From IMG/VR virus record IMGVR_UViG_3300030104_000911, positions 1-53,303 of that record: 53,303 nucleotides of DNA, one strand, 5' to 3'. Shown here one piece after another: positions 1-53,303 of this stretch; within the stretch, counting starts at the first letter, position 1; each line of letters begins with the position of its first letter. The position numbers were made by a program, and so were the translations under genes. Origin of the DNA: a virus. The notes beneath the pieces are model-generated. The model did no database searches. It saw nothing but the letters and a program-made list of their open reading frames with translations, and was not told the origin of the DNA.

Positions 1-39
1 ACGTTCAAATAAAGTCGGATTACTCATTTGCCTGACTTA

Positions 40-67
40 GTAACTATTTTCCTCAATTTATAGTTAC
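40..67. repeat. Inverted repeat at left edge
   Basis: GTAACTAT at 40-47 is the exact reverse complement of ATAGTTAC at 60-67, with a 12-nt loop. It lies just before the strong terminator at 78-116, so the two hairpins stand in tandem. No complete gene is visible in bases 1-150. A short reading frame that stops at 33-35 could be the tail of an upstream gene, which in a circular map would be the large terminase, but it is too short to identify. The hairpin could be part of the 3' end of that transcript. Confidence 0.4.
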
Positions 68-77
68 AGCCTTTCTT

Positions 78-116
78 GTTCCCCTGTTATTCATGATTAG
101 ACAGGGGAACTTTTTT
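78..116 (+). terminator. Rho-independent terminator before the structural arm
   Basis: GTTCCCCTGT (78-87) pairs perfectly with ACAGGGGAAC (101-110), leaving a 13-nt loop, and is followed by six T residues (111-116). This is a textbook intrinsic terminator on the + strand. It should end transcription of whatever lies left of the window, presumably the terminase genes, and separate it from the gene starting at 151. The stem also forms on the other strand, but no T-run follows there. Confidence 0.85.
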
Positions 117-150
117 ATAGTATCGTTAAAATTATTTAGGGAGGTAAACT

Positions 151-453
151 ATGCCTGGGTATAAAATGAAAAATGGTTCTAAAGACTTTATGATTAAAAG
201 TTATAGAGACGGTGGTCTTGTAGAAACTAAATCTTATAGAGACGGTAAACTTGTTGTTGCTATGGCACCAGTGACAGACGACTCTAAAATAAAAATGTCA
301 GCAAAAGATTTAGTAGATAGATACGGAGAAGATGAAGCACGAGCTTTACTAGATACAATTAAAAAAAGTAATGAAAATCCTAATCTGTCTCCTGAGCCTC
401 TTACAAGAGAGTTAGAGAATAGAGCTAAATCTAGAGACGCTAAACCAAAATAA
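151..453 (+). CDS. Small hypothetical protein upstream of portal
   Basis: A 100-residue, strongly charged protein of unknown function. The start is supported by GGGAGG 7-8 bases upstream of the ATG. The N-terminal third holds two near copies of a K-SYRDG-L unit (about residues 16-35), which looks like a small internal duplication. The rest is helical and rich in Lys and Glu. It is followed after three bases by the portal gene, so it belongs to the head operon. Its position between terminase and portal suggests a packaging or head-assembly accessory, but nothing in the sequence identifies one. Confidence 0.75.
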   Translation: MPGYKMKNGSKDFMIKSYRDGGLVETKSYRDGKLVVAMAPVTDDSKIKMSAKDLVDRYGEDEARALLDTIKKSNENPNLSPEPLTRELENRAKSRDAKPK

Positions 454-456
454 GAT

Positions 457-2514
457 ATGGTATTACAAGTAATAGGTAACGAAGAGCTCGTTAAAAAAGA
501 AAAGGAAGAAGCTCAAAAAGCTATGGAAGAGAGGCAGTCTGAAGATGTTATCTTAGGACTTGCTTCTCATATGCGTGAGTGTTGGGATGCAGCTAGACAA
601 GCTAAAAAACCTATAGAAAATATAATGCTCAAAGGTCTTAGACAGAGAAACGGAGAGTATGAAGAAGACAAGCTTGCACAAATACAAGCACAAGGTGGCT
701 CTGATATATACATGATGATTACGGAAGTTAAGTGTAGAGCTGCCGAAAGTTGGCTCCGTGATATATTACTAGAAACAGGAACGCCACCATGGGATATACA
801 ACCTACACCTATACCAGAATTATCACCACAACAACTACAAGAAATAGAAAATTCTTTTTCTGCAGAAGTAGTTAGGCTTGTTGAAGCCGAAGGCCAAGCA
901 CCTACCCCAGATAAAATGGCCGAGATAAAAGAGATGATAGCTCAAGATTATAGATTTAAATTACTACAAGCTGCTGATACTAGAGCTAAAAAAATGAAAA
1001 TAAAAATAACTGACCAGTTTGCACAAGGTGGTTGGGGAGAGTCATTTAATGATTTTATTACTGATTTAGTTACATATCCATGTGCTTTTATTAAAGGGCC
1101 TATTGTTCGTAGACAAAGAAAACTATCTTATACTCAAAACGAAGAAGGTAAAACTGTTGTTGAAGCTGATGAAATTATTGCACCAGAGTTTGAAAGAGTA
1201 GACCCCTTTAGAATGTATCCAGAGCCTGGAGTTACCAATATTAATGATGGGTATTTATTTGAACACCACCCACTAAGCCGTATGGATTTATCAGATTTAA
1301 TTGGTGTTCCAGGATATGACGACGAAGCAGTTAGAAAAGTATTAGATATAGGTAATGGGCAATCTTGGATTAACGAGGATGTAGAGTTAGCTAAAGATGA
1401 AGAAGAAAGAAAGTTTCATGCATTTGATAGGCCTACTGAGATATTTGATGCTTTAGAGTTCTGGGGTAAAGTAAGTGGTCATATGTTAAAAGAATGGGGT
1501 TTAGAAGATGAAGGCGAGGAAATAGATGATGCTCGTGAATATGATGCTAATGTTTGGATTGTTGGTAATTATGTTATTAAAGCAGTACTTAACTATGACC
1601 CATTAGGTGAAAAACCTTACGCTAAGACTTCATTTATTAAACATCCAGGAGCATTCTGGGGTAAAGGATTACCAGAAATTATAGAAGATTTACAAGGTGT
1701 ATGTAATGCAGCAGCCCGTGCGTTAGTTAATAACATGGGTATATCAAGTGGGCCACAGGTTGAAGTTAACCTTGAAAGGATTCCACCAAATGAAGACATT
1801 ACACAAATGCACCCATGGAAAATATGGCAGGTTACTAATGACCCATTAGGTTCTAGTGCTCCTGCAGTTAGGTTTAATCAACCTAACGATAATGCTAATA
1901 CTTTACTAGGTGTATATGAAAGATTTGCTAAACTAGCTGATGACCATTCTGGTATACCATCTTACTTACAAGGCGATATAAATGTAAAAGGAGCAGGACG
2001 TACAGCATCTGGTCTTTCGATGTTATTAGGGTCTGCAGGAAAAGGTATACGACAAGTGGTTATGCACATAGATAGTGATGTTATAAAACCTGTTGTACAC
2101 AGACAGTTTGTGTATAACATGCGATATGATGAAGACGAATCAATTAAAGGTGATGTAGAAATATTACCAAAAGGTTCAATTAATCTTGCAGTTAAAGAAA
2201 CTGTTAACGTTAGAAGAATAGAATTTCTTAATGCAACCGCCAATGAAATCGACATGTCGATTGTTGGTAGAGAAGGCCGTGCAGCGATACTTCGTGAAGT
2301 GGCTAAAAGTTTGCAAATGCCTGTGGATGAAATTGTTCCATCTAGGGAGAAAAATACTTATATGCAAGAGTTGTCTGCTAGAAGGGAGATTGAGGCTGAA
2401 CAAGCCCAGCAACTTCCTGTAAAAAGCGGAACACCAACTCAACCAGATGGTAGCCCAAAAGGTGGAATGGATGGAAACACAGTTAACAACCGTAGCATTG
2501 GGAGGAAGTCATGA
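457..2514 (+). CDS. Portal protein (head-tail connector)
   Basis: A 685-residue protein, the right size for podovirus-type portals, which form the dodecameric ring through which DNA is packed and ejected. The middle part contains the GAFWGKGLPEIIEDLQ segment (about 400-415) and an AGRTASGLSMLL-type loop (about 510-525). Both recur in portals of large podoviruses, where they sit in the clip/stem region. The C-terminus is Gln/Pro-rich and probably disordered. Genes for scaffold and capsid follow in the usual order. It starts three bases after the preceding gene and its 3' end overlaps the next start by ATGA. The family call rests on length, motif recollection and position, not on a computed alignment. 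Confidence 0.85.
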   Translation: MVLQVIGNEELVKKEKEEAQKAMEERQSEDVILGLASHMRECWDAARQAKKPIENIMLKGLRQRNGEYEEDKLAQIQAQGGSDIYMMITEVKCRAAESWLRDILLETGTPPWDIQPTPIPELSPQQLQEIENSFSAEVVRLVEAEGQAPTPDKMAEIKEMIAQDYRFKLLQAADTRAKKMKIKITDQFAQGGWGESFNDFITDLVTYPCAFIKGPIVRRQRKLSYTQNEEGKTVVEADEIIAPEFERVDPFRMYPEPGVTNINDGYLFEHHPLSRMDLSDLIGVPGYDDEAVRKVLDIGNGQSWINEDVELAKDEEERKFHAFDRPTEIFDALEFWGKVSGHMLKEWGLEDEGEEIDDAREYDANVWIVGNYVIKAVLNYDPLGEKPYAKTSFIKHPGAFWGKGLPEIIEDLQGVCNAAARALVNNMGISSGPQVEVNLERIPPNEDITQMHPWKIWQVTNDPLGSSAPAVRFNQPNDNANTLLGVYERFAKLADDHSGIPSYLQGDINVKGAGRTASGLSMLLGSAGKGIRQVVMHIDSDVIKPVVHRQFVYNMRYDEDESIKGDVEILPKGSINLAVKETVNVRRIEFLNATANEIDMSIVGREGRAAILREVAKSLQMPVDEIVPSREKNTYMQELSARREIEAEQAQQLPVKSGTPTQPDGSPKGGMDGNTVNNRSIGRKS

Positions 2515-2726
2515 TAAGACCAGACCTTAAAGTTGTTAAGTCTCTAGCAATAGTTGAACGCCAACATTCTAATATATTAGATTTTTTAGAAGCATGGCAT
2601 AAACATGAGTTAGAACAGCTACCAAATGTTACACAAAATGTGGCACTTGCACAGGGACGGTGTCAGGTTTTGAAAGAGTTAGTGGAACTCATTAAAAAGT
2701 CCCCAGACTATACGGCAAAGTCATGA
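2511..2726 (+). CDS. Small hypothetical protein between portal and scaffold
   Basis: A 71-residue, mostly helical protein with one Cys near residue 51. Its ATG overlaps the portal stop codon (ATGA), and a GGAGG inside the last portal codons acts as ribosome binding site, so it is translationally coupled to the portal. Similar small helical proteins often sit between portal and scaffold in marine podoviruses, but their role is not known to me. No enzymatic motif is visible. Confidence 0.75.
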   Translation: MIRPDLKVVKSLAIVERQHSNILDFLEAWHKHELEQLPNVTQNVALAQGRCQVLKELVELIKKSPDYTAKS

Positions 2727-2767
2727 GACAGCTGTTAGATAACGCATACCAATAGGAGCGAAACATT

Positions 2768-3811
2768 ATGGCAATACCAAAGCAAGTTCAAAAACAATCT
2801 GAGGATGTACAAGCATTGTATAAAGAACTCAATGAAGAAACAGAGAAGAATGCTAAAGAAGAAAGTGTAGAAGAAACTACACCAGAAACTACAGCTGAAA
2901 CTTCTGCTGAAGTACCTGTTGAGGAAGATACAACTACGTCTTCCGACAGTGTAGAAAAACAAGCACCTAAATCTGATGCTGGTGAGCACAGCACTTCAGA
3001 TGATAAACAGATTAAAGATGAAACCTGGGAACAGAAATATAGAACGTTACAAGGTATGTATAATACTGATGTTCCACGATTAAATTCGGCGAACAAAAAT
3101 TTAAACGACCGTGTATCCCAACTAGAAGGTTTGTTGAGCACAATTAACGAATCAAAAGAGACACCTGTTGAAACACCAGTCGAAAAGTTAATTACTGAAG
3201 ACGATGTTAAAGAATATGGTGATTCTATTGATGTTATGCGTAGAGCAGCAAAAGAAGAAGTAGCAGGAGAATTGGCTCGTGTTAAAGAGTTGGAAGCAGA
3301 GATAGAAAAGTTGAAAGGCGTAGTACCACAAGTACAACAAGTCCAACAACAACAAAAGACTACTGCTGAACAAAATTTCTGGAATGTTTTAAATAAAGAA
3401 GTACCTGATTGGAATGAGGTCAATAGTAATCCTGATTTTCAATCTTGGTTACTTGAAGTTGACCCTTTAACAGGTATGACTAGACAAACTTATTTAGAAG
3501 ATGCCCAAAAAAAACTAGACCCTATGAGGGTAGCAACATTTTTTTCTACTTATAAAAAGGCTACAGGTACTGCTGATGATGCTCGTGAGACCCACAGTTC
3601 TAATACAGAACTAGCAAAACAGGTAGCACCAGGGCGTGGACGCTCTGCAAAACCTACTGCTAGTGGAGGCAAAACATATACACCAGCTGACATTAAAAAG
3701 TTTTTTGAAGATGTTAGATTTGGAAGGTATAAAGGTCGTGAAGAAGAACGTGGAAAAATAGAACGTGACATTTTTGCTGCACAGCAAGAAGGTCGCATAA
3801 CTAATGCGTAA
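2768..3811 (+). CDS. Scaffolding-like head assembly protein
   Basis: A 347-residue acidic protein placed directly before the capsid gene, the normal site of the scaffold. Residues 1-80 are a low-complexity Glu/Thr/Ser stretch. Residues about 85-200 contain heptad-like helices with Gln-rich sequence (VQQVQQQQK). The C-terminal 60 residues are Lys/Arg-rich, as expected for a scaffold tail that binds the inner capsid surface. AGGAG precedes the ATG. Scaffold proteins diverge quickly, so this rests on position, charge pattern and predicted coiled coil. A fused maturation protease is not evident. Confidence 0.7.
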   Translation: MAIPKQVQKQSEDVQALYKELNEETEKNAKEESVEETTPETTAETSAEVPVEEDTTTSSDSVEKQAPKSDAGEHSTSDDKQIKDETWEQKYRTLQGMYNTDVPRLNSANKNLNDRVSQLEGLLSTINESKETPVETPVEKLITEDDVKEYGDSIDVMRRAAKEEVAGELARVKELEAEIEKLKGVVPQVQQVQQQQKTTAEQNFWNVLNKEVPDWNEVNSNPDFQSWLLEVDPLTGMTRQTYLEDAQKKLDPMRVATFFSTYKKATGTADDARETHSSNTELAKQVAPGRGRSAKPTASGGKTYTPADIKKFFEDVRFGRYKGREEERGKIERDIFAAQQEGRITNA

Positions 3812-3827
3812 ATAACAGGAGGCTATT

Positions 3828-4733
3828 ATGGCTTTTGCGACATCACCAGGTCATCCTTCTTATACAGGTAATTTTATACCTGAGATTTGGTCTGGTAAGT
3901 TGATTGAGAATTTCTACGACGCTACAGTGCTCGCAGCAATCTCAAACACTGACTATGAAGGTGAGATTCGTAACATGGGCGATACGGTTAATATTCGTAC
4001 AACCCCCGAAATCACTATTCAAACTTACGTTAAGGGACAAACTCTTGCAGTTGAAAACCCTGACAAAAATAAATTACAACTCATTATTGACAAAGGTGAA
4101 TACTTTGCTTGTGTTGAAGATGATGTTGACCAAGTACAAACAGACATAGCTCTTATGGACATGTGGTCTAAAGACGCTTCAGAGCGTATGAAGATTAAAA
4201 TTGACCAAAGAGTATTGACTGACTTATTAACTGATGTATCTGCGTCAAACAAAGGACAAACAGCTGGAGCAATCTCTGGTAACATTGACCTTGGTGTAGC
4301 AGGTACTCCAGAAGCACTTACTACTTCAAATGTAATTGGTAAGATTGTTGATATGGGTACAGTACTTGACGAAGCTAACTGTCCTGAGCAGAATCGTTTT
4401 CTAGTGATTCCTGCTAAGATGGCTGGTTTAATCAAACAATCAGACTTAAAAGATGCGTCTATTACTGGTGACGGAAGCACACCATTAAGAAACGGTCGTT
4501 TAGGTATGATTGATAGATTTACAGTATATGTAAGTCACAACCTTAAAAAGAGCGGAAGTGAGTTTAGCGTTATTGCTGGACACACAATGGGGTTCACCTT
4601 TGCGTCACAAATGACAAACATGGAGACAATCCGTTCAGAAACAACATTCGGAAACATCATTCGTGGTCTTCAAGTTTATGGCTATAAAGTCGTTAAACCT
4701 GAAGCTCTTGCTACAATGATTGTTACTGTGTAA
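3828..4733 (+). CDS. Major capsid protein
   Basis: A 301-residue protein with the look of an HK97-fold coat subunit. The N-terminus has F-IPEIWS-KLI-NFYDATVLA, followed by a Gly-Asp-Thr-Val (GDTVNI) turn and an acidic E-loop region, a pattern shared by many phage coat proteins of this class. It has a strong ribosome binding site (AGGAGG, 7 bases before ATG), lies right after the scaffold-like gene and is followed by a decoration-like protein. No prohead-cleavage site is obvious, so the coat may be used at full length. Coat function is secure by pattern and context; the exact family is not. Confidence 0.88.
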   Translation: MAFATSPGHPSYTGNFIPEIWSGKLIENFYDATVLAAISNTDYEGEIRNMGDTVNIRTTPEITIQTYVKGQTLAVENPDKNKLQLIIDKGEYFACVEDDVDQVQTDIALMDMWSKDASERMKIKIDQRVLTDLLTDVSASNKGQTAGAISGNIDLGVAGTPEALTTSNVIGKIVDMGTVLDEANCPEQNRFLVIPAKMAGLIKQSDLKDASITGDGSTPLRNGRLGMIDRFTVYVSHNLKKSGSEFSVIAGHTMGFTFASQMTNMETIRSETTFGNIIRGLQVYGYKVVKPEALATMIVTV

Positions 4734-4748
4734 CTTAGGAGGACTAAA

Positions 4749-5216
4749 ATGGCTGCATATACAGATTCGCATGGCTTTGATAAAGGTTCTGCGGCACATC
4801 CTGCCAAAGGCATTAACAGAGTCGGCTATATCGAAGTGGAATTAAATTTCGCTACAATAACTGCGGACAGAGCTACAGCAGGTGCTACGGCACTAGCGGC
4901 TGGAGACTCTCTTCAAGTCCTTAGTATACCAGCTAACACACTAGTGCTAGCGGTAGGAGCAACTACTACAACTGCAGAAGGTGCAGCATCAACGTTTGAC
5001 CTTGGTCTTACTGGTGGTGATGTAGATGGTTTTGTTGATGGTGGCGATGCCAACTCAACAGGAACAACATCATCAAATGGTGCACTTTTAAGTGGTGACA
5101 ATCAAAGTCATTATTTTGCAACTGCAGACACTATTGATATGCTTATTGGTGTATCAGGTGCTGTAACAGATGCTGCTGTAATTAAGGTATGGGCGGTTAT
5201 TGCTGACTGTTCATAA
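4749..5216 (+). CDS. Putative capsid decoration / head structural protein
   Basis: A 155-residue protein rich in Ala, Gly, Thr and Ser, with beta-strand alternation and a Gly/Asp-rich central loop (about residues 90-115). It starts 16 bases after the capsid gene with a full AGGAGG site, so it is probably made in large amounts. Proteins of this size and texture after the coat gene are usually decoration or cementing proteins that bind capsid capsomers. No family was recognised with certainty. A small head-fibre protein is an alternative. Confidence 0.65.
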   Translation: MAAYTDSHGFDKGSAAHPAKGINRVGYIEVELNFATITADRATAGATALAAGDSLQVLSIPANTLVLAVGATTTTAEGAASTFDLGLTGGDVDGFVDGGDANSTGTTSSNGALLSGDNQSHYFATADTIDMLIGVSGAVTDAAVIKVWAVIADCS

Positions 5217-5231
5217 TAAAACATAGCAACG

Positions 5232-5258
5232 GTTGGGGGGTAACTATAACCCCCCGAC
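5232..5258 (+). terminator. G/C hairpin after the capsid-decoration pair
   Basis: GTTGGGGGGT (5232-5241) pairs with ACCCCCCGAC (5249-5258), with one G-U pair and a 7-nt loop. It sits in the 61-base gap between the decoration-like gene and the next CDS. No T-run follows, so it is unlikely to be a full terminator. A partial terminator, or an RNA 3' end that protects the abundant coat mRNA, fits the position. Confidence 0.5.
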
Positions 5259-5277
5259 TAAAACATAGGAGATAAAA

Positions 5278-5550
5278 ATGGCAGAGAAAAAAAGATGGCT
5301 TAGAAATATTGTAGATGGTGAAATTTACGAATGGGATGAAATACTTGACGCAAATCCTAGGACAGAAGAAGTGACTGAAGAACAAGCATTTCCAGAAAAG
5401 TTTATGACTAAAGAACAAAAAAGTCGTAAACCAAAAGTTAATTTAGAAACTAAAACTTTACCTAAGAAAAAGAAATCTGATAAGGTAGAACTAGAAGAAG
5501 AAGTTACACGAAGTATTAAAAAAGTTACATCTAAAAAGAGTAAAAAATGA
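5278..5550 (+). CDS. Small charged hypothetical protein
   Basis: A 90-residue protein. The first 35 residues look folded (RWLRNIVDGEIYEWDEIL). The rest is a Lys-rich tail that ends in alternating Lys and Ser and could contact DNA or RNA. AGGAG precedes the ATG, and the stop overlaps the next start by ATGA. Its place between decoration and adaptor genes suggests a head-completion or internal head role, but no family is recognised. Confidence 0.7.
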   Translation: MAEKKRWLRNIVDGEIYEWDEILDANPRTEEVTEEQAFPEKFMTKEQKSRKPKVNLETKTLPKKKKSDKVELEEEVTRSIKKVTSKKSKK

Positions 5551-6209
5551 TTTTAAATGATGTTGTTACTGAGGTTAGAAGAATGTTGCAAGATGAAAAT
5601 TCTCCTCAGAGATATTCTGACACAGTGCTTATAGGATTTGCAAATCAAGCTTTAAAACGTATTGCAGTTCTTAGACCTGACTTGTTTGCTAAAGTAAGCA
5701 CAATGACTTGTACAACAAATGAAGCTATACAGTCAGCACCTACCGACTCATTGCGTATTATGGAAGTTTTTTCAGTAAGTGGTGGTAATGGATGTATAGA
5801 AGTTAACAGAGAATCACTAGACCAATCATATCCACAATGGCTAAACGATACTGCAGGAGCAGCAGTAAATTGGATGAGGCATACAAGAAATGCTAATAAA
5901 TTTTTTATATATCCTAAATCTCCAGCAGGACAAGTATTAGATATTGAATACGCACAAAGCCCACCTACTTATGATGGAACTACAACTGTAGATTTATTAT
6001 CAGATGCCTACTTTCCAGTAGTAGTTGACGCTACAATATTTTTAGCTGAATCTGTTGATAACGAGCATGTTAATTCAAAAAGAGCTGAAATATTTTACAA
6101 ATCGTTTACACAATCTTTAGGTGTTAATGCATCAAGTAGAGTAGTAACAGATACAGAAGATGCAGGACTTACCAAAATTAAACAAGCACAAGAAGAGGAT
6201 TTAACATAA
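5547..6209 (+). CDS. Head-tail adaptor protein (DUF6682-like)
   Basis: A 220-residue protein that follows the pattern I know from the phage adaptor family DUF6682. It has a helical N-terminus (VVTEVRRMLQDE...RYSD..LIGFANQAL), then a stretch ending in IVLRPD-like IAVLRPDLF, a SLRIMEV segment, and a beta-rich part containing NKFFIYPKSP. In that family the protein docks under the portal and starts the tail. Overlaps of four bases upstream and one base downstream place it in a tight operon with a second adaptor-like gene. The family name is from memory of the pattern. Confidence 0.72.
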   Translation: MILNDVVTEVRRMLQDENSPQRYSDTVLIGFANQALKRIAVLRPDLFAKVSTMTCTTNEAIQSAPTDSLRIMEVFSVSGGNGCIEVNRESLDQSYPQWLNDTAGAAVNWMRHTRNANKFFIYPKSPAGQVLDIEYAQSPPTYDGTTTVDLLSDAYFPVVVDATIFLAESVDNEHVNSKRAEIFYKSFTQSLGVNASSRVVTDTEDAGLTKIKQAQEEDLT

Positions 6210-6862
6210 TGGCAGGAACTAGAACATTTCTTGATATTGTAAATAGATTATCACCTAGTGTTCCTGGGTGTCCTAATCCAATTATAGAGCATTATGTTCG
6301 TGATGCTACAATAGAAGCATGTGAACGTACTTTAGCGTGGAGGTACGAACAACCACGTATTCGATTAGTTGTAGGTGCACATGATTATGCTTATGAGTGT
6401 CCAACTAATTCTGAAGTTCATGCATTTATTACAGCTACTGTAAATGATGAAATGTTAACGCCTGTTACTTTAGATAAAATGTATAAACTATATCCTAGAT
6501 GGCCTAATCAACCTACTACGTCTAGAGCAAAACCACAATATATAACCCAGTTAGACCCAGACCACTTTTCAGTAGCTCCTATTCCAGATGATGATGAAAC
6601 ATATGATGTGCGAATGATTGTATGTTTAAAACCATTAAGAACAGCAGATAGCATGGATAAAACAGTTTTAGATGAATTAGAAAACGTTATTATGCATGGG
6701 GCACTTCAACACCTATTAGTATTGCCAGACAGAAGCTGGAGTGATAGAGAACTAGCTTCTTATCATGCAAAACAATATGCGTTTAAATTATCTGAACGTA
6801 GAGCAAGAGCAAATTTAGGTGCAGGTAGGGCTTCAATGAGAGTTAAAGCACAACGATTTTAA
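6209..6862 (+). CDS. Second adaptor / tail-completion protein
   Basis: A 217-residue protein whose start shares one base with the stop of the previous adaptor gene. The N-terminal part is helical (TFLDIVNRL, then HYVRDATIEACERTLAWRYEQP). The middle is beta-rich and the C-terminus is an Arg-rich helix ending SMRVKAQRF. The position between portal adaptor and fibre genes suggests a tail-tube or adaptor ring component (in T7-like phages gp11 has this place). No catalytic motif is visible, and the precise role is an inference from order. Confidence 0.65.
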   Translation: MAGTRTFLDIVNRLSPSVPGCPNPIIEHYVRDATIEACERTLAWRYEQPRIRLVVGAHDYAYECPTNSEVHAFITATVNDEMLTPVTLDKMYKLYPRWPNQPTTSRAKPQYITQLDPDHFSVAPIPDDDETYDVRMIVCLKPLRTADSMDKTVLDELENVIMHGALQHLLVLPDRSWSDRELASYHAKQYAFKLSERRARANLGAGRASMRVKAQRF

Positions 6863-6872
6863 GGGGTAACTT

Positions 6873-7205
6873 ATGGCAGATGTAATTAAATTAGTAAAAG
6901 GAGATGAGTTACCTTTAATTATACTAACTCTAACTGATGATGTAGCAAATACAGCATTAGATTTATCGGCTGGAACTACTTCAGTATCTGTAAAGTTTAG
7001 AGCTGTAGGTGGAACGTCAGTGTTATCTACAATAAGTTGTGCAAAAACAACCGATGGCTCAGATGGAAAAGTGCAGTTTAGTTTTTCAGGTGGTGTATTA
7101 GATGTTGACGAAGGTATGTACGAAGGAGAAATTATAGTTAATTATAATGGTAGCTTACATACAGTATATGATTTATTAAAATTTAGAGTAAGGAGTAGTT
7201 TTTAG
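6873..7205 (+). CDS. Small beta-rich tail protein (BppU N-terminal-like)
   Basis: A 110-residue beta-sandwich-like protein. The sequence begins with the pattern KGDELPLIILTLTDD, followed by LDLSAGTTSVSVKFRA and a late DVDEGMYEGEIIV segment. This arrangement is typical of the N-terminal domain of baseplate upper proteins (BppU-N), an attachment domain for tail appendages. It probably links fibres to the tail. The stop codon overlaps the next start (a GTG) by one base. Confidence 0.62.
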   Translation: MADVIKLVKGDELPLIILTLTDDVANTALDLSAGTTSVSVKFRAVGGTSVLSTISCAKTTDGSDGKVQFSFSGGVLDVDEGMYEGEIIVNYNGSLHTVYDLLKFRVRSSF

Positions 7206-7915
7206 TGGCTAATATAAAACTTACATCCGCTTTAGCAGCAACAGCCATATCATTTACAGTAAGTGTTAATAGTATTTCTGCATCCGTATCTGGTGAAACA
7301 GAAGTTGTTTCATCTTCAGCTTTAGGAACAAGCATATCATTTAGTCATGAATTAGTACCAACTAGAACTATGGTAGGTGTTTCGGTTAGTATTACAGAAT
7401 CAAACGTAAAAACTATAAGTTCTGTTTTAAGCGATACACCATCTATAACAGAAAGCCCAGCTATAAATGTAAGCCAAGTTTCTACTGATTCATTTTCTGT
7501 ATCAGATGCTCCAGTATTTAATCTTTCACAAGTTTTAGTTGATACTGCTAGTGTGTCAGCTGAACCTAGTAAAATATTTCAGTCTGAGATTGATTTTGAT
7601 TTATCTGATACTGATATAGACCCAGACCCAGTTACTGTGTCTGATGCTATTGTTGTTCAGTTTGAATATGATTTAGCAGATACACCATCTATAGCAGATT
7701 CACCAGCATTAAATGTAACACCTGCAGGTAAATCAGATAGTTTTTCTGTTTCAGATTCACCAGTGTTACAACCAAGTTTAGCACCGACAGACAGCGTTAC
7801 ACCTGGGGACAGCGGTGGATTAGTAATCAATTACGTGTATACTGATGTAGATGACACTACATTAGGAGGACATATATTTAACCAAACTCCAATTAATCCT
7901 GGGGGGTACGAATAG
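7205..7915 (+). CDS. Repeat-bearing tail appendage protein, GTG start
   Basis: A 236-residue low-complexity protein very rich in Ser, Val, Asp and Thr, with almost no Lys or Arg. From about residue 75 to 200 it repeats a unit of the form S-D-T/S-P-S-I/V with variations (SDTPSITESPA, TDSFSVSDAPV, ADTPSIADSPA, SDSFSVSDSPV), with acidic spacers. The GTG start is the first in frame and is coupled to the previous stop. Such Ser/Asp repeats suggest an extended beta-structure stalk, possibly Ca-binding. Position within the fibre block supports a tail appendage. No receptor-binding domain is visible. Confidence 0.65.
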   Translation: MANIKLTSALAATAISFTVSVNSISASVSGETEVVSSSALGTSISFSHELVPTRTMVGVSVSITESNVKTISSVLSDTPSITESPAINVSQVSTDSFSVSDAPVFNLSQVLVDTASVSAEPSKIFQSEIDFDLSDTDIDPDPVTVSDAIVVQFEYDLADTPSIADSPALNVTPAGKSDSFSVSDSPVLQPSLAPTDSVTPGDSGGLVINYVYTDVDDTTLGGHIFNQTPINPGGYE

Positions 7916-7925
7916 AGGATAAATT

Positions 7926-8366
7926 ATGATAAGTGATTTAATAAAAATAAAAGGTGACTTAAAAATTACAGTTACCAATCCAGAAGGTAAAATTAAACAG
8001 GAAGTAGAAGTTCCTAATTTAGTTGTTACTACAGGAAAAAACTTTATTGCATCTAGAATGAAAGACGCTTCTGCTACTGCTATGACACATATGGCTATTG
8101 GCACAGGTAGTACTTCAGCAGCCGCTGGAGATACTGCTCTTGGTAGTGAGGCAGGACGAGTAGCACTTACTTCTACAACTGTTACTAGTAATGCTGTAGC
8201 TTATGTTGCATCTTTTCCTGCTGGAACAGGCACTGGAGCAATAACTGAAGCAGGACTACTTAATGCAAGTTCAAGCGGAACTTTGCTATGTAGGACTGTA
8301 TTTTCTGTGATTAATAAAGCTTCTGGGGATACATTAGGTATTACTTGGACTGTAACTGTAAGCTAA
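7926..8366 (+). CDS. Phage tail fibre-like protein
   Basis: A 146-residue protein. The series VVTTGKNFIASRM, HMAIGTGSTSAAAGDTALG, SFPAGTGTGAITEAGLLNA and LGITWTVTVS at the C-terminus matches a short structural protein found in very many phages and commonly annotated as tail fibre. There it forms a compact beta domain near the adhesion apparatus. The upstream GAGGATAA supports the ATG. It lies between the Ser-repeat appendage and the large fibre gene, consistent with a baseplate or fibre-base part. Confidence 0.75.
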   Translation: MISDLIKIKGDLKITVTNPEGKIKQEVEVPNLVVTTGKNFIASRMKDASATAMTHMAIGTGSTSAAAGDTALGSEAGRVALTSTTVTSNAVAYVASFPAGTGTGAITEAGLLNASSSGTLLCRTVFSVINKASGDTLGITWTVTVS

Positions 8367-8384
8367 TAAAAGGAGATTTGTTTA

Positions 8385-9821
8385 ATGACCGTTCTATTTA
8401 AAAACAATGCTCATTCAACATTAGCTTCTAGCATTACGGATTCTGCTACAAGTATTACTCTTGCTTCAGGCCATGGAGATGCTAGGTTTCCAGTTACAGC
8501 AAGCCCAAATTATTTTTATGCAACTCTCATTGATAGTTCAAATAACTTAGAGGTTGTAAAATGTACTGCAAGGTCTAGTGATGTCCTTACAGTTGTTAGA
8601 GCTCAAGAAGGTACCTCAGCAAGAGCTTATTCTACAGGTGATAGAATAGAGCTTAGAATTACAGCACAAGGTTTAGAAGATTTAAATGGTACACGAGCTA
8701 GTGAATATAAATCAAACTGGGGTAGCTCATCAGCTCCTATAACCCATACTGTAACTGTCGGAACTAAAACAGGTGCACATCCATATACAGGAGTAGGTTC
8801 TAGTAATGCTTACTTTATAGACAATATAGAGTCACCTGTTTTAGCGTTTGATGGTGCAGATACAGGCAAAACTTATTACTACAGATTCGACCAATCAGAT
8901 TCAAGTAACAGCGGGCATCCATTAAGGTTTTATTTAAATGCTGCAAAAAGCACAGCTTATACAACTAATGTAACAACTAATGGTACACCTGGTAATGCTG
9001 GTGCATACACACAAATACAAGTAGATGAGTACACTCCAAACTTGTTGTACTATCAATGCAGTAGTCATGCACACATGGGTAATTACATACATCATATTTC
9101 TAATATGTTTAACAGTAATGGCGTGCTGTTTAAAATGCCAACAGCAGATGGTTCTGCTGGGCAAATATTAAAAACTGATGGCTCTGGAGTATTAAGTTTT
9201 GTAGCAGCAGCAACAGCAACATATCCAACTGTTACAGGCGTAACTCCTTCATCTACAGGTAATACTGCAGCTAACCTTGTTATTGCGGGAACAAATTTTG
9301 TAACAGGATGTCATGTAGAATTTATAAATTCATCTGGGGTTATAACTCTACCAAATAGTATTACAAGAGATTCAGCAACACAGATTACAGTTAATGCAAC
9401 ACTACCCACTGATGGTACATACTTTATCAGAGTTGAGAATCCTGATGGATTAGCAGCAAGGTCAAGTTCTGCGATACTTACAGTATCAGACGCACCAACA
9501 TGGAGTACATCAGCTGGAAGTTTAGGAAGTGTAGCGGCTGGAGCATCAGTATCTTTAGATGTAGACGCTTCATCAGATTCAACAGTAGCGTTTAGTGAAA
9601 CTACAAGTGTGCTTACAAGTAATACTGACACACCAGCATCTACTATGAATTTAACCCTCAACTCATCGACAGGAGCTATAACAGGAACAGCTCCTAGTCC
9701 GACAAGTGAGACCACATATAACTTTACCCTACGAGCAACAGATGCAGAATCGCAAACAGCAGACAGAGCATTTAGTATTACAGTAGCGGTAGGAATGAAC
9801 AACACAGGACAATTTAACTAA
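8385..9821 (+). CDS. Multidomain tail fibre with cupredoxin-like and Ig-like domains
   Basis: A 478-residue fibre protein built from modules. Residues 1-105 are a beta domain also present at the N-terminus of the protein at 12395-13165, probably the tail-attachment part. Residues about 115-240 look like a cupredoxin: His178, then C225-S-S-H228-A-H-M231, the usual order of copper ligands, with a GTPGNAGAYTQIQV strand before them. Residues about 280-370 resemble an IPT/TIG immunoglobulin-like domain, and about 372-470 a cadherin-like He_PIG domain. It overlaps the next gene by one base. Receptor or glycan binding is the likely role. Copper binding is a family-based inference. Confidence 0.75.
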   Translation: MTVLFKNNAHSTLASSITDSATSITLASGHGDARFPVTASPNYFYATLIDSSNNLEVVKCTARSSDVLTVVRAQEGTSARAYSTGDRIELRITAQGLEDLNGTRASEYKSNWGSSSAPITHTVTVGTKTGAHPYTGVGSSNAYFIDNIESPVLAFDGADTGKTYYYRFDQSDSSNSGHPLRFYLNAAKSTAYTTNVTTNGTPGNAGAYTQIQVDEYTPNLLYYQCSSHAHMGNYIHHISNMFNSNGVLFKMPTADGSAGQILKTDGSGVLSFVAAATATYPTVTGVTPSSTGNTAANLVIAGTNFVTGCHVEFINSSGVITLPNSITRDSATQITVNATLPTDGTYFIRVENPDGLAARSSSAILTVSDAPTWSTSAGSLGSVAAGASVSLDVDASSDSTVAFSETTSVLTSNTDTPASTMNLTLNSSTGAITGTAPSPTSETTYNFTLRATDAESQTADRAFSITVAVGMNNTGQFN

Positions 9822-11239
9822 TGGCAGCAAATTCATATTTATCAAAAGCAACATCATCAGGTGGAAACCAAAAAACCTTTACAGTATCAGCATGGGTAAG
9901 ACAATCTATGGTGATATCAAATGCAAGACATATTGTAGGTAGTGATGTAGAAGACGATGGTGCAAACTATTGTCATTTTTCTATAGAGTCAGATGGTACA
10001 TTAAAATTTTTATCATTATTATCTTCTAGTATAGTAGCAAATATAGTTTCAACACCTAAGTTTATAGACACGACTGCATTTTACCATTTAGTATTAAGAT
10101 GTGATACAACACAAAGTACCGCAGCAGATAGAGTAAGAATATATGTTAATGGAAGTCAAGTTACTGCTTTTGGCACTAACACTATTCCAAGTCAAAATGA
10201 TGATTTAGGATTATTCAAAAGTGGAAGTGCTACTTTAATTGGTGCAAGACACCCAAGCTCATCTTCAAACTTTTTTGAGGGAGAAATGGGTATGGTTTGT
10301 ATAGCGGATGGGGCTAGTCTAGCTCCTACAGTATTTGGTGAAACAGATAGTACGACTGGATTATGGAAACCTATACTAAGTCCAACTTTCACTGCGGGCA
10401 CAAATGGAGCTATGCTCAAATTTGAAAACTCAGGAGCATTAGGTACTGATAGCAAAGGTTCAAACAACTTTACAGTTAATGGTAATCTTAAACAAAGCCC
10501 TAGTACCGCTACTAATAAATTTCCAGCTTTAAACCCAAGAGGTACTCATGCTGATTATGATGGTGCTAACTATAATCTTAATGCTGGACATACTGCTTTA
10601 ATGACAACAGGTACAAACAGAGTAGCTCCTATTGATATGTGTTTTCAAGGTGGTAAATGGTATTGGGAATGTAAAATAGAAAGTAATGATGCTAAATCAA
10701 CGCTTGGTGTATACATGACTGACTTCTCATCTCCAAAAAGAATAGAACAATTTAATGCTGACTTAGCTTTACAATCAGGTTCTAATGGTGGTAAACGAGC
10801 AGTTAGTTATATGGCAGATGCAAGTTATCATAAAATTCAAAATGCTGGTAACCAAGTTACTTATGGTACTGGTGTAACTAGTGGAGACATTATTATGATG
10901 GCTTTTGATTCTGCTACAGGTAAAAATTGGTTTGGCAGAAATGGTACATGGTTTAACGCACCAGGCACATCTAATGTTGGAGACCCAGCTGCTGGTACAA
11001 ATGACAGTGGTACAGTATTAGTAAATACAGATAATGATTTAATGTCATTTTATGTTAGTGGTCGTAATGCAAGTAGTGCAAATAAAACAATGGATATAAA
11101 TTTTGGACATGGCTACTTTGGAACTACACCAGTCGCATCAGCAAATGCAGATAGTAATGGCAAAGGCTCGTTTGAGTATGCACCACCTACTGGATTCTTA
11201 GCTTTATGTAGCGAAAACATTCAAACAGACGGAGGATAA
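9821..11239 (+). CDS. Tail fibre with LamG-like and SPRY-like domains
   Basis: A 472-residue protein. Residues about 1-180 follow the concanavalin/LamG pattern (FTVSAWVRQ, YHLVLRCDTTQ, VRIYVNGSQV, FEGEMGMVCIADGASL), a carbohydrate-binding fold used in phage adhesins. Residues about 260-440 resemble a SPRY-type domain (GGKWYWECKIES, then DIIMMAFDSATGKNWFGRNGTW). The C-terminal FEYAPPTGFLALCSEN ending is frequent in marine phage fibre proteins. It starts on the last base of the preceding fibre gene and ends two bases before the next. A glycan-recognising fibre is the best reading. Confidence 0.75.
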   Translation: MAANSYLSKATSSGGNQKTFTVSAWVRQSMVISNARHIVGSDVEDDGANYCHFSIESDGTLKFLSLLSSSIVANIVSTPKFIDTTAFYHLVLRCDTTQSTAADRVRIYVNGSQVTAFGTNTIPSQNDDLGLFKSGSATLIGARHPSSSSNFFEGEMGMVCIADGASLAPTVFGETDSTTGLWKPILSPTFTAGTNGAMLKFENSGALGTDSKGSNNFTVNGNLKQSPSTATNKFPALNPRGTHADYDGANYNLNAGHTALMTTGTNRVAPIDMCFQGGKWYWECKIESNDAKSTLGVYMTDFSSPKRIEQFNADLALQSGSNGGKRAVSYMADASYHKIQNAGNQVTYGTGVTSGDIIMMAFDSATGKNWFGRNGTWFNAPGTSNVGDPAAGTNDSGTVLVNTDNDLMSFYVSGRNASSANKTMDINFGHGYFGTTPVASANADSNGKGSFEYAPPTGFLALCSENIQTDGG

Positions 11240-11240
11240 T

Positions 11241-12383
11241 ATGGCAACATTTACAAAAATAGCAAAACCATCAGCACACCATGACGAAGTATTATATTCA
11301 GGTAGTGATAGCAACCAAACTATTACTGGTTTAGGTTTTCAACCTGATTGGTTACATATAAAAAATAGAAATGAAAATGGTAACCATAATATTATTGATA
11401 CTGTAAGAGGTATTGATAAAATTGTTTATGTAAATAGTACAGATGGACAAGATACAGAATCAAAAGTATCAGCAATTACTTCAGATGGATTTACTTTAGT
11501 AGGAAATAAACCTAACACTAATGACGCTGATGATGGATTTATAGCACATTGTTTTAAACTAGCTGGTTCAACAACTACCAATGACGCTAGTGCTACAGGT
11601 GTTGGCACAATAGATTCAAGTTATCGTGCAAACACAGATTCAGGTATATCAGTAGTTACATGGACAGGTACAGGTGCAAATGGCACTATAGCTCATGGTT
11701 TAGGAAGAGCACCTGACTGTATAATAATGAAAGATATTTCACAAGATGGTTACCATTGGGAATTTTATATGCACTCAGGTAATGCTGGTGGTAGCCCTGA
11801 AAACTCAGCATCATCAGATGAAGACCATCACATTAGATTTTTTGACAATGATGGTACTGCAGACCCTGATGATGACCATACTTACTTTAATGACACCAAA
11901 CCTACTAGCACAGTATTTTCTATAGGTACTGCTAATAATGTAAATCAAAGTGGCATATCACAAATGGCAATTTGTATTGCAAATACTAACGGCTCAGTAC
12001 GAGCTGGGGCATATCAAGGTAATGGTAAAACTCATGGCTCATATGTCTTTACAGGTTTTAGACCAAGAGCAATATGGGTATCGGGAAGATTAACTGAAGA
12101 CCCTCATTGGAAAACAGTTACAACTAGATTTACCTCTGCTACCAATGCAGCAGCATCAAGTGGTGGTGCTAATCATGGTAATCCAATAGGACATAATTTA
12201 AAGACTGGGGATGCTTCAGCAAAAGCAGAAGTAAACCAATGTAATCTTGATATCTTTAGTAATGGGTTTTCACCAGCTTCAACAGATGGTAAACACAATG
12301 GTGGTGGATATTATTACTACTACATAGCATGGGCAGGTGCACCTATGGTCGGCACAAATAAAGTATTAGGAACAGCATTTTAA
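11241..12383 (+). CDS. Tail fibre protein (C-terminal adhesin-like)
   Basis: A 380-residue beta-rich protein. The motifs ITGLGFQPDWLHIKNR (about 28-43) and VTWTGTGANGTIAHGLGRAP (near residue 145) belong to a domain repeated in marine and enterobacterial phage fibres. Two related modules appear in tandem, each with a GLGxxPDxxxxK core. It directly follows the LamG/SPRY fibre gene and precedes a gene with a fibre-attachment domain. It probably forms part of the host-recognition complex. A Gly/Tyr-rich C-terminus (GGGYYYYYIAW) may pack into the trimer end. Confidence 0.7.
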   Translation: MATFTKIAKPSAHHDEVLYSGSDSNQTITGLGFQPDWLHIKNRNENGNHNIIDTVRGIDKIVYVNSTDGQDTESKVSAITSDGFTLVGNKPNTNDADDGFIAHCFKLAGSTTTNDASATGVGTIDSSYRANTDSGISVVTWTGTGANGTIAHGLGRAPDCIIMKDISQDGYHWEFYMHSGNAGGSPENSASSDEDHHIRFFDNDGTADPDDDHTYFNDTKPTSTVFSIGTANNVNQSGISQMAICIANTNGSVRAGAYQGNGKTHGSYVFTGFRPRAIWVSGRLTEDPHWKTVTTRFTSATNAAASSGGANHGNPIGHNLKTGDASAKAEVNQCNLDIFSNGFSPASTDGKHNGGGYYYYYIAWAGAPMVGTNKVLGTAF

Positions 12384-12394
12384 GAGAAAACTTT

Positions 12395-13165
12395 ATGGGA
12401 GTTAAGCTAAAAAATAATGCATTTGGAACTCTAGCTGCTGGAATTAATAGCTCTGTTACTACAGTAGCTCTTACTGCTGGTCAAGGAGCTAAATTTCCTA
12501 CTACTAGTTCTGATGATTATTTTTATGCAACTCTTATTGATAGCTCAAATAATCTTGAAGTAGTAAAAGTTACTACTCGTTCAACTGATTCTATGACCGT
12601 TACAAGAGCTCAAGACAATACTTCTGCAAGAGCTTTTACAGCAGGTGATAGATTTGAACTTAGACCAAATGCAAAAGTTTTTGAGGATATACTATCAGAA
12701 TCAAGAGATTTAAATGGAGCTGAGTTTATTTTAGATGCTGATGCGGATACTACCATAACTGCTGATACAGACGACCAAATAGATATTAAGATAGCTAACT
12801 CAGATGATTTTCAATTTACTTCAAATAAATTTACAGCACAATTAGGCTCGGGAATAGTACTAACAAAATCAACTGCTACTTCTGATGAAGCAAGCAGTGC
12901 TGGTAGTTTTACTGAAAACAACTACAACATATCTCATACTTTAACTTTAGACGGAACTTTAGCTAATGATGCTGTGTTAGCTGATTTTACGGTTACATCT
13001 GATAAATGTTTAGCTACGTCAGTAGTCGTTGGCACGTGTAGTCTTAAATGCCATGTAGATATACATACGGTAGCAACAGGTTCATTTAAAGTAAGTATAA
13101 CAAATAAGTCTGGAGGTACCTTAGCTGATGATTCAACTATGGTAATAAACTATGCCATCTTATAA
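12395..13165 (+). CDS. Tail fibre protein with duplicated attachment domain
   Basis: A 256-residue protein. Its first 105 residues are clearly homologous to those of the 8385-9821 fibre: both carry YFYATLIDSSNNLEVVK followed by V-RAQ and TSARA. The middle segment ILDADADTTITADTDDQID is a linker common in marine phage fibre proteins. The C-terminal half is a beta domain. The last 14 bases overlap the next small gene. The shared N-terminus suggests two fibres that compete for, or occupy, the same tail docking site. Confidence 0.72.
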   Translation: MGVKLKNNAFGTLAAGINSSVTTVALTAGQGAKFPTTSSDDYFYATLIDSSNNLEVVKVTTRSTDSMTVTRAQDNTSARAFTAGDRFELRPNAKVFEDILSESRDLNGAEFILDADADTTITADTDDQIDIKIANSDDFQFTSNKFTAQLGSGIVLTKSTATSDEASSAGSFTENNYNISHTLTLDGTLANDAVLADFTVTSDKCLATSVVVGTCSLKCHVDIHTVATGSFKVSITNKSGGTLADDSTMVINYAIL

Positions 13166-13325
13166 ACAAACACCTTTATTAATGTTTCCTAATGGAACAA
13201 TAGCTAGAAGTAAAACAATGGTAGATGGTTGCGTAGTAATAGAAGAACCTGAACTAGAAGAAGCTACAAATATAGTAAACGTAATAGACCAAACAGAAGC
13301 TGTAAAAAAGGCAGAAAAAAAATGA
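13152..13325 (+). CDS. Small hypothetical protein, 57 residues
   Basis: A short gene that overlaps the end of the fibre gene by 14 bases and the start of the next gene by ATGA. The product begins MPSYKQTPLLMFPNGTIARS and ends in a Lys/Glu helix. A short N-terminal strand pair followed by an acidic linker is all that can be read. The tight overlaps on both sides and the conserved spacing of the operon argue that it is translated. Function unknown. Confidence 0.6.
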   Translation: MPSYKQTPLLMFPNGTIARSKTMVDGCVVIEEPELEEATNIVNVIDQTEAVKKAEKK

Positions 13326-13537
13326 AAGATATGAAGGACAATAACGAATTAACGCTTGAAGTTGAGCTTATTAAAAAAGATGTGCACGACATTAAGCATA
13401 ATCATCTAACTCATATTGAAAACGATTTGAGAGATGTAAAACGAGAGGTCTTTAAATTTAAATATATAATCTGGACAATTATTGTTATTTTTGTTTTGAC
13501 TACAGATAAATTTACAGACATATTAAAACTTTTATAG
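13322..13537 (+). CDS. Small membrane protein with helical domain (XhlA/holin-like)
   Basis: A 71-residue protein. Residues 1-45 are a charged amphipathic helix with heptad character, and about 47-62 are one hydrophobic segment (YIIWTIIVIFVLTT). This charged-helix-then-anchor plan is seen in haemolysin XhlA-type phage proteins and in some holin partners. The ATG overlaps the preceding stop (ATGA). It is the first of several membrane or exported products in this block, so a role in lysis or membrane interaction is likely but not proven. Confidence 0.6.
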   Translation: MKDMKDNNELTLEVELIKKDVHDIKHNHLTHIENDLRDVKREVFKFKYIIWTIIVIFVLTTDKFTDILKLL

Positions 13538-13547
13538 GAGAAATATT

Positions 13548-13700
13548 ATGCCAGGTGGTAATAAAGTTGGAATGAACACTAAGAAGCCAGGAACCAAGCT
13601 TATCATGAAATATGGTAAAGGTGGAAAGGTTAAGAACGGTAAAATGATGTACGGCACAGGCGGTAAAGTTAAACATAAGAAAATGGGAAAGTGTAAATAA
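13548..13700 (+). CDS. Small very basic protein, 50 residues
   Basis: A short gene with AGGAG upstream (in TATAGGAGAAATATTATG). The product is Lys/Gly-rich with repeated KYGKGGKV and YGTGGKV units and almost no acidic residues. Its stop codon shares one base with the ATG of the next small gene. Similar basic Gly-Lys proteins occur in marine phage structural clusters and are likely nucleic-acid-binding or internal virion components. No exact family is recognised. Confidence 0.65.
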   Translation: MPGGNKVGMNTKKPGTKLIMKYGKGGKVKNGKMMYGTGGKVKHKKMGKCK

Positions 13701-13870
13701 TGGGAGCTGGGACTAAACATTATTTTAGAAACGGCAAAGAGTTTAAAGGTGCTGTGCATAAAATGCCTAATGGTTCAATACATACAGGCAAAACGCACAC
13801 TGCATCCTCTAAACGAGTTTTCCATTTTAAAGACTTATCCGCTACAGCAAAAAAAGTTGCGAGGGGATAA
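13700..13870 (+). CDS. Small basic protein, 56 residues
   Basis: The product starts MGAGTKHYFRNGKEFKG and includes HKMPNGSIHTGKTHTASSKR, so it is basic and His-rich. The start shares its A with the stop of the preceding gene (TAATG), and the stop shares its last A with the start of the next (TAATG). The gene is therefore framed by two one-base couplings. It is one of three consecutive basic genes. A DNA-binding or virion-internal role is plausible. Function unknown. Confidence 0.65.
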   Translation: MGAGTKHYFRNGKEFKGAVHKMPNGSIHTGKTHTASSKRVFHFKDLSATAKKVARG

Positions 13871-14118
13871 TGGTTCTTAAAAAATACCAAAGTAAAACTG
13901 GAGGGCTTAATGCAGCAGGTAGGGCTCACTTTAAACGTAAAGAGGGAGCTAACCTCAAACCTCCAGTAACTGGTAAAGCACCTAAAGGTTCTAAAGCTGC
14001 TAAAAGAAGAAAAAGCTTTTGTGCAAGAATGTCTGGTGTAAAAGGGCCAATGAAAGATAGTAAGGGTAGACCGACTAGAAAAGCATTGGCGTTAAGAAAA
14101 TGGAAATGCCGAACCTAA
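13870..14118 (+). CDS. Basic structural-type protein (DUF6321-like)
   Basis: An 82-residue, extremely basic protein. The series KTGGLNAAGRAHFKR, KRRKSFCARMSGVKGP, DSKGRPTRKALALRKWKC matches a small protein found across many marine and T4-like phages and annotated as DUF6321. The two Cys could form a disulphide or bind metal. It overlaps the next gene by 19 bases in another frame. It could act in genome condensation in the head. That is an inference from charge only. Confidence 0.75.
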   Translation: MVLKKYQSKTGGLNAAGRAHFKRKEGANLKPPVTGKAPKGSKAAKRRKSFCARMSGVKGPMKDSKGRPTRKALALRKWKCRT

Positions 14119-14738
14119 AACATGTAGCAATCGTTATGCTAATAATCATAGCATTGTACAGTATTGAAAGTGCTGTATCTGATGTGACTTCTAGTGGCTC
14201 AACAACAAATACGCAATCGAATAATGCGGGGTCTAATACCGCAATAACGGGTGGTTACGAATCCAGCACTACTTACCAGTCAGGTTCATCTAGTAATACA
14301 ACTACAAATAACGAAACTAATAATTCTACAAACCAAAAAACTGCTGTAAACAGTGCTAATTCGCCTGGTATGAGCGTGTACGGACAAGACAGCTGTGTAA
14401 TACCGTTAGCTGCTGGAGTAACCGTAATAGGCTTCTCAGGCTCTTTTGGAAGCTATTACACAGACCCAAATTGTGAAAGACGTAAATCAGTAGCTGTGTT
14501 AGCTAAGCTTGGCATGAAAGTCGCAGCAATATCGTTAATGTGTCAAGACGTTGCTGTGTGGCAAGCCATGATGGATGCGGGTACGCCATGTCCTGTAGAT
14601 GGCTTGATAGGCGAAAAAGCTAAAAAAAGATGGATGGAGAAACGTAGAAAAGAAATAACAGGAGAAACTCAAACTAAACGGAGTATGACGTGGAATGAAA
14701 AACCTATACCTAGCGGTAATATTGAGCCTGTTAAGTAG
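14100..14738 (+). CDS. Exported or membrane-anchored protein with Ser/Thr/Asn-rich stalk
   Basis: A 212-residue protein. Residues about 7-26 are a hydrophobic signal or anchor (VAIVMLIIIALYSIESAVS). About 30-85 are a low-complexity Ser/Thr/Asn region. The C-terminal domain contains DPNCERRKSVAVLAKLGMKV, a CQDVAVWQAMMDAG segment and four Cys that could form disulphides in the periplasm. This C-terminal pattern recurs in marine phages next to tail genes. It starts within the preceding gene and contains, in another frame near its end, the start of a lipoprotein gene. Cell-envelope function is likely (lysis, superinfection or virion); which one is unknown. Confidence 0.65.
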   Translation: MEMPNLKHVAIVMLIIIALYSIESAVSDVTSSGSTTNTQSNNAGSNTAITGGYESSTTYQSGSSSNTTTNNETNNSTNQKTAVNSANSPGMSVYGQDSCVIPLAAGVTVIGFSGSFGSYYTDPNCERRKSVAVLAKLGMKVAAISLMCQDVAVWQAMMDAGTPCPVDGLIGEKAKKRWMEKRRKEITGETQTKRSMTWNEKPIPSGNIEPVK

Positions 14739-14823
14739 CTGTGCTTCGCATAGAGTAATACTTGGGGAAATAGAAGTATATGGGAATAACGAGATTAAAA
14801 TTGATGCACCAGAAAAAAAGTAA
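14695..14823 (+). CDS. Small lipoprotein, candidate outer spanin
   Basis: A 42-residue frame nested over the end of the previous gene and the start of the next, in a different frame. The product begins MKNLYLAVILSLLSSCASHR: a short basic n-region, a hydrophobic core and a lipobox LSS-C16, the mark of signal peptidase II substrates. The mature part is only about 27 residues and ends Lys-Lys. GGAG lies about 11 bases before the ATG. Overlapping, very short lipoproteins in a lysis region are typical of Rz1-type outer spanins. A coiled-coil membrane protein that could be the inner partner is at 16533-16766. Confident as a lipoprotein, tentative as a spanin. Confidence 0.55.
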   Translation: MKNLYLAVILSLLSSCASHRVILGEIEVYGNNEIKIDAPEKK

Positions 14824-16543
14824 TATAATTTTTAGTATCATATTTACCATATGTACGGTTCCTAGTTTTTCCTCTGCAGATACAACTGGGAACCTAATAA
14901 CTAATGGTAATTTCAACAACGGCACTACAGGCTGGACTTTATCTGGCGATGCACAAAGAATTAATGATTGTTGCCCAGGAGGGCATGACTTAGAGTTTGG
15001 GGATAGTGGTAGCATAGAACAATCTTTTGACTTGTTATCTAACACCATTACACAACCAATGCTTGATAACGGCATTACTCTAAACTCTAGTGTTGAAGTG
15101 CAAAATGGAGAGTGTGGTGTAGCTCAATGCTGGGGAGGTAGTGGCCCAGCTGATACCTTTACGATTAGACTACAGATTAGAGATATAAATGACAACGTGT
15201 TGTCAGTAACAACACAGGAGAGAACTAATGTTACGGGAATTAATGGAAAAGATTTTACAGATAGCGTTTCGTTTTCTGGGACAGGGTCTAATCAAGGAAA
15301 TATATTTATTAGTGGTGCTGACGGTAATAGTCCTGCTAATCTTGGTGGGCCTAATGTTGATAATATTTCTGTAACTATGGATTATGATTCAGTTGTACTA
15401 TCAGCAACAGAAACAGCAATTATAGCCACAGCATTTGAAGAGATTGAAGAAGTATTATCTACAGAAATAGAAACTGTAGAGTTTATACCTATAGAAGAAT
15501 TTGTCTTTGAAGTTTTTGAAGAACCAGAGATAACATTTGAAATGATTGAAGAAATAACATTTGAAGAAATAGCTGTAGAAGAAATTAACACAGGTATTGT
15601 AGAAATATTTACCGTAGCTATTGAAGAAGAAATTATACCCATGGAGGTAACTTATGAAGAACCAAAGGCCATCGAAACATTCACAACAGAAATCCAAGGC
15701 TTTGAAGAAAGAACTGAAACAAGCGAAGTTATCCAAGAGTTCTTTGCGGAAGCAGGGGAGGCCGTCATCGAAGCCCCTAACTCTAGCGGAATCGTTGAGC
15801 GAGAATCTACACCTCAAGAGATTGGAGGAGGAGAGACAACAGAAGCTTCAGCAGAAGAAATCGGCGGAACAGGAAATGGAGAAACATCAACAGGAAACGA
15901 AACAACAGTTGTTGCACAATCTGAGCAAGAGAGCGGCGGAGGAGTATCATCAGGAGGAGAACAGCTTGAAAATGAAACTGTTGAGAGCGAAAGCGTGGTT
16001 TCAGGAGATGATACATCTAGCGAAACAGAAACTGAAGTCGCTTCTGAAGAAGTAAATGAAACTAACGGAGAAACAGAAACAGTCGATAGTGAACAAGGAA
16101 GTGAAGGAACTGAAGTTGCTAGTACAGACGGGCAAGATACCGAAAGCAGTAATGCAGAGGTGGAAGAAAGCAGGGATAGTGAAAGTTCTAGAGAAATTAA
16201 TACAACGGTTTCAGTAGAAAGTATTGAACGTAAAGTTAATGAAACTATTAAGAGAGTAGACCAAAGACTTATTACAACATCACTTATTGTTGCTAAAGCC
16301 ATGGAAAGTCCACTTTCTATAGACAATTATGGACAAACCAATAATAATATATTTAAGAATCAACCAAATATTGATGGAGGAGATTACTATGACGAAAGAG
16401 AATTTATTGATGTTAGAAATATTTATAATGAAAACCAAAGTATCTATGGAGATATTGTGGCGGAATATCAAGAAACTTTGCAGACTAGCATAGATAATAG
16501 AATTAGAGCTGAAGAACATCTAAGGAGGATACGTGGATATTAA
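14780..16543 (+). CDS. Secreted, highly acidic protein with carbohydrate-binding-like domain
   Basis: A 587-residue protein. It has a signal peptide at about 10-33 (ends PSFSSA before DTTGN), then a jelly-roll-like domain at about 35-200 (NLITNGNFNNGTTGWTLSG, with Cys pairs and a VDNISVTMDY end), as in carbohydrate-binding modules. Residues about 205-300 are Glu/Ile-rich repeats (EEIEEVL, EEITFEEIAVEEI). About 310-480 are a Ser/Glu/Gly/Thr-rich disordered region. The C-terminal 100 residues are helical. A second ATG at 14804 is an alternative start that still gives a signal peptide. It lies among envelope-directed genes. The function is unknown: a periplasmic or surface role, or a virion protein, are both possible. 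Confidence 0.65.
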   Translation: MGITRLKLMHQKKSNIIFSIIFTICTVPSFSSADTTGNLITNGNFNNGTTGWTLSGDAQRINDCCPGGHDLEFGDSGSIEQSFDLLSNTITQPMLDNGITLNSSVEVQNGECGVAQCWGGSGPADTFTIRLQIRDINDNVLSVTTQERTNVTGINGKDFTDSVSFSGTGSNQGNIFISGADGNSPANLGGPNVDNISVTMDYDSVVLSATETAIIATAFEEIEEVLSTEIETVEFIPIEEFVFEVFEEPEITFEMIEEITFEEIAVEEINTGIVEIFTVAIEEEIIPMEVTYEEPKAIETFTTEIQGFEERTETSEVIQEFFAEAGEAVIEAPNSSGIVERESTPQEIGGGETTEASAEEIGGTGNGETSTGNETTVVAQSEQESGGGVSSGGEQLENETVESESVVSGDDTSSETETEVASEEVNETNGETETVDSEQGSEGTEVASTDGQDTESSNAEVEESRDSESSREINTTVSVESIERKVNETIKRVDQRLITTSLIVAKAMESPLSIDNYGQTNNNIFKNQPNIDGGDYYDEREFIDVRNIYNENQSIYGDIVAEYQETLQTSIDNRIRAEEHLRRIRGY

Positions 16544-16766
16544 AACAATAGCGACTGGCATAGGTCTAGTCATAACAATAGCAGGTCTTTTTGTATATCA
16601 GGGGCAATTAATTCAAAGAATAGATGTACTTGAAGCACAGAAAGCACCGAACATAAAACCATTAGAACAGGATATAGCTATTAATAAAGCAGAGATTGCT
16701 GTGCTAAAAGCAAAAATAGATGAGATGAAATCAAGGTCTGACAACCCGTTGGGAGGTGGTTTATGA
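16533..16766 (+). CDS. Small membrane-anchored coiled-coil protein (candidate inner spanin)
   Basis: A 77-residue protein translated from GTG, with AGGAGG seven bases upstream inside the end of the previous gene. Residues about 5-22 form one hydrophobic helix (IATGIGLVITIAGLFVY). The rest is a charged coiled coil (about 25-70) followed by a Gly-rich tail. An N-terminal anchor with a periplasmic coiled coil is the plan of inner spanins (Rz type), and a small lipoprotein is encoded 1.8 kb upstream. It overlaps the next gene by four bases. The lysis role is inferred. Confidence 0.55.
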   Translation: MDIKTIATGIGLVITIAGLFVYQGQLIQRIDVLEAQKAPNIKPLEQDIAINKAEIAVLKAKIDEMKSRSDNPLGGGL

Positions 16767-17200
16767 TGGGTATCCCAATGGAACTTTTTTCTATGCTCGC
16801 ATCTACGGTGCTTGGTGGAATTATGTCCATTATGGCTCAGAAAGGACAAGCTGAACAAGAAAAACAAAAGATGTTAATGCAACGAGCAGGGTTTGCAGCT
16901 AAACAAACTGATAAAGCTAGACAAATCGCTGACCCACACACGAAGCACACGAGGCGTTGGATTGCCCTCATGTGCGTATTTAGTATTATTGTAGTGCCAA
17001 TAGTGGCTCCAATCTTTACAGATGTAAACATTGCGTATCAAATAATGACAGAAGCATCAAGTGGTTGGTGGATATTTGGAGAGACTTATGAGACATCATA
17101 CTTTGAAGAAGGCAATACAATTTACATAACTAACTTACAATCTCATACAATTTTCTCAATTATCGGATTATATTTTGGAGGGTCGCTTACAAGAAAATAA
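16763..17200 (+). CDS. Multi-pass membrane protein, 3TM holin-like
   Basis: A 145-residue protein with three probable membrane segments. These are residues about 6-25 (LFSMLASTVLGGIMSIMA), about 65-85 (WIALMCVFSIIVVPIVAPIF) and about 127-141 (IFSIIGLYFGGS), separated by a basic helix with HTKHTRRW before the second segment. This layout resembles the three-TM holins of gene transfer agents and marine phages (Holin_3TM type). The ATG overlaps the previous stop. With the neighbouring anchored coiled-coil gene and the lipoprotein it makes a plausible lysis group. No endolysin lies next to it. Confidence 0.58.
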   Translation: MMGIPMELFSMLASTVLGGIMSIMAQKGQAEQEKQKMLMQRAGFAAKQTDKARQIADPHTKHTRRWIALMCVFSIIVVPIVAPIFTDVNIAYQIMTEASSGWWIFGETYETSYFEEGNTIYITNLQSHTIFSIIGLYFGGSLTRK

Positions 17201-17201
17201 T

Positions 17202-19583
17202 ATGGCTGCAATTAAGTTACAAAATTTTAGAGGGCAAGCTCCTAAAACATCTTCTGAGTTATTACCAAATGGTTTTGCACAAGATGCTCTTAATTTAAAA
17301 TTATCGTCAGGAGATTTAGTTCCTTATAGAACTCCAGTAGTTGTAGATAATACAGAGCGAACAGTAAATGTAAGTACAATATATGCTCTAAAAGACCCTG
17401 ATACAAATGCTTTAGTGTGGCTAAGTTTTACTAGTGATGTTGATATAGTGACAGCATCTGATTCATCTGATGATGAGCAACGATTTTATTATACAGGTGA
17501 CACAGAACCTAGAGTTTCTAATTATGAATTAGCAACTACTGGTTCAGAACCATACCCATCAACAACTGGGTACTATGATTTAGGTTTAGATATACCAACG
17601 ACTACTTTAACAGCTACAGCAACATCTTTTTCTGTGGTATCTGCTACACATTATGAACGTGATTCTGGTAACACAGCTACGTTTTATGGGTCTGGAAATC
17701 ATAATTTGCGTACAGGTAATGTAGTAAGTATTCGTGATTTTGGAACTTCGGATGAAGCTAAATCTTTTAATGCTACTAATGTTGAAATAACAGTAATAAA
17801 TGCAACAGATTTTCAATACTTTAACCCAGGAAGTCAAGTATCTAAAACAGCTAATACTACTGGTAGAGCTGATATGGCGGGTGTTACACAAGTTAGAACT
17901 TATATTTATACATGGATTACACCATGGGGTGAAGAGTCAATACCTTCTGCAGTATCTAATGAAGTTTATATAAAAGAAGGACAAACAGTTACTGTATCAA
18001 ATTTACCTACTGCAAAACCATCTGGGGATAATTTTGTAAGAGGTGTAAAGTTGTATCGCAGTGTTACATCAGCTGCTGCTACAGATTATTTTTTACTTGA
18101 TACTTTATGGTTTCCAACTTCTACAGTAAGTTTTTCTAGAACTAGCAACGTAGCTACTGTAGTGCTTGCTCACCCACATAATATGATTGTAGGGAATAGG
18201 TTTAAAATAAAAAGTTCTACTATAGATAGCGGAGGTTTTAATGTTACAGACGGGATAGTAGTAAGTGTAATTAACAAAACTAGTTTTACATATTCAGATT
18301 CTGGTAGCGATGTTAGTACCACAGGAGATACAAATGGTGTTTTATGTCACGACGTTGCTGAATCTTTAGACGATACGGCTAGATATTGGGGTGATAGCAA
18401 CCATAATTTTACTGACGATTTTGCAGTTTCAGGGTTGACTACTGTTGTAGCTTCTGAAAATTATGACAAACCAAATAGTAATATGATAGGACTAACTAAT
18501 TACCATAGAAATATGCTTGTAGGTTTCTTTGACAACCAGTTGTGTATATCGTTTCCTGATAAACCACATGCATGGCCTGAAAAATTTAGGCAAACATTAG
18601 ACTCTGATATTGTAGGTATTGCTGTTAGCGGTGGATATATACTAGCATTAACAGAATCGTTTCCTTATATTATATCGGGCAATAGCCCAGAGTCTATGTC
18701 AGTAGTTCGTATTGATGCTAATTACCCTTGCCTATCTAAACAATCTATAGTTAATGTCGGATTGCAAGGTGTAATGTGGGCTACTCATGGTGGGTTAGCA
18801 TCATGGCGAAGCGGAAGCGGATTAAATATTATGACTGCGGCATTACATGACTGGGATACATGGGGAGACTATGTAGACCCGTCTACTATAGTAGGTCATT
18901 ATTACAACGATAAATATTTCGGTTCTCACGATACAGGGTCATTTACTTTTCAGTTAGACAATGACCAAGGTGGAACTTTTGTAAAGATTAACTATAAATT
19001 TACTGCAGCATATACTGATTCTATTACAGGTATTATGTATTATACTTCAGATACTTCAGGAGATATTTTAGAATGGGATAATAAGACTCAAGTATTATCT
19101 CCTATGGAATGGAAATCAAAAACTTTAACTACTGAAAATTATATAAATATGGGTGCTGCTAGAGTTATAGCTGATTATGCTGTAACTGACGCAGAAACTT
19201 TAATTAATACTAATTACAATAACTCTGTAGCTGTGTCTAATGCTGCTATATGGTCTGAGTCTCAACAATTAGGCACTGTAAATGGGCCCACTGATTATAC
19301 ATCTAGTAGTATACGACAGGAAAATATAGGAACATTAAATGCTTACCCTATAAATGGAGATGGGCAAACTCAAAATTTAGTAGAAGTATCAGGAACTTTA
19401 CCTGTTACATTTAAATTTTTTGCTGACAAGTCTCTTATATTTCAAGGAACTGTAACATCTAATGATATATTTAGGCTACCTTCTGGATATAGGTCAGACA
19501 CGTTTGAAGTGGCTGTGTCAGGTTCAGCTAGGGTTAGAGCCATACATCTTGGGGAAACTCCAATAGGATTGAAAAGTGTATGA
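17202..19583 (+). CDS. Tail nozzle protein (T7 gp12-like)
   Basis: A 793-residue protein. I chose ATG 17202 (MAAIKLQNFRGQAPK) rather than the in-frame TTG at 17175, because the longer form would overlap the membrane gene and lacks an extra conserved motif. The N-terminus (NFRG, LPNGFAQDALNLKL, G-LVPYRTP), the segment TYIYTWITPWGEESIPS (near residue 235) and the later VKLYRS and ATHGGLASW motifs are typical of tail nozzle (tubular protein B) proteins of podoviruses, a beta-propeller-like ring at the tail tip. The ribosome site is weak (GGAGGG about 20 bases upstream), suggesting coupling to the previous gene. Confidence 0.75.
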   Translation: MAAIKLQNFRGQAPKTSSELLPNGFAQDALNLKLSSGDLVPYRTPVVVDNTERTVNVSTIYALKDPDTNALVWLSFTSDVDIVTASDSSDDEQRFYYTGDTEPRVSNYELATTGSEPYPSTTGYYDLGLDIPTTTLTATATSFSVVSATHYERDSGNTATFYGSGNHNLRTGNVVSIRDFGTSDEAKSFNATNVEITVINATDFQYFNPGSQVSKTANTTGRADMAGVTQVRTYIYTWITPWGEESIPSAVSNEVYIKEGQTVTVSNLPTAKPSGDNFVRGVKLYRSVTSAAATDYFLLDTLWFPTSTVSFSRTSNVATVVLAHPHNMIVGNRFKIKSSTIDSGGFNVTDGIVVSVINKTSFTYSDSGSDVSTTGDTNGVLCHDVAESLDDTARYWGDSNHNFTDDFAVSGLTTVVASENYDKPNSNMIGLTNYHRNMLVGFFDNQLCISFPDKPHAWPEKFRQTLDSDIVGIAVSGGYILALTESFPYIISGNSPESMSVVRIDANYPCLSKQSIVNVGLQGVMWATHGGLASWRSGSGLNIMTAALHDWDTWGDYVDPSTIVGHYYNDKYFGSHDTGSFTFQLDNDQGGTFVKINYKFTAAYTDSITGIMYYTSDTSGDILEWDNKTQVLSPMEWKSKTLTTENYINMGAARVIADYAVTDAETLINTNYNNSVAVSNAAIWSESQQLGTVNGPTDYTSSSIRQENIGTLNAYPINGDGQTQNLVEVSGTLPVTFKFFADKSLIFQGTVTSNDIFRLPSGYRSDTFEVAVSGSARVRAIHLGETPIGLKSV

Positions 19584-19939
19584 CCAATAGATTTGTATCT
19601 GTACCAGCTGTACCCACTAATACTGATTTAAATCAGCAAATAACTGTATTAATAGAAAACATAAAAGAAAACGTTGAACTACTTACAGGACTCAGAGATG
19701 AGGTAGATAGAATAAGTAAAGCAGTTACACAAGGACAAGTAACAGTTTTAAATATGAGCACTCAAAATATGCAACAAGTGTCTGCTAAAGGTGCAGGATT
19801 TACAATTAGTGGACAAGATATTCCAAGTCTTGAAGACTACAATAAATTGAGACAAGATGTGCAAACACTAGCAGAAGATGTTAAAGTTACGAGAGCAGTG
19901 TTAAATACTTTAATAACGCAACTAAAGGGGATAACGTAA
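19580..19939 (+). CDS. Small coiled-coil protein after nozzle
   Basis: A 119-residue protein with two helical stretches of heptad character (about 12-50 and 85-119) and a Met/Gln/Ser-rich middle (TVLNMSTQNMQQVSAKG). It overlaps the nozzle gene by four bases and the next gene by one. It may be a small oligomerising virion component. Fibre-trimerisation helices and internal core linkers look similar, so the role cannot be fixed. Confidence 0.7.
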   Translation: MTNRFVSVPAVPTNTDLNQQITVLIENIKENVELLTGLRDEVDRISKAVTQGQVTVLNMSTQNMQQVSAKGAGFTISGQDIPSLEDYNKLRQDVQTLAEDVKVTRAVLNTLITQLKGIT

Positions 19940-20769
19940 TGACTGAAAAAGTAAATGTAAAGTTAGGTGCAGTAGGTATGGCAGATGAGCCATCATTAGA
20001 TATACCACCTCAAATATTAGCTTTATTAAATATGGGGCCTTCTTCTGTTAACCCAATACCTGGTGAAGTCCAGTCGTATCAAGAGGGGGGCATGGTACAA
20101 CCCGCAGGTGTTCAAGCTGCAGGTATGCCAACAGGACAGCCCATGAATAGCCAAATGATAGAAATGGCAATTAACCAATCGGCTGCACAAAATCCTGAAT
20201 TAGTTGCAAGAGTTAGAGCAGGCATAGAAGCAGGTTTACAATCAGGTGAGATAAATATGGAAGACCTTAATATGGCTATAGAACTTGCTAAAACAGTTGC
20301 TCAAAATCCTGCTATGTATCCACAAGTTAGACAGTTTGTTATACAAAAAGGATTAGCTACAGCGGAAGAACTACCCCCTGAATATGATGAAGCTATAGTA
20401 ATAGCTTTACTTATAGCAGCTAAAGCAATGGCTACTGACGTAGAATTTACAGACCGTCCACCTTTACAGCCAGGGCAACCAGCTCCTATACAAGATATGA
20501 GAGACGGTGGGGAGCTAAAAAAAATACCTGAAGGTAATTCTGGATTGTCTAAGCTACCAGAAGATGTAAGGAATAGAATGGGGTATATGCAAGATGGCGG
20601 TGTACTAAAAGGGCCATCGCATGACCAAGGTGGTATTCCTGTTAAAGTAGCTGGAGTTAACGCAGCAGAAATGGAAGGTGGTGAATACGTTATACCTAAA
20701 CATGTTGTTAAAGCTAAGGGTACAGAATTTTTTGATAGAATGTTAGCTAGTTACGAGGATAAAACATAA
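19939..20769 (+). CDS. Virion-associated protein with GGEYVIP motif
   Basis: A 276-residue protein. The N-terminus is Pro/Gln-rich, and residues about 70-150 are amphipathic helices. The C-terminus carries LKGPSHDQGGIPVKVAG followed by EMEGGEYVIPKHVVKAKG (about 220-258). This pairing of GPSH-GGI and GGEYVIP recurs near the end of many phage virion proteins and was the reason for the call. It sits between the nozzle and the internal virion proteins, so it probably belongs to the tail or internal core. One-base overlaps with both neighbours indicate strict co-translation. Confidence 0.65.
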   Translation: MTEKVNVKLGAVGMADEPSLDIPPQILALLNMGPSSVNPIPGEVQSYQEGGMVQPAGVQAAGMPTGQPMNSQMIEMAINQSAAQNPELVARVRAGIEAGLQSGEINMEDLNMAIELAKTVAQNPAMYPQVRQFVIQKGLATAEELPPEYDEAIVIALLIAAKAMATDVEFTDRPPLQPGQPAPIQDMRDGGELKKIPEGNSGLSKLPEDVRNRMGYMQDGGVLKGPSHDQGGIPVKVAGVNAAEMEGGEYVIPKHVVKAKGTEFFDRMLASYEDKT

Positions 20770-21236
20770 TGTTAGAAGCAATAAACAGCACAAATAAAAA
20801 ATCTAATTATCAACCACAACTATTATCTACAAAAGAATTAGTAGATAAATACTGGGCTCAATGTATTCCATTACTAGAAAAGTGTGTTAACAAGCAAATG
20901 CATGGAGAGATGGAAATAGACGATATTTATACTCGTGCTTTAAAAGGAGAAATGTATATTATTGTAGTTAAAAATGATATACCAGAAGTACCTGATGTAA
21001 AGTTAGTACTAGTATTAGAACTTCATTACTACCCAAGATTTACAGCTATGAATGTAGTAGCTTTAGGAGGCATTGATTTAAAAGCTATGATAGATGAGTT
21101 TTGGCCATATGTTTGCGGATGGGCAAAAATATGCGGAGTTAAAAAAATAGAATGTTCCGTGCCTTTAGCTATGGAAAGAATTTTAAAAAATGTTGGGTTT
21201 AAACAAAATTATATTCAGATGAGGCAAGAATTATGA
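20769..21236 (+). CDS. GNAT-fold-like protein (T7 gp13-like position)
   Basis: A 155-residue alpha/beta protein. Strands VKLVLVLELHYY and MNVVALGG, the helix EFWPYVCGWAKICGVKKIECSV and the end ILKNVGFKQNYIQMRQEL follow the order of a GNAT acetyltransferase, although no clear acetyl-CoA loop (Q/R-x-x-G-x-G/A) is present. In T7 the internal protein gp13 has a degenerate GNAT fold and is encoded next to the core proteins, and this gene occupies the same place. It is therefore likely a structural descendant, not an active enzyme. Confidence 0.6.
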   Translation: MLEAINSTNKKSNYQPQLLSTKELVDKYWAQCIPLLEKCVNKQMHGEMEIDDIYTRALKGEMYIIVVKNDIPEVPDVKLVLVLELHYYPRFTAMNVVALGGIDLKAMIDEFWPYVCGWAKICGVKKIECSVPLAMERILKNVGFKQNYIQMRQEL

Positions 21237-22498
21237 GTACTATAGCTATAAACCCATTAATTGTACAAGTTAAACAAAACGATTTAGAAACTATATCACC
21301 AATAAATCCTACAGTGCACAAAGGTGGGATAGGAAAATTAGTAGGTGTAGTAGCAGCAGTAGCAATACCACTTGCTGCCCCAGCTATTGCGTCTTCTATT
21401 GCAGCTTCGGGTGTCCTTGGAGCATCTATTAGTACAGCAATGACGACTGGCATAGGTGGCGTTATTTCTTCTGCGATTGCAGGTGCAGCTTTAGGTGCTG
21501 TATCAGCAGCAGTAACAGGACAACCCATAGGAGCAGGAGCTTTAGTAGGTGCAATCGGCGGTGGAATCGGTGGATTTACACAAGGCGTGTCAGCAGGCGG
21601 AGCAGAGCAAGTTGCAAGCGGAGCAGGCGGCGGAGCAACTGCAACAGGTGGAGGCCCACAAACATATACAGGTGGATTTGGCGAATCAACTGCTGGAATA
21701 GGCTTAGAACAAGGAGCTCAGTTAGCAGAACAAACAGCAGAGTTTGGGAGTGCTGTTGTAAAAACACCAACTACACTAATGGAAACACTAAAACAAACAA
21801 GTGAAACAGTGCTTAGTAAACTGAAGTCTCCTGAAAATCTTGCTAATCTTACTATGCAAGCAGCAGGCAGTTTAGTTGGTGAGGCTTTGGTTCCTGAAGG
21901 AACATTAGCTCAATTATCACCAGAAGAGCAAGCATTAATTGAAGAACGTAAAGCAGAACTAGTAGCTTTAAGAGATAGAGATTTAGCAGCTTATAACCAA
22001 GCTATTGAAATATCAAAACAATATATGGTTCAAGCAGGACAAGTTGACCCTACATATTTTGCTCAACAAGAAGCGAATAAGGCTAAAATAGTTGGTGCTC
22101 AAACTGCAAGAAGAATAGAAGAAGAGGCAGCTCTTGCCGATAAAAATTTTACTCAAGGAGATAAAGCTAGATTAGGTTTAGATACTGCTAGAGTAGCAGC
22201 GTCTAAATTTGATGAAGGGTTTATGACAGGAACAAATCTTAGAACTAATCTTGTAGATGCTGCTAATAGAACAATGCCTACTGCTAGTCAAACAGTTAAC
22301 TATTCTGCAGGTCTAAAAGACTTGCAAGATGTATATGCTGGACAAAGAAAAACAGCTGATGATGAGAGAAAAAATATTCAAAAGATGTTCGCTGGTTTAA
22401 ATCTTACTTCAGGTCAAACTGAAAAAGAAAAAGATGAAGCATTAAGAATATATGGTCAGGGATATCAAGACGCATTAAATAGGACTAGCGAGGTATAA
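21233..22498 (+). CDS. Internal virion / DNA-ejection protein with glycine zippers
   Basis: A 421-residue protein. Residues about 28-140 are hydrophobic and contain repeated Ala/Gly zippers (IGKLVGVVAAVAIPLAAPAI, GIGGVISSAIAGAALGA, GAIGGGIGGF), such as proteins use to line channels through membranes. The rest (about 150-421) is helical and Gln/Glu-rich. Internal virion proteins that form the ejection channel in podoviruses have this plan. It overlaps the GNAT-like gene by four bases and is followed by two more internal-type proteins. Confidence 0.65.
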   Translation: MSTIAINPLIVQVKQNDLETISPINPTVHKGGIGKLVGVVAAVAIPLAAPAIASSIAASGVLGASISTAMTTGIGGVISSAIAGAALGAVSAAVTGQPIGAGALVGAIGGGIGGFTQGVSAGGAEQVASGAGGGATATGGGPQTYTGGFGESTAGIGLEQGAQLAEQTAEFGSAVVKTPTTLMETLKQTSETVLSKLKSPENLANLTMQAAGSLVGEALVPEGTLAQLSPEEQALIEERKAELVALRDRDLAAYNQAIEISKQYMVQAGQVDPTYFAQQEANKAKIVGAQTARRIEEEAALADKNFTQGDKARLGLDTARVAASKFDEGFMTGTNLRTNLVDAANRTMPTASQTVNYSAGLKDLQDVYAGQRKTADDERKNIQKMFAGLNLTSGQTEKEKDEALRIYGQGYQDALNRTSEV

Positions 22499-22501
22499 AC
22501 A

Positions 22502-24067
22502 ATGGCAGTACTAGACCCACAAGAATATATGCAAGCTGTAAGAGATGCTAATGAGCTTAGAAATATACAACGTACTAATCAAGACAGACAAAACTTTCAA
22601 CAGTTTACTCCTAATATAGCAACAGATTCTATAGGTTTAAAATTACCTGACCAGCCTGATACACTTAATATAAAGCAACAAGCAGAAGAAGATAGAATAG
22701 CTAAAGAACAAGAAGATTATAATGCAATGATAAGCAAAAGAGGAGGTATAGACCCAACGTTAAATCCTGGGGCAAGCGATATAGTTAAAGACCAAGCAGA
22801 AATACAAAAAGCCTTTGAAGGCACAGCATATAGAACATTTACTCTTAGAGAAGTTTTAAAAAGTGGTGAAGGACTTGCAAGCTTTGTTAAACTACCTAGT
22901 GGATTGTATAAAAGAAAAAGACCTAGAATTTTTGGTAATGCTGAAGATAATAAAAGATATTATGATGCTATAGAAAAAAATAGAATTCCCGCTGCAAAAG
23001 TTGCTGCTGCTACTAGACCAGAAGGTACTGGTGGTGGTTTAGAAAATGTTGGGGTATTTACTGGGTCACGAGCTGACGCTACGCAAGTATTTCGAGATGA
23101 GCTAGCTTTAATTGAAGAAATGCCTAACAGCCCAGAAAAAATAGCTAGGCTAGAAGACCTTAAAACTAGAATAAAAGATTCTGGAGTTGTAAAATTAAGT
23201 GAAGATGAAGCTAAACGAAAAGGAATTACTCAAGTTAGGAGTAATATATTAACAGATATAGAGAGAATAAAAAAAGATTCAGAACCAGAAAAAATAACAT
23301 TATCTTTTCAAAACGTAGAACTTGCTGAAGCTAACGATGCTGTAAGATTAGCTATACAAAAAAGAAACGAAATTGCAAGACTAGCTAATATAGCTAGGGT
23401 TAAAGGTAATGAAGAAGAATTTAATAACTATAGAAACCAGCTATCTGGATTAGACATTGGTATAGCTAGAGCACAAGGTATGCAAGGTTTAAACGATATA
23501 ACACAAGGTGATACTAGAAGATTAACTGCTGCTTTAAGATTTGCTACAGGACTTAATATACAAATTACACCAAGAGATGACGGTTCTTTTACTGTTGTAG
23601 GTTTAAGCGACCAACCAGAAATAAAAAGTGTTTCTGAACTAATATCTCAAAGTCGACAAATATTTGACAGAGAGTACAAAGCAAAATTAGAAAATCTACA
23701 AATAGAATTATTTAAAGAGAATTATAAATTTGAATTAGAAACTAAAAGAGATTTATATAAAACAGACGCAGAGTTTAGAAAAGACATGGCTTTAAAACAA
23801 AAAGATATGGAAATAGCAGCAGCAAAAAAAGGATGGACATTTACTAAAGATGTAGATGATGGTCAAGGTGGTTTTATGACTATAGCAGAAAAAGATGGAT
23901 TATTATTTAGAGTTAGAAGTTCAATCCAAGAAGACCAAAAAGGCAAAGAGATTTTATATTTTAACTTAGAACCTATCGGTGGTTTTGGTTCTGCACTATA
24001 TTCTACTCAAGAGTATATGAATCAAATTGATAACTCTAGTAAACCAAATGTAGGCGTACAACAATAG
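22502..24067 (+). CDS. Large helical internal virion protein
   Basis: A 521-residue, highly charged, mostly helical protein with coiled-coil stretches (about 255-330 and 385-440). It has no membrane segment and no catalytic motif that I can see. It starts four bases after the glycine-zipper protein and ends ten bases before the giant protein. In podoviruses two or three internal core proteins are encoded together in this order, so a core or ejection role is likely. Function inferred from place only. Confidence 0.62.
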   Translation: MAVLDPQEYMQAVRDANELRNIQRTNQDRQNFQQFTPNIATDSIGLKLPDQPDTLNIKQQAEEDRIAKEQEDYNAMISKRGGIDPTLNPGASDIVKDQAEIQKAFEGTAYRTFTLREVLKSGEGLASFVKLPSGLYKRKRPRIFGNAEDNKRYYDAIEKNRIPAAKVAAATRPEGTGGGLENVGVFTGSRADATQVFRDELALIEEMPNSPEKIARLEDLKTRIKDSGVVKLSEDEAKRKGITQVRSNILTDIERIKKDSEPEKITLSFQNVELAEANDAVRLAIQKRNEIARLANIARVKGNEEEFNNYRNQLSGLDIGIARAQGMQGLNDITQGDTRRLTAALRFATGLNIQITPRDDGSFTVVGLSDQPEIKSVSELISQSRQIFDREYKAKLENLQIELFKENYKFELETKRDLYKTDAEFRKDMALKQKDMEIAAAKKGWTFTKDVDDGQGGFMTIAEKDGLLFRVRSSIQEDQKGKEILYFNLEPIGGFGSALYSTQEYMNQIDNSSKPNVGVQQ

Positions 24068-24076
24068 GAGTTACAC

Positions 24077-27000
24077 ATGGTATTAAAAGTAGGCTTAGAT
24101 TTACCTTCTAATAATACTATTGCTAGAAATTTACCCAGCACTGAAAGTATTGCTAAAGGTATAGAAAGTACACCTTCTCTTAGCGAGTTACAATTAAATA
24201 ATCAAGCATTACTTGCTAATATACAACCAACACCAGAAACGCCTGATGTGTTAGATTCACCTCAAGTTTTTTATAGCCCAAGCACTAGAAAGATGTTTGT
24301 CAACGGCTTGATGTTTGATGATGACGACGCTAAGACAGCATTACAATCTGTAAATCAAATTAAAGCTACGCCTGTAAAACCTTCTTTAGATGTTGCAACT
24401 GATTGGACAAGAGTTAGTCCCCAAGATTATGGCTCTTACATCAAGGGGATTAAAAACCCACAAGCGGGTAGATTATTTTCTGAAAACATAGATATAGGTG
24501 CTAGTAATTTAAAACAATTATTTGGTAGAGCATCACAAGCTTTTGGAGCAGAAGAATTTGGCCAAAGTCTTGTTGATGAAGCTACTAAAGAACTAGAAAA
24601 GAACGAACCTTTTCAAAGAGAATTTGCTAATATTAAAGGTGGGTATATACGAGACGGTGATGCAGAAGAATCACATGATGCCATAGATTGGTTTGTTGCT
24701 AACTTTGGACAACAAATACCAAACTTATTAGAGTCTGTAGTAGTTGCGTTAGCTGGTGCTGCTATAGGTGGTGTTGCAGGTGGCCCTTTTGGTGCTATAG
24801 GTGGAGCAATAACTTCTCTTGCAAGTAGACAATCTTATAAACAAGCTGTAATAAAAGCAGCTAATAAATACCAGAAAGATAGAAAATCACTTACTGCTGG
24901 TGAAAGAAAATTACTTCGTGAAGTATCAAGTTTAACAGCTGTTGCTAAATTAAAAACTCCTAGAATATTTACTGTTGATAGCAAAGGAGTTGCTAAAAAA
25001 ACTTTTGCTAAACCAGATTTAGATGAGGCAATTAAAAAAGGGTTACCTGATGCTGCTGCTAAAGTAGCTGCAAGGGGCAAACGACAAGCTCAAATTGGTG
25101 GTGCTTTAGGTGCAACAACTTTAAGTAGTTATGTTATAGGTGTTGGAGATATATATGGTGAGCAAAGAGAAACGGGTCAAGACAATAGACTGACTGCTTT
25201 TCTTTCTGCAATACCTTATGCTGCATTTGAAACGTTGCCTGAGTTTGTGTTAGGACTAAGACTATTTGGAGTTAACCCAAATAAAATTAGTAAAACATTA
25301 ATAGATGACGGAATAAAAGGAAAATTAAAAAGAGGAGCAGCAAGAGCAACAAAAGGATTTGGAGTTGGTGCTGCATTAGAAGGTGCTACAGAGGTAGCAC
25401 AAGAAAGTTTAATATTAACTAACACAGGACAATTTAATAGTAGAGACCCACAAATACAAAAAAGATTACTTAATGCGTTTGCAGCAGGAGCTTTTGTTGG
25501 TGGCCCAATCGGTGGTGTAGCTAACTTATTTAATAGACCTAGCTCAGATATATTAAATAAAAATAACCAAAGAACTGAACCTAATGACCCATTAGAATTT
25601 GTAGACCAACAACCAAGCCGAAAGGATAGATTAGATGCAACAAGAGATGAAAGAAATGAATTGTTACGTCAACAAATGAAATTACCAGCTTCTGCATTTA
25701 CACAAACTACTGAAGAAATAAATGTATTAGAAAAAGAATTAAATAAAAAACCAGCAAAAGATTTTCCTGTTGCAGTTTTACCTGAAGGCACACAGTTAGA
25801 TTTACCTGGAATAGAAACTGAAGCTGCTGCACAAACTAATAAAGAAATAAATGCGTTAAAAAAACTAATAAACAAAAACAAAAATAAAGGAGACCAACTA
25901 GAACTTGATGTTGGAGCACCTCCAATAGTAGAAACAACTACTACTGATAATAAGAAAACTAATAAAGAAATAAATGAATTAAAAAAACAATTAGATAAAA
26001 AAGAAAAAGATTTAACAGACCCAGTAGTAGCAGACCCAGTAGTAACAGCTCCTGCTTCAGGTTATGCTGCAGGGCAGACTATTCAATACTATGAAACAGA
26101 TGGCTCAATAAATACAGCAGAAATTAAAGCAGTAAGTGAGACTGGAGCTACTTTAAAAGTTGTAAAAAAAGGTAAGAAAAAAGAAGAATTATTATCAGTA
26201 GAAAATATAGAAGCAAATCCTAAAGATGTTAACTTTATTTTAAGAAGTCCTGGTGCAAATATTCAAGGTAAAAAAGCTAATGAACTTAATTTAGAAGAAA
26301 CAAAAAATGCTTTAACCAAACTTAGAGATATTTATAAAGAAGTTATTAATTCAAAACAAAAAATAACTGGAGACTTACAGCGTGATATAACAGCTTTAAG
26401 AAATAGACTTGAAATATTAAAAGCTGAACAGAAAGCAGAAGTTAATTCTGATGTACTTGAAGAAGCTATAAAAACATTCACTATATTTATGTCTGCTCCT
26501 GGAGTAAATTTAACCACACAAGAACAACAAGATTTAAGAGAAGGAACTATTAAACTTATACAAGAAAATAATTTAGATACTATAAAAAAATTTAATGCTT
26601 TTATTAGGTCAGATAAATTTCCTAGAGCTGATGATATAAGAGAGTTAGATAAAACAAATAAATTTATTAAAGACAACAATGTAGACGTTAATTCTGAACA
26701 GTTTATATCTGAAGCTCAAGAAGTATTTGGAGATATGGGGCCTGTACTTTCTAGGCAATTTGCTGCAGAACAAATTATTCAACAAAGAAACGAACAAGAA
26801 GGAGGTACACAAGATGCCGATACGGAGCAAGAAGCAACTGAAGTGGTTACAGGCAAACAAGCCAGAGGTAGCAGAACAACTACTACAGGAGACAACCAAG
26901 AAACAGCTATTGACACTACCAAACAAGATAAGCTTAAAAAGCCTGTCGGAAAAAAGACAACGGGAAAGAAGAAATTACAAGCTAAGAAAACTGAAGACGC

Positions 27001-30000
27001 CACTGGGCAAGTTGACCAAAAACCTGTTCAGGAATCAGAAGATAAAACGGGGGAAGATAACTTAGCAGATACTAGAACAGTAGCTGAGAGAGCTGCAGAT
27101 GAACGAGAAGCAGCAAAAAATAAATCTAAAGATTTAAATGTAGCTGCAGCTGAGTTTTTAAAATCAAAAGGCAAAGCAAGTAAGACTGATAAAAAAATAG
27201 TAAGAAAAGCAAACTTAAAAAAACAAGCAGATGATGCAGAGGTTGCAGAACGTAGACGAAAACGTGTAGAAGTATCAGGTATAAAATTCTGGAATGATAA
27301 TAGAAGTGCTATACCAGGAGCTTCTGCTATAGAATATCAAGGCTTTACAGAACCAACACGTAATAAAATTGACGAGCTAGCTAAAGATTCACAAAAAGCT
27401 GGTGTGTTAGAAGAGTTAAAAACAGTTTGGTTAGAAGGTTTTAACGCTATGATTGGAAGCGATGTAATGAATATTCAAGACTATGTTCAACTTCAAATTG
27501 ATACAATTAGAGAATCTAACGTAGCATTTGAAAGAGAAGCTGCTTACGAAGAAATACTAAATTATACTAGCTCTAATTGGATGGGGCCTTTTGCAGGACA
27601 AAATAAAAAAGCTCTTAATTTAGCAGAAGGATTTTTAAAAGAAGTTACTTTAGATAAAGATTATATTAACGACTTAGAAATTTTAGATGCCTTAGTAATA
27701 CGGAAAGCTTCAGTGCTTACAGATGCACAAATTAATAATATTAAATCTCCAGATGTAGAAAAAAGAACTTGGTATATATATGCAGAAGCACGAGGTTTAT
27801 TACCAACAATAGATAAAAGAAGAGTTAGCAAAACAGGTGGTAAGCTAGAACCATTTATGGAAACATCACCTAGTGAGTTAGATGCACCTAGCGACCCAGT
27901 GTTAAGCGATGAGCAAAAAGCTCAAGCACAAGAAGCAGATGTAGCTATAGTAGAAAAACTTATTATGGATTTATTAGCTGGTGTTGGCCCTAAAATTTAT
28001 AACAGACAAACTTTGCACTACGAAACAATAAATAAAAGATACGCAAAACTTAATGATGAGCAAAAAAGTACAATGATTAATGGTACTAGATTAAGATTTT
28101 ACTTTGATAAAAAAACTAACAAGTTAAAACTAGAAGAAAAACGTGTAGGTAATGAAGTTACTTATATACCTACTACAAAAACTGACGCTTTCAGACAAGC
28201 AAAACTTGAAAAGAAATTACCTGTTGCACAAAAAGAAGGTAAGAAAGAAGCTAGATTAAAAAGAAAAACAGATGCTGCAGAAGAAGCAAGATTAGCAGAA
28301 GAACAAGCACAACGAGATGCTGCAACAGAGGAAGATGTAATAGATTTAGAAAACGATTATAATCCATACGAAGATGATTTCGGTGACGATGGTAGTTACT
28401 TTAGATTTGATGGAACAGTAGCAAACCCCTTACCTAAAGGTAAAGTAAAACTTATTGCTAACCAAGCTGTTAGACAACTAAAAATAAAACCTAAAGTTAC
28501 TGTTGTTAGTAACTATGCAGATTTAGAAGCTAACTACCCTAAATTATATGAAAGAGCTAGAGCAGGTAGAGAACAATATGGAGATGATTTTGGTACAGTA
28601 AACGCTGTAGGTTATTCTATAGGTGATGAAGTAATTATATTTTCAGATTTTGTTAGAACTGAGCAACAACTAAAGTTTGTTATAGCTCACGAAACTATAG
28701 GACACTTTGGTTTAAAATCTTTAATATCTCAAAAACAATTTAATACCGTTATGCAAAAAGTATACGATACTGATAGCCATATTAGAGCTGTTGCAGACCT
28801 TAACATAGAAAATGGTATGGAAAAATTTGAAGCTATTGAGGAAGCATTAGCCGACGCAGCAGCCTATTTAGATAATAGTACTATTAGTAGAGTAATAAAT
28901 GCAATAAAAGTTTTCTTAAATAAATATTTAGGTACTAACTTTGATGCTATAGCTGATGGTAGTAGATACCTTATAAATCAATCTAGGAGATATTTACGTA
29001 CAGGAGATGTAGGTAATTATGTATCACTACAACAACTTCTTAAAAATATAAAACAACTAGAACAAGACAAAGTTTTTGGTCGTTATAATGCTGAAACATA
29101 TAACGACGGACAGCTTGATATGCTTAACAAAACACATGCACTTAATTTACAAACAGGTAAGTACGGTGGTTTTGCTGGAGCCCAACAATGGATAAAAGAA
29201 GTTTTTAGTAATAAATCTTTAGCTACAAAAATTAGAGACTTTAAAACTTTTGTAGACAGAAAAATAGAAGGCCTCCAATCGTTAAATAATTTAGCAAATA
29301 AAAATGAAGGGTCTCAAGTAGGATATAATGTATTGCAACAAATTCAAGCACAAGTCAGAGCCTATGTAGGTAAATATGCAGAAATGACTCCGATGACATT
29401 TAAACCTAATACTTTAGTACCGTTTGGTGATAACAAAGTAGAACCTGATACTGTAGAGATAGAAGACGAAGAAGGTAATATGGTAACAGTAGATAACGAT
29501 GCAGGACTAACTCCATTAGAAAGACAACGAGTTGGTGAATTAAAAGCGTTTGCTGCGTTACATTTAAGAAATAAATTTTCAGAATCTAAAATAGCTGAAC
29601 TTGGTTTAGATGAATTAATTATTACAAAAGATAAAAATGGTAAAACTCTAACTGAATTTGTATACAACGAAGAAGCTTTTCAAAAAATAAAAGAAGCAGC
29701 AAAACTAACAAAAGAAGATTTTGAAAAAGGATTTACAATACCAACTGCTCTTGATAAAGATGGTAAAGCACTAGAAGAACAAGGTGGATATACATATAGA
29801 GCTAGCACACCAGAAGAAACAGGTGAAGCTCCAGGGCAGTTTGAACCTTTTATTATTTCAGACAGAATATTTAAAGCTTACGAAGAAGCAACAGAAGTTA
29901 TGGCTGAGGGTTCTAAGGATGTGCTTGAAGCAAATATAAGAGGTGTTTTAGCACAAAGAGATGACGTTTTAAGTTCAATAAAAGATTTATCTAGCGAAGA

Positions 30001-33000
30001 TTTTCAAGGCAATCACATGCTTGCTATAGAAAATATTATAAAAAAATATAAAGAATTATATTTTGAAAACCATACTGTTGATAAAAGAGGTGAAATTAAA
30101 ACTGATAAAGAATCTGTGGCTATGGCGGATGAATTTTTAGCAAGAGCTCAACGTGCTATGTTTGAAGAAAAAAAATTACAAGACTGGATAAACCAAGACG
30201 CTACAGAAGTAGGCGTATATGAACGTGAAAATGCATCAGAAGAATTTGCAGATATAGTATCTGGGTTAGAAGATTTAAACCAGCTTTTAAATGGTAAAGA
30301 GTCTAAAGCATATGATATAAAAGATGATGTTTCAGCTTTAATAGCTTTAGATTTAGAAAATATGCAAACTGCTAAAACTACTAAAGCTTCTATACTAGGT
30401 GGGTATGTACCATTTACTAGACGAGGTGATACACAAGTAACAATACGAGCATATGCACTTGATGAAAATGGAGATATAAATGAACGGGTTCAACTAGATG
30501 ATAGCATAAAAGATAGTTTACCATATTATCAAACAAACGGCGTACAAGCCGCAGAAAGTATTAGAGATAAAATTAATGATATATTTAATCCAGCTCAAGA
30601 AGGTAAAGAAGATAGAAAATATGTACCTCGTAAAGTAAAAGACGCTAGTGGTGAAATGGTAGAGGTAGCACTTGTACCAGAAGTATCAGGTATTCAAGAA
30701 GGACAACCGTTTCAAAATGAAATGGATATATATTTATTTACTAGAAAAATAAGACAACTTGGGTTTCCAGAACCTAATCCTAAACAACGAGAAAATATAT
30801 TTAAAGAACTTAGCAGACAAGGAGATAGAGCTAGAAAAAGTTTAGAACGTTCAGGTAATCCAGGATGGGATGCAGATGTTTTAAAAAATATTGCTGAACA
30901 TTTAGAAATACAAGCTCATTTAGTAGGTAGAAATTACCATAGATATAAAATTGATAGCCTTATGGATAGTAGAAGAGGACAAAAATTATGGTTTGGTAAC
31001 AAGAAAAAACTTGATAGATTACATAAAGAATTAAAAGCTGCAGAAGCAGGAGATAATCAATTTGCTAAAGAAGAAGCCCGAAGAAAGTACGACCGCTACG
31101 CAAATCAGTATAGATATAGTGCTGGTTCTTTAGACCCTAGGATTCAAGGTGGCACAGTAACTGTATATAGAAACAAAGGTGTACTTGGTCGTGGAGAAAG
31201 AGAAGCTGTAGAAATGCCATTGCAAGCAAGAGGGAACGATTACAAAACAAGGTTTAGAAGTTTAATAGATTTTTATGCAAGAAATCCTAATGTATCCGAA
31301 TCAACTGAGGATTATATATCTAGGTCTAAAGCAGGACAATTCTTTAAACTGTTAACTGTTACTTCTCAATTAGGTTTATCTCCAGCTACTGGGTTTGTAA
31401 ACTCATTAGCCATGGAAACACATTCAGTAAATTATTTAGCAGGTTACAATCCAGAAAGTGGATATGGTGGAGGCTTTGGATTTATGAAATCACAAAAAGC
31501 AATGTATAAAGCCTTTACTCAAATGAATGATATTTACGGAACTCTAAGAAATCAATTTACTACTGAAGAACAATACGATGGAAGGAACGTAGACTTAGCT
31601 GGATTAAAATATGTAGAACAAATGGCTGGTGTTGATAAAGATGGAAACTTATTAACAAACAAAAAAGACCAAGAGCGTGCTCAAAGAATACGAGATAAAC
31701 ATGGGTTATCAGAAGATGAAGCTCGTGTTATATACGAAACTACAAAAGCAGGAGTATTACAAGCTTCCCAATATAATGCATTAATTGGTACAGCTCGAGG
31801 TGGTTTAGGTAATGTTAAGCTAGCAGAAGTGGTAAGAAAGTGGATGTCTATATTCTCATACACAGAACAACTAAACAGAAGAACTACTTTCTTAGCAAGT
31901 TATAGACTACAAAAAGAAAAACTTATGAGGGCAAAAAATGAAGAAACTGCTAGTGCAGAAACTATAGCAGAAGCATCAGCTTGGGCTCGTGACGCAGTCA
32001 ATACATCTCAAGGTGAGTACTCTATGTTTAACAGACCTGAAATATCTAGAGGAGCTATTACTAATTACTTAATGGTGTATAAACAGTTTATGATTATCTC
32101 TACTGAGTTAATGAGTAATATGCCAAGAAGTCAGAAGATAGCATTCTTAGCTATGCTGTGGCTTTTCTCAGGATTAAAAGGATGGCCTTTTGCTGAAGAC
32201 ATTGCAGATGTACTTGATACGTTAATTCAAAAATCAGGTATTAAAATGGGAACTATAGAAAAAGAAGCTAATGATTTCTTTGAAGAGTTATTACCTGGGT
32301 CAGCTAAGATTATTATGCGGGGCCCTCTAGATAATATAACAGGTGCTACCATGTCAACTCGTTTAGGTATGGGTGATATGTTACCATTATCAGGTATAGG
32401 TAAAGCAGGTGCTGATAATTGGAGAGAAACTGCAAATTTCTTAGGCCCTGTTTGGTCAACTCTTGAGTCAACGTGGGCTACAATGAGTAATGTAGCTTTA
32501 GCTACTGGAAGTTTAATAGGTTTAAATGATAGACAAATAGGTCTTGGAACAATCCTTAGAGAGCAACCTTTTGGTGGTGTTAGAGGCATATCAGAAAGTA
32601 TAATTTTTGCAATGGATGGGAACATAACAAACAGACAAGGCAAAGTTATATCTCGAGATGTTGGTATAGCAGACATAGCGTTTAGGTTTCTTAACTTCTA
32701 TCCAGCTAAAGCTAATTATCAAAACGATATAATACGTATGCACAAACAAACAGCTGATTATGCTAAAGCGTTAAAGATGGAATTTACTAGTGATTATGTT
32801 AAAGCAAGGATAAGAGGTGACAGAGATACAATGAGAGAAGTCGCACGAGATGTAGCTAGACATAATAAAAAACATAAAGGCACAGCTCTTGAATTTAGAG
32901 ATTGGAAAAAATCTGCTGATAGAGCGTATGATTCATGGAGTCTACCAGCTGCTGAACGATACAGAAAGTTTGCACCAAAAACCATACGACCTGATTTAAA

Positions 33001-33040
33001 ACGTATAATGGATGCGTACGGCGTAGAGCAAGATATGTAA
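24077..33040 (+). CDS. Giant 2,987-residue virion protein with HETIGH peptidase motif
   Basis: The largest gene in the window. Visible parts, in order: residues about 135-215 charged; 222-248 a glycine zipper (ALAGAAIGGVAGGPFGAIGG), a likely membrane or channel segment; about 560-1130 Lys/Glu-rich, with repeats of the EINxLKK type; near 1538-1542 a zinc-peptidase HETIGH motif, with a downstream glutamate in EEALADAAAY (about 1588) that could be the third ligand; about 2415 onward conserved stretches (GLSPATGFVNSLAMETHSVN, GYGGGFGFMKS) seen in giant phage internal proteins. The C-terminus is basic. It ends the late operon, so it is probably injected with the DNA. Proteolytic activity is predicted from the motif only. 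Confidence 0.78.
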   Translation: MVLKVGLDLPSNNTIARNLPSTESIAKGIESTPSLSELQLNNQALLANIQPTPETPDVLDSPQVFYSPSTRKMFVNGLMFDDDDAKTALQSVNQIKATPVKPSLDVATDWTRVSPQDYGSYIKGIKNPQAGRLFSENIDIGASNLKQLFGRASQAFGAEEFGQSLVDEATKELEKNEPFQREFANIKGGYIRDGDAEESHDAIDWFVANFGQQIPNLLESVVVALAGAAIGGVAGGPFGAIGGAITSLASRQSYKQAVIKAANKYQKDRKSLTAGERKLLREVSSLTAVAKLKTPRIFTVDSKGVAKKTFAKPDLDEAIKKGLPDAAAKVAARGKRQAQIGGALGATTLSSYVIGVGDIYGEQRETGQDNRLTAFLSAIPYAAFETLPEFVLGLRLFGVNPNKISKTLIDDGIKGKLKRGAARATKGFGVGAALEGATEVAQESLILTNTGQFNSRDPQIQKRLLNAFAAGAFVGGPIGGVANLFNRPSSDILNKNNQRTEPNDPLEFVDQQPSRKDRLDATRDERNELLRQQMKLPASAFTQTTEEINVLEKELNKKPAKDFPVAVLPEGTQLDLPGIETEAAAQTNKEINALKKLINKNKNKGDQLELDVGAPPIVETTTTDNKKTNKEINELKKQLDKKEKDLTDPVVADPVVTAPASGYAAGQTIQYYETDGSINTAEIKAVSETGATLKVVKKGKKKEELLSVENIEANPKDVNFILRSPGANIQGKKANELNLEETKNALTKLRDIYKEVINSKQKITGDLQRDITALRNRLEILKAEQKAEVNSDVLEEAIKTFTIFMSAPGVNLTTQEQQDLREGTIKLIQENNLDTIKKFNAFIRSDKFPRADDIRELDKTNKFIKDNNVDVNSEQFISEAQEVFGDMGPVLSRQFAAEQIIQQRNEQEGGTQDADTEQEATEVVTGKQARGSRTTTTGDNQETAIDTTKQDKLKKPVGKKTTGKKKLQAKKTEDATGQVDQKPVQESEDKTGEDNLADTRTVAERAADEREAAKNKSKDLNVAAAEFLKSKGKASKTDKKIVRKANLKKQADDAEVAERRRKRVEVSGIKFWNDNRSAIPGASAIEYQGFTEPTRNKIDELAKDSQKAGVLEELKTVWLEGFNAMIGSDVMNIQDYVQLQIDTIRESNVAFEREAAYEEILNYTSSNWMGPFAGQNKKALNLAEGFLKEVTLDKDYINDLEILDALVIRKASVLTDAQINNIKSPDVEKRTWYIYAEARGLLPTIDKRRVSKTGGKLEPFMETSPSELDAPSDPVLSDEQKAQAQEADVAIVEKLIMDLLAGVGPKIYNRQTLHYETINKRYAKLNDEQKSTMINGTRLRFYFDKKTNKLKLEEKRVGNEVTYIPTTKTDAFRQAKLEKKLPVAQKEGKKEARLKRKTDAAEEARLAEEQAQRDAATEEDVIDLENDYNPYEDDFGDDGSYFRFDGTVANPLPKGKVKLIANQAVRQLKIKPKVTVVSNYADLEANYPKLYERARAGREQYGDDFGTVNAVGYSIGDEVIIFSDFVRTEQQLKFVIAHETIGHFGLKSLISQKQFNTVMQKVYDTDSHIRAVADLNIENGMEKFEAIEEALADAAAYLDNSTISRVINAIKVFLNKYLGTNFDAIADGSRYLINQSRRYLRTGDVGNYVSLQQLLKNIKQLEQDKVFGRYNAETYNDGQLDMLNKTHALNLQTGKYGGFAGAQQWIKEVFSNKSLATKIRDFKTFVDRKIEGLQSLNNLANKNEGSQVGYNVLQQIQAQVRAYVGKYAEMTPMTFKPNTLVPFGDNKVEPDTVEIEDEEGNMVTVDNDAGLTPLERQRVGELKAFAALHLRNKFSESKIAELGLDELIITKDKNGKTLTEFVYNEEAFQKIKEAAKLTKEDFEKGFTIPTALDKDGKALEEQGGYTYRASTPEETGEAPGQFEPFIISDRIFKAYEEATEVMAEGSKDVLEANIRGVLAQRDDVLSSIKDLSSEDFQGNHMLAIENIIKKYKELYFENHTVDKRGEIKTDKESVAMADEFLARAQRAMFEEKKLQDWINQDATEVGVYERENASEEFADIVSGLEDLNQLLNGKESKAYDIKDDVSALIALDLENMQTAKTTKASILGGYVPFTRRGDTQVTIRAYALDENGDINERVQLDDSIKDSLPYYQTNGVQAAESIRDKINDIFNPAQEGKEDRKYVPRKVKDASGEMVEVALVPEVSGIQEGQPFQNEMDIYLFTRKIRQLGFPEPNPKQRENIFKELSRQGDRARKSLERSGNPGWDADVLKNIAEHLEIQAHLVGRNYHRYKIDSLMDSRRGQKLWFGNKKKLDRLHKELKAAEAGDNQFAKEEARRKYDRYANQYRYSAGSLDPRIQGGTVTVYRNKGVLGRGEREAVEMPLQARGNDYKTRFRSLIDFYARNPNVSESTEDYISRSKAGQFFKLLTVTSQLGLSPATGFVNSLAMETHSVNYLAGYNPESGYGGGFGFMKSQKAMYKAFTQMNDIYGTLRNQFTTEEQYDGRNVDLAGLKYVEQMAGVDKDGNLLTNKKDQERAQRIRDKHGLSEDEARVIYETTKAGVLQASQYNALIGTARGGLGNVKLAEVVRKWMSIFSYTEQLNRRTTFLASYRLQKEKLMRAKNEETASAETIAEASAWARDAVNTSQGEYSMFNRPEISRGAITNYLMVYKQFMIISTELMSNMPRSQKIAFLAMLWLFSGLKGWPFAEDIADVLDTLIQKSGIKMGTIEKEANDFFEELLPGSAKIIMRGPLDNITGATMSTRLGMGDMLPLSGIGKAGADNWRETANFLGPVWSTLESTWATMSNVALATGSLIGLNDRQIGLGTILREQPFGGVRGISESIIFAMDGNITNRQGKVISRDVGIADIAFRFLNFYPAKANYQNDIIRMHKQTADYAKALKMEFTSDYVKARIRGDRDTMREVARDVARHNKKHKGTALEFRDWKKSADRAYDSWSLPAAERYRKFAPKTIRPDLKRIMDAYGVEQDM

Positions 33041-33046
33041 AGTTTT

Positions 33047-33073
33047 AGGGGGTACCTAGGGTATAGCCCCCCT
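33047..33073. terminator. Hairpin between convergent arms
   Basis: AGGGGG (33047-33052) can pair with CCCCCT (33068-33073) across a 15-nt loop in the 57-base gap between the + strand giant gene and the - strand primase-helicase gene. Neither side has a T-run. It is the only candidate element for stopping the two convergent transcripts, so a weak bidirectional or Rho-assisted terminator is possible. Confidence 0.4.
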
Positions 33074-33097
33074 CTAGAAACAGCCTTCTCGAGCCTC

Positions 33098-35959
33098 TCA
33101 GACCCCTTCTTTTTTGTCAATTACCTGTAATTTTCCATATGATAGGTCATCTGCCTCCATATCGGCGTTTTCTAGTAGGCTCTGAAATCTAGGGTGGGTA
33201 AGATTAAATCCAATAACATAAGTCTGTGCTAACTTCACAGGAGTATCTTTACCAAGTGATGCTTTCTCTGACTTAGGAGTAGCAACCACATTCTCATCAA
33301 CGAGTTCTTGTTTGAATGTCTTGTAGTCAGCACCACGCACGGACAACCACTTTCTAAAATGAGTTCTGTCTACCATCATAGTCCCTTTATCAAATGGCTC
33401 TAACGCAGACTTGCGATATACATCTAGTCTTATTCTTATATCTCCTCTTGGTATTCTAGAGAAATCAGGTAATGACTTCTGACCTATGGTATGCATAACA
33501 GTAACAGATGTATCAGCTGAATCAGCCATATACTCTGCGACTAAATCGAATGCGTCTACTTGATTCTCTTGTACTGACCTACGGATAGCTCCTATCTGTG
33601 CAAGTACCCATTCAGTAGACTGCTCGTACTCAAAGTTTATCAGCCCCCACTCTTTAGCTAGGCTCATAGATAGGTCAGCAAGTATAATAGATTGCTCCCA
33701 GTATCTTTCTTCCCCACTAAACTTGGCTTTATATTTTTTATGAAAGTTATCTGTAGCCTCTGCTATAGCAGATTGGATTCCCTGTTCCCCCATCTCAAGT
33801 AGCTTTTTAATAAATACTTTACCAGCTTCACCATAATTAGAATGGATTGCGTCGTAAATCTTTTTACCTACATTAGTATTTCTAGTAAATACAGGCGTTG
33901 ATGGGACTGTCACTTCTAATAGCCTAGCCATTTGTGCGTCTGTGTCCAGACCAGATGCAATTAGCTTACTTTGTAACGACTTGTTGGTGGATACTATAAC
34001 AGGTGTAGCCCATGTCTTAGCGTCACGCTCTTCTGAGTTTCTATTAAGTCTTGCTTTATCACGTCCCTGTGATACCCAGTAACAAAAATCTCCGACTTCT
34101 TTATCGTTCATCATGGTTACTTCGTCTATGGTTAGCGGCAAGTTAGCGTATGTACCAAGACGTGAGAACAAGCTGTTCTGTGTGTACTTAGCTGCAAAGT
34201 GTAGCTTATCAGGGTTACCATATATAGATTGAGCCCAGTATTGAGATAGCGTTTTACCACCACCCGTTGGCCCATACAGTGATACTGTCAGTCCTTTAAG
34301 TCCAGTAAAGTTATATAGGGGTGCTGAAAATCCTACACCTAGTACAAACATATGTGATTTAAGATTAGCTTTCTCTAGTACAGATGTAAGATTAACCCAT
34401 TGTTGTAATGAGCCTTTAGTACTAAACATATCTGTACTACTCTTAGATACAACCGAGGCTAGATTAATCTTCTCCTCTGTAACTGACCCGTCGTCTTTAC
34501 GTCTAAGTATAGTGTTACCTAAAACAAATGATTGGTTACGTTCTTTCCAACCCATAGTAGAATACAGGTTTGTCATTGTACGAATCTGTCTCAATTCATC
34601 CATGTAAGTTCTTAGCATAAGTTGAAAATACTCCGTTTGCTTTTTATTGTACAATACAATCCCTTGGTCTGCTATAGCACTAGGAAACTCACGGTTTCCA
34701 TCAGTGAGATGAGCTTGCCTTAGTACAAGTTCTTGCCACCCCATATGAGGTCTATTCCAATGATACCTTACAGTTTCGTACCCTAAAGATTCATCATGTC
34801 CATATGCTACAGGGTATATATCAAACTTACATACATCTATATCTGTATCATCTATGGTTACTTTTATACCCTCTTTAGTTCTTTTAAATGGTTTAGGCAT
34901 AGGTATTGAATTAGCTATCTTATCAGGAGCTTCTTTATCTACTGGGGCTTCTTGATATTGCACACCTAATCTAGCAGGAGACCCTATCTTACCCTTATAC
35001 TTACAGCCTTTACATCCACTAGGTCTATTTGTTTCAAATTTTAAACACGTAGTAGGGCCTGAAGCAGACTCTCTCCACTGCACAAGTTTATTTATAGTAG
35101 CTTCTTTACTATATCTAGAATGCCCCTTAGACCACTGTATTGCCGTTTTTTCGGGGCTAACGCAGAACGCCGCTACTCCTATCATGCTATACCACAACGG
35201 CTCGTCTACTTCATTTTGATGGGCTACAGCCCATTCTATTTGTTTGCACTTACTAGAAACAACAGAGCCTATAGATGGTTGGTGCTCTTGGTTACTAGCT
35301 AGATTACCTAACAATGAGTTGTCTTGTAATGAGCTATCTTCTCCACGCATGTTTTTGCGATAGTAATATGATAGGCATTCTTGTATCACTGAGTTGTCAG
35401 TAGGTTTTGACGCTACTAAAACTTTAACTTCATTACCATTCTTAGGATTATGTGTGCCTATAGGCCTTAAAACTAAAGCACTGTTTGCTGTAAGCCCAGC
35501 GTCTATCTTAAATTCTTTGTCAATACAAGCTTGTTTCATAGCCTCTGCTAGTGGCTTCCACTTTTCAGGCTCCAATTCTTTTGTCAATACCCAGTAAACA
35601 TGTAGCCCATTACCTGAATGCACTATCATAGGTTTGGGTAAACCCATGTCTTTTACAAATTTACCTAATGCAATAAGACCTTCCTTCCAAGATGGATAGG
35701 GTTTATTTGACCCACAATCTACATCTATGGCTATAACTTTAGTAGCTCGTACGTTATCTTGTTTTCTATTTCCTTTCTGTTTAAATGCTGATATAGCAAA
35801 GTATGTATTATTATTGGTTTTATCCAACCTCTCACACACCGTTGCCAGCTCGTCTACCGTTTTAAAAAACCCTTGTTTTCTACCATCAGTATTAATAACT
35901 GTGGTGACATAGAATCCTTCTGTCGGTAGAACTTGCTGGAAAAATTCCAACATATTCAT
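33098..35959 (-). CDS. AEP primase fused to DUF927-type helicase
   Basis: A 953-residue replication protein. The N-terminal part is an archaeo-eukaryotic primase: catalytic IAIDVDC (D79, D81) and IVHSGNGLHVYWV (H113, H120), with an EFKIDAGLT segment after it. A Cys cluster (about 320-328, GCKGCKYKG) may bind zinc. The C-terminal half holds a Walker A GPTGGGKT (about 562-570) and a Walker B-like LPLTIDEV, in the setting of DUF927/VapE-like helicases. One protein therefore supplies primer synthesis and unwinding for the phage fork. It is the last gene of the leftward arm. Start: AAGAAAGG lies 8 bases before the ATG. Plus-strand frames opposite are shadows. Confidence 0.85.
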   Translation of the reverse strand: MNMLEFFQQVLPTEGFYVTTVINTDGRKQGFFKTVDELATVCERLDKTNNNTYFAISAFKQKGNRKQDNVRATKVIAIDVDCGSNKPYPSWKEGLIALGKFVKDMGLPKPMIVHSGNGLHVYWVLTKELEPEKWKPLAEAMKQACIDKEFKIDAGLTANSALVLRPIGTHNPKNGNEVKVLVASKPTDNSVIQECLSYYYRKNMRGEDSSLQDNSLLGNLASNQEHQPSIGSVVSSKCKQIEWAVAHQNEVDEPLWYSMIGVAAFCVSPEKTAIQWSKGHSRYSKEATINKLVQWRESASGPTTCLKFETNRPSGCKGCKYKGKIGSPARLGVQYQEAPVDKEAPDKIANSIPMPKPFKRTKEGIKVTIDDTDIDVCKFDIYPVAYGHDESLGYETVRYHWNRPHMGWQELVLRQAHLTDGNREFPSAIADQGIVLYNKKQTEYFQLMLRTYMDELRQIRTMTNLYSTMGWKERNQSFVLGNTILRRKDDGSVTEEKINLASVVSKSSTDMFSTKGSLQQWVNLTSVLEKANLKSHMFVLGVGFSAPLYNFTGLKGLTVSLYGPTGGGKTLSQYWAQSIYGNPDKLHFAAKYTQNSLFSRLGTYANLPLTIDEVTMMNDKEVGDFCYWVSQGRDKARLNRNSEERDAKTWATPVIVSTNKSLQSKLIASGLDTDAQMARLLEVTVPSTPVFTRNTNVGKKIYDAIHSNYGEAGKVFIKKLLEMGEQGIQSAIAEATDNFHKKYKAKFSGEERYWEQSIILADLSMSLAKEWGLINFEYEQSTEWVLAQIGAIRRSVQENQVDAFDLVAEYMADSADTSVTVMHTIGQKSLPDFSRIPRGDIRIRLDVYRKSALEPFDKGTMMVDRTHFRKWLSVRGADYKTFKQELVDENVVATPKSEKASLGKDTPVKLAQTYVIGFNLTHPRFQSLLENADMEADDLSYGKLQVIDKKEGV

Positions 35960-35981
35960 TTGATTACCTTTCTTGTTATAT

Positions 35982-36037
35982 GGGAGTAGCTGGAAAAACT
36001 GAAATCTACTAAAGCAAAAACCAACTACCCCTTTTTT
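35982..36037 (+). terminator. Hairpin with T-run upstream of the primase gene
   Basis: GGGAGTAGCTGG (35982-35993) pairs imperfectly with CCAACTACCCC (36021-36031; one bulge, one mismatch), and six T residues follow on the + strand. In that direction it has terminator form and could stop transcripts coming from the convergent late arm. Read on the - strand it lies in the 84-base leader of the primase gene and could fold there as a regulatory structure. Confidence 0.35.
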
Positions 36038-36043
36038 AATATA

Positions 36044-36328
36044 CTATTTCTTTTTCTCTAAAACCTCAAGAAGCTCTTTGAATCTATCTTTCTGTTCTAG
36101 TGCGATAATGTTAGGCTGAGGCCACCCATTCTCCATAACTTTTAACAAATTTCTTAGAGTACTTATAACTCTATCGTGATTTTTTTTACGGACAGGCTTT
36201 CCTTTTATCCATCCGTAATATGTCATGCGAGATATAGTAAACAACTCAGCCATATTACTGGTCGTAAGTAACATATGCTTTCTTAGAGCTTCAACTTTTT
36301 TAAAGTCTAATGGAGCTCTGTTAGTCAT
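36044..36328 (-). CDS. Small helix-turn-helix DNA-binding protein
   Basis: A 94-residue protein. Residues about 10-40 give a helix-turn-helix: VEALRKHMLLTTSNMAELF, then TISRMTYYGWIKGKP as recognition helix and wing. The C-terminal half is a charged helix. I chose ATG 36328 over the upstream TTG at 36340 because GGAG stands seven bases before it. It overlaps the SSB gene by eight bases. Small HTH proteins placed before the primase gene could regulate the early arm or bind the origin. It is not a lambda-type repressor as far as can be seen. Confidence 0.68.
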   Translation of the reverse strand: MTNRAPLDFKKVEALRKHMLLTTSNMAELFTISRMTYYGWIKGKPVRKKNHDRVISTLRNLLKVMENGWPQPNIIALEQKDRFKELLEVLEKKK

Positions 36329-37067
36329 CAGTATCTCCAATTAAATTAGCTATCTCATCTGCTAAATTACTGCTGTCTGTAGCAACTGCAACTGGTGCAG
36401 GCTCTTCAACAGGAGCTGGTTTAGCTTTAGGTTTAGCTTTAGCTTTTGGTTTAGCTTTAACAGGTGCAGGTGCAACTTCTGCATCTTCAGCAGGGACGTT
36501 AACATTTATGTCAACTTCTTGTGATGTGTTTGTACTTTCGTCAGAAAAAGTAAAGCCATCTTCTTTTTCAAACCCAAAACTATCAGCCCCGCTTCCGCCT
36601 TGAACATACTCAATAAGTTGCACAGCTTTAAGTCTTATAGTTACACCACAACCTATAGCAGAACTATAGAATGCAAGTTCACCACCTACTTTAATTACTG
36701 AGCCACCCCATATGTTGTGGTCAAATACTTCATTGTTATCACAATCAAATACTTGAGGCTTATATTTAGATTTAAACTTTACAATAATGTTGCCTGTCTC
36801 TACTGAATTACCATCATCATCTTTTACTGTTTCTTTTAGATAAGGTAGTGGAGCTTGTTTAAGTTTTTTATTAGGGTTGTTTTCTTTTTCAGCTTTAATA
36901 CCAGCTAGTAATACAGCATTGATTTGTTCTATTATAGGTTTAGCGTCTTCTGGAGATAAAGATAAATTAACTTTATACTTACCATCAGAATATTCTCTAC
37001 CTTCATCAGGTTTACTAATGTGAGGGTAGTTAGCTACACCTTTGGGTGTTGTTATTTTTGTAGTCAT
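36321..37067 (-). CDS. Single-stranded DNA-binding protein (T7 gp2.5-like)
   Basis: A 248-residue protein. The order TPKGVANYPHISKPDEG, YKVNLSLSPEDAKPI and WGGSVIKVGGELAFYSSAIG followed by GVTIRLKAVQLIEYV matches T7 gp2.5 (OB-fold, with a V-LQLESVMLVEL strand in the same place). The C-terminus is first a Lys/Pro/Ala-rich linker and then acidic, ending TDD. An acidic tail is what gp2.5-type proteins use to recruit polymerase and helicase. GGAGG precedes the ATG within the last codons of the upstream gene. The role is fork protection and annealing. Confidence 0.8.
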   Translation of the reverse strand: MTTKITTPKGVANYPHISKPDEGREYSDGKYKVNLSLSPEDAKPIIEQINAVLLAGIKAEKENNPNKKLKQAPLPYLKETVKDDDGNSVETGNIIVKFKSKYKPQVFDCDNNEVFDHNIWGGSVIKVGGELAFYSSAIGCGVTIRLKAVQLIEYVQGGSGADSFGFEKEDGFTFSDESTNTSQEVDINVNVPAEDAEVAPAPVKAKPKAKAKPKAKPAPVEEPAPVAVATDSSNLADEIANLIGDTDD

Positions 37068-37753
37068 TGATTTTCCTCCGACTTATTGTTAATTGTAAAA
37101 CCTACTTCTTTAGTGAATCCATATTCTTCTGCAGAACTAAGCTTTGGTTTATTTGCTACAACAAGTTGTCCTATCACTTTACTTACGATTTCGGTTCCGA
37201 TAATCGAATCGACATAAGCTTGAACATCTATTGGTACAAGACCACCAAACTTAAACTCAAGTTTAGGAAAGTCTACTCCTGTATCAAAACACAATGTGGT
37301 CTTACTAATCTCAGGTGCAATACCTCTCATAGACAATGTCTTTTGATATGCGTTCAAACTTTTTAGTGATGAAGGCGTTACTTGTAGTAAGTAAATTTCT
37401 TCATGTGGTTGATTTGCAAAAATAATAGCAAGTCTTTTAATATCAGAACACGCTTTTATTTTGTGCCCTTGTGGTGTAATTCTAGAGCCCCAAGAATTTT
37501 GAGGACATAATGCACACACGTCACATTGAAGTGAGACACTATCTACACTAGGTGTTACACCATCTAACGAATAGCAATCAGGTGTATACGATTCTCTATC
37601 AAAAGAAAACTCTCCTTCATAATATTGTTTAGATAAGTTTGGACTCGCACCCACAATTATTACATCTAAACTTGTCTCATCAAGTGTCCTTATTTTATCT
37701 TGAGACACAACATGAAACTTAGAATCTCTGATTGATAATCTTGAGTTAATCAT
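37064..37753 (-). CDS. Conserved replication-block protein with Cys cluster
   Basis: A 229-residue protein of unknown function. The middle part has a CxxCxxC cluster (C77, C80, C83) with C60 and C102 close by, suggesting bound zinc or an Fe-S cluster. The C-terminal third is beta-rich. Its stop overlaps the SSB start by ATGA, and the last codons (EENQ) carry the SSB ribosome site. The steady position between the SSB and the helicase block suggests a partner in DNA replication or recombination. No known family was recognised. Confidence 0.72.
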   Translation of the reverse strand: MINSRLSIRDSKFHVVSQDKIRTLDETSLDVIIVGASPNLSKQYYEGEFSFDRESYTPDCYSLDGVTPSVDSVSLQCDVCALCPQNSWGSRITPQGHKIKACSDIKRLAIIFANQPHEEIYLLQVTPSSLKSLNAYQKTLSMRGIAPEISKTTLCFDTGVDFPKLEFKFGGLVPIDVQAYVDSIIGTEIVSKVIGQLVVANKPKLSSAEEYGFTKEVGFTINNKSEENQ

Positions 37754-38158
37754 TTAGTCTTCTGCTTTTACAGAGGGTTTCCTAACATTAACATCAATAC
37801 GTGTACCATAATTTACACCTGATGGTACAGATTTATTGGCCTCTATATAACCACGTACTGCTGTTTTACTAACTCGTTTTTCAAGCAAATCATATGCGTC
37901 ATTGTCCTTTATAAAACCTAGTGTTGCGTCCCAATCTTCTACTCTTGCAAAATCAGTAGTCGTTAGGAATGCTGTACCACTAGATGTTTTAAAAGAATCA
38001 ACACCATCTTTATCTGCTTTTTCTTTTAGCCAAGCTTCTAACTTAGCCATGTTCTCTTTTATAATTTTAACTTTAGCTTTAGTATCAGATTCGAGAGATT
38101 CTTTCTCGTTTCTATAACCTATATACTTAGCTACTACTTTATCTACAGTTACACTCAT
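37754..38158 (-). CDS. Conserved phage coiled-coil protein
   Basis: A 134-residue protein. Residues about 5-50 are a charged coiled coil. About 52-80 give SFKTSSGTAFLTTTDFARV, and 82-120 are WDATLGFIKDNDAYDLLEKR followed by VRGYIEANKSVPSGVNY. This series is known from small proteins in the replication blocks of many phages, where it has no proven function. The start overlaps the helicase stop (ATGA), and the upstream GGAGGG is inside that gene. A role in control of the host recombination machinery has been proposed for similar proteins, but I cannot show it here. Confidence 0.7.
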   Translation of the reverse strand: MSVTVDKVVAKYIGYRNEKESLESDTKAKVKIIKENMAKLEAWLKEKADKDGVDSFKTSSGTAFLTTTDFARVEDWDATLGFIKDNDAYDLLEKRVSKTAVRGYIEANKSVPSGVNYGTRIDVNVRKPSVKAED

Positions 38159-39708
38159 TCGTCTGTTCCCTCCTTAATAAGGTCTAGTAATAAACCCTGT
38201 AATTTTTGTTTGTTCTTTAGCCTTTCAAACATTTTATGTTCAAGGTCAGTAGCCTCTATATGTATTATGTTTGATACGTGCTTTTTTCCTATCCTTTCTA
38301 TCCTCCCATTTGCTTGAACATACTGTTCATTACTAGTCACTGGCCCATACCAAATAATAGTACTAGCAGAGGTTAGTGTTAGACCATGAGCCATAGTAGC
38401 AGGATGGGCTACCAAGACATGTGGGTCAGTTGTGTGTTGGAAGTTATGGAATATAAAATTTCTTTTACTAGCAGAAACTTCACCATTGACTACCCCCACA
38501 CTCCATTGTTTAGAGAGTATTTTCTCTAACATCTTTAATGTTCCTGTTAGTGGAACAAATACTATTACTTTACCACCTACTTCTTCTATAACTTCTTTAA
38601 CTAAGTTAACTCTAGGTGCACAATCTAATTCTATATGTCTACTGTTGTCGCCATATACAACACCACAACTTATTTGTATGAGTTTTTGTAGCTTAACTGC
38701 TTCATTAACTGCTGTTATTGTCCCTTCTTGTACCAACTCGGTGACATAATGCTTTAGCATTTTATCATAATGGTCTCTTTGTTCTTTAGTAAGAGCCACT
38801 TTTCTAGTTTGAAATACGGTATCAGGCAAATCAAAACACTCATCTCTAGTGTATCGAACAGCGGGATATAATACTTCTTTAACAATCTCTATGGATTCAG
38901 GTCTTGGCACCCACTTCCATTGCCCTATTTTCATCATTACAGAATCTCTAAATGCTGTAAAAGTTTTTGGATTAAATGGGCTATCTACTAATCTAGCTAA
39001 TGCCCATGCGTCTGTTGGGTCGTTAGGTGTAGGTGTGCCTGTCATCATCCATAATTTAGTATCAGGATATTTATTTAAATACTTTCTAACTACCTTAAAC
39101 CTGTTGGTAGATGGGTTACGTAGCACGGCTGCTTCATCAATTATGATTAAATCAAACATGCCTTTTACTTCTTCAGATATAATAGAGAAACCATCATGGT
39201 TTATAATATAAAAATCAGCGTTGCTGTTTAATAGCTTTAACCTTCTGCTACTTGCACCATGCAATGTAACGGCTTGTCTGTGTGGAAACCCCATAAAAAT
39301 ACTGTCGCCCCACACTCTTTCAAGAGTTGATAAAGGCGATATAATCAAAACCTTTTTAATATAACCTGCCAACATAAGATAGTCACATGCCCACAGAGCT
39401 GATTGTGTTTTGCCTGTACCTATTTCATTAAGCACCAACGCCTTGTCGTGCATGGTAAGAAAAGCTGATGTCATCTTTTGATGTTTGTAGGGTGTAAACT
39501 GCCCACTCCAACTGTAATAATGAAGTATTGGTGATGGCACTTTGAATCCTAATGCACGTAAACGGTGAGAAGCAGGAATTGTATGTGGTGTGACAACAAG
39601 TTGTTGGTTGTTAAACGTTAGTTGCCTGGCTTCTGGTATAACGTCTAACACTCTGTTTGGGTTATTTAAATTCAATGCTATTGCTTTTGCTTTTTCTACT
39701 ACTATCAT
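38155..39708 (-). CDS. SNF2/DEAD-like superfamily 2 helicase
   Basis: A 517-residue SF2 ATPase of the SNF2 type. Motifs: NEIGTGKT (Walker A, 94-101), LIIIDEAA (Walker B, about 188-194, DEAA instead of DEAH), MTGTP (about 222), and near the C-terminus QANGRIERIGK (motif VI, about 465-475). The two lobes are complete for this class. Phage versions often stand beside VRR-NUC and PolA genes, as here, and probably act in strand exchange or branch migration. The ATG overlaps the nuclease stop by ATGA. DNA translocation is inferred from the family. Confidence 0.85.
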   Translation of the reverse strand: MIVVEKAKAIALNLNNPNRVLDVIPEARQLTFNNQQLVVTPHTIPASHRLRALGFKVPSPILHYYSWSGQFTPYKHQKMTSAFLTMHDKALVLNEIGTGKTQSALWACDYLMLAGYIKKVLIISPLSTLERVWGDSIFMGFPHRQAVTLHGASSRRLKLLNSNADFYIINHDGFSIISEEVKGMFDLIIIDEAAVLRNPSTNRFKVVRKYLNKYPDTKLWMMTGTPTPNDPTDAWALARLVDSPFNPKTFTAFRDSVMMKIGQWKWVPRPESIEIVKEVLYPAVRYTRDECFDLPDTVFQTRKVALTKEQRDHYDKMLKHYVTELVQEGTITAVNEAVKLQKLIQISCGVVYGDNSRHIELDCAPRVNLVKEVIEEVGGKVIVFVPLTGTLKMLEKILSKQWSVGVVNGEVSASKRNFIFHNFQHTTDPHVLVAHPATMAHGLTLTSASTIIWYGPVTSNEQYVQANGRIERIGKKHVSNIIHIEATDLEHKMFERLKNKQKLQGLLLDLIKEGTDE

Positions 39709-40010
39709 ATAATTCTTTCTATATATAACTTGACTTGATTAATTGTTTCGTTATCGTACACTACAAAACAAACACCCCCTGCTTGTGATATCTTTTCCAT
39801 ACATTGAAGTTGTAAGGCGGTGGGTTTCTTAGTCCTATCCGCCTTACACTCTACTCCGATAAACTTCCCATTTACACAGAGTATTTTGTCAGGTATCCCT
39901 GATTTACCAAAGATTCCTGACTGTGGATTAAAATACCACACGTCCTTGTTGTAAGACTTTAACATCTTGTCAAGTTTTAATTTGATTTTGCCTTCGGGTG
40001 TTACTACCAT
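39705..40010 (-). CDS. VRR-NUC domain nuclease
   Basis: A 101-residue single-domain nuclease of the PD-(D/E)XK fold. Key parts: N-terminal TPEGKIKLKLDKML, then GIPDKILCVNGKFIGVECKA with the catalytic IPD and E-x-K (ECK), and the hydrophobic end of the fold (AGGVCFVVYDNE). VRR-NUC enzymes resolve branched DNA. The start ATG lies directly after a strong promoter with no room for a Shine-Dalgarno site, so translation is probably leaderless. The downstream SNF2 helicase is a likely partner. Length equals the usual stand-alone form. Confidence 0.85.
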   Translation of the reverse strand: MVVTPEGKIKLKLDKMLKSYNKDVWYFNPQSGIFGKSGIPDKILCVNGKFIGVECKADRTKKPTALQLQCMEKISQAGGVCFVVYDNETINQVKLYIERII

Positions 40011-40016
40011 TATGTA

Positions 40017-40044
40017 AGTATACTTAGGTATACATTACTGTCAA
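40017..40044 (-). promoter_or_regulatory. Sigma70-type promoter for a leaderless VRR-NUC mRNA
   Basis: On the - strand, TTGACA (40044-40039) is followed by 16 bases and TATACT (40022-40017). Six bases later comes the ATG of the VRR-NUC gene (40010). With the normal distance from the -10 box to the start site, transcription would begin at the ATG, giving a leaderless mRNA. The 37-base gap upstream is the only intergenic gap of note in the replication block, so this promoter probably re-initiates transcription for the genes from VRR-NUC to primase. Confidence 0.65.
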
Positions 40045-40047
40045 GTA

Positions 40048-40713
40048 TTATATCTGTGCATATTCACAGATGTGTTGTGCTGGGCACCACCTACATAATC
40101 CACTAGGCCGTGCTGGAAAGTTATTAGTTTTACACGATTGATTAATTCTTTCTATTCTATTTAATATGTTCTGCCACATTACACTTGTATCTTTAGTAGT
40201 ATAAGTTTCGGTATCAGTTTTATTTTCTTTTAACCATACAAAAGTAGACTTAACCTTTTTAATATTGGGATAGTGTTTAAATACTTGTAATGCAAATAAT
40301 TCTAGTTGCATGAAATCGGGTCTACGTTTACCTGTTTTCCAATCTATTACTATAGCCTTGTCTCCTTTAATAATAAGCACATCTAAAATAGACCTGAGCC
40401 ATGCGTCGTTATCGTACCAACCTGTTGGTGTAAGGTTTTCATTAAGGCATAGCTGTTGTTCTGCAAGAAGTGTTGCATGTTGGGTAAGTTGTTGTAAGGT
40501 TTGACAAACTTGTTCGTGTTTGCTTGTCTCTTGTGGTAGGGCCTGCCCATGAAGTAATCTATTCTCCAAGTCCTTGTGTATTCTTTGTCCATATATTGTT
40601 GCGTCACTACCTGTATCTACGACCTCTTTATTAATACGTTGATACAGGTATCGCTTTGGACAATTCTCATACATCTTTATAGATGAATAACTATGAGTTA
40701 ATTTTGATTTCAT
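40048..40713 (-). CDS. Cas4/AddB-like PD-(D/E)XK nuclease with Fe-S cysteines
   Basis: A 221-residue nuclease. Start SYSSIKMYENCPKRY places C18 near the N-terminus. The active site is D111 and D124-W-K126 (IDWKTG), with the helix MQLELFALQVFKHY (about 135-148) carrying the QxxxY-type motif. C207, C210 and C216 (CRWCPAQHICEY) complete the four cysteines of a 4Fe-4S cluster, as in Cas4 and AddB. Phage versions are known as DUF2800-type nucleases and go with PolA and SSB. The ATG overlaps the previous stop by ATGA. It probably resects DNA ends in recombination-dependent replication. Confidence 0.82.
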   Translation of the reverse strand: MKSKLTHSYSSIKMYENCPKRYLYQRINKEVVDTGSDATIYGQRIHKDLENRLLHGQALPQETSKHEQVCQTLQQLTQHATLLAEQQLCLNENLTPTGWYDNDAWLRSILDVLIIKGDKAIVIDWKTGKRRPDFMQLELFALQVFKHYPNIKKVKSTFVWLKENKTDTETYTTKDTSVMWQNILNRIERINQSCKTNNFPARPSGLCRWCPAQHICEYAQI

Positions 40714-40967
40714 TTAGCTTGTGTCATTCTATTTAATAAGTCATGTTTTAATAGTTCAAGTTGTGCTATATCTTCCATAACATTATCTGTACCTGTTGAG
40801 TATCTAAGGTACTGTCCATCTAATTTTAACAATATAAAAGAAGAATCTAAATTTTTTCCCTCAGAAATTTTCTTTTCGATACTATTTAATAGTTCGATAG
40901 CAAAATCTTTTTTAGATTTTCCCTCCGATTTTATTTCTTTTCCATCTGTTCCTATTATGTCTGTCAT
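40710..40967 (-). CDS. Small hypothetical protein beside PolA
   Basis: An 85-residue protein of helices and one short strand pair (SFILLKLDGQYLRYSTG). Its start overlaps the DNA polymerase stop by four bases and its stop overlaps the nuclease start by four, so it is coupled on both sides. It has Lys/Glu-rich ends and no motif. A small accessory to the polymerase or nuclease would fit the position, but nothing proves it. Confidence 0.7.
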   Translation of the reverse strand: MTDIIGTDGKEIKSEGKSKKDFAIELLNSIEKKISEGKNLDSSFILLKLDGQYLRYSTGTDNVMEDIAQLELLKHDLLNRMTQAK

Positions 40968-42835
40968 TTTGCCTCTCCATAATTAAAGCCAACCCCACTC
41001 TCACAGGCTACAGGTAATCCCTGTGCCCACCTGGGCGACGTTGACATGATTGTCTCAATGTGTTGTTGTGTGTCCGACTTGTTTTTTTGCATCTGGCAAA
41101 CGATTATTTCATCATGTACTTGAAATAAGACTTGGTAATACTTACCTATCTCAATCATTTGTTCTGATACTACTATCCTAGCCAACGCTTGAACAACATT
41201 CTCTGTTACTTTACCACCATAGATTTTAGTCCAATCTTTATCTTCTAAACTTCCTGTAGTCATTAACTTCCTGTAAGTTCTAGCATTAGATATGTACTTA
41301 AATCCCTCTGATGTTCTTCGCAATTCGGGATATCTTATACGTAAACCATTTGGTAGTATAATACCCTCTGAATCGTACTTGCATATGCCATTTCCTATAG
41401 ACCCTATACCTTCATACACCATGGTTTCTAATACATGATTACAAGTTCCCCAAAAAGAAACTATGTTGTGGTTTTTCTGTCTATATAAATTGACAATTCT
41501 TTTTGCCTCATTCAAGTCTATGTCTACTGACATACCACCTTGACCCATAGCCAATGTGTTCTTAAATTTCTCTGCTCCCATACCATAACCTAGTCCTAGT
41601 ATGCAAGTCTTTCCTACAAATCTTTCTAGCTTATCTTCTTTTGTAATATTTCTGTCATATATCTCACTAGCAAATTCACTGTAAACATCTCTACCCTCTC
41701 TAAATGCTTGTACTAAATCTTCTTGCCCACTTATATATGCAACCATTCGTGCCTCAATCTGTGATGAATCACATGCTATCAATACCTTATCTTTAGGTGC
41801 TACTAAAGATTTTCTTAAAGCCCCATTACGAGGTAAGTTCTGTAAATTAAGTTTATCTCCACCACTAAACCTACCTGTATGTGCCCCATAATAATTTAAC
41901 ATAATAGGTAATGTACCTCTGTTTGCTACCTCTATAAGATTTTCAGTTCTTGTCTCCTCTATAGTAGACTTAACACCTAGCCTTGCTGAAACGAGTTGTT
42001 GTATAATAGGATTGGGGTGTTGTTGCAAACTTACAAACTCTTTATCAGTCTTAGCAAAGGCATAAGTTTCTTTACCTGTCGTAGCTGATATCTTTAAAGG
42101 TGGTGTGACACCTAACTTTATAAGTAGCTTGGCAAAAATTTGATTTGACATAAGGGCTTTTTTAACCTGTTCGTTTGACAGTCCTTTCTTTCCAGGGTAT
42201 TTTGTAGATAACGTGTCAAGGAGTTGTTGTTTGTTGTGCTTGATTGAGCTCAGGTGATTTGCTAACAGTTCTTTGTTTAGTTCAACAGTAGGATTAATAA
42301 ACATTCGTAAGGTTTGGTCAATGACCATAAGTTCTGATAAAGGGAAACCTTTTGATAATTTTTTAAATAGTTTGTAGGTAAGTTCAACATCATTGATACA
42401 ATACTTAGAATACATATCAAGTTCTTGTGGTGTAAAGTCTGCTTTGTGTTTACCCAAAGCATTAAGTACTTCAGTACCCTTTGCCCCAAGTTTGTAGTGT
42501 TTTGCTAAAGCACTTAATGAACAACCTGTTGTCAAGTTATGCTTGGGTCTAGCCATAGACATAGTATCAAACCAAAACTTAGGCTCTTTGCTACACTTCC
42601 ACCGAAATATAGACCCGTCAAAAATTGTATTATGTGCTAACACACAATAACTCGTTGGTAGGTCATTGAACGCCTCATCCATATTTTCATACCAACATGT
42701 CTTACCATCATTAATTTTAATAGCTACACCGATAACCTCAAACCTTTTGTCTCTAAGGTATGCCTCGGTTGTCATTTTAGATAAGGAGTATTCCCTATCA
42801 TAATAGGTTTCAAAGTCTATAGTTACTATATCCAT
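40964..42835 (-). CDS. Family A DNA polymerase with 3'-5' exonuclease
   Basis: A 623-residue PolA-type replicase. Exonuclease motifs: ExoI D7-F-E9 in VTIDFETYY, ExoII in VLAHNTIFDGSIF, ExoIII YCIND (Y-x3-D). Polymerase motifs: TGRFSGGDKLNLQNLPR, motif A ACDSSQIEARM (D356), motif B region KTCILGLGYGMGAEKF, and motif C VHDEI (about residue 573). Proofreading and polymerase sites are all intact. No 5' nuclease domain and no DnaJ-like zinc insert (known from HMO-2011-type phages) can be seen. The start shares a base with the previous stop (TAATG). It replicates the phage genome with the primase-helicase and SSB. Confidence 0.93.
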   Translation of the reverse strand: MDIVTIDFETYYDREYSLSKMTTEAYLRDKRFEVIGVAIKINDGKTCWYENMDEAFNDLPTSYCVLAHNTIFDGSIFRWKCSKEPKFWFDTMSMARPKHNLTTGCSLSALAKHYKLGAKGTEVLNALGKHKADFTPQELDMYSKYCINDVELTYKLFKKLSKGFPLSELMVIDQTLRMFINPTVELNKELLANHLSSIKHNKQQLLDTLSTKYPGKKGLSNEQVKKALMSNQIFAKLLIKLGVTPPLKISATTGKETYAFAKTDKEFVSLQQHPNPIIQQLVSARLGVKSTIEETRTENLIEVANRGTLPIMLNYYGAHTGRFSGGDKLNLQNLPRNGALRKSLVAPKDKVLIACDSSQIEARMVAYISGQEDLVQAFREGRDVYSEFASEIYDRNITKEDKLERFVGKTCILGLGYGMGAEKFKNTLAMGQGGMSVDIDLNEAKRIVNLYRQKNHNIVSFWGTCNHVLETMVYEGIGSIGNGICKYDSEGIILPNGLRIRYPELRRTSEGFKYISNARTYRKLMTTGSLEDKDWTKIYGGKVTENVVQALARIVVSEQMIEIGKYYQVLFQVHDEIIVCQMQKNKSDTQQHIETIMSTSPRWAQGLPVACESGVGFNYGEAK

Positions 42836-43038
42836 TACTCATTCTCTTTTATTAGTTTATTAAGATAAGCCTGTGCCTTCTTTAAATCCTCAAATCCCCC
42901 CTTCTTCTTCCACCGAACAACATACTTAATAATATTACCCTCTAAAAAATCTAATTTCTTATCAACAATAAAATCCCAAACTTGTATCTTGCCTTGTGTA
43001 TAATGAATTGGGTTATCTATATTATCTTTTTTCTTCAT
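42835..43038 (-). CDS. DUF3310 family protein (nucleotide-kinase-type)
   Basis: A 67-residue protein that matches DUF3310 over its whole length: NIDNPIHYTQGKIQVWDFI, FLEGNIIKYVVRWKKKGG, EDLKKAQAYLNKLI. The conserved HY, the N-x-x-KY-x-x-R and the D-x-x-KA-x-x-YL are all present. The family includes T7 gp1.7, a nucleotide kinase, but that protein is longer and this is only the conserved domain. It overlaps both neighbours by a few bases. A nucleotide-pool role beside PolA is reasonable. Confidence 0.85.
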   Translation of the reverse strand: MKKKDNIDNPIHYTQGKIQVWDFIVDKKLDFLEGNIIKYVVRWKKKGGFEDLKKAQAYLNKLIKENE

Positions 43039-43514
43039 GACAAGTTCTCTACTTTACTTTTATGTAAACTATATATTGCCACCCCTTTTCCACAATGTAA
43101 AGAATGCTCATTAGTAACACCTACTGCCTCACTTGAAGTAGCCCCCATACTCAATGCCCCATACGAAAACTCTTTACCATCTCCGAATGCACATGGCACA
43201 AAACCATGTACTGTTGGATAAGGAGAATCATCATAAACAATCAACCCTTTGTCTTTATCTACGACAACAAGTTGTTGTGTGGTAATCCTAGTTGCAGAAT
43301 CTTTTAGCCCGTAAGGATATTCATTAGGTACTGCCCCATTAATAAACCACTCTCTTAAAGAGACAATGTATTTGAGGTATCCTACTCCCGATACTATGTA
43401 AGGTTTATCATCTCTCATTACATACCATGCTTTGTCTGTCTCCCATTTAAGTGAGCCATCACTAGCCTGTCTGTCTGTGGCTAAAGTTTCGCCGTCCCAT
43501 ACTACTACTGTCAT
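43035..43514 (-). CDS. Proteasome beta-like Ntn hydrolase
   Basis: A 159-residue protein that looks like a proteasome/HslV beta subunit. After removal of Met1 the chain begins with Thr (TVVVWDGETLATDRQASDG). Asp14 and Lys28 stand where the catalytic Asp17 and Lys33 of HslV would be. The C-terminal half has GDGKEFSYGALSMGATSSEA and later HCGKGV, as in the helical layers of that fold. Similar phage genes are known but their substrates are not. It is 15-20 residues shorter than HslV. It shares ATGA with an upstream zinc-finger-like gene. Threonine-protease activity is predicted, not shown. Confidence 0.75.
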   Translation of the reverse strand: MTVVVWDGETLATDRQASDGSLKWETDKAWYVMRDDKPYIVSGVGYLKYIVSLREWFINGAVPNEYPYGLKDSATRITTQQLVVVDKDKGLIVYDDSPYPTVHGFVPCAFGDGKEFSYGALSMGATSSEAVGVTNEHSLHCGKGVAIYSLHKSKVENLS

Positions 43515-43681
43515 TTGTTTTCCTCCTCATACAATTTCTCTACTTCAGATACACACTCTCCACATCTATAACCCTCTTTATCATCATTGTAAGCTGGGTA
43601 TCTGTTTACAAAACGACCACTTCCAAAATGACAAGGTTTACCACAATCAATACATATTTGTTTATCGAATAAATCAATCAC
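43511..43681 (-). CDS. Small Cys-rich zinc-binding protein (GTG start)
   Basis: A 56-residue frame that fills the gap between two clear genes. The start is GTG with AGAGAGG nine bases upstream, inside the previous gene, which it overlaps by eight bases. Its stop overlaps the next ATG by ATGA. Cysteines C10-x2-C13-x3-C17 and C40-x2-C43 suggest a zinc knuckle. The last residues EEENK are written by the ribosome site of the proteasome-like gene. It could be an accessory to that hydrolase or a DNA-binding protein. Confidence 0.6.
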   Translation of the reverse strand: MIDLFDKQICIDCGKPCHFGSGRFVNRYPAYNDDKEGYRCGECVSEVEKLYEEENK

Positions 43682-43883
43682 TATAATGTACCTCTCTAAT
43701 TGAATCTATTAAATAAAAGTCTATAATGCCAGCATTAGATATTTTATGCCCTTTGCTTTTTAAGTATACTTGTACACTATCTGTTTCTGTATCTGTAAAA
43801 GGTATCTGTACCCCCCAATGAATTGTCACTTCTCTGTCTTCAACAACAGCTATGTTTACTGTGTCTATATTTTCATTACTCAT
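43674..43883 (-). CDS. Small hypothetical protein
   Basis: A 69-residue mixed alpha/beta protein (VNIAVVEDREVTIHWGVQIP, VQVYLKSKGHKIS). AGGAGAAAAGCAA precedes the ATG, the same leader that several genes in this arm use. It ends by overlapping the GTG of the zinc-finger-like gene. No motif was recognised. It is among the small unknown genes of the early arm that often code for host take-over factors. Confidence 0.65.
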   Translation of the reverse strand: MSNENIDTVNIAVVEDREVTIHWGVQIPFTDTETDSVQVYLKSKGHKISNAGIIDFYLIDSIREVHYSD

Positions 43884-43894
43884 TTGCTTTTCTC

Positions 43895-44173
43895 CTAGTA
43901 AACAACCTGAAACTTCTTCAGCGTTGTTAGTTCATCTTCTGTTATTTCTTTAACCCATTCGACCCATACTATTGCAATCGAATCAAGCCAATAACCTCTA
44001 TTGGTTTTATCATACTCATCATCAATTCTTTCATTACTAAAAAAATCTGATAGCACATGCCTTTCGTTTAACTTTCCATTTTTATAATCCTCCTTGCTTA
44101 CTGTTTGGTACCAACAATAATGCTCATACTCATACTCCCCACTTCGTTCTTTAATCTTTGCTAATATCATCAT
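43895..44173 (-). CDS. Hypothetical protein with aromatic-rich core
   Basis: A 92-residue protein with many Tyr and Trp (ERSGEYEYEHYCWYQTVS, SIAIVWVEWVKEIT) and acidic surfaces. It could be a small beta-barrel interaction protein. It overlaps the upstream gene by 23 bases, and GAGAG lies before the ATG. No homolog was recognised. It is part of the row of small early genes between the MoxR module and the replication block. Confidence 0.65.
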   Translation of the reverse strand: MMILAKIKERSGEYEYEHYCWYQTVSKEDYKNGKLNERHVLSDFFSNERIDDEYDKTNRGYWLDSIAIVWVEWVKEITEDELTTLKKFQVVY

Positions 44174-44417
44174 CTCTCTCCTTTATAATGTCGTCAATGT
44201 GAAAATCTAATGTGTCCCATGTAATACCATGATTAGCGTCATGTCTTCTTAAACATCTAGCTAACACCTCTTTACATTCATCTAAAGTTAGTTTTTCTTT
44301 TGGTATATCATCTGACAACCTGTTCATATTTCTCATGCGTACATGTTCCAAAACATCATCAGTACACCATTCAATACTTATTGTGTAATCATCTACCCAA
44401 CCGTCTTTATTACTCAT
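44151..44417 (-). CDS. Small acidic hypothetical protein
   Basis: An 88-residue acidic protein with a helical core (LTLDECKEVLARCLRRHD) and Trp/Asp-rich ends. It starts with the leader AAGGAGAAAAACAA before ATG, shared with several genes of this arm, and that leader also writes the KEKNK end of the previous gene. Its last bases overlap the next gene by 23. Function unknown. Confidence 0.65.
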   Translation of the reverse strand: MSNKDGWVDDYTISIEWCTDDVLEHVRMRNMNRLSDDIPKEKLTLDECKEVLARCLRRHDANHGITWDTLDFHIDDIIKERDDDISKD

Positions 44418-44710
44418 TTGTTTTTCTCCTTATTAAATTTTGTTAGATAATAATATTTTGTTTTCTTAGTAGCTAATATATCTTTTACATCACTTTGCAT
44501 AAACTCTAGCATTGTGTCTGTTAGTATTCTCATAGGTACATCTTTATACTTATGTCCCTCTTTTAGCTTTACGTTTACTATACACCCACCATCATACTTG
44601 CTACCTAAAGTTCTAAACTCTTCTATATCAGATAGCTTTATGTGTAAATGTTCGCCTATTTTTCCTGTTAAAGTATTGGATACTACTTCTATCATTTCTT
44701 CTCTACTCAT
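44414..44710 (-). CDS. Small hypothetical protein with shared leader
   Basis: A 98-residue protein when started at ATG 44710 (MSREEMIEVVSNTL). An in-frame upstream ATG at 44755 would add 15 residues and overlap the preceding small gene. I prefer 44710 because AGAGGAAAACAA stands immediately before it, the same leader as at four neighbouring genes. It contains a beta strand pair (GGCIVNVKLKEGH) and a helical C-terminus ending in KEKNK. Function unknown. Confidence 0.65.
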   Translation of the reverse strand: MSREEMIEVVSNTLTGKIGEHLHIKLSDIEEFRTLGSKYDGGCIVNVKLKEGHKYKDVPMRILTDTMLEFMQSDVKDILATKKTKYYYLTKFNKEKNK

Positions 44711-44726
44711 TTGTTTTCCTCTTGCC

Positions 44727-44876
44727 TCATTCAAGTCTATGTCTACAATCATCATCTTCCTCCTCTAATATTTCTACTTCAAAATCACTCAAACAATCTG
44801 TTGCTACCTCAATAGCATTTTCTATATAGTCATCATCATCTTTTACTTCAACATCTTTATATACTCTTACTCTCAT
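44727..44876 (-). CDS. Short acidic protein, 49 residues
   Basis: A small frame with the leader AGGAGAAAAACAA, which overlaps the end of the preceding 389-residue gene by ATGA. The product (MRVRVYKDVEVKDDDDYI then AIEVATDCLSDFEVEIL) is strongly acidic and reads as beta-alpha-beta. It ends 16 bases before the next start. The shared leader and coupling support that it is real. Function unknown; small acidic early proteins often mimic nucleic acid or block host enzymes. Confidence 0.55.
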   Translation of the reverse strand: MRVRVYKDVEVKDDDDYIENAIEVATDCLSDFEVEILEEEDDDCRHRLE

Positions 44877-46042
44877 TTGTTTTTCTCCTCTAATACTCCT
44901 TTAAATGCGTTGTGTACTTGTTTTATACCCATTGGCAACGAGTTGTAATGTCCTTGTCTTTTACTAAATTTATGTAACTCACCTCCCTGTTTTATAGTAG
45001 CCTCTTTTTCTATCACTCCATAGTGTCTGCGTAAATGTATACTTAGTTGATTGAAGAAAGTGTTAATATCTTTATCTCTATCTATGTCATTTTGATTTCT
45101 CCAATTTCTGTGCCAACTGATACTATCTAGTGCTAAACATATAGGCATAAATATTTCAGAAGTCATAGTATTTTCATCTATGTGTTTTGCTAAAAACTTT
45201 ATGCTTTCAGGGGTGTCCCAACGAGTATCAATCAAGTCTATTATGTTATAGTTACTACTAGTATCTTTCCTTATAGCATAAATAGCCTCACTAATCCTAT
45301 CGTCATATTCCCCCAACAACTTGGCATGTGTCTCTACCATATCAATGAACTTACCTCTATCTACACTCTTTAATTTATCTAGGGTGGAATCAATAAGACC
45401 TAACCTTGCTCTTGTTCGTAACTGTTTCTTGAAAGCAGTTATCTTCTTTCTCCATACTTTCCGTTTATCTATGTTCTCTACACATCTTTGAGGCTCGTGG
45501 TCTGTGTTGGGATTTAGCAACTCTCCTGTCAACAAATTGTATTTTAGTCCGTCACAAACTACTTGACTTTGTCTCATGAATGCAGATATTTCATGCCAAT
45601 AATATTTATCTTTATCCCATGTTTTCTCAAGGTGTTTATATATATTAAGGTTGTGTGCAATTCTATAGATACCTGTCCTATGTCTTTCTATTGTAAAAGG
45701 TATCCACCTATTCAATGCTATTACATAAGTCCCTGAGCTACGCCATATATGACCTGTATCCATATGCACAGTAGCAATGTTATCTTTACTAACACTCATA
45801 AATTTATCCCCATTTACCCATATTTCAGGCTCTTCATTACTGTTAAGTTTTAATCTAAGCCATGTATTTATATACTTGCCTTTGCCATAAACATCTCGTG
45901 ACCTCAAAGCATAAGCATGTAGTTCTTTGTACTCAAACTTACCTAAGTCATGGTCAGGGATTTTATACCCTGACTCAGCACTACCCCAATCATCTGTGTT
46001 TATATAACTAACACCATTATTATGATTTGTGTACCATACCAT
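44873..46042 (-). CDS. Hypothetical protein of the MoxR-VWA neighbourhood, 389 residues
   Basis: The first third is beta-rich with many Trp and Tyr (NTWLRLKLNSNEEPEIWVNG, RWIPFTIERHRTGIYRIAHN). The rest is helical and basic. No catalytic site is evident. It starts one base after the end of the previous module gene (TAATGG, sharing the A) and codes for an EEKNK end. Placed directly after the MoxR-VWA set, it may be the effector or adaptor of that system. No family was recognised. Confidence 0.65.
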   Translation of the reverse strand: MVWYTNHNNGVSYINTDDWGSAESGYKIPDHDLGKFEYKELHAYALRSRDVYGKGKYINTWLRLKLNSNEEPEIWVNGDKFMSVSKDNIATVHMDTGHIWRSSGTYVIALNRWIPFTIERHRTGIYRIAHNLNIYKHLEKTWDKDKYYWHEISAFMRQSQVVCDGLKYNLLTGELLNPNTDHEPQRCVENIDKRKVWRKKITAFKKQLRTRARLGLIDSTLDKLKSVDRGKFIDMVETHAKLLGEYDDRISEAIYAIRKDTSSNYNIIDLIDTRWDTPESIKFLAKHIDENTMTSEIFMPICLALDSISWHRNWRNQNDIDRDKDINTFFNQLSIHLRRHYGVIEKEATIKQGGELHKFSKRQGHYNSLPMGIKQVHNAFKGVLEEKNK

Positions 46043-46725
46043 TACTCATTTCCTCCTTTAGTTATTTTATCTTTGACCATAGCTACATCTAGTTTAGATG
46101 TATCAATATCTAATTGCTCAGGTGTAGCCCTATTACTTTTATTCAACACTTCGTTGTGTCTATCTTTAGTCTCTTCGGGTAGCAAGTCATATATCTTAGG
46201 TAGTACCTTTATACATGGGGCTAGAGTAGAATAGTTATCCAATACTTTCATTACCGTATCAACAGTACTTTTTTGTTCCTGTTCTATCTCTTGTATTTTA
46301 CTTGCATATTCTTCATACTCTTTGTGTAATGTATCCCACTTAGGATTAGTAGCGTCTAGTGCTATACTACAATCTCCATGATAAGTAGAGCCAAGTCTCC
46401 AACCATACTGTGTCACTACCTCACGCTCATTTGGTATAGGAAAACTTGGTACATCAAAGTACTTTAAGCTGTAGTTCTTAATAGTTAGTTCATTTGGTGT
46501 GTTATAAAATCCCTCAAATTCTATACCTTTAGACTGTCTAATCCAACCTGTATCTAACTTATTAAGATTTTCTATAACAGTAGCAGGATATAAATTACTA
46601 GCTATCATACTACCCCATGCTTTACTATAGTTTTCTTTAGCTTGTTTGATTCTATTTCTAAACAAATGTCTAGTATTGTCTACTATATTTTCATATAGTC
46701 TTTGACTTATTCTTACTGTTGCCAT
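46042..46725 (-). CDS. Hypothetical protein of the MoxR-VWA neighbourhood, 227 residues
   Basis: I chose ATG 46725 (MATVRISQRLYENIVDNT) over the upstream in-frame ATG at 46755, because AGAGAGG stands ten bases before it in the last codons of the VWA gene. The product is helical in the N-terminal half and in residues about 150-200 (EEYASKIQEIEQEQKSTVDT), with a beta segment between. No motif was recognised. Strict coupling to the VWA gene suggests that it belongs to the same complex. Confidence 0.68.
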   Translation of the reverse strand: MATVRISQRLYENIVDNTRHLFRNRIKQAKENYSKAWGSMIASNLYPATVIENLNKLDTGWIRQSKGIEFEGFYNTPNELTIKNYSLKYFDVPSFPIPNEREVVTQYGWRLGSTYHGDCSIALDATNPKWDTLHKEYEEYASKIQEIEQEQKSTVDTVMKVLDNYSTLAPCIKVLPKIYDLLPEETKDRHNEVLNKSNRATPEQLDIDTSKLDVAMVKDKITKGGNE

Positions 46726-46726
46726 T

Positions 46727-47878
46727 TTAATTACCTCTCTTGTTGTTTGTTTCATCTTGCATAATAGTCACTTCTCCAAATGGTGGTGTACTCGCACTCT
46801 CATTTGTTGATACCCATAGCACAGGGTAATCGGGCATATCCCCATAGTCACTACAACACAAGTCTGTTAGAAATATACATGCAACAGGGTTTATGTTTTT
46901 CTCTTGCATGTATGTAAAGACAGGGCTAAATGCCGTACCTCCACCACCATGTGGCTTAAAGGTAGGCTCTGTGTCCCTATCAAACTCATCAGCATGGCAA
47001 ACGCTACTGTCAAAATAGATAACGTGTATCTTCTCGGGTTTATGTGTTTCCCATACTTCTCTTACTTCACTTGCAAATTGATTCAATTCATTCTCAGTAA
47101 TAGAGCCTGATGTATCTATTGCAAATGCTATCTCGCCTAGTCCCTCGCCTGAAACACTAGGCATGATTAGTCCTTGTGAAATAAATCTTCTGTTCGGTCT
47201 TGCATAAGACCTGTCATCATTCCTTTGCTTGACAACGAATCGTTGTAAGACATCACGCCAATCAACTTTAGGTTTAAGTAATGTACCAACAAGTCTCTCC
47301 ATGTTGGCACTAAGTTTGCCCATCATCTTAGCTGACTGACTTGCTTGTGCTACTTTAACTTTCCATTCTGCTCGTTGTTGTTCTATCTCAGCAGGGGATT
47401 GACCACCATCTTCGCACGAATCTAATGCTTGACCACTTCCTTGGATACCACCATTGGGTGTATCTTTGTCATCTTGTGGTAGCAAGTGGTATATCTTATC
47501 TGATATACCCTCGCCCTCATCATAGATACTCTTATCCAACAACCCATCTTTAGGCATTACACCTATATGCTCATCAACAAGTAGCTGATTGATTACAAAA
47601 TCAGTAGCTACATTCCATAGTCGTGCGTCCTTGTCTCCTCTACGAACACAATGTTCAAGCATAGGATGAAAGCATTCATGAGCCACCAAGAATAGTAACT
47701 CATCATCACTCAATGTCCCACAGAAGTCGGGGTTTAGCACAACTTCTTTGCCGTTAGTCATAGCCGTTGGACACTCATCACTAACTCTGAACACCATGTT
47801 CATAGCTACTGTGCCAATGAATGGGTGTTCAAGTATCAATCGTGTCTTAGCTTTACTTATTCGTGTGTTTATATCCAT
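46727..47878 (-). CDS. Metallopeptidase-like / VWA domain protein (DUF2201-like)
   Basis: A 383-residue protein. The N-terminal part is a zincin-like domain with VAHECFHPMLEH (H67-E-x2-H71) followed by NVATDFVINQLL, as in the DUF2201 family. The C-terminal 140 residues are a VWA domain with the MIDAS loop D255-T-S-G-S259 and a later GGGGTAFSPVF (threonine ligand region). VWA proteins of this kind are the partners of MoxR AAA+ ATPases, whose gene lies 0.9 kb upstream in the same operon. The Zn and Mg sites both look intact. Substrates unknown. Confidence 0.85.
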   Translation of the reverse strand: MDINTRISKAKTRLILEHPFIGTVAMNMVFRVSDECPTAMTNGKEVVLNPDFCGTLSDDELLFLVAHECFHPMLEHCVRRGDKDARLWNVATDFVINQLLVDEHIGVMPKDGLLDKSIYDEGEGISDKIYHLLPQDDKDTPNGGIQGSGQALDSCEDGGQSPAEIEQQRAEWKVKVAQASQSAKMMGKLSANMERLVGTLLKPKVDWRDVLQRFVVKQRNDDRSYARPNRRFISQGLIMPSVSGEGLGEIAFAIDTSGSITENELNQFASEVREVWETHKPEKIHVIYFDSSVCHADEFDRDTEPTFKPHGGGGTAFSPVFTYMQEKNINPVACIFLTDLCCSDYGDMPDYPVLWVSTNESASTPPFGEVTIMQDETNNKRGN

Positions 47879-48732
47879 TATATATCTCCCATATAGGCAC
47901 CCATTTTCTTCATAATATCCTTAGCTACATTACTTTTCTCTTCCCTTAGATGTGGATTATTACGTAATGAATCAGGGTGTAGTTTAGTAAATGATTGTTC
48001 TACCTCTGCTCTGAGCCTTTCTAGATTCTCATCATCATTGATATTCAATCGTTTAAGTAAGTCGCATATGTCCTTAGTGTTATCTATCAATGTATCTCTG
48101 AAGATTGACTTGGGGTCATGCAACTTATCCGATATATGTTTTACTCTATCGTACAACCGTTGCCATGCCTCTCTCATAGCTACTGCTGTTGCAGTCTCAA
48201 CTTGTTGTGTCACTTCACTACGAATTTGTGCCAACTCATTGTCAGGTATTGATACTCTAAAGTCATCTGCAGGTACAGGCATGACTGTAACATCCATACT
48301 GAACTTGTTTCTCAACTCATCTGTATCAGGATAATCATTAGGGTCATACAGTTTACCTAGAGATATTTGTGCATTTCTTATCAGCCTTGGGTAGTCTCTA
48401 ATAAAATCTTCTACTAGTACTTCCCATTGTGACTTAGCTTTCCTATACATCTCCATAAAGGATAGATAGTTTTTAGATGGTAGTATCATAGTACCATCAG
48501 TAAGCCATGGTAGTGTGTTCTCATAAAACATCTTCCGTATATTCCATGTTAGTTTCTTTATGTCATCCAATGGTTGTGCCATTGGTAACAATGCTTTGTT
48601 GTAATTACCACTAGATACTTCTGCGTTGTTAGACATAGCTATATCTTGGGTAGCTTTCTTGTCTCTCTTACGCATAGTAGCTTGTCGTATGTTCAACTGA
48701 ACTAACAAGGCTTTGCCGTTTAGTTTACTCAT
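47878..48732 (-). CDS. Helical hypothetical protein between MoxR and VWA genes
   Basis: A 284-residue, mainly helical protein with a basic N-terminus (RQATMRKRDKKATQ) and coiled-coil stretches at about 165-260 (ELAQIRSEVTQQVETATAVA, RLRAEVEQSF). Its stop shares a base with the VWA ATG. Constant position between a MoxR ATPase and its VWA partner points to a structural linker or an adaptor of the complex. Sequence alone gives no enzymatic role. GTGAGG precedes the ATG. Confidence 0.7.
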   Translation of the reverse strand: MSKLNGKALLVQLNIRQATMRKRDKKATQDIAMSNNAEVSSGNYNKALLPMAQPLDDIKKLTWNIRKMFYENTLPWLTDGTMILPSKNYLSFMEMYRKAKSQWEVLVEDFIRDYPRLIRNAQISLGKLYDPNDYPDTDELRNKFSMDVTVMPVPADDFRVSIPDNELAQIRSEVTQQVETATAVAMREAWQRLYDRVKHISDKLHDPKSIFRDTLIDNTKDICDLLKRLNINDDENLERLRAEVEQSFTKLHPDSLRNNPHLREEKSNVAKDIMKKMGAYMGDI

Positions 48733-48748
48733 TGTGTTTGCCTCACTA

Positions 48749-49738
48749 TTATATTATTACATTTTGTTTGTCTACTGCCCACTTAGTGAACTCGGGTGTA
48801 TTCATCAAGTCTGTGTTCTTCTTGACTGCATACGATACCGACAGTACTGAAAACTCAGGTGGTATCCTGTCTAGGTATGTCAATACATTCTTGAAGTTAT
48901 CCACCGTTGAATATGTGGCTAGACTACCAGCCATTGCGTACAATGTAGCAGGGTCATTAGGCACAATAGCGTCTAGTGGTTTCTTGATGAGTTGTTCAAT
49001 GTCAGGTAGATTACGAAATATCTTAATAAACCCAACGAACTCTGCACTAGCCCCTTCGCCTACTGCCCCTTTGAATGTCTCATACTCTGCCTCTTGTGAT
49101 ACAATGCCTATCGCATTGGATACACCTTCAACCCAACTCCTTGGTGTAGGATTAGATTCTCGTTGTGGGTTAAAGTCATGCAGTAAGTCTGTTCTAAACT
49201 TAATGAATGATATGACTTCGGGTTTGACATCATGGTCAATAGCCCATGACAACCAATCATCAACGTGTGTCTCTAAGTCATACACAGTATGCCTGTTACG
49301 TAAGTGAGACAGTATGCGATTAGCCCCTGCCCTATCTGACACCTTGTTGCCTGTTGATATTATTTGCCAACCCTCTTTCATTGGCACACCATGTAGGTTT
49401 CTAGCTTGGCACATGTTAGCCACCACTTTCTGCAAGTCAGCACTAGCTTGATTCATGTCGTCAAAGCATAGTATACCTGTATCAGGATGATTACTGCCTA
49501 CTGCAGGAAAGAAGTTTGCTAGTGTGTGTTTCAATGTGCCATCAGGTTGTGGTATGGGTATACCAAAGTCTTCTACCAACATGGTTGGCATATGTACTTC
49601 AATGTATCCAACACCCATTTCCTTGGCAACCTCTTGGCATATGGTAGTCTTACCACCACCTGGGCTACCTTCGATAGCTATTGTCCTCTTTATTTTAAAC
49701 AAATCCTTAATGGTTTGTTTCATTAGTTTTGCTCGCAT
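48749..49738 (-). CDS. MoxR-family AAA+ ATPase
   Basis: A 329-residue AAA+ ATPase. Walker A is GSPGGGKT (24-31), Walker B ILCFDDMN (89-96), and sensor 1 IISTGN (126-131) is followed by an Arg-containing region (SHLRNRH, arginine finger candidate). MoxR proteins remodel partners together with VWA proteins, often to load metals or switch complexes. The VWA/zincin gene two places downstream is the expected partner. AGGAGG lies in the end of the previous gene, giving the TAATG coupling. The C-terminal 100 residues form the helical lid. Confidence 0.88.
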   Translation of the reverse strand: MRAKLMKQTIKDLFKIKRTIAIEGSPGGGKTTICQEVAKEMGVGYIEVHMPTMLVEDFGIPIPQPDGTLKHTLANFFPAVGSNHPDTGILCFDDMNQASADLQKVVANMCQARNLHGVPMKEGWQIISTGNKVSDRAGANRILSHLRNRHTVYDLETHVDDWLSWAIDHDVKPEVISFIKFRTDLLHDFNPQRESNPTPRSWVEGVSNAIGIVSQEAEYETFKGAVGEGASAEFVGFIKIFRNLPDIEQLIKKPLDAIVPNDPATLYAMAGSLATYSTVDNFKNVLTYLDRIPPEFSVLSVSYAVKKNTDLMNTPEFTKWAVDKQNVII

Positions 49739-49920
49739 TATTGTCCTCCTTTGAACTTTTTATGGTCAGAGCCATAGGCGACAAACATATTGTCTTTCCT
49801 ATGTAACTTGGCAGTTTTCTTGTTATCAAAATGTACAGGCTTACCTGTAGCCTCATCAATAACATAACCTCCACCTTTCCCATAGCGTAAGAAGAAAAGT
49901 TTCAATGGTTTAGTTTCCAT
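49738..49920 (-). CDS. Small hypothetical protein, first gene of the MoxR operon
   Basis: A 60-residue basic protein (KLFFLRYGKGGGYVIDEATG, then FDNKKTAKLHRKDN). Its KGG-coding end carries the ribosome site of the MoxR gene. An AAGGAGATAAT leader stands before the ATG. Upstream is a 330-base non-coding stretch with one copy of the 33-bp repeat, so this gene is probably the first of its transcript. Function unknown. Confidence 0.65.
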   Translation of the reverse strand: METKPLKLFFLRYGKGGGYVIDEATGKPVHFDNKKTAKLHRKDNMFVAYGSDHKKFKGGQ

Positions 49921-49997
49921 TATTATCTCCTTGTGTGTTGTTATATCCTCACAACCTATCGTGAGAAATTCGTGATTTGATTTACCTTAGCAATCAT

Positions 49998-50037
49998 TGA
50001 AAAATTTGGAAAGTTTCCCCCCTCAAAGAGGGGAAAC
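49998..50037 (-). promoter_or_regulatory. 33-bp regulatory repeat, copy A, with hairpin
   Basis: Bases 49998-50030 match 51411-51443 in 30 of 33 positions. In this copy the end of the repeat also forms a hairpin (GTTTCCCC at 50013-50020 with GGGGAAAC at 50030-50037). On the - strand it lies 78 bases before the ATG at 49920 and is followed by a T-rich stretch. It may be an early promoter, an operator or an attenuator. The function is inferred from repetition and placement only. Confidence 0.55.
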
Positions 50038-50081
50038 CCGTACCTCTTCTACTTCCACAGTTAAGGCACAAAATTCATTAA

Positions 50082-50214
50082 GGATAGATAGGCGTATACT
50101 TGCACCACTGCTTTTGTATAACATTAAGGTAGTATGCGTAAGCTTACACAGACAATTAAATGTCTTTCGCATTATCACCTATCTATCCCATGACCAGAGG
50201 TACGTTACACCTCT
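50082..50214. repeat. Structured non-coding region between early genes
   Basis: The gap 49921-50249 codes for no convincing protein but is full of symmetry. GGATAGATAGG (50082-50092) is the exact complement of CCTATCTATCC (50178-50188). Between them lie the palindrome GTAAGCTTAC and an AGACA-TGTCT stem. Outside them AGAGGT/ACCTCT (50196-50201, 50209-50214) form a further hairpin. Together they could fold as a cruciform or as a small RNA of about 130 bases. Origin, untranslated leader and regulatory RNA are all possible. Confidence 0.45.
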
Positions 50215-50249
50215 ACAGTATTTTAATATTACTTAACCATAATGTATAG

Positions 50250-50450
50250 TTAATTATGCTTACCTCCCTTGTTATTGATACCTTTTAAATCTTCTTTATT
50301 GCTAACCACAATGTAGTTAGACTTGTGCATAGGGACTATCGTATGCTTACGCTTACGTGCCTCTATCTCACCACAAGTTAGGCATGTTTGGTAACCTAGT
50401 GCCAACCTCCCGTGTGGTATTACAGTATTACATATCTTACATTTAGACAT
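50250..50450 (-). CDS. Small zinc-ribbon protein
   Basis: A 66-residue protein from ATG 50450 (GAGG ten bases upstream); a longer frame to 50483 has no ribosome site. Cysteines C4-x2-C7 and C23-x2-C26 with a Gly-Tyr hairpin between form a zinc ribbon (MSKCKICNTVIPHG, TCLTCGEIEARKRKH), followed by a basic stretch. Such small proteins bind nucleic acid or host enzymes. It is one of the first genes of the early arm. Function unknown. Confidence 0.65.
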   Translation of the reverse strand: MSKCKICNTVIPHGRLALGYQTCLTCGEIEARKRKHTIVPMHKSNYIVVSNKEDLKGINNKGGKHN

Positions 50451-50505
50451 AGTGTCTACCTCAATGTGTTGTGAGAGGGACAACTAGTGTCCCCCTCTGT
50501 TGTTA

Positions 50506-50637
50506 TTAAATACCCATTATTGATAGGCATTTATTGATATCATGGTGTATCCTAAGCAACTTCAAGAACTCTTTAGGCGACTTCTTGTGTTGTTTAACAT
50601 AGGTAATAGCCATGCGTATATGTTCTCTTATGGTCAT
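50506..50637 (-). CDS. Short basic helical protein, 43 residues
   Basis: A small frame coupled to the preceding one by ATGA, with GAGAGG four bases before the ATG. The product (MTIREHIRMAITYVKQHKKS then PKEFLKLLRIHHDINKCL) is a pair of amphipathic basic helices. It lacks any known motif. A G/C hairpin follows its stop on the - strand (near 50475-50500). It could be a nucleic-acid-binding peptide or an inhibitor of a host protein. Confidence 0.5.
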   Translation of the reverse strand: MTIREHIRMAITYVKQHKKSPKEFLKLLRIHHDINKCLSIMGI

Positions 50638-50795
50638 ATCAACCTCTCATGTTTGGTTATAGATTTCTTGTAAGATACATAAGTGACTTGCTCTGCTACC
50701 ACCCTATTGTTCCTTACAGTCTGTGATATAACCTTTCGTACAGGTTGTTGTTGTGTAGGTCTATTAGCGACCTTTTGTGCATACTTAGATTTCAT
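50634..50795 (-). CDS. Short basic protein, 53 residues
   Basis: The ATG has GGAGG six bases upstream and the stop overlaps the next start by ATGA. The product starts MKSKYAQKVANRPTQQQPVR and is basic, with a Gln-rich patch and an amphipathic C-terminus. It lies just after a strong terminator, so it either needs its own promoter or depends on read-through. Function unknown. Confidence 0.5.
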   Translation of the reverse strand: MKSKYAQKVANRPTQQQPVRKVISQTVRNNRVVAEQVTYVSYKKSITKHERLI

Positions 50796-50816
50796 AGTGT
50801 CCTCCATATAAGTATA

Positions 50817-50849
50817 TAAAAAGGGACACTAGGTTGCCCTAGTGTCCCC
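50817..50849 (-). terminator. Rho-independent terminator after the 50859-51314 gene
   Basis: GGGACACTAGG (50823-50833) and CCTAGTGTCCC (50838-50848) are perfect complements with a four-base loop. Read on the - strand the stem is followed by TTTTTATA. It lies ten bases beyond the stop codon of the gene at 50859-51314, so it should end or strongly reduce that transcript before the next small genes. Confidence 0.85.
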
Positions 50850-50858
50850 ATTGTTGTG

Positions 50859-51314
50859 TTATTTACTAGCGTTGAAAGTCTTTTTGAACTCTTCAAAGGA
50901 TTTTGTTTCGTCCTTAGAGAGTGTTAGACCTTTCTTACTTGCTTTGCCTTTAGGCACACCGTAGTAGATATAAATATTATCCAACGGGTGTTTACCTGCA
51001 TAGCAATAGCCAACCATAAGTGTTGGCACAGGTGTACCCTCTTGTGGTGTCTTTGGCATTGAATACGACACCTGAGCAACTCTCTTGTTACCATCTTGGT
51101 CGTGATTGTTTTGTGCTTTGTAGTGCATGTAAGCCCACAAGTCGTTGACAGTAGCACTAGTGAACGTATCGCCATCTTCAATGGCATCAGCACACTTTAT
51201 GTCCACAACAGGGGTGACTTGGTCTTTACGAAACCTCATGTGTACCCTTACAGGTACATCATCAGGTAACAAGCCTCTCTCTAGGTCTTTGTATTTTTCT
51301 CTTAAGTTTTCCAT
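50859..51314 (-). CDS. Early hypothetical protein, 151 residues
   Basis: A globular alpha/beta protein with a GGAGG site eight bases before the ATG. Readable parts are VPVRVHMRFRKDQVTPVVDI, TSATVNDLWAYMHYKAQNN and VPTLMVGYCYAGKHPLDNIY, ending in a Lys-rich helix. It stands alone between its own terminator and a long regulatory region with repeat copy B and iterons, so it is probably expressed strongly and early. No family was recognised. An ssDNA-binding or anti-host factor would fit, but neither is shown. Confidence 0.7.
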   Translation of the reverse strand: MENLREKYKDLERGLLPDDVPVRVHMRFRKDQVTPVVDIKCADAIEDGDTFTSATVNDLWAYMHYKAQNNHDQDGNKRVAQVSYSMPKTPQEGTPVPTLMVGYCYAGKHPLDNIYIYYGVPKGKASKKGLTLSKDETKSFEEFKKTFNASK

Positions 51315-51410
51315 AGTGTTTTTCCTCCGAGCATATAAGCTCTTTTCAGGTTAATTGAGTTGCCACAGGGGTGGAATATCCCCTTTGGCTTTGCCAAGTC
51401 TAACAAACCC

Positions 51411-51443
51411 TGAAAAACTTGGAAAGTTTACGCCCTCAAAGAG
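51411..51443 (-). promoter_or_regulatory. 33-bp regulatory repeat, copy B
   Basis: The sequence matches copy A at 49998-50030 in 30 of 33 bases, sharing GGAAAGTTT and CCCTCAAAGAG blocks. On the - strand it stands 97 bases before the ATG at 51314, about the same distance as copy A has to its gene. Between it and the gene a TTGGC/GCCAA hairpin can form. Two copies at equal distance before two genes indicate a shared control site for the early arm. Confidence 0.55.
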
Positions 51444-51452
51444 TGTCACCCT

Positions 51453-51800
51453 ACTATCTAGCTACTAGTCTGCAAACTTTACAACATATATGGCAACATA
51501 TATAGCAATTTAGATAGGAAATATATAAAGAAATCAATAAGATACAATCAGGTATCTAAAGTATCTAGTTTTTTCTGAACAATTATTCGCTCCAATTTTA
51601 GTTATATCGTAATGTATATCATTTGGTCTGTGATATTATGTTAAAAAAACTAGATAATCTAGATAGTTTAGATAGTTATTATCTCTCATGTATGGCTAAA
51701 CCTTAACTGCACTAACAAACTATACACTTTTACATGTAAGGTTTGACTATCTAATACCTTACAATGTATGTATAGCTAGATTTAGATAGTTCAGATAGTA
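51453..51800. repeat. Iteron-like region, candidate replication origin
   Basis: About 650 bases (51315-51973) hold no gene. AGATAGT occurs on the + strand at 51661, 51670, 51784 and 51793 (two tandem pairs with a nine-base period) and on the - strand at 51453-51459 and 51746-51752. AAACCTTA blocks also occur in both directions (near 51709, 51736 and 51801). The stretch is very AT-rich. Iterated sites in AT-rich DNA ahead of the replication arm are what an origin or a cluster of operator sites looks like. An imperfect 17-codon frame read through the repeats is not thought to be a gene. Confidence 0.5.
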
Positions 51801-51973
51801 AAACCTTACGTTACTCCAGAGCTTACACCTATTAAACTAGATGAATACACAAAGTGTAAACCCATAGTGTAACCTCTAGCCCACATTGTGTGCCGTAACC
51901 CCCCGACCTATGGGCTTATAAATAAAACAAAATAAAAAATGTAAGCAGTTTATACACTTGCTTAGGTGTTTGA

Positions 51974-52129
51974 TTACTTAGACATTACCAAAAGGATATA
52001 TCTAGAATCATTTTGTTTATCTTCTATCCATTTCTTTCTATCTAAATGGTTGTCGAATGTTTTTCTATAGATTTTTCTGCCACCATTTCTAGCCCAGTCA
52101 ACCCAACATTCTCTTTTATATATACTCAT
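51974..52129 (-). CDS. Short basic protein, 51 residues
   Basis: A small frame with the leader AGGAAAGCAA before ATG, like several other genes of this arm. The product (MSIYKRECWVDWARNGGRKI, then NHLDRKKWIEDKQNDS) is basic and rich in Trp and Lys. It fits a nucleic-acid or host-protein binder. A hairpin lies between it and the preceding gene. Function unknown. Confidence 0.5.
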   Translation of the reverse strand: MSIYKRECWVDWARNGGRKIYRKTFDNHLDRKKWIEDKQNDSRYILLVMSK

Positions 52130-52151
52130 TTGCTTTCCTCATTGTATGGAG

Positions 52152-52184
52152 GGAGCTAACTCAGAGTCCATTCCGAGTTAGCCC
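52152..52184 (-). terminator. Hairpin after the first early gene
   Basis: GCTAACTC (52155-52162) pairs with GAGTTAGC (52075+77 to 52082+100, i.e. 52175-52182), and the stem extends by G-C pairs past a bulged A. It stands ten bases beyond the stop of the 52194-52658 gene on the - strand, without a T-run. It may be an RNA 3' end or processing signal and not a full stop. Confidence 0.4.
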
Positions 52185-52193
52185 TCAGCTCAG

Positions 52194-52658
52194 TTACTTA
52201 CTAGACCATAAAGCTCTAGGTTTCACTGCGGAAGTAGAAGATTCTACTTTGTCGGACACTCTGAGTTTTGGTGTATCAGATTTACTTGTCCATTCTCTAG
52301 CTTTAGTATAGCTATGTCCTAAGACAAGTTGTCCTCCAGAGATTAATCTACGTAATACACCTTCGTCATTTTCTAGTAGATAGAAGTTACTAGGGTGTAA
52401 CGGAAGCTCAGGATTTGCTTGACAACAAAGCTTGAGTTCTTCGTAGATTTCCTCAGGTTCGGTCGTTAGAGTAAACGCACCATCGACGTGCCACATAAAC
52501 CCAATAAAATGGATTTTGTTTTGTGACTTGTCAGCCTTATACTTAGGTTGACCATAGCCGTCGAGACCTTTGGACGCATTGACGATACGTGGATAACCCA
52601 CGATATCAGGTGTCAATCCGAATCTCCCTTTAGCTGATTCAAAGTTATACTCATTCAT
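52194..52658 (-). CDS. First gene of the leftward arm, unknown function
   Basis: A 154-residue protein. It starts with GGAGG ten bases before the ATG and lies 75 bases behind a good sigma70-type promoter, so it is probably the first phage protein made. The middle has NKIHFIGFMWHVDGAFTLTT and CQANPELPLHPSNFYLLEND, giving a compact alpha/beta domain. The C-terminus is Ser/Lys-rich and looks disordered. No family was recognised. First-expressed phage proteins often act on host transcription or defence, which is only an inference here. Confidence 0.7.
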   Translation of the reverse strand: MNEYNFESAKGRFGLTPDIVGYPRIVNASKGLDGYGQPKYKADKSQNKIHFIGFMWHVDGAFTLTTEPEEIYEELKLCCQANPELPLHPSNFYLLENDEGVLRRLISGGQLVLGHSYTKAREWTSKSDTPKLRVSDKVESSTSAVKPRALWSSK

Positions 52659-52739
52659 ATAACTTATCCTCCATAAAGGTAGGTATTACATAGGCTACCT
52701 AGATGCCTGACATCAAGAACAACCTCGATGTTGATTTCA

Positions 52740-52767
52740 TTATTACATAACTATACAAGTATGTCAA
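52740..52767 (-). promoter_or_regulatory. Sigma70-type promoter of the leftward early arm
   Basis: On the - strand TTGACA (52767-52762) is followed by 16 bases and TAATAA (52745-52740), or by 17 and AATAAT. A start near 52733 gives a leader of about 75 bases before the ATG at 52658. The leader contains AGGTAG/CTACCT and ACATC/GATGT short inverted repeats. The -35 region CTTGACATAC is identical to that of the divergent + strand promoter at 52938. Confidence 0.7.
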
Positions 52768-52833
52768 GTTTTAATTACAAACCCTTATAAATAAAGGCCT
52801 GTAGCGTTTACGATAAACAGCAGACAGAAAAGG

Positions 52834-52877
52834 TATAGGGGGGTACATGGACTGCGAATAATAACCTGCCCCCTATA
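52834..52877. repeat. Inverted repeat in the divergent control region
   Basis: TATAGGGGG (52834-52842) is the perfect complement of CCCCCTATA (52869-52877), with a 26-base loop. It lies between the two divergent promoters and about 95 bases before the small-terminase-like gene. The 314-base gap 52659-52972 has no gene. A G-rich symmetric site next to a terminase gene could be the packaging site (pac or cos) or an operator. Neither is proven. Confidence 0.5.
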
Positions 52878-52937
52878 TATGTAAACCTCTTATAACAAAG
52901 GGTCAAAAACCAACGTGTAAAGTTTTGGCTACCCACC

Positions 52938-52966
52938 TTGACATACCCCTTTAAATACAATACGTT
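52938..52966 (+). promoter_or_regulatory. Promoter for a leaderless terminase mRNA
   Basis: TTGACA (52938-52943), 17 bases, then TACGTT (52961-52966); six bases later comes the ATG at 52973. The layout repeats that of the VRR-NUC promoter, where the ATG is also six bases behind the -10 box. No Shine-Dalgarno site is present before this ATG. The -35 box is perfect and the -10 box is poor, so the promoter may need an activator. Confidence 0.5.
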
Positions 52967-52972
52967 TTCAAT

Positions 52973-53303
52973 ATGGACACACTACCATTACGACATACTA
53001 AATGGTCAGACCGCCTAGCGTTTGACATGGCGTTGTTACTTGAGGGCTCTGGAGAAACTCTAGATGAGCTTAGAGCTAGACACCACATTACTGTTGATGA
53101 CTTAGTATTATTCAACAAGGACAAAGTTTATTTAAAAAAGATAGAATCTTATAGAGCTGAGATTGTAGAAAAAGGTATGACCTTTAAACTAAAAGCTAGA
53201 GCTCAAGCTGAAGAACTACTAACAACAAGCTGGACTATGATACACAGCCCTGAGACATCTTCAGCAGTTAAGGCAGATTTAATTAAATCTACTGTTAAAT
53301 GGG
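52973..53303 (+). CDS. Small terminase subunit-like protein, cut by the right edge
   Basis: 110 codons are visible and the frame is open at the end of the window. The N-terminal part (RLAFDMALLLEGSGETLDEL) is helical and resembles a helix-turn-helix start. The later segment has ARAQAEELLTTSWTMIHSP and SSAVKADLIKSTVKW, a pattern seen in small terminase subunits of marine phages (helix pair that forms the oligomeric ring). The position before the terminator and portal at the other window end of a possible circle supports this. The large subunit is expected next. Confidence 0.65.
   Translation, partial: MDTLPLRHTKWSDRLAFDMALLLEGSGETLDELRARHHITVDDLVLFNKDKVYLKKIESYRAEIVEKGMTFKLKARAQAEELLTTSWTMIHSPETSSAVKADLIKSTVKW

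Follow-up and report, generated by a model that had tools for sequence, protein, structure and literature searches.

The window analysed here, the whole of a record of 53,303 nucleotides from an uncultivated phage (IMG/VR IMGVR_UViG_3300030104_000911), encodes on its minus strand a protein of 159 amino acids for which structure prediction and profile comparison support a proteasome-like Ntn hydrolase fold. In our opinion the gene is best filed as a PPH, that is, among the phage members of the family, a branch published in 2021 (PMC8665760), rather than as HslV. We lean towards the view that its product is a compact stand-alone hydrolase of the proteasome-like Ntn type, active on its Thr and without a dedicated unfoldase. 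This kind of gene is already known; what is added here is its fixation in one phage lineage, an apparent exchange of residues in the second shell of the active site, and evidence against a partnership with a MoxR ATPase. The features that the argument relies on are the following.

43035..43514, minus strand: PPH gene for a 159-aa predicted proteasome-like Ntn hydrolase whose mature N-terminus would be Thr2 (PHROG_1040, AlphaFold, Foldseek)
43509..43511, minus strand: Thr2 codon, candidate nucleophile at the N-terminus once Met is cleaved off (Thr in 72/77, Ser in 5/77 distinct sequences)
43473..43475, minus strand: Asp14 codon, equivalent of proteasome/HslV Asp17 (77/77; aligned to HslV Asp17)
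43431..43433, minus strand: Lys28 codon, equivalent of Lys33 (73/77; 30/30 in alignment A3; aligned to HslV Lys33)
43380..43382, minus strand: Gly45 codon, equivalent of oxyanion-hole Gly47 (77/77)
43179..43181, minus strand: Asp112 codon, in the place of proteasome Ser129, GSG to GDG (counts in the clade against divergent PPHs)
43101..43103, minus strand: Ser138 codon, standing where the proteasome has Asp166 (register set by aligning archaeal proteasome beta)
43092..43094, minus strand: Cys141 codon (C-G-x-G), in the place of proteasome Ser169 (73/77)
43522..43527, minus strand: Shine-Dalgarno-like AGGAGG 5' of the PPH start codon (sequence ...TATGAGGAGGAAAACAA-ATG)

The first-pass annotation of this DNA had proposed a phage-encoded proteasome beta-like hydrolase at 43035-43514 without giving its strand. 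The reading frame is real: it runs on the minus strand from an ATG at 43514 to 43035 including the stop codon, and its product matches a known phage family. At each end it shares 4 bases with a neighbouring frame, upstream an ORF of 56 amino acids (43681-43511) and downstream the DUF3310 gene (43038-42835). Against relatives that are 81-88% identical, dN/dS is 0.14-0.20; the gene is under purifying selection. As to the two neighbours, the upstream minus-strand ORF is cysteine-rich and has a weak PHROG match only (phrog_35699), while the DUF3310 protein, 67 aa and also on the minus strand, is named 'nucleotide kinase' in PHROGs, probably a name derived from fusion proteins.

Family membership was judged by PHROG_1040 together with the published description of PPHs, in place of the authors' own alignments. 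The PHROGs entry that the ORF matches, at E 2.1e-19, is PHROG_1040, 'peptidase HslV family', and each of the 20 sequences in a family alignment (A1) matches the same entry. Searched as a single sequence the protein has no match in Pfam or NCBIfam, the cut-off of Pfam PF00227 (Proteasome) not being reached, and BLAST against HslV detects no similarity; single-sequence matches among PDB chains to YiiX and a lipocalin were weak and were set aside as chance. A profile of close relatives only was too shallow to reach HslV. A profile of 30 diverse relatives, run against PDB chains, reaches archaeal proteasome beta, HslV and BPH with E values from 1e-6 to 1e-5, and hhalign of the broad profile against E. 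coli HslV gives E 2e-8.

The structure prediction and structural search that had been suggested as a check returned an Ntn fold. The AlphaFold model, built from 53 sequences, has a pLDDT of 88.6 and a pTM of 0.84, with the last 6 residues below a pLDDT of 50. Foldseek against PDB gives HslV as the best match (6kui, E 1.9e-8; 1g3i, 5e-8) and also matches proteasome beta subunits; there are hundreds of matches at E <= 0.001, and the best 50 are all proteasome or HslV, with TM-scores that are moderate (0.6-0.7) and an rmsd of about 5 A. An earlier model from 20 sequences likewise led Foldseek to HslV and proteasome beta. Among viral proteins in BFVD, 43 have this fold at E <= 0.001, and some of them are named 'Proteasome subunit beta' or HslV. 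Helix H1 is modelled at residues 47-58, followed by just a 3-residue turn ahead of the strand at 81, so that helix H2 is missing; further helices lie at 114-122 and 127-137. The region 'GDGKEFSYGALSMGATSSEA', earlier likened to the helix layer of the fold, indeed spans in the model the loop before H3, the helix at 114-122 and the start of that at 127-137.

The original description as a proteasome beta-like hydrolase thus holds with respect to the fold, and the filing is what we correct. Given that there is no Pfam Proteasome match, no helix H2 and no HslU-type gene, the protein is not HslV itself.

The placement of the catalytic residues rests on alignment to solved structures and on conservation. 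With hhalign, Thr2, Asp14 and Lys28 fall on Thr1, Asp17 and Lys33 of E. coli HslV, which bears out the correspondence first proposed for Asp14 and Lys28, and Gly45 falls on the conserved glycine after strand S4. Among 77 distinct PPH sequences the nucleophile is Thr (72) or Ser (5), Asp14 and Gly45 are present in every one, and Lys28 is kept in 73; in the 30-row alignment A3 Lys28 is invariant. A second sample of 42 members, picked through DNA polymerase instead of PPH, agrees, with Asp14, Lys28 and Gly45 each in 42/42 and Thr in 40 against Ser in 2. The relatives begin MT or MS, as annotated in reference phages, and have no propeptide. The window's ORF also begins MT, so the chain would start with Thr once Met is removed, as had been expected.

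Met aminopeptidase would expose Thr2; by analogy with the proteasome and HslV, Asp14 and Lys28 would activate its hydroxyl, and the amide of Gly45 would stabilise the oxyanion. The first reading had gone from a complete triad directly to an active enzyme. The core triad is indeed there and hydrolase activity is likely from the sequence, but that argument left out a second triad, Asp112/Ser138/Cys141, with which either hydrolysis or transpeptidation would be possible, and the efficiency of either may likewise vary.

The Thr1 amine of the 20S proteasome is protonated by a second triad, made up of Ser129 and Asp166 together with Ser169; D166N strongly lowers the activity of the yeast proteasome, and D166A in an archaeal proteasome blocks autolysis (PMC4792962). 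Aligned with archaeal proteasome beta, the window's protein has S138-x-x-C141 opposite D166-x-x-S169 and GDG opposite GSG, and thus Ser129/Asp166/Ser169 reads Asp112/Ser138/Cys141 in it. In the window's clade, 54 of 56 members have Asp, Glu or His at position 112 (as do 42/42 of the polymerase-anchored sample), whereas 16 of 21 divergent PPHs have Ser there. Position 138 is Ser in all 56 clade members and Asp in 11 of the 21 divergent ones. It appears from these alignments that acid and hydroxyl have been swapped between the two positions in this clade. The swap is a single event in one clade, and for that reason we do not count the co-occurrence as statistical covariation. A proton relay probably persists through Asp/Glu/His112-Ser138-Cys141, in which acid and hydroxyl have changed places. 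However, since D166N and D166A impair proteasomes, the altered second shell could also mean weak or non-hydrolytic chemistry. The exchanged second shell is a natural experiment on how much rearrangement the proteasome active site can take and still work.

How does the protein compare with systems already described? Published PPHs are phage-encoded and short (about 140 aa), lack H2 and a propeptide (PMC8665760), and carry equivalents of Thr/Ser1, Asp17, Lys33 and Gly47, all of which, apart from the exact length, holds for the window's protein. Judged by that description, it differs in its 159 residues (149-172 across its clade) and in having Asp/Glu/His112 and Ser138 in the second shell. In genome papers genes of this sort go by the name HslV, with the remark that HslU is missing (pSal-SNUABM-04, PMC7823757). 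With HslV (ClpQ) the protein shares the Ntn fold and the core catalytic residues, but it has no detectable pairwise similarity to it, lacks H2 and HslU, and has GDG for GSG. With proteasome beta it shares fold and core triad, and its C-terminal C-G-x-G aligns with the D-x-x-S-G motif; it differs in having neither propeptide nor H2 and in the replacement of Ser129/Asp166/Ser169, and the genes of the record that were examined include no alpha subunit or proteasomal ATPase. BPH (5ovs), a Group I relative found by the PPH profile at E 7.5e-6, is larger, with a chain of 201 aa, and is known to assemble into a double ring. Connectase belongs to the same family, has fewer helices and acts as a monomer on specific sequences; its two-helix insertion between S3 and S4 is not present in the window's PPH.

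The phage origin assumed at the outset is confirmed by the other genes of the record, which is that of a tailed phage with major capsid, portal/head-tail connector, tail fibre, internal virion protein, ssDNA-binding protein, helicases, exonuclease and DNA polymerase; PPH relatives, too, occur in Caudoviricetes. Among isolates it is closest to Rhizobium phage RHph_TM3_14A and its kin, with 54% identity in the capsid and 38% in the polymerase. A Foldseek match in Vibrio phage VpV262 had pointed to Zobellviridae, but this placement was dropped because capsid and polymerase are nearest to RHph_TM3_14A. On the plus strand, the structural region also holds a giant ORF of 2987 aa (24077-33040), and two further ORFs, of 587 aa (14780-16543) and 521 aa (22502-24067), have no match in PHROGs or Pfam.

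Downstream of PPH lie the DUF3310 gene (Pfam PF11753) and then a family A DNA polymerase. We sampled 80 contigs with a DNA polymerase at least 64% identical, of which 57 hold at least 1,200 bases upstream and can be tested; PPH stands just upstream of the polymerase in all 57. The eight contigs without PPH all hold fewer than 600 bases upstream of the polymerase. PPH is fixed in this phage lineage, and such fixation beside the polymerase, with near-invariant core residues, is good evidence for a function on which the phage depends. The order of the syntenic block is MoxR ATPase, p47878, DUF2201 metallopeptidase/VWA, p46042, p44873, PPH, DNA polymerase, exonuclease, VRR nuclease and helicase. 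Other phages carry PPH at other sites, in many cases close to lysis genes (Siara, JenK1, Xanthomonas phage L13.2). Within the block, the minus-strand gene at 46042-46755 matches Nmad5 (nucleotide modification associated domain) weakly and below the cut-off, a possible link to DNA modification.

It could be argued that PPH works with an AAA+ ATPase, either the phage's own MoxR-like one (48749-49738) or a host unfoldase (HslU, ClpX), given that the MoxR gene and the DUF2201 VWA/metallopeptidase share its gene block in an order conserved across the lineage. We hold this to be quite improbable. The record has no HslU-type gene (no AAA_2 match). Rhizobium phage RHph_TM3_14A carries the MoxR ATPase but lacks PPH; conversely, ten other phages with PPH gave no MoxR match that convinces, the best reaching E 2.3e-4 over about 60 positions, and phage records with MoxR matches number 727 against 47 with PPH matches. 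As each gene is found elsewhere without the other, the MoxR ATPase is an unlikely partner. More improbable still is a non-enzymatic role, in which the protein would enter the HslV rings of the host as a poison subunit or decoy and so inactivate them. The fold does resemble HslV and the second shell is altered, but a decoy would need none of the core residues that are so strictly kept (nucleophile, Asp and Gly in 77/77, Lys in 73/77), and the protein is too divergent from HslV for BLAST to detect.

A more serious rival is a connectase-like ligase or single-site processing enzyme, in which the Thr2 acyl-enzyme would be passed to an amine or hydrolysed at one sequence. The family already includes a monomeric ligase, the changed second shell could favour aminolysis, and no unfoldase partner was found. 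On the other hand, the model lacks the connectase insertion at S3/S4, an insert at that place occurs in few clade members (L027-L029) and is only about 15 residues long, and no candidate recognition sequence was found. We therefore regard this reading as unlikely, though less so than the two before it. Similarly doubtful, to our mind, is the related idea that the clade's inverted second triad gives a non-ordinary reaction, be it ligation or very specific cleavage, needed at the replication stage.

It must also be counted against an active stand-alone PPH that individual proteasome subunits are active only once assembled, and our search of the literature, including that after 2021, found no biochemistry or function for any PPH. 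Nevertheless, for the stand-alone hydrolase that we prefer, the likeliest mode would be cleavage that needs no ATP and acts on peptides, on unfolded proteins or at one particular exposed site of a protein of phage or host, since no dedicated AAA+ unfoldase is encoded and helix H2 is missing in the family. Its place beside DNA polymerase suggests that it would act in the replication phase, at which time its gene block would be expressed.

Some minor observations deserve mention. The MoxR-like ATPase gene and the DUF2201 metallopeptidase/VWA gene (46727-47878), both on the minus strand, form a conserved pair; the PHROGs name 'HNH endonuclease' for the DUF2201 protein looks like a misannotation, because Pfam DUF2201_N and DUF2201 are both over cut-off. 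The jumbo Erwinia phage pEa_SNUABM_43 has two PHROG_1040 matches, at record positions 1-498 and 102665-103195, and Klebsiella phage YX3973 has a PPH-like match at 27327-27734, where the public record annotates no gene.
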